Part shown: positions 1 to 14,572 of the stretch, in pieces | How the letters are laid out: each line of letters opens with the position of its first letter | Numbering within the stretch: the stretch's first letter is position 1 | From: Thermoplasmata archaeon | GTDB lineage: Archaea > Thermoplasmatota > Thermoplasmata > Lutacidiplasmatales > UBA184 | NCBI GenBank assembly: GCA_013044425.1 | Contig: JABEUK010000043.1 | Coordinates: forward strand, 1 to 14,572 | Direction: 5' to 3' | DNA length: 14,572 nucleotides | The notes under the pieces: model-generated | Told to the model about the DNA's origin: nothing | Seen by the model: the letters and a program-made list of their open reading frames with translations, nothing else | Databases searched by the model: none | Translations under genes and position numbers: made by a program

Positions 1-753
1 CCTCCCTTCCTGCACTGGGGCCTGTTGCGGGTGCGAGAGGCGAAGATCTCGAAGAGCAAATCCTACCGCGAGGTCAAGAGCGGCCTCTACGATGGCTGGG
101 CCGACCCGCGTACCTGGTCGCTGCGTTCGCTCGATCGCCGCGGGATATCGATGGACGCCTGCCGCCGCTTCACCCTCTCCTTCGGCATGTCACTCTCCGA
201 CATCGAGGTGCCGGCCGAGACGCTCTACGCCGAGAACCGCAAGCAGATCGACCCGACGGTTCCGAGACGGGCGTTCGTGGCACAGCCGGTCCGGGTCGAT
301 GTGGAGGGCTATCCCGCCGAACTTCGGACCGTGGAACTCCCGAACCACCCGGACCGCGCCGAGCTCGGCGTGCGGACGGTGCCTGCGGGGCCTTCGTTCT
401 ACCTCGCGCGGACCGACCTCGAGACGCGGCTCGGGCTCGAGGTCCGCCTCAAGGACCTGCTCAACGTCCAGCTCCCCGATCGCCTGGACGCCGAGGCATC
501 CCATCTCTCCGCCCGGTTCACGAGCCGAGAGAACAAGCGGATCCCGCGGCTCCAATGGATCGGTGCCGAGGGGGCGACCCCCGTCGACATCCTCGATATC
601 GATGGGACCCACCGGACCGGCACGGGCGAGCGCGCGCTCCTGGACGCGGCTCCGAGGGATATCGTGCAGTTCGAACGGGTCGGATTCGTCCGCTTCGAGG
701 CGGATTGGCCCACCGGCTCGCGCCCGGTCCGCGTCGTCTTCTCGCACGGGTAG
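1..753 (+). CDS. gltX: Glutamyl-tRNA synthetase, archaeal type, C-terminal part (5' truncated by window edge)
   Basis: This enzyme charges tRNA-Glu with glutamate; in archaea lacking GlnRS it also mischarges tRNA-Gln for later amidation. The frame is open from base 1, and 250 residues are visible. The class I KMSKS motif appears as KISKSK at visible residues 15-20, preceded by HWGLLRVREA. It is followed by the family block DPRTWSLRSLDRRGI and then ETLYAENRKQIDP, which are typical of archaeal/eukaryal GluRS and GlnRS. The remainder is the beta-barrel anticodon-binding region, ending in QFERVGFVRFEADW. The HIGH motif and Rossmann half lie upstream of the window. A TTG at 25 could be mistaken for a start, but it falls inside the conserved KMSKS block, so the gene is simply cut by the window edge. 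GluRS is preferred over GlnRS from overall archaeal similarity and context; the two are hard to tell apart from this half alone. Confidence 0.92.
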   Translation, partial: PPFLHWGLLRVREAKISKSKSYREVKSGLYDGWADPRTWSLRSLDRRGISMDACRRFTLSFGMSLSDIEVPAETLYAENRKQIDPTVPRRAFVAQPVRVDVEGYPAELRTVELPNHPDRAELGVRTVPAGPSFYLARTDLETRLGLEVRLKDLLNVQLPDRLDAEASHLSARFTSRENKRIPRLQWIGAEGATPVDILDIDGTHRTGTGERALLDAAPRDIVQFERVGFVRFEADWPTGSRPVRVVFSHG

Positions 754-801
754 TGCGCGAATCTTTGATAGGGACCACGCGATCTCCCGAGTCCGGATCC
801 C

Positions 802-1191
802 ATGCGCTTCCTCCACACCTCGATCACCGTGCGCGACATGGACGAGAGCCTCGCGTTCTACACCGGGATCCTCGGGCTCGAGTTCGAGCGACGACGGCCG
901 ATCCCGGAGAACCACGCCGAGATCGCCTTCGTCCGGGATCCGCTGTCCGACGCGCGGGTCGAGCTCACCTACTGGGAAGGGAAGAACACGGTCGAACCCG
1001 GCGAGCAGCTCGACCACCTCGCCTTTCAGGTCCCCGATCTCGACCCCTTCCTCGCCCGAGTACGTGCCGCGGGGGTTCGGGTCGCGAAGGAACCGTATCG
1101 CCTCCAAGGCGGTTCCGGCCGGATCGCGTTCATCCTCGATCCGAACGACGTGTGGATCGAGCTGATCGAGCGCCCCGCGCCACCGTCGTAA
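802..1191 (+). CDS. VOC-superfamily (glyoxalase I-like) metalloprotein
   Basis: This is a 129-residue protein of the vicinal oxygen chelate fold, close in form to lactoylglutathione lyase. Two beta-alpha-beta-beta-beta modules are visible: MRFLHTSITVRDMDESLAFY at the start and LDHLAFQVPDLDPFLARV from residue 70. The four expected metal ligands can be placed at H5, E54 (in RVELTYWE), H72 and E120 (in VWIELIE), so the metal site looks intact. Its length matches the short glyoxalase I family. It starts with ATG 48 bp after gltX, and a weak TATA-like stretch (CTTTGATAG) lies at 761-771. The MFS gene begins 4 bp after its stop, so the two are probably co-transcribed. The true substrate is unknown: glyoxalase I, a methylmalonyl-CoA epimerase-like activity or a resistance protein are all compatible with the fold. 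Confidence 0.88.
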   Translation: MRFLHTSITVRDMDESLAFYTGILGLEFERRRPIPENHAEIAFVRDPLSDARVELTYWEGKNTVEPGEQLDHLAFQVPDLDPFLARVRAAGVRVAKEPYRLQGGSGRIAFILDPNDVWIELIERPAPPS

Positions 1192-1195
1192 GCTC

Positions 1196-2443
1196 GTGAG
1201 CGACGCGGCCCCCTCCTCCCTCACGCGACCCGAAGCGCGTCCCCTTTTCGCCGTCTTCGGAGCGACGTTCTTCATCCGGTTCGCCTTCGGCATCACGACC
1301 GCGGTCTTCGCGAGCTACCTCCTCGGCCAATCGCAGGGGCTCGGGGGAGCCTCGCTCGGGACGATCGGCCTCGTCATCGCGATGAGCCCGATCGGCGAGT
1401 TCTCGACCGTGCTCTTCTCCGGCGCGGCCGCCGACCGCTGGGGACGGTGGCGGGTGCTCGTCGCCGGGATGGTGGTCGCGGCGATCCTGACCGCCCTCGT
1501 CTCCACGACCCGCTCCGCGCTCGCGCTGGGAGCGATCAACCTGTTCTTTGGGGTGGCGAGCGGAGCGATCCTCGCTTCCAGCCTCGCGCTCGTCGCCGAC
1601 GCCTCGGGCCCGGAGGAGCGGGGGTTCGAGATGGGTCGCTTCGACGCGATGAACCTGTCCGGCTGGGTGCTCGGTTTCGCCGTAGGATTGGCGGCCCTTA
1701 CCCTCCTCCCGAACGCCGCCCTCGGGGCGACGTTCCTCCTCGGTGCAGCGGTGCTGACCGCCGGGCTGTTGTTCATCCTCGTCGTCACCCACGGTCGAGT
1801 GGCGCTGGTCGCGGGGCGGCCGAGGGTCCCCCGCCTCCTGGCGCAAGCCCTCCGGCGGCCGGAGGTCTGGTGGGTGACCCTGCCTTGGCTCACCATCTAC
1901 ATGCTGATCGGGACGGCTCTCGCGTTCCTCGGGTCGAGCTCGGGGGCAGTGGGATTCCCGTCGATCTATCTCGCTGTCGCGATCGGAGGGGGAGGCATCG
2001 CCCTCGTGTTCACCCAGCCGGTGTTCGGGCGATGGTCCGACCGGTTCGGTCGGATCCGACTGCTCGGGGTGGGAACCGCGGGCTTCGTGCTGGTCATGTT
2101 CGCGGCCGGACTGATCGCCGCGTACGGCGCGCTCCCGGTGCTGCTCGCCGTGGCCGGGATCGGGGTGATCGGCGCATTGGCCTACGGTCCGGCGGCCCTG
2201 GCGGCGCTGACCGATCTGAGCGCGTCGCTCACCCGGGCGACCACGATGGCGATCTACTCCCTGACGATCTCCCTCGGGATGGTGCTCGGCCTGGTCGTCT
2301 CCACGACCCTGTACGACGCGCTCGGTACCGAGGGCCTCGATCTGTTCTTCGGTGGAATCTCGGTCACGCTGGTCGCGCTGACCATCTTCCAGTGGCGGCG
2401 GGTGCGATCGGGGAAGCTCCCGATCACGACTCCGGCTCGATGA
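1196..2443 (+). CDS. Major facilitator superfamily (MFS) transporter
   Basis: This is a 415-residue polytopic membrane protein with about twelve hydrophobic segments. The MFS motif A between TM2 and TM3 is seen as GAAADRWGRWRV (residues 76-87). Its pseudo-symmetric counterpart GRWSDRFGRIR (278-288) lies between TM8 and TM9, so both six-helix halves are present. The central cytoplasmic loop is around residues 200-225. The start is a GTG only 4 bp after the VOC gene stop, implying translational coupling. The last 20 bp overlap the convergent CDF gene. It is probably a proton-coupled exporter or sugar/drug-type carrier; nothing in the sequence fixes the substrate. Confidence 0.9.
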   Translation: MSDAAPSSLTRPEARPLFAVFGATFFIRFAFGITTAVFASYLLGQSQGLGGASLGTIGLVIAMSPIGEFSTVLFSGAAADRWGRWRVLVAGMVVAAILTALVSTTRSALALGAINLFFGVASGAILASSLALVADASGPEERGFEMGRFDAMNLSGWVLGFAVGLAALTLLPNAALGATFLLGAAVLTAGLLFILVVTHGRVALVAGRPRVPRLLAQALRRPEVWWVTLPWLTIYMLIGTALAFLGSSSGAVGFPSIYLAVAIGGGGIALVFTQPVFGRWSDRFGRIRLLGVGTAGFVLVMFAAGLIAAYGALPVLLAVAGIGVIGALAYGPAALAALTDLSASLTRATTMAIYSLTISLGMVLGLVVSTTLYDALGTEGLDLFFGGISVTLVALTIFQWRRVRSGKLPITTPAR

Positions 2444-3308
2444 CGATGTGCCGGAGCTGGGGATAGGCCTGCCGCAGACCGAGAGAGATCCGATCGATGG
2501 CCGCCTCGATCTGGTCGGTGGTCATGCCGTCCGGGAAGTTGATGCGGAGCGCGATGAGGACGTCGTCCGGGCCGAGCATCATCGACTGGAGACCGCGGAC
2601 CTTCTGCACGGAAGCGTCCCGCTCGATGAAGGCGAGGATCTCGCGCGCGACCCGGGGCGGGATCGACTTTCCGATGAGGAGCTCTCGGCTCTCCGCGGTA
2701 AGGACGAATCCGGTCGCGACGAGCATCCCGCCGACGATTGCCGCGGCGATGCCGTCCGCGACGTTCGCGTGGAACCAGGCGACCACGAGGATCCCGCCGA
2801 ACGCCACGATGCTCCCTCCGATGCTGACGAGGTCCTGGTAGAAGATCGCCTTCAGCCCGAGATGGGAGGATTCCATCAGCGTCGCGACGGTCTCCCGGGA
2901 CACGCGGAGCTCCCGCAACGTGATGTAGATCCCCCCCAAGCTACCGATGATCGATAGCCCCACGACCACCAGGGCCGAGTTGACCTCGGTGATCGGGCCG
3001 GGGGTGGCGATCTGTTGGATGCCTGTGAGCAGCACGAGCAGCCCCGCGACGCTGAACGTCACGAGGGAGGCGACGAACGCCCAGAAGAATCGCTCCTTGC
3101 CGAACCCGAACGGGTGTTCGTGCGTGGGCCGTCGATGGGATGCGTACGTTCCCCACAACAGGAGCAGCGCTCCGACCAGATCCGTGACCGAGTAGATCGC
3201 CTGGGAGAGGACGGCTTTGCTCCCACTGGGGACCGCTACGTACAGGTTCGCCCCGAACAGGATCGCGTTCAGCACGATCGTTCCGACGATGATGACCTGC
3301 GGTCGCAT
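2424..3308 (-). CDS. Cation diffusion facilitator (CDF) family transporter, ZnT9/SLC30A9-like subgroup
   Basis: This 294-residue protein has six predicted membrane helices and a C-terminal cytoplasmic CDF domain (about residues 212-294). Subgroup signatures are YSVTDLVGALLLLWG in TM2 (39-53), HEHPFGFGKERFFWAF (63-78) in the first loop and ESRELLIGKSI (206-216) after TM6. CDF proteins usually export Zn2+, Fe2+ or Mn2+ in exchange for protons. The metal-site positions are altered: the usual His of TM2 HSxxD is Tyr39 (D43 is kept), and TM5 reads YQD (157-159) where the subgroup normally has ED. I chose ATG at 3308. The open frame extends 38 codons further, but that extension is Arg/Pro-rich, not family-like, and lies in the promoter region. 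It faces the aldolase gene divergently. Confidence 0.88.
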   Translation of the reverse strand: MRPQVIIVGTIVLNAILFGANLYVAVPSGSKAVLSQAIYSVTDLVGALLLLWGTYASHRRPTHEHPFGFGKERFFWAFVASLVTFSVAGLLVLLTGIQQIATPGPITEVNSALVVVGLSIIGSLGGIYITLRELRVSRETVATLMESSHLGLKAIFYQDLVSIGGSIVAFGGILVVAWFHANVADGIAAAIVGGMLVATGFVLTAESRELLIGKSIPPRVAREILAFIERDASVQKVRGLQSMMLGPDDVLIALRINFPDGMTTDQIEAAIDRISLGLRQAYPQLRHIVIEPES

Positions 3309-3356
3309 CCTAGGCCGGTGGGTTCTCCGACGGACCGGTGGCCGAGATACAGCGTG

Positions 3357-3370
3357 GCGGATTATGAGGG
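3357..3370 (-). promoter_or_regulatory. Possible TATA element for the CDF gene
   Basis: On the minus strand the stretch CCTCATAATCC is the most AT-rich block upstream of the CDF start in a GC-rich gap. It lies about 50 bp before the ATG, giving a short leader if transcription starts about 26 bp downstream. The assignment rests on composition and distance only. Confidence 0.3.
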
Positions 3371-3419
3371 TGCGCCCGCGCGCTCCCGAGAGGTCCGGGA
3401 GGCGCGGATGGTGGGAGAC

Positions 3420-3432
3420 CAACCGTTAAATC
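3420..3432 (+). promoter_or_regulatory. Possible TATA element for the aldolase gene
   Basis: The sequence CAACCGTTAAATC is an AT-rich island in the 158-bp divergent gap between the CDF and aldolase genes. A transcription start about 26 bp downstream would fall near 3454, just before the ATG at 3467. That gives a very short leader and supports that ATG over the GTG at 3443. The rest of the gap shows no other feature. Confidence 0.4.
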
Positions 3433-3466
3433 GCGGTGCCCCGTGCTCGGTACCGAGCGGGTTTGC

Positions 3467-4438
3467 ATGCCGAGTTCGCAGGGCCGTGCCCCCGACGGAG
3501 CGCGGCTGGTGACGGGATCGGGGACACACGAGCGCACCCTGCGGTTTCCGTTCTCTCGGCTGAGCCTCTCCCCGGGGAAGCGGGCCCGGCTCAAACGGAT
3601 GCTCTACACCTACGGACCCGGCGGAGGAACGATGCTGGTCCTCCCCATCGACCAAGGGCTCGAGCACGGTCCCGCCGACTTCTTCTCGAACCCAGCCGCT
3701 GAGGACCCGGAGTACCAGTTCCAGCTCGCCACCGAGGGGAAGTTCAGCGCCATCGCGCTGCATATCGGTCTCGCGCAGCGCCACTTCGCCGAGTACGCCG
3801 GCGACATCCCGCTGATCCTGAAGCTCAACGGTAAGACGAACATTCCTCCCGATTCCGATCCGTTCAGCCCGCTGACGGGGACGGTCGAGGACGCCGTTCG
3901 GATCGGAGCGGACGCGGTGGGCTACACCCTCTATGTCGGCTCGTCGGCCCAGGACCGGGACTTCCTCCAATTCCACCAGCTCCGGGCCGACGCCGACCGA
4001 TTCGGCATGCCCGTGATTGTCTGGGCCTACCCTCGTGGCGACGCGGTCGCCGCGAAGGGCGGAAAGGAGAGCCTCTACGCGATCGACTACGCCGCTCGGA
4101 CGGCCCTGGAGCTCGGGGCGGACATCATCAAGGTGAACTTCCCGGTCCGATCGGAGAAGGACAAGGCGAGTCCCGCGCCGTACAACACGCTGAACGTCTC
4201 GGCGGAGGACGCCTTCCGCAAGGTCGTCCGCAGCGCCGGTCGGGCGATGGTCCTGGTCTCGGGCGGCGAGAAGATCTCGGATGCCGAGCTCCTCCACAAG
4301 GTCCGCGATTCCATGGACGCCGGAGCGACGGGGATCATCTTCGGCCGGAATCTCTGGCAGCGCCCGAAGGCGGACGCGCTGGCGATCACCCGCGAGTTGC
4401 ATGCGATCTTCCGAGAGTACGCACATCCCGTCCGGTAG
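3467..4438 (+). CDS. fba: Class I fructose-1,6-bisphosphate aldolase, archaeal (DhnA/FbaB) family
   Basis: This enzyme cleaves, or in gluconeogenesis forms, fructose 1,6-bisphosphate from DHAP and glyceraldehyde 3-phosphate through a Schiff base. The 323-residue product carries the family blocks in order. PIDQGLEHGPADF contains the catalytic Asp (residue 62). ILKLNGKT and AVGYTLYVGS follow. VWAYPRG contains the Tyr equivalent to T. tenax Tyr146 (residue 188). GADIIKVNFP contains the Schiff-base Lys (residue 222, aligning with T. tenax Lys177). VSGGEK and GIIFGRNLWQR form the phosphate-binding end. The catalytic core matches a ~260-residue archaeal enzyme, and about 50-60 extra residues precede it. 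Start choices are GTG 3443, ATG 3467 and ATG 3599; ATG 3467 fits the promoter position best, while 3599 would give a core-only protein. tsr3 follows closely. Confidence 0.93.
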   Translation: MPSSQGRAPDGARLVTGSGTHERTLRFPFSRLSLSPGKRARLKRMLYTYGPGGGTMLVLPIDQGLEHGPADFFSNPAAEDPEYQFQLATEGKFSAIALHIGLAQRHFAEYAGDIPLILKLNGKTNIPPDSDPFSPLTGTVEDAVRIGADAVGYTLYVGSSAQDRDFLQFHQLRADADRFGMPVIVWAYPRGDAVAAKGGKESLYAIDYAARTALELGADIIKVNFPVRSEKDKASPAPYNTLNVSAEDAFRKVVRSAGRAMVLVSGGEKISDAELLHKVRDSMDAGATGIIFGRNLWQRPKADALAITRELHAIFREYAHPVR

Positions 4439-4457
4439 CGGGGTCCCGACGCTCTGG

Positions 4458-4973
4458 TTGCTGGTGGTCGGGGACGACCATCCGCGAGCATGCACTGGGC
4501 GACGCCTTCTCCAGCACGGCCTCGCGCGTGCGGCCCCCGCGCAGCGGGCCCTGCCGCCCCACCCGATTGTTCTCGATCCCTTCGCCCCCAATCCCCTGAG
4601 CGGCCGGGATCGGGCCACGGCGTTCCGAGGGGGCATCCTCGGCGTCGATTGCTCTTGGAACATCCTCGGCGAGCGGGGCGCCTACCTCGCCGCTCCTAGC
4701 CTCGGGCCCAAGCGGGCCGGTCACCGCCGACTCCCGTTCCTCATGGCGACCAATCCCCAACATTTTGGCCGGATCGGCGAGCTGAACACCGCCGAGGCGC
4801 TGGCGGCGGCGCTGTTCGTGCTCGGGTTCGAGCCGGCCGCCCGCAATCTGCTCGAGGGATTCGCGGGAGGCCGGAGCTTCTTCGATGTCAACCGCGCCCG
4901 CCTCGACGCCTACCGCGGTCGCCCCGATCCGACGGAGATGCGCGCCGCCGAGCGCGCGATCTTTTCGAGCTAG
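4458..4973 (+). CDS. tsr3: Tsr3 family 16S/18S rRNA aminocarboxypropyltransferase (DUF367)
   Basis: Tsr3 transfers the 3-amino-3-carboxypropyl group of SAM to a hypermodified pseudouridine or uridine in helix 31 of the small-subunit rRNA during ribosome maturation. The protein begins with a conserved short strand then HPRACTGRRLLQHGLAR. It next has IVLDPFAPNPLSGRDR, the hallmark GVDCSWN (residues 62-68), RRLPFLMATNPQHFGR (90-105) and LNTAEALAAALFVLGF (109-124), and ends with FFDVNRARLDAYRG. At 171 residues it has the normal family length. No ATG fits: the homologous region starts right after the aldolase stop, so TTG 4458 (or GTG 4464) is the likely start. The ATG at 4401 would overlap the aldolase in another frame and add foreign-looking residues. 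It is probably co-transcribed with fba. Confidence 0.9.
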   Translation: MLVVGDDHPRACTGRRLLQHGLARAAPAQRALPPHPIVLDPFAPNPLSGRDRATAFRGGILGVDCSWNILGERGAYLAAPSLGPKRAGHRRLPFLMATNPQHFGRIGELNTAEALAAALFVLGFEPAARNLLEGFAGGRSFFDVNRARLDAYRGRPDPTEMRAAERAIFSS

Positions 4974-5060
4974 CGAGTACGCCCCTCGCGACCCAGTCGT
5001 GCAGTAACTGAGTTCAAAAGGCTGGAGGGCGAATCTACAGCGGAAGATGGTCTATTCCGT

Positions 5061-5076
5061 TATCACTATAGTGATA
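5061..5076. promoter_or_regulatory. Perfect 16-bp palindrome, candidate operator of the phoU-pst operon
   Basis: TATCACTATAGTGATA is a perfect inverted repeat with no spacer. It lies about 30 bp upstream of the TATA box and 60 bp upstream of phoU1, inside a sharply AT-rich island in otherwise GC-rich DNA. An uninterrupted dyad of this kind is typical of a dimeric DNA-binding regulator. Its position upstream of the TATA box would suit an activator. The binding protein is not identified. Confidence 0.6.
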
Positions 5077-5088
5077 TGGATTAAAGTG

Positions 5089-5108
5089 TAGAATAAATCG
5101 AAATTCTA
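5089..5108. promoter_or_regulatory. Second inverted repeat overlapping the BRE/TATA region
   Basis: TAGAAT (5089-5094) and ATTCTA (5103-5108) are perfect 6-bp arms around an 8-bp spacer. The right arm runs into the TATA box, so a protein bound here would block TBP/TFB. It is a candidate repressor site, but short AT-rich arms can occur by chance. Confidence 0.4.
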
Positions 5109-5113
5109 TATAT
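5106..5113 (+). promoter_or_regulatory. TATA box of the phoU-pst operon (leaderless promoter)
   Basis: CTATATAT is a strong archaeal TATA box preceded by an A-rich BRE-like stretch. Its centre is about 27 bp upstream of the ATG at 5137, which would place transcription start at or next to the start codon. A leaderless mRNA is therefore expected, in keeping with the lack of a Shine-Dalgarno sequence. Confidence 0.7.
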
Positions 5114-5136
5114 GTCGCGCAGAACTCCTCGATCCG

Positions 5137-6171
5137 ATGATGCAAGAGTCGAAGACGGGGAGCGGAGTGCTCCCCCGCGCCGCGCCCAAGAGCCCCCTCG
5201 TGCCGCCCGCTTCGCCGACAGCGGTGGAGCCCGCCTGGAGGGATCCGCTGACCTTGACATCGCGCTCGATCGAGTTCGATGAGGATTCCCTGCCGGAGCA
5301 CTTCTTTCGACAGCTCGTCGCGGCGTATCTGTCGGGAGCCGATGAGATCACGATCGAAAGCCGGGCGCGGCTCCCCAAGGCGGCCCCTGCGGTGGTTCAG
5401 ATATTCCTGGGCCGGATCGGTACCGGAGTCGTCTACCGGGAGGGCGCCGGTCAGTTCGTAATCCGCGGCCTCGATGCCTTCGACCATCATCAATTCTCCT
5501 CGATGACGCGCCATCTGGGTGAGGCAGTCCTGGAACGCCTCCGACTCGCGGGAAGCGATCCTTCCGCTCCTATTGCCGAAGGGAAGTGGGAGGCCGAAGA
5601 CGACTCGATCGACCGCTGGGCTTGGGCGGTACATCGTCAGGTGGTCCGCTGCTGGGAAGGACGGTGTCCCGAAGGATGGGCAGACGAGGACCGGATCGAT
5701 CCCATCGGCTGGCTGGAGGCCTCTCGGGCGCTCGAGCGAATCGGCGACCATGCCGTCGCAATCGGAATCCACGCGGGCCGCTGGAAGGCGACGCAGCCTC
5801 CCGAGAGCGAGCGGGCGCTCCTTGCGGCGTTCCATGGACAGGCGTGCGACTACCTCGCAAACACTCTGGGTCTACTCGGAGAGACCCAGATTTCGGTCGC
5901 AAACTCCCTGCTGGACCAGGGTGAGGCGCTCCGGGAGACGACGCGAACATTGGTGGACCGACTGCTGGTATCGCGCGAAGGGAGTACGGTTCCATCCCCC
6001 GCTGCGGTCGTGGCCATCGGCTGGGTCCTCCACTCGCTAGAACGCGTCATTGCCTATGCGACGGACATCGCGGAAGTAGGGTTGGATCGCGCGGTGGCCA
6101 TGCCCTCCTCCGCCTCCTCGCAGACACCGTCCTTCAATCAAGGACACGAACGGAGGAAACCGAAACAATGA
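5137..6171 (+). CDS. PhoU-domain phosphate uptake regulator, archaeal long form
   Basis: This 344-residue protein opens the phosphate operon. Archaeal long PhoU proteins usually have an N-terminal AbrB/SpoVT-like DNA-binding domain, then a linker domain, then two PhoU three-helix repeats. Here the linker is recognisable (FFRQLVAAYLSGADEITIE, residues 56-74, through about 135). The first PhoU repeat contains IDRWAWAVHRQV (158-169) and the metal-binding type motif ALERIGDHAVAIG (198-210). The second contains SLERVIAYATDIAEV (300-314). The first ~45 residues are Pro/Ala-rich and do not show a clear AbrB fold, so the DNA-binding domain seems lost or degenerate. The C-terminal ~25 residues are a polar tail. 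The gene follows a leaderless TATA promoter and overlaps pstS by ATGA. Its role is probably control of Pst activity or transcription. Confidence 0.8.
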   Translation: MMQESKTGSGVLPRAAPKSPLVPPASPTAVEPAWRDPLTLTSRSIEFDEDSLPEHFFRQLVAAYLSGADEITIESRARLPKAAPAVVQIFLGRIGTGVVYREGAGQFVIRGLDAFDHHQFSSMTRHLGEAVLERLRLAGSDPSAPIAEGKWEAEDDSIDRWAWAVHRQVVRCWEGRCPEGWADEDRIDPIGWLEASRALERIGDHAVAIGIHAGRWKATQPPESERALLAAFHGQACDYLANTLGLLGETQISVANSLLDQGEALRETTRTLVDRLLVSREGSTVPSPAAVVAIGWVLHSLERVIAYATDIAEVGLDRAVAMPSSASSQTPSFNQGHERRKPKQ

Positions 6172-7418
6172 GCGGAAGAGCGAACGAGCCGCCAGCGACG
6201 AACGATTCCCTATCTGCCGCGGCACCGCGGCGCCCTCGACGGGCGATGATCGGGGCAGGATTGGCCGTTGCGATCGGCGTGATCCTCCTCGTGGCGGGCC
6301 TAGGTGGAGGGTATCTGATCGGCAAGGGCGCGGGGGGAAGTTCTAACGGAACGAACACCGTGACGATTACGGAGACCGGATCGACGCTGATCTATCCCTA
6401 TCTGCTCGTGCTTGCCCCTAGCTTCGAGAGTGTCTACTCGAACGTGGTGCTTTCGCCTGCCGGGACAGGTAGTGGTACCGGCATCAGTTCGGCCGAGTCG
6501 GGCACGGTCGACCTGGGTGGAACTGACGCGTATCTGACGCCGAGCGTCGCAGCCCAGCACAACCTGATCAACTTCCCGATTGCGATATCGTCGCAGCTCG
6601 CTGTCTACAACATCCCGGGGATCACCCAGCACCTCAACCTGAACGCGACGGTGCTTTCGATGATCTATCAGGGCGCCATCACGCAGTGGAACGATCCCAT
6701 GATCCAGGCGGCGAATCCCGGGGTGAGCCTCCCGGCCCATACCATCATTCCCATTCACCGGACGGACGGAAGCGGGGACACGTTCATGTGGACGTCCCTG
6801 TGCTACATGGCATGGTCCGGCTGGAAGCAAAGCTATGGGACCTCCATCACCTGGCCCGTGGGCCCGGGGGCCCAGGGTAACCCGGGGATGGTGCAGCTCC
6901 TATCGACCACGCCGTACGGATTGGCGTATATCGGGATCAGCTATCTGTCGGAGATCGAAGCTGCCAGCGGGCTTCAGTGGGCGGCCCTCGGGGATAACAA
7001 CGCCGACTACAACGGGGTCGTAACCGCGTCGGGAGCCGGTCAGCAGAACTACATTCTCCCCTCCGCGCAGAACATCAGCGAGGACGCGAACCTGGGGTTG
7101 CTGAACCTGCAGCCGCCGAGCGTCGCCGTCAGCCTGATCCTCGGAGGGGTCCCGGGAGCTACCAACCTCGTGAACGGCCGGGGAGGGACGAATGCCACCG
7201 CGGCCTACCCGACCCCCTACCCCGACACGAACCTGGAGTACCTTCTCGTATCGAGCGCACCGGCGAGCTCATCCCATCAGACCTGGGTTCTCGCGTTCTT
7301 GGAGTGGGCCCTCGCATACGGAGGAACCTATGCACCGAAGGTCTCGTTCCTACCGCTGACACCGGCGGTGATCGGATACGATATGCTGGCGCTGAACCAG
7401 GTTGCGATCGGCGGGTGA
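6168..7418 (+). CDS. pstS: Phosphate ABC transporter substrate-binding protein PstS
   Basis: PstS binds inorganic phosphate outside the membrane and delivers it to PstCA. The 416-residue protein has a basic N-terminus, one hydrophobic helix (residues 27-49) and then a Gly/Ser linker, so it is probably membrane-anchored; I see no lipobox cysteine. Phosphate-pocket motifs are ETGSTLIYP (69-77), AGTGSGTG (98-105), GGTDAYLT (117-124) and HRTDGSGDTFMW (197-208). The last matches the R-x-D-G-S-G-T loop of bacterial PstS. The interdomain segment IYQGAITQWNDP (166-177) is also typical. The start overlaps the phoU1 stop (ATGA), with GGAGG at 6152-6156 as a somewhat distant ribosome binding site. Confidence 0.94.
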   Translation: MSGRANEPPATNDSLSAAAPRRPRRAMIGAGLAVAIGVILLVAGLGGGYLIGKGAGGSSNGTNTVTITETGSTLIYPYLLVLAPSFESVYSNVVLSPAGTGSGTGISSAESGTVDLGGTDAYLTPSVAAQHNLINFPIAISSQLAVYNIPGITQHLNLNATVLSMIYQGAITQWNDPMIQAANPGVSLPAHTIIPIHRTDGSGDTFMWTSLCYMAWSGWKQSYGTSITWPVGPGAQGNPGMVQLLSTTPYGLAYIGISYLSEIEAASGLQWAALGDNNADYNGVVTASGAGQQNYILPSAQNISEDANLGLLNLQPPSVAVSLILGGVPGATNLVNGRGGTNATAAYPTPYPDTNLEYLLVSSAPASSSHQTWVLAFLEWALAYGGTYAPKVSFLPLTPAVIGYDMLALNQVAIGG

Positions 7419-7444
7419 GATAGGAGAACCGAGTAGTACCCGTA

Positions 7445-8494
7445 ATGCCCGAGCCCGAACCCGACCGTGAACCCCTTCCCGCGGAGGCGGCAGGCTCCCG
7501 ACCCGCCGCCCCCGCACCATCTACCCGGCTCGGAATCCCGCGGAGCTGGTGGTCGTGGATTGGGAGCCCAGTGGCGCTCCTTCCCTTCTTGATCCTGGCA
7601 CTGATCACCGGCGTCCTCCTGAATGCGAGCGCCTTGCGAAACTTCGGTTGGTCGTTCTGGAGCTTCAGCTACAATTTCCTCCCGCAGACCCCGGACCAGT
7701 CGAGTTGGGGAATCGGGGTCTTCGTTCTCGGTACCGCCCTGACCGCCGGATTGGCCATCGTGTTCGCCACGCTCTTGAGCCTCGCCTTGGCGGTTTCGGT
7801 GGTGGTCTACCTTCCGTCGGGCCCCAGCCGGGTGCTGAACATGCTCACGAACCTGCTCGCGGGGATCCCGAGCGTCGTCTACGGTATCTGGGGATTCGTC
7901 ATTCTCGCTCCATACTTTGGGATCACGGTCGAACCGACGCTGCGATCGTTCCTCTTCTGGCTCCCGGGATTCGGGGGCCCCGCGTCGGCGATTGGGTCCT
8001 GGGGGATTCTGCTCGCGGTTTTCCTTCTGACGATCATGATCATACCTCTGACCACGGCGCTCATGCGCTCGGCCCTGCAGAGCGTGCCCCGCGATCTGGT
8101 CGACTCGGCGGTCGCTCTCGGGGCTACTCGCTGGGAGGTTGCCCGCCGAGTGCGCTTTAGGGTGGCCCGGCGGGGGCTCTCAAGCGCGGTCTTGCTGGGC
8201 CTCGGCCGTGCTCTCGGGGAGAGCGTCGCGGTGGCGATGGTCATCGGCGGCGTGACGAGCCTTCCCGTGAGCTTGTACTCCGCCTCGACGAGTCTCCCGT
8301 CCTTCATCTTCTTCCAGCTCGACAGTGCGTTCACGTATCCCGATCTCCTCGTGCTGCTCGTTGAGTTCGCGCTCGTTCTGTTGATCATCACGATGGTAGT
8401 GAACATAATCGCCCAGCGCCTCACCCAGACGGAGCTTGCGACCGCCACGACGGTCGGAACGCTGGTGGGCCGGGAAGGGGAGCTCGAACGATGA
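7445..8494 (+). CDS. pstC: Phosphate ABC transporter permease PstC
   Basis: This is one of the two channel subunits of the phosphate importer. The 349-residue protein has an acidic/Pro-rich cytoplasmic N-tail of about 35 residues, followed by six membrane helices. The PstC signature LLAGIPSVVYGIWGFVILAP is at 137-156. The EAA loop that docks on PstB starts VDSAVALGATRWEVARRV (219-236) and is followed by GLGRALGES (252-260). It lies 26 bp after pstS, the only non-overlapping junction in the operon. A GGAG at 7423-7426 is too far from the ATG to be a convincing ribosome binding site. It overlaps pstA by ATGA. Confidence 0.94.
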   Translation: MPEPEPDREPLPAEAAGSRPAAPAPSTRLGIPRSWWSWIGSPVALLPFLILALITGVLLNASALRNFGWSFWSFSYNFLPQTPDQSSWGIGVFVLGTALTAGLAIVFATLLSLALAVSVVVYLPSGPSRVLNMLTNLLAGIPSVVYGIWGFVILAPYFGITVEPTLRSFLFWLPGFGGPASAIGSWGILLAVFLLTIMIIPLTTALMRSALQSVPRDLVDSAVALGATRWEVARRVRFRVARRGLSSAVLLGLGRALGESVAVAMVIGGVTSLPVSLYSASTSLPSFIFFQLDSAFTYPDLLVLLVEFALVLLIITMVVNIIAQRLTQTELATATTVGTLVGREGELER

Positions 8495-9408
8495 CCGCAG
8501 GAGCGGAGGGCCTGGGGGAGGAAGCCCCGGCGCTGACCTACGCCTCCGTCTCGGGACGGACGCGCCGGCGGCTGATCTTCGACCGATTCATCCCGTGGCT
8601 GCTTCCTCTCGCTTTCGTGGTCGTGCTGTTCCCGTTGTTCGACATGATTTTCTGGGTAGCTCAGAAGGCGGTGCCGACCTTCACCTTGGCTACTTTGACC
8701 GAGACCCAGGTCGGGTTCGGTGGAGGACTCTACTCGATGATCCTCGGGACCTTGGTCCTGATCGCTATCGGAACGGCGATCGCTACCGGAATCGGCATGG
8801 CCGCCGGGTTTTACACGGCGGAGTACGCGCCCCGCCCCGTGGCCACCTTCGGTCGGCTCGCGGGCAACATCCTGGCCGGCGTTCCTGCGATCGTCCTCGG
8901 CTACTTCGGATACTATCTGCTCGTCCTCTACACGAACTGGGGCTTCACGACGCTCGCCGGAGGAATCGTGCTCGGAATCTTCATGACCCCTTACGTCTAC
9001 CGCACCACGGACCTGGCGCTGACGAGCGTCCCTCCGACTCAGCGGGAAGCGGCGCTCGCGATGGGCGCACGGCCGCGTCAATATCTCCTTCGGATCGCGT
9101 TCCCGATTGCGCTCCCCACCGTCCTTACGGGAATCTTCTTCGCCATGGCCCTCGGGCTCGGAGAGGCGGCTCCCATTGTCTATACGGCGGGGTGGAGTTC
9201 CACCCCGATCACCGGCCTCATGCAGCCCACCTCCTTCTTGACCGGAGCGATTTGGCTGTTCTACGACCTCCCCCCCTCCGAAGGAACGCTCCTCACCCTA
9301 GCGTTCCAGGCGGCGTTCCTGTTGATCCTCATCGTCCTCGGCCTGAACGTGATCGTTCAACTCCTCTCGGACCGATTCCGCCGGCGCCTGCAGGGGCTCT
9401 TCGAATGA
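8491..9408 (+). CDS. pstA: Phosphate ABC transporter permease PstA
   Basis: This is the second channel subunit, 305 residues, with six hydrophobic helices. The PstA-type segments are AAGFYTAEYAP (104-114), LAGVPAIVLGYFGYYLL (128-144) and the EAA loop QREAALAMGARPRQYLLRI (184-202), followed by LGLGEAAPIVYTAG (221-234). The start overlaps the pstC stop (ATGA), with AGGGGAG at 8476-8482 as a well-placed ribosome binding site. It overlaps pstB by ATGA, consistent with equimolar translation of the complex. Confidence 0.94.
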   Translation: MTAGAEGLGEEAPALTYASVSGRTRRRLIFDRFIPWLLPLAFVVVLFPLFDMIFWVAQKAVPTFTLATLTETQVGFGGGLYSMILGTLVLIAIGTAIATGIGMAAGFYTAEYAPRPVATFGRLAGNILAGVPAIVLGYFGYYLLVLYTNWGFTTLAGGIVLGIFMTPYVYRTTDLALTSVPPTQREAALAMGARPRQYLLRIAFPIALPTVLTGIFFAMALGLGEAAPIVYTAGWSSTPITGLMQPTSFLTGAIWLFYDLPPSEGTLLTLAFQAAFLLILIVLGLNVIVQLLSDRFRRRLQGLFE

Positions 9409-10184
9409 GCGCGGAAGGCGTTCCGACACCCAACGGCGTGGCCCTCCGCGTTCGTCATCTCTACGTCCGTGCACGAGACCGCACAATCCTGACGGACATC
9501 TCGATCGACATCCCCGACAAGGAAGTGACGGCGGTCATCGGACCGTCCGGTTGCGGCAAGACGACGTTCATCCGGTCCCTCAATCGGATGACCGAGACCA
9601 CGCAGGGGCTCACCGTCCAAGGCTCGGTCCTGTACCGGGGCCAGGAGATCTATAGTCCGTCGGTCGCCCCGGTCCTCGTTCGTCAACGGATTGGCATGGT
9701 CTTCCAGCGTCCGACCGTCTTCCCCATCAGCGTCTACGAGAACGTCGCCTTCGGCCTCCGACTCGAGCACCAGCCCGAGGATCGAATCGAGCAGGAGGTC
9801 CAGCATTCGCTCGTGCGCGCCGGGGTCTGGGAGGAGGTCAAGAATGATCTCGACCGGCCGGCGCTCTCCCTCTCGGGGGGCCAGCAGCAGCGGATCTGCA
9901 TCGCGCGGGCCCTCGCGGTGCGGCCGCGGATACTGTTGATGGACGAACCGACCGCGAGCCTAGACCCGGTCTCCACTCAGCGCGTCGAGGCGACGCTCGA
10001 GGAACTCAGCCAGGAGATTAGCATCGTCATGGTTACCCACAGCATCGCCCAAGCGGCTCGGGCATCCACCCGAACGGCGTATTTGTATCAAGGAAGGCTC
10101 ATTGAGGAGGGCTCGACCGAGGAACTATTCGAACGTCCTAAACAAAAGCTAACGGAGGAGTACGTGACCGGGAGGTTCGGATGA
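9405..10184 (+). CDS. pstB: Phosphate ABC transporter ATP-binding protein PstB
   Basis: This ATPase drives phosphate import. The 259-residue protein has all ABC motifs: Walker A GPSGCGKT (46-53), Q-loop Gln101 in [17 protein letters not shown], signature LSGGQQQR (156-163), Walker [14 protein letters not shown] (176-188) and the switch His212. FIRSLNRM after Walker A and the [12 protein letters not shown] segment are typical of PstB. The frame stays open far upstream, but the ATG at 9405 overlaps the pstA stop and begins the family-like sequence, so it is the real start. It overlaps phoU2 by ATGA. Confidence 0.95.
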
Positions 10185-10924
10185 GCCAGGGTCCCGCGCC
10201 GCCGGGAGAGCCTCCGGCCGGCATCGATCGCGAGTTGGAGAAGCTACGCGCCAGCGCCGTAGGGCTGGGTCAGTGGTCCCTCGGCATGGTGCACGACGGG
10301 TGGGACGCCTTCGATCGGGGGGATCTGGCCCTCGCACAAGCCGTGCTTGATCGCGACGATCGCCTCGATCAGCTCGATCAGGAAATCGAGCACGAGACGG
10401 TTGCCTTCCTAGTGACTCGGCGCCCCGCGGCGGTGGCGCTGCGCACCACCGTCGCCGTGCTCAAGGCCTCCACCCACCTCGACCGCATCGGCCGGCTCGG
10501 GTTCGACATCGCCCGGATGACCACGGGGGGTCCACCGGGCGGCAACCCCGAAGTCCGTGCGCTTCTTCAGTCGATGGACCGGCTGGCGGAATCGATGGTG
10601 CAGGATTCGCTCGAGTCGCTCGCGCAAGGGCACTCGGAGCTGGCCCGAGGGTTGTTCGTTCGGGACGACCAGATGGACCAGATGCACCGTCAGACCATGC
10701 GGCTCATCGTTCGAGAGCTTGAGCACGACCCTCCCTCCGCCCCGCGCCTTTCCAGCGAGCTGATGGCGGCACGGCACTTCGAGCGCATCGCCGATAATGC
10801 GTGCAAGATCGGCGAGAAGACGATCTACGCGATCACGGGCCAGCGTCGGTCGGAGTATCTTCCGCGGCACCCGTACACCCCGTATGCGCTCGAGCGACGT
10901 GACGGGTTCTCGCCGCACCGGTAG
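10181..10924 (+). CDS. phoU: Phosphate transport regulator PhoU, canonical short form
   Basis: This is a two-repeat, all-helical regulator of the Pst system. In bacteria PhoU restrains PstSCAB and signals phosphate sufficiency. The 247-residue protein has the repeat acidic motif around DRDDRLDQLDQEIE (57-70) and again RDDQMDQMHRQ (161-171). The metal-site helices are HLDRIGRLGFDIA (99-111, where the usual E of the motif is D) and the better conserved HFERIADNACKIGE (199-212). The length is near that of bacterial PhoU, plus short polar tails. The start overlaps the pstB stop, with GGGAGG at 10170-10175. It is the last gene of the operon and is unlike phoU1 in sequence and length, so it is not a recent duplicate. 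The convergent phosphatase ends 14 bp downstream. Confidence 0.9.
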   Translation: MSQGPAPPGEPPAGIDRELEKLRASAVGLGQWSLGMVHDGWDAFDRGDLALAQAVLDRDDRLDQLDQEIEHETVAFLVTRRPAAVALRTTVAVLKASTHLDRIGRLGFDIARMTTGGPPGGNPEVRALLQSMDRLAESMVQDSLESLAQGHSELARGLFVRDDQMDQMHRQTMRLIVRELEHDPPSAPRLSSELMAARHFERIADNACKIGEKTIYAITGQRRSEYLPRHPYTPYALERRDGFSPHR

Positions 10925-10938
10925 GCTCCACGGCGGTC

Positions 10939-11835
10939 CTACGCACCGGGGCCGAAGGCTCGGCCTTCGGTCTTGAGGTGCTCGATCGAGACCTGCGAGG
11001 TAGCGCGCGTCCGGCCTTGCAAGGGAAGGCGCCCGAGGATCACGCCACCGTACCCCTCGTACGCGCGCGTGCTGTGGAGTGTGAGGCAGCGATCCCGAAA
11101 GACCGAACGGCCCGTGAGGTCGGGATCGTGGCCGCGCAGCATGAAGGATAGGCCCGCACGGTCCAGAAACGAGGTCAGTTCCGCCTCGCCAAACGGTGTT
11201 CCCTGCCCTCTTCGACTTCGGGAGGCCGCGCACTCCGCCCAGGCCAGCTGCGCGACGAGCGGTTCATCGCGACGATCGAAAGCCGCCCTCCAGTCGTGGG
11301 GGTCGCCCCCCGTCGGGAACCCCGCATGCGCGAGGTACGGCCCCGAGGAGTGAAACGCCGCGAGGGGCCCGCGTCCGAGAAGGTCGATCAGCCTCTCGTA
11401 CCGGCCCGGCTCGACTCCCCAGAGGTCACGGACCTCCCGACTCAGGGATTCCGGCCTCACGGGGATCGAGCGAACGGTCTCGTGATTCCCCTGGATGAGG
11501 ATAACGCGATCCGGCTCGCGTGCGGTACACTGGAGTAGATAGAGTGCGTTCGCCACGCTCCCGGCTCCGCAATCGCCGGGAGTGCGATCCACGTAGTCCC
11601 CCAGGCCGATCAGGAGGCGGCGCCGAGTTGGTTCCTGATATCGTTCGACGATCGCCTGCGTTGTGCGCCAGTCGCCGTGAGTATCCCCAAACACGATCGC
11701 TTCCTCGGCCCGGAACGAAGAGAGGTCGAGCAAGGTGGGCCACGTCCGCACGTCCCTCTCGAGCCGGTCCAACAACCGGTCCGCTTCGTCCGCGGAGAGC
11801 TTCAGGATTCCGGCCGGGCCCACGAGTTCACTCAC
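10939..11835 (-). CDS. PPP-family metallophosphatase (serine/threonine protein phosphatase-like)
   Basis: This 298-residue protein has the complete PPP signature: GDTHG (50-54), GDYVDR (79-84), GNHE (116-119), AHAG (169-172), RGHD (234-237) and a final metal/phosphate His at 254. These form the two-metal site that hydrolyses phosphomonoesters. The full GDxHG/GDxVDRG-like/GNHE set points to the protein phosphatase (PP1/PP2A-like) branch rather than a generic metallophosphoesterase, though the substrate is not known. About 45 residues precede the core. The start is GTG 11835 (GTG 11823 is an alternative); an in-frame TGA seven codons upstream rules out a longer protein. The tRNA-Leu gene ends 34 bp upstream on the same strand and no separate TATA box is evident, so it may be read through from the tRNA promoter. 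Confidence 0.88.
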   Translation of the reverse strand: MSELVGPAGILKLSADEADRLLDRLERDVRTWPTLLDLSSFRAEEAIVFGDTHGDWRTTQAIVERYQEPTRRRLLIGLGDYVDRTPGDCGAGSVANALYLLQCTAREPDRVILIQGNHETVRSIPVRPESLSREVRDLWGVEPGRYERLIDLLGRGPLAAFHSSGPYLAHAGFPTGGDPHDWRAAFDRRDEPLVAQLAWAECAASRSRRGQGTPFGEAELTSFLDRAGLSFMLRGHDPDLTGRSVFRDRCLTLHSTRAYEGYGGVILGRLPLQGRTRATSQVSIEHLKTEGRAFGPGA

Positions 11836-11883
11836 AGTGCCCCGTTCCGTGGCTCAAGGGCGGGTCGGATGCGGGGGGCCGGA

Positions 11884-11918
11884 AGTTCCGGAGACCGACG
11901 TCGCGCGTCGGACCTCCC
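11884..11918 (-). other. tRNA-Leu intron 2 (35 nt, T-loop, position 59/60)
   Basis: The exon helix is the T-stem GCCGG/CCGGC. The central helix is TTCA with GGAA (three Watson-Crick pairs plus A-G), with bulges AAG and CTT. The intron hairpin has GGAG/CTCC and CCGACG/CGTCGG stems. Excision leaves the consensus T-loop TTCAAAT. Confidence 0.82.
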
Positions 11919-11966
11919 TTTGAACCGGCGAATGCCCTAGGCAACAGGGTCCTAAGCCCTGCCTCG

Positions 11967-11996
11967 CGAGCCCCGTTCGAGATGGTCCCGAACGGA
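11967..11996 (-). other. tRNA-Leu intron 1 (30 nt, D-arm, position 21/22)
   Basis: The central BHB helix is GGCC (exon) with GGCT (intron 3' end), including one G-U pair. The flanking 3-nt bulges are AAT and CGC. The intron itself folds as a 10-bp hairpin (CCGTTCGGGA with TCTCGAACGG, loop CCA). Cutting after the second base of each bulge restores a D-arm with a 3-bp stem CTC/GAG. The outer exon helix is weak (TTC/GAG), so this is a relaxed BHB, and the exact cut could shift by a base. Confidence 0.78.
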
Positions 11997-12047
11997 TTGG
12001 CCGAACTGGAGCACCCCCGCAACCATGGATATCGTGAGCCCTGGGAG

Positions 12048-12154
12048 TAGCCCCGGCAGGATTTCCGGCGCGTGGATTCGCGGACCCACTCGGCGTTCGA
12101 ACCTGCGTCGCAGGATCCAGAGTCCCGCATGATTGGCCACTACACTACGGGGCT
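12048..12154 (-). tRNA. tRNA-Gln (anticodon CUG) with T-loop intron
   Basis: The 107-nt gene gives a 73-nt mature tRNA. Acceptor AGCCCCG pairs with CGGGGCT, with discriminator A. The D-arm is GTGTAGTGGCCAATCAT. Anticodon stem CGGGA/TCCTG encloses loop CTCTGGA (anticodon CTG). The variable loop is CGAC, and T-stem GCAGG/CCTGC encloses TTCGAAT after splicing. Exon 1 is 12154-12096 and exon 2 is 12061-12048. The 3' CCA is not encoded. It lies upstream of tRNA-Leu on the minus strand, with a TATA-like element at the right distance. Without removing the intron the T-arm cannot close, which would hide it from simple searches. Confidence 0.9.
12062..12095 (-). other. tRNA-Gln intron (34 nt, T-loop, position 59/60)
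   Basis: The BHB is nearly ideal. The T-stem GCAGG/CCTGC is the exon helix. TTCG pairs with CGGA as the 4-bp central helix (one T-G), and the 3-nt bulges are AAC and AAT. A 6-bp intron hairpin has GTGGGT/ATCCAC around CCGCGA. Cleavage after the second base of each bulge joins TTCGAA to T, restoring the consensus T-loop. Confidence 0.86.
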
Positions 12155-12177
12155 ACGGATATGCGAGCGGGACCCCG

Positions 12178-12188
12178 TTGATAAGATT
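12178..12188 (-). promoter_or_regulatory. TATA-like promoter element of the tRNA-Gln/tRNA-Leu transcript
   Basis: On the minus strand AATCTTATCAA is the AT-rich block centred about 29 bp upstream of the tRNA-Gln 5' end, the expected archaeal TATA distance. It probably drives both tRNAs and possibly the phosphatase. The surrounding 12155-12300 gap is otherwise the divergent promoter region of the permease gene. Confidence 0.5.
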
Positions 12189-12247
12189 GCCGTTCGCCGG
12201 TGCGGCCGACCGACCGAGCGCCCGCCGGCCGTCGGGGTTCGACCAAA

Positions 12248-12260
12248 CTACACAAATACG
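12248..12260 (+). promoter_or_regulatory. Possible TATA element of the duplicated ABC permease gene
   Basis: CTACACAAATACG is the only A-rich stretch before the permease start and lies about 45 bp upstream of the ATG at 12301. This leaves a leader that would hold the GGGAG Shine-Dalgarno at 12291-12295. Confidence 0.4.
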
Positions 12261-12300
12261 CCGAGGCGCCTCCGAAATCGGGCTATGCCCGGGAGATCCC

Positions 12301-14076
12301 ATGGACCAACCGGAATCTTCCGGGCCGGGCAGCCTCCCCCCGCTCGGAACCTCGAGCCGTAACGATCCCACATTGCGGCGGGCCGCGTTCGTCTACGCGG
12401 CGATCGCCGCGGGAGCGGTCCCGCTCGCCGTCTATTCCTTCGGACTGAACGGGACGACGTTTCTCTCCAACCTCCCTACCGCGTCCATCGACCTGAGCTT
12501 CTCGTTCACGAGGATGCTCCTCGCCTACCTCCTCTCGCTCGGCTTCGCCCTGGCCTATGGGTACTACGCATCGACCCACCGGACCGGCGAGCGTGTGATG
12601 ATCCCCGTGCTCGACATCCTACAGTCCATACCCATCCTCGGGTTCTTCCCCCTAGCGATCCTCTTCTTCGTCCAGCTGACCCCGGGAAGCCCGATCGGTG
12701 AGAACCTCGCTTCGATCTTCCTCATCTTCACCTCCATGGCCTGGAACATGGTCTTCGGCGTCTACGAGTCGCTGAAGACCTTGCCGAACGAGCTCCGAGA
12801 GTCGGCGAACTCCTTCGGTTCGCATGGATTCCAGCGCCTGCGCCGAGTGGTCCTCCCGGCGACCGTCAACCGACTCGTGTACAACTCGGTGCTCTCCTGG
12901 ACGGCCGGCTGGTTCTTCCTGGTCGAGGCCGAGATCTTCACGACGGGCAGCGCCCAACCGCTTCCCGGGATTGGGAGCTACCTCTCCCTCGCGGCGTCGA
13001 GCGGTGGGGCGGGGGCCTTCCTCGCGGGGCTCGTTCCGCTGATCGTTCTCATCGTCCTGCTCGACATGGGGGTCTGGCGCCCCCTCGGCCGCTGGGCGGA
13101 GCGGTTCCGGTACGATCAGACGTCGGCCGGCGCGACGATCGCCGAGCACGCCACCGAAGGACCGCGCCGGTTCCGGCGTGCCGCCGCGTACGTGACCCGC
13201 GGCGTTCGAACGGGGGTCGCGCGGGTGAGTTCTCCATTCGTCCAGTTCGCCGCGTTCACCTCCCGTCCGATCCGGGCCCGGGTGCGCAAACCCTTCTTCC
13301 GGACGGCCGTTCATTACGTGGCACTCGGAACGCTCCTGGTCGTCGTCTGGCTGATTTTGATCGCGCTGGGAGTCGCAGTTTACGAGGTGTTCTCTGGAAC
13401 GATCCTCCCGAGCGTACGCGCTCAGATCCTCCTCCTGCCGGCGGCGATGGGAGCCTCTACGCTGCGCGTGGTGACCGCCTACCTCCTGTGCCTCGCGATC
13501 GCACTGCCGCTCGCCGCGTACCTCGCCCGGAGCCCCCACGCGGCGCGCGCCGGGCTGCCGATGGTCGAGATCATCGCCTCCTTCCCGGCGACCGCGCTGT
13601 TCCCGGTGATCATCTTCCAGCTCGTGCCGTACATCACGCCCCAGCTCGCGGCGCTCGTGATGCTGATGACCGGGATGATCTGGTATCTCTTCTTCAACCT
13701 GCTCTCGGGAATCCGTTCCGTACCACCGGATCTCGAGGAGGCCGCCCGGTCGTTCGGCCTCGACCGGCGCAAGATGTTCCGCCGGGTCATCCTACCGGGG
13801 ACGTTCACGGCGTTCGTTACGGGCTCCATCACCGCGTTCGGCGGCGGCTGGAACACGCTCATCGTAGCGGAGTACCTGCAGGGGGGACCGGGCCAGCTGT
13901 TCCAGGTCTTCGGGATCGGCCAGCAGATCGATCTGGGCTACGCCCAGCAGAACATGGGTGGGATGCCGTTGATGGTCGCCGCCCTCCTCGTCCTGGTCGC
14001 GTCCGTGGTCGCCATCAACGAACTCATATGGAAACCGCTGTACCGAAAGTCGATCGACAAGTACCGATACGATTGA
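12301..14076 (+). CDS. Duplicated (two-domain) ABC permease, NitT/TauT-type anion transport
   Basis: This is a 591-residue membrane protein made of two homologous BPD-transport permease halves in one chain. Each half has its own EAA loop for docking on an ATPase: ELRESANSFGSHGFQRLRRV (half 1, about residues 165-184) and DLEEAARSFGLDRRKMFRRV (half 2, about 478-497). Each loop is followed by LPxT. Half-specific repeats also match: ILQSIPILGFFPLAILFFVQ in the first and MVEIIASFPATALFPVIIFQ in the second. Both halves end in WRPLGRW/WKPLYRK then YRYD-type tails. Such fusions (COG4986-like duplicated permeases) serve nitrate/sulfonate/taurine-type importers; the substrate here is not deducible. ATG 12301 with GGGAG 5 bp upstream is chosen; the frame extends further left but runs across the tRNA promoter. 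The ATPase gene follows after 29 bp. Confidence 0.92.
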   Translation: MDQPESSGPGSLPPLGTSSRNDPTLRRAAFVYAAIAAGAVPLAVYSFGLNGTTFLSNLPTASIDLSFSFTRMLLAYLLSLGFALAYGYYASTHRTGERVMIPVLDILQSIPILGFFPLAILFFVQLTPGSPIGENLASIFLIFTSMAWNMVFGVYESLKTLPNELRESANSFGSHGFQRLRRVVLPATVNRLVYNSVLSWTAGWFFLVEAEIFTTGSAQPLPGIGSYLSLAASSGGAGAFLAGLVPLIVLIVLLDMGVWRPLGRWAERFRYDQTSAGATIAEHATEGPRRFRRAAAYVTRGVRTGVARVSSPFVQFAAFTSRPIRARVRKPFFRTAVHYVALGTLLVVVWLILIALGVAVYEVFSGTILPSVRAQILLLPAAMGASTLRVVTAYLLCLAIALPLAAYLARSPHAARAGLPMVEIIASFPATALFPVIIFQLVPYITPQLAALVMLMTGMIWYLFFNLLSGIRSVPPDLEEAARSFGLDRRKMFRRVILPGTFTAFVTGSITAFGGGWNTLIVAEYLQGGPGQLFQVFGIGQQIDLGYAQQNMGGMPLMVAALLVLVASVVAINELIWKPLYRKSIDKYRYD

Positions 14077-14105
14077 GGGCGGACGCGCAAGGGAGTTAGG
14101 GGCCG

Positions 14106-14572
14106 ATGGCACTGATCGAGGTCCGGCACGTGGACAAGAGCTATCCCGGCCGGCACGGGACGATGATGATCATGCAGGACATCAATTTCCAGGTTGCCGA
14201 CTCCGACTTCCTCGCCATCGTGGGACCGTCCGGCTGTGGAAAGTCGACCCTACTGCGGCTCATCCAGGGTCTCGATCTCGTGACGACCGGCGAGATTCGG
14301 TTCCGGGACCGGCCCGTCGCCGGAGTGGTGCCCGGCATGGCGATGGTGTTCCAGAACTTTGCGCTGTATCCGTGGCTGACGGTCCAGCAAAACGTCGCGT
14401 TCGGGGTCGAGGCGATGGGCTGGGACGCCTCCCGTATCCGCACGGCCGTCGAACGGTACATCTCCGTGACGGGCCGGTCCCGGAACCGGATCTCGCCGGT
14501 CGTCACGAGATCGAGACCCTGGATGAGCCGCAGTAGGGTCGACTTTCCACAGCCGGACGGTCCCACGATGGC
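14106..14572 (+). CDS. ABC transporter ATP-binding protein, NitT/TauT (SsuB/TauB-like) type, 3' truncated
   Basis: This ATPase belongs to the preceding duplicated permease. It begins at ATG 14106 with GGGAG at 14091-14095. Walker A is GPSGCGKS (residues 40-47) and the Q-loop is [20 protein letters not shown] (81-100), a form typical of nitrate/sulfonate/taurine importer ATPases. Sequence up to about residue 120 (base 14467) reads as a normal family member. From 14468 the DNA is the reverse complement of the gene's own Walker A region, so the residues after that point are not real coding sequence. The signature motif, Walker B and H-loop are missing from the window. Confidence 0.85.
14214..14318 (+). 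repeat. Left arm of 105-bp inverted repeat at the window end
   Basis: It matches the reverse complement of 14468-14572 at 104 of 105 positions. The one difference, at 14297, is the third base of Ile64 (ATT against ATC). It lies inside the ATPase gene over Walker A; the spacer to the other arm is 149 bp. Confidence 0.95.
14468..14572 (-). repeat. Right arm of 105-bp inverted repeat, probable fold-back assembly artefact
   Basis: This is the inverted copy of 14214-14318 and runs to the last base. It interrupts the ATPase reading frame just after ERYISV and on the minus strand re-encodes [19 protein letters not shown]. This is best explained as a chimeric or fold-back contig end. Confidence 0.85.

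Follow-up and report, generated by a model that had tools for sequence, protein, structure and literature searches.

Can a tRNA gene be interrupted twice, both times outside the anticodon loop, in a member of the Thermoplasmatota, and if so, what kind of enzyme would excise the inserts? These questions are raised by a tRNA-Leu(UAG) locus of a Thermoplasmata archaeon (assembly GCA_013044425.1, contig JABEUK010000043.1). The whole stretch of DNA analyzed, 14,572 nt in length, will be called the window. A sequence-only reading had proposed that this gene is split by two introns with BHB structures at both junctions, that the removal of such introns needs a splicing endonuclease of broad specificity, and that the arrangement would be unusual if the genome proved to be of Thermoplasmatota type. 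The genome does belong to that phylum, and the reviews consulted do not expect such introns there. Euryarchaeota are described as having introns in <10% of their tRNA genes, singly and at position 37/38, together with endonucleases of the α4 or α2 type (PMC4090602).

Anatomy of the Two tRNA Genes

The tRNA-Leu(UAG) gene extends over 151 nt of the minus strand (12020..11870), from G1 at 12020 to the discriminator A73 at 11870; the strand had not been given before. Exon 1 (11997..12020, 24 nt) comprises positions 1-21, GCGGGGG UG CUCC AGUUCGGCCAA, and is followed by a 30 nt intron in the D-loop after A21 (11967..11996). Exon 2 (11919..11966, 48 nt) contains the 3′ side of the D-stem, the anticodon arm, the variable arm, the 5′ side of the T-stem and the T-loop segment UUCAAA. 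A second intron of 35 nt (11884..11918) separates A59 from U60 in the T-loop (the 59/60 site), and the 14 nt of exon 3 (11870..11883) supply U60, the T-stem strand CCGGC, the acceptor strand CCCCCGC and the discriminator A73. All these segments lie on the minus strand. Removal of both introns leaves a tRNA of 86 nt, in which the T-loop reads UUCAAAU. The anticodon arm CAGGG-CUUAGGA-CCCUG is unbroken, with UAG at 11954..11952, and there is no insert at 37/38. Coordinates, sizes and insertion sites are exactly those that had been proposed, and the consensus T-loop, the intact anticodon arm and the unoccupied 37/38 site are likewise as described.

The assignment of BHB structures holds fully for only one of the two junctions, when the motif is taken as two 3 nt bulges and a central helix of 4 bp. 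In the D-loop intron, exon GGCC (12002-11999) pairs with intron GGCU (11972-11969), giving four pairs of which one is a G·U in the window; the bulges are AA^U and CG^C, and the inner hairpin is CCGUUCG/CGAACGG. In the T-loop intron the motif is present in part. Exon UUC (54-56) pairs with intron GAA and an intron G stands opposite A57, so that there are three pairs plus A57·G, with bulges AA^G and CU^U60. An unconstrained fold of the Leu precursor already contains the hairpins of both inserts as well as the central helix formed by GGCC. In the D-arm of this precursor, positions 16-17a (CUC or UUC) can form an outer helix with GAG 23-25. After splicing the same GAG pairs with CUC 10-12 to make the mature D-stem, so that 16-17a act as a stand-in within the precursor.

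Beyond what the earlier reading had noticed, introns of the same kind are found in the adjacent tRNA-Gln gene and in another ten tRNA genes of this genome. The tRNA-Gln(CUG) gene (12154..12048, minus strand) ends 27 nt before the start of tRNA-Leu. Its first exon covers positions 1-59 (12096..12154, minus strand), its 34 nt intron occupies the 59/60 site (12062..12095, minus strand), and its second exon (12048..12061, minus strand) consists of U60, the T-stem strand CCUGC, the acceptor strand CGGGGCU and A73. Here the BHB is complete, exon UUCG pairing with intron CGGA between bulges AA^C and AA^U60; the inner helix is interrupted in the window. The spliced forms of both genes, 86 nt for Leu and 73 nt for Gln, parse as tRNAs. 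The unconstrained minimum free energy fold of spliced Leu keeps the acceptor, anticodon and T stems and lacks the 3 bp D-stem; for spliced Gln the corresponding fold does not have a cloverleaf shape.

Downstream, the tRNA pair adjoins a gene for a calcineurin-like phosphoesterase (10939..11835, minus strand; PF00149), which served as a synteny anchor. Positions 5137-10924 of the window hold a phosphate uptake block made up of a PhoU-like gene, a phosphate-binding-like gene, two permeases, an ATPase-like stretch and PhoU; five of these were assigned by Pfam and the ATPase by eye.

Detection of the Genes

The genes were parsed with a purpose-written tRNA scanner that permits one D-loop, one anticodon-loop and one T-loop intron per gene. 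Leu scored 52 and Gln 57. When the window and 30 tRNA loci were shuffled with their dinucleotide composition kept, the resulting 1,126,188 bases × strands produced two hits, scoring 46 and 48; no score reached 50. ARAGORN missed the Leu gene and placed the 3′ end of Gln wrongly. An Rfam cmscan of the window returned no match at E ≤ 1, and a search of the genome with the Rfam tRNA family gave at this locus a weak partial match to Gln (E 0.34), leaving Leu unmatched. Since such genes were missed or mis-cut here by ARAGORN and the Rfam tRNA model, annotations resting on those two will undercount tRNAs; tRNAscan-SE does search for non-canonical introns.

Might the locus then consist of one or two decaying tRNA pseudogenes that have acquired hairpin insertions while a normal copy does the work? 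The inserts disrupt the cloverleaf, and the behavior of ARAGORN and Rfam is what a pseudogene could produce. The assembly is moreover 83% complete, and an intronless second Leu(UAG) gene could lie in the missing part. A second gene of this kind, which had been named beforehand as an argument against the proposal, was not found in the 83%-complete assembly, where the only strong match is the interrupted gene itself. In a genome of the same genus that is listed as 100% complete (G004), the sole Leu(UAG) among 43 parsed genes is again the interrupted one.

Filled and Empty Intron Sites in Relatives

A search with the phosphoesterase gene yielded 44 named loci, of which 43 hold the upstream flank (it is missing from L035). 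The tRNA pair adjoins the phosphoesterase gene in all 43, with Gln truncated at a contig end in L004. All 43 have the Leu T-loop intron and 42 of them the Leu D-loop intron, and all 42 parsed Gln genes contain their T-loop intron. The exception, L032, lacks exactly the Leu D-loop intron, as does L099 from a search of the phylum. Conversely, in L105 and L107 (the latter identical to L162), from two other genera of the same family, the D-loop intron is present and the Leu T-loop is an intact UUCGAAU. Thus both Leu intron sites occur in an occupied and in an empty state; the exon join expected at the D site occurs naturally in L032 and L099, and the uninterrupted T-loop in L105 and L107. For Gln, the phylum search with its exon listed 30 loci. 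Eleven of these belong to the family (the window included) and have the intron; in 16 from other families, one with a Gln(UUG) gene, the Gln T-loop is uninterrupted; and three were unparsed.

Across the 43 named relatives the Leu and Gln exons are near invariant as judged by eye, while the introns diverge and keep their helices. In the named relatives (L002-L045) the Leu D-loop intron measures 24, 27, 30 or 33 nt in all 42 that have it. The Leu T-loop intron is 32, 35 or 38 nt long in 41 of 43, lengths of 33 and 34 nt also occurring, and the Gln intron is 34 nt long in all 42 parsed genes despite its diverged sequence. Steps of three are not strict outside the named relatives, the D-loop intron of L097 and L105 being 35 nt by the same count. 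These lengths raised the idea of a coding overlap. One sense frame of the Leu gene is indeed open in 43 of 43 loci, but this is no evidence of a gene because two other frames are also open, in 40 and 38 of the 43, and the idea was dropped.

Covariation was analyzed for the Leu D-loop intron in the 33 relatives with a 27 nt intron (32 distinct sequences), other lengths and L032 being left out. In most relatives exon GGCC pairs with GGCY at the 3′ end of the intron, with bulges AA^N and NN^C. The fraction of cells paired in the 33 is 100% in the outer, 99.2% in the central and 88.3% in the inner helix, and two-sided changes are seen in seven of the eight inner pairs. The covariation score is 0.403, against a mean of 0.146 for shuffled alignments (0 of 500 as high) and at most 0.108 for slid versions, in a comparison where the shuffles ignore relatedness and where the structure, being derived from the same sequences, is favored over its slid versions. 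When pairs with two-sided changes are simply counted, 305 of 500 shuffles match the observed number. For the Gln intron the same comparison was less discriminating in score, with 0.178 vs 0.175 for the version slid by −1, and 83.8% vs 60.0% of cells paired. Its central helix UUCG/CGRR is 100% paired in 40 distinct sequences. In the inner helix 69.3% of cells are paired, with two-sided changes in eight of ten pairs, a number reached by 131 of 500 shuffles.

The near-invariant exons beside diverging introns, and the helices that covary, count against decaying genes. On this conservation and covariation we reject the pseudogene reading, which now appears highly improbable, and return to the reading of a genuine gene with two introns.

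Introns across the Genome, the Family and the Phylum

How widespread are such introns? The genome, at 83% completeness, has 34 tRNA genes, of which 17 contain a total of 19 introns; this count includes two identical Arg-CCG copies and covers the genes found by the Rfam model or by the T-arm model described below. Twelve introns are in the T-loop (Gln CUG, Leu UAG, Asn, Gly UCC, Ser GGA, Ser CGA, Arg UCU, Arg UCG, Ala GGC, Asp, His and Lys UUU), four in the D-loop (Leu UAG, Lys UUU, initiator Met and Arg GCG) and three at 37/38 (Met, Trp and Leu UAA). In the genome of the same genus listed as complete, introns occur in 20 of the 43 tRNA genes that were parsed from Rfam and T-arm model hits; there are 22, with 14 in the T-loop, four in the D-loop and four at 37/38, and both Leu UAG and Lys UUU carry two.

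The T-arm model (R1) is a covariance model of the T-arm with its intron, trained on the family with 21 realigned of 26 sequences. Hairpin loops in its alignment were padded with N, MAFFT having misplaced the 3′ ends of T-arms of mixed length. It matched 14 of 14 genomes of the family, with 4-12 matches each, and 14 of 278 other genomes of the phylum, with 1-5 each, all of these counts being lower bounds owing to the bias of the model toward the family and to strict filters. In G004, for example, 12 matches passed the strict filters of the large search, against 14 T-loop introns found by parsing. Two genomes were searched from the other family in the order, and neither had a match. Of 11 matches fetched from outside the family, ten parse as whole tRNAs with a T-loop intron (L158 was unparsed), among them two Lys UUU genes with D- and T-loop introns and three Trp genes with introns at 37/38 and in the T-loop.

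Several of these genes deserve individual mention. The tRNA-Lys(UUU) with D- and T-loop introns is found in L135 (the same genome as the window, match C142:8067-8121), L149, L154 and L155, which between them represent the family of the window and two more of the class (G315 and G267); this second two-intron tRNA is perhaps older than the family. The Trp genes that combine a T-loop intron with a long one at 37/38 (L156, L157 and L159) come from distant Thermoplasmatota genomes. In L160 (reverse strand) and L180, from the other family of the order, the match to the Gln exon ends just past the anticodon; a lengthy stretch rich in hairpins comes next, which may be a 37/38 intron of very large size. 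In L072 and L206 the D-loop intron of Arg(GCG) apparently lies, by eye, before G18G19 rather than after A21, which is perhaps a second D-loop site. In a genome from another branch of the phylum (L177-L179; genome G106, family f12), T-loop introns are found in Arg CCU, Leu UAG (19 nt) and Ala CGC; their pairing is normal, with C opposite G57 and U opposite A57. A viral-contig scan gave one weak match.

The named relatives are labeled Thermoplasmata archaeon, Euryarchaeota archaeon (one), bacterium (one) and Ca. Lutacidiplasma silvani (L028). From these names and the shared synteny we infer that the window derives from Thermoplasmatota of the Lutacidiplasmatales type. The Lutacidiplasmatales are described as comprising the AcS and SubAcS isolates, in a single family with several genera (PMC9287336). 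The main text of that paper contains neither "intron" nor "splicing", and the open-licence literature searched yielded no paper that treats non-canonical tRNA introns in Lutacidiplasmatales or elsewhere in the Thermoplasmatota.

The occupation of one site, 59/60, in so many isoacceptors invites the idea that the introns have spread recently by transposition among tRNA genes, as in Thermoproteales. This should leave its mark on the sequences. Intron cores were compared in four genomes, with 5-10 orthologous pairs per comparison. The cores of different tRNAs resemble each other no more closely within a genome (means 0.38-0.45) than between genomes (0.38-0.43), whereas orthologous cores are slightly more alike (means 0.44-0.52). 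Core similarity in these genomes thus gives no support to recent transposition, which we regard as quite improbable, although it would be compatible with the explanation we favor; the introns may have been transposed long ago and then have diverged.

Pairing Opposite Position 57

The T-loop introns of the family follow a common pattern, which we examined in 131 distinct sequences. In 129 of them, each of positions 54-56 pairs with the 3′ end of the intron, and 128 have the first inner pair; a mismatch at 56 is found in the Asn intron of the genome that includes the window. The partner of position 57 depends on its identity. Where it is G, the intron nucleotide opposite is C in 61 of 61. Where it is A, the intron nucleotide is G in 66 of 70 (with U in two, and C and A in one each), many of these 70 being Leu orthologues and so not independent. 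In the introns parsed outside the family, A57 is opposite U in 4 of 4 and G57 opposite C in 6 of 6. In the A57 class of the family, therefore, A·G replaces the fourth Watson-Crick pair of the central helix (66 of 70), and because of this the motif is not fully strict. The simplest guess is that an A·G closing pair is tolerated, or preferred, by the enzyme of the family.

The Splicing Endonuclease

What enzyme might remove these introns? PF01974 is found in 59 of 61 genomes of the family. In 58 of the 59 there are two matches about 0.5-0.6 kb apart in the same open frame; the 59th is the genome that includes the window, where the gene is cut by a contig end, which leaves unit 2 and, of unit 1, just the tail. 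The protein thus has the α′2 arrangement of two fused units in one open reading frame, with a C-terminal Tyr-His-Lys triad. The Y, H and K positions are conserved in 19 relatives and align with those of M. jannaschii and A. fulgidus; we take these residues to be the triad of the enzyme. In the 19 relatives the protein is 353-359 amino acids long as trimmed, from putative start codons, and it is predicted to form a homodimer. The best matches among solved structures are M. kandleri 5x89 and A. fulgidus 1r0v.

Broad-specificity enzymes of the (αβ)2 or ε2 type were sought by Pfam in the 61 family genomes. The heterotetrameric or epsilon-type endonuclease that the sequence-only reading had suggested looking for was not found there: there was no β gene or three-unit protein, and no CSL or ASL loop was seen. 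Two A. fulgidus entries, 1r0v and 3p1y, served to locate the place of the CSL; the ASL entry 4fz2 was among the matches. The entry 3p1y, presumably A. fulgidus EndA with an added crenarchaeal loop (CSL), is ten residues longer than the family protein between YG and LS. Over this stretch the family protein aligns without gaps to wild-type A. fulgidus and M. jannaschii, and some alignments have one extra residue just before YG. The claim that a broad-specificity enzyme is needed is therefore not borne out by the gene that was found, a two-unit α′2 without the loop, read from the relatives where that of the window's own genome is cut by the contig end. Across the phylum PF01974 occurs in at least 105 of 116 genomes among the matches listed, frequently as a pair of matches that share a frame; in other families some genomes among the matches listed have it only once at the cut-off used.

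Specificity could still be broad, either through an extra subunit that was missed or through an α′2 relaxed by point changes and not by a loop. The family-specific A57·G (66 of 70, vs none of four outside) and the high intron load speak for this, as do reviews that tie non-canonical introns to broad enzymes, which are held to have driven intron diversity (PMC4033280; PMC12397907), endonuclease loops and introns co-evolving (PMC12397907). A strongly diverged subunit could escape a Pfam search. Homodimeric enzymes have also been credited with cutting BHL-like motifs (PMC8707768; PMC6379350). PMC6379350 classes the α′2 enzymes of both T. acidophilum and A. fulgidus as narrow, a point against the explanation favored below. 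Set against a broad enzyme, a single gene was found in the family genomes, of a two-unit type whose arrangement is common in the phylum, there is no loop insertion, and most junctions are near-strict BHBs. On balance we consider a broad-specificity enzyme unlikely, though it deserves serious weight.

Discussion

The explanation that we favor, and hold to be very probable, is that this is a genuine tRNA-Leu(UAG) gene with two BHB introns, part of a family-wide bloom of non-canonical introns, mainly at 59/60. Each precursor would form a near-strict BHB at its site, and the α′2 endonuclease, acting as the predicted dimer, would cut after the second nucleotide of each 3 nt bulge. The exons would be joined by RtcB, the gene for which is present in the genome, and removal of the introns would restore the D-stem and the T-loop. 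Splicing of the Leu introns is thus predicted from the sequences. A changed intron place needs no changed type of enzyme in this scheme, because the BHB itself is near strict.

A wider statement is more tentative, and we would put it at slightly less than an even chance: that a whole family with a loop-less α′2 enzyme has most of its introns outside the anticodon loop, chiefly at 59/60, and uses a family-specific BHB code in which A57 faces an intron G and not U. If true, intron place and enzyme type are not tied together, and the α′2 enzyme here, or the RNA, has become adapted to a closing pair of two purines. As far as intron position goes, the family offers a counterexample from nature to the reviews. 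The enzyme side is less surprising than the intron count, because homodimers have been reported to cut a minimal BHB, in the case of the Ferroplasma enzyme (PMC8707768), and have been credited with BHL-like motifs. Of the two α′2 enzymes listed as narrow, that of A. fulgidus is able to excise BHL introns at 37/38 when the substrate is full-length pre-tRNA (PMC6379350). Filled and empty versions of one site in close relatives permit direct tests of the cutting range of α′2.

Neither the kind of intron nor the site is new, 59/60 being already among the known positions (PMC4090602). What looks new within the literature searched is the lineage, the load, a loop-less α′2 beside such a load, and the A57·G rule. 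Multiple introns in Euryarchaeota have been listed for M. kandleri and M. thermautotrophicus, and also for ARMAN-1 and 2 (PMC4033280).

The closest in kind are the Thermoproteales, in which BHB introns are likewise found in the D- and T-arms, with up to three per gene (PMC4090602; PMC8450103). Their endonucleases, in contrast, are heterotetrameric (PMC4090602), and they have 0.84 introns per gene, against 0.21 overall (PMC8450103), compared with 22/43 = 0.51 in G004. Unlike in Thermoproteales, the 59/60 site dominates here, and there are no near-identical introns between tRNAs in the four genomes compared. Korarchaeum resembles the present family in combining an α2-type enzyme with non-canonical introns, and in 2014 was called the only such archaeon; its enzyme, however, shares a specific loop of the (αβ)2 type (PMC4033280), where the enzyme here has no insertion. 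The Asgard Atabeyarchaeia and Freyarchaeia are, as here, wetland soil archaea outside the Thermoproteales that are rich in tRNA introns, which often lie at non-canonical positions and number more than one per gene (PMC11291895). They belong to another phylum, and have introns in 92-95% of their tRNA genes as against 20 of 43 in G004. The red alga Cyanidioschyzon merolae also has introns of hBHBh′ form in the D-stem and T-loop of one tRNA, with anticodon-arm introns in its tRNAs as well, and modification of the T-loop by cmPus4 is reported to wait there for removal of the T-loop intron (PMC9602550). It differs in being a eukaryote, with a Sen-type endonuclease.
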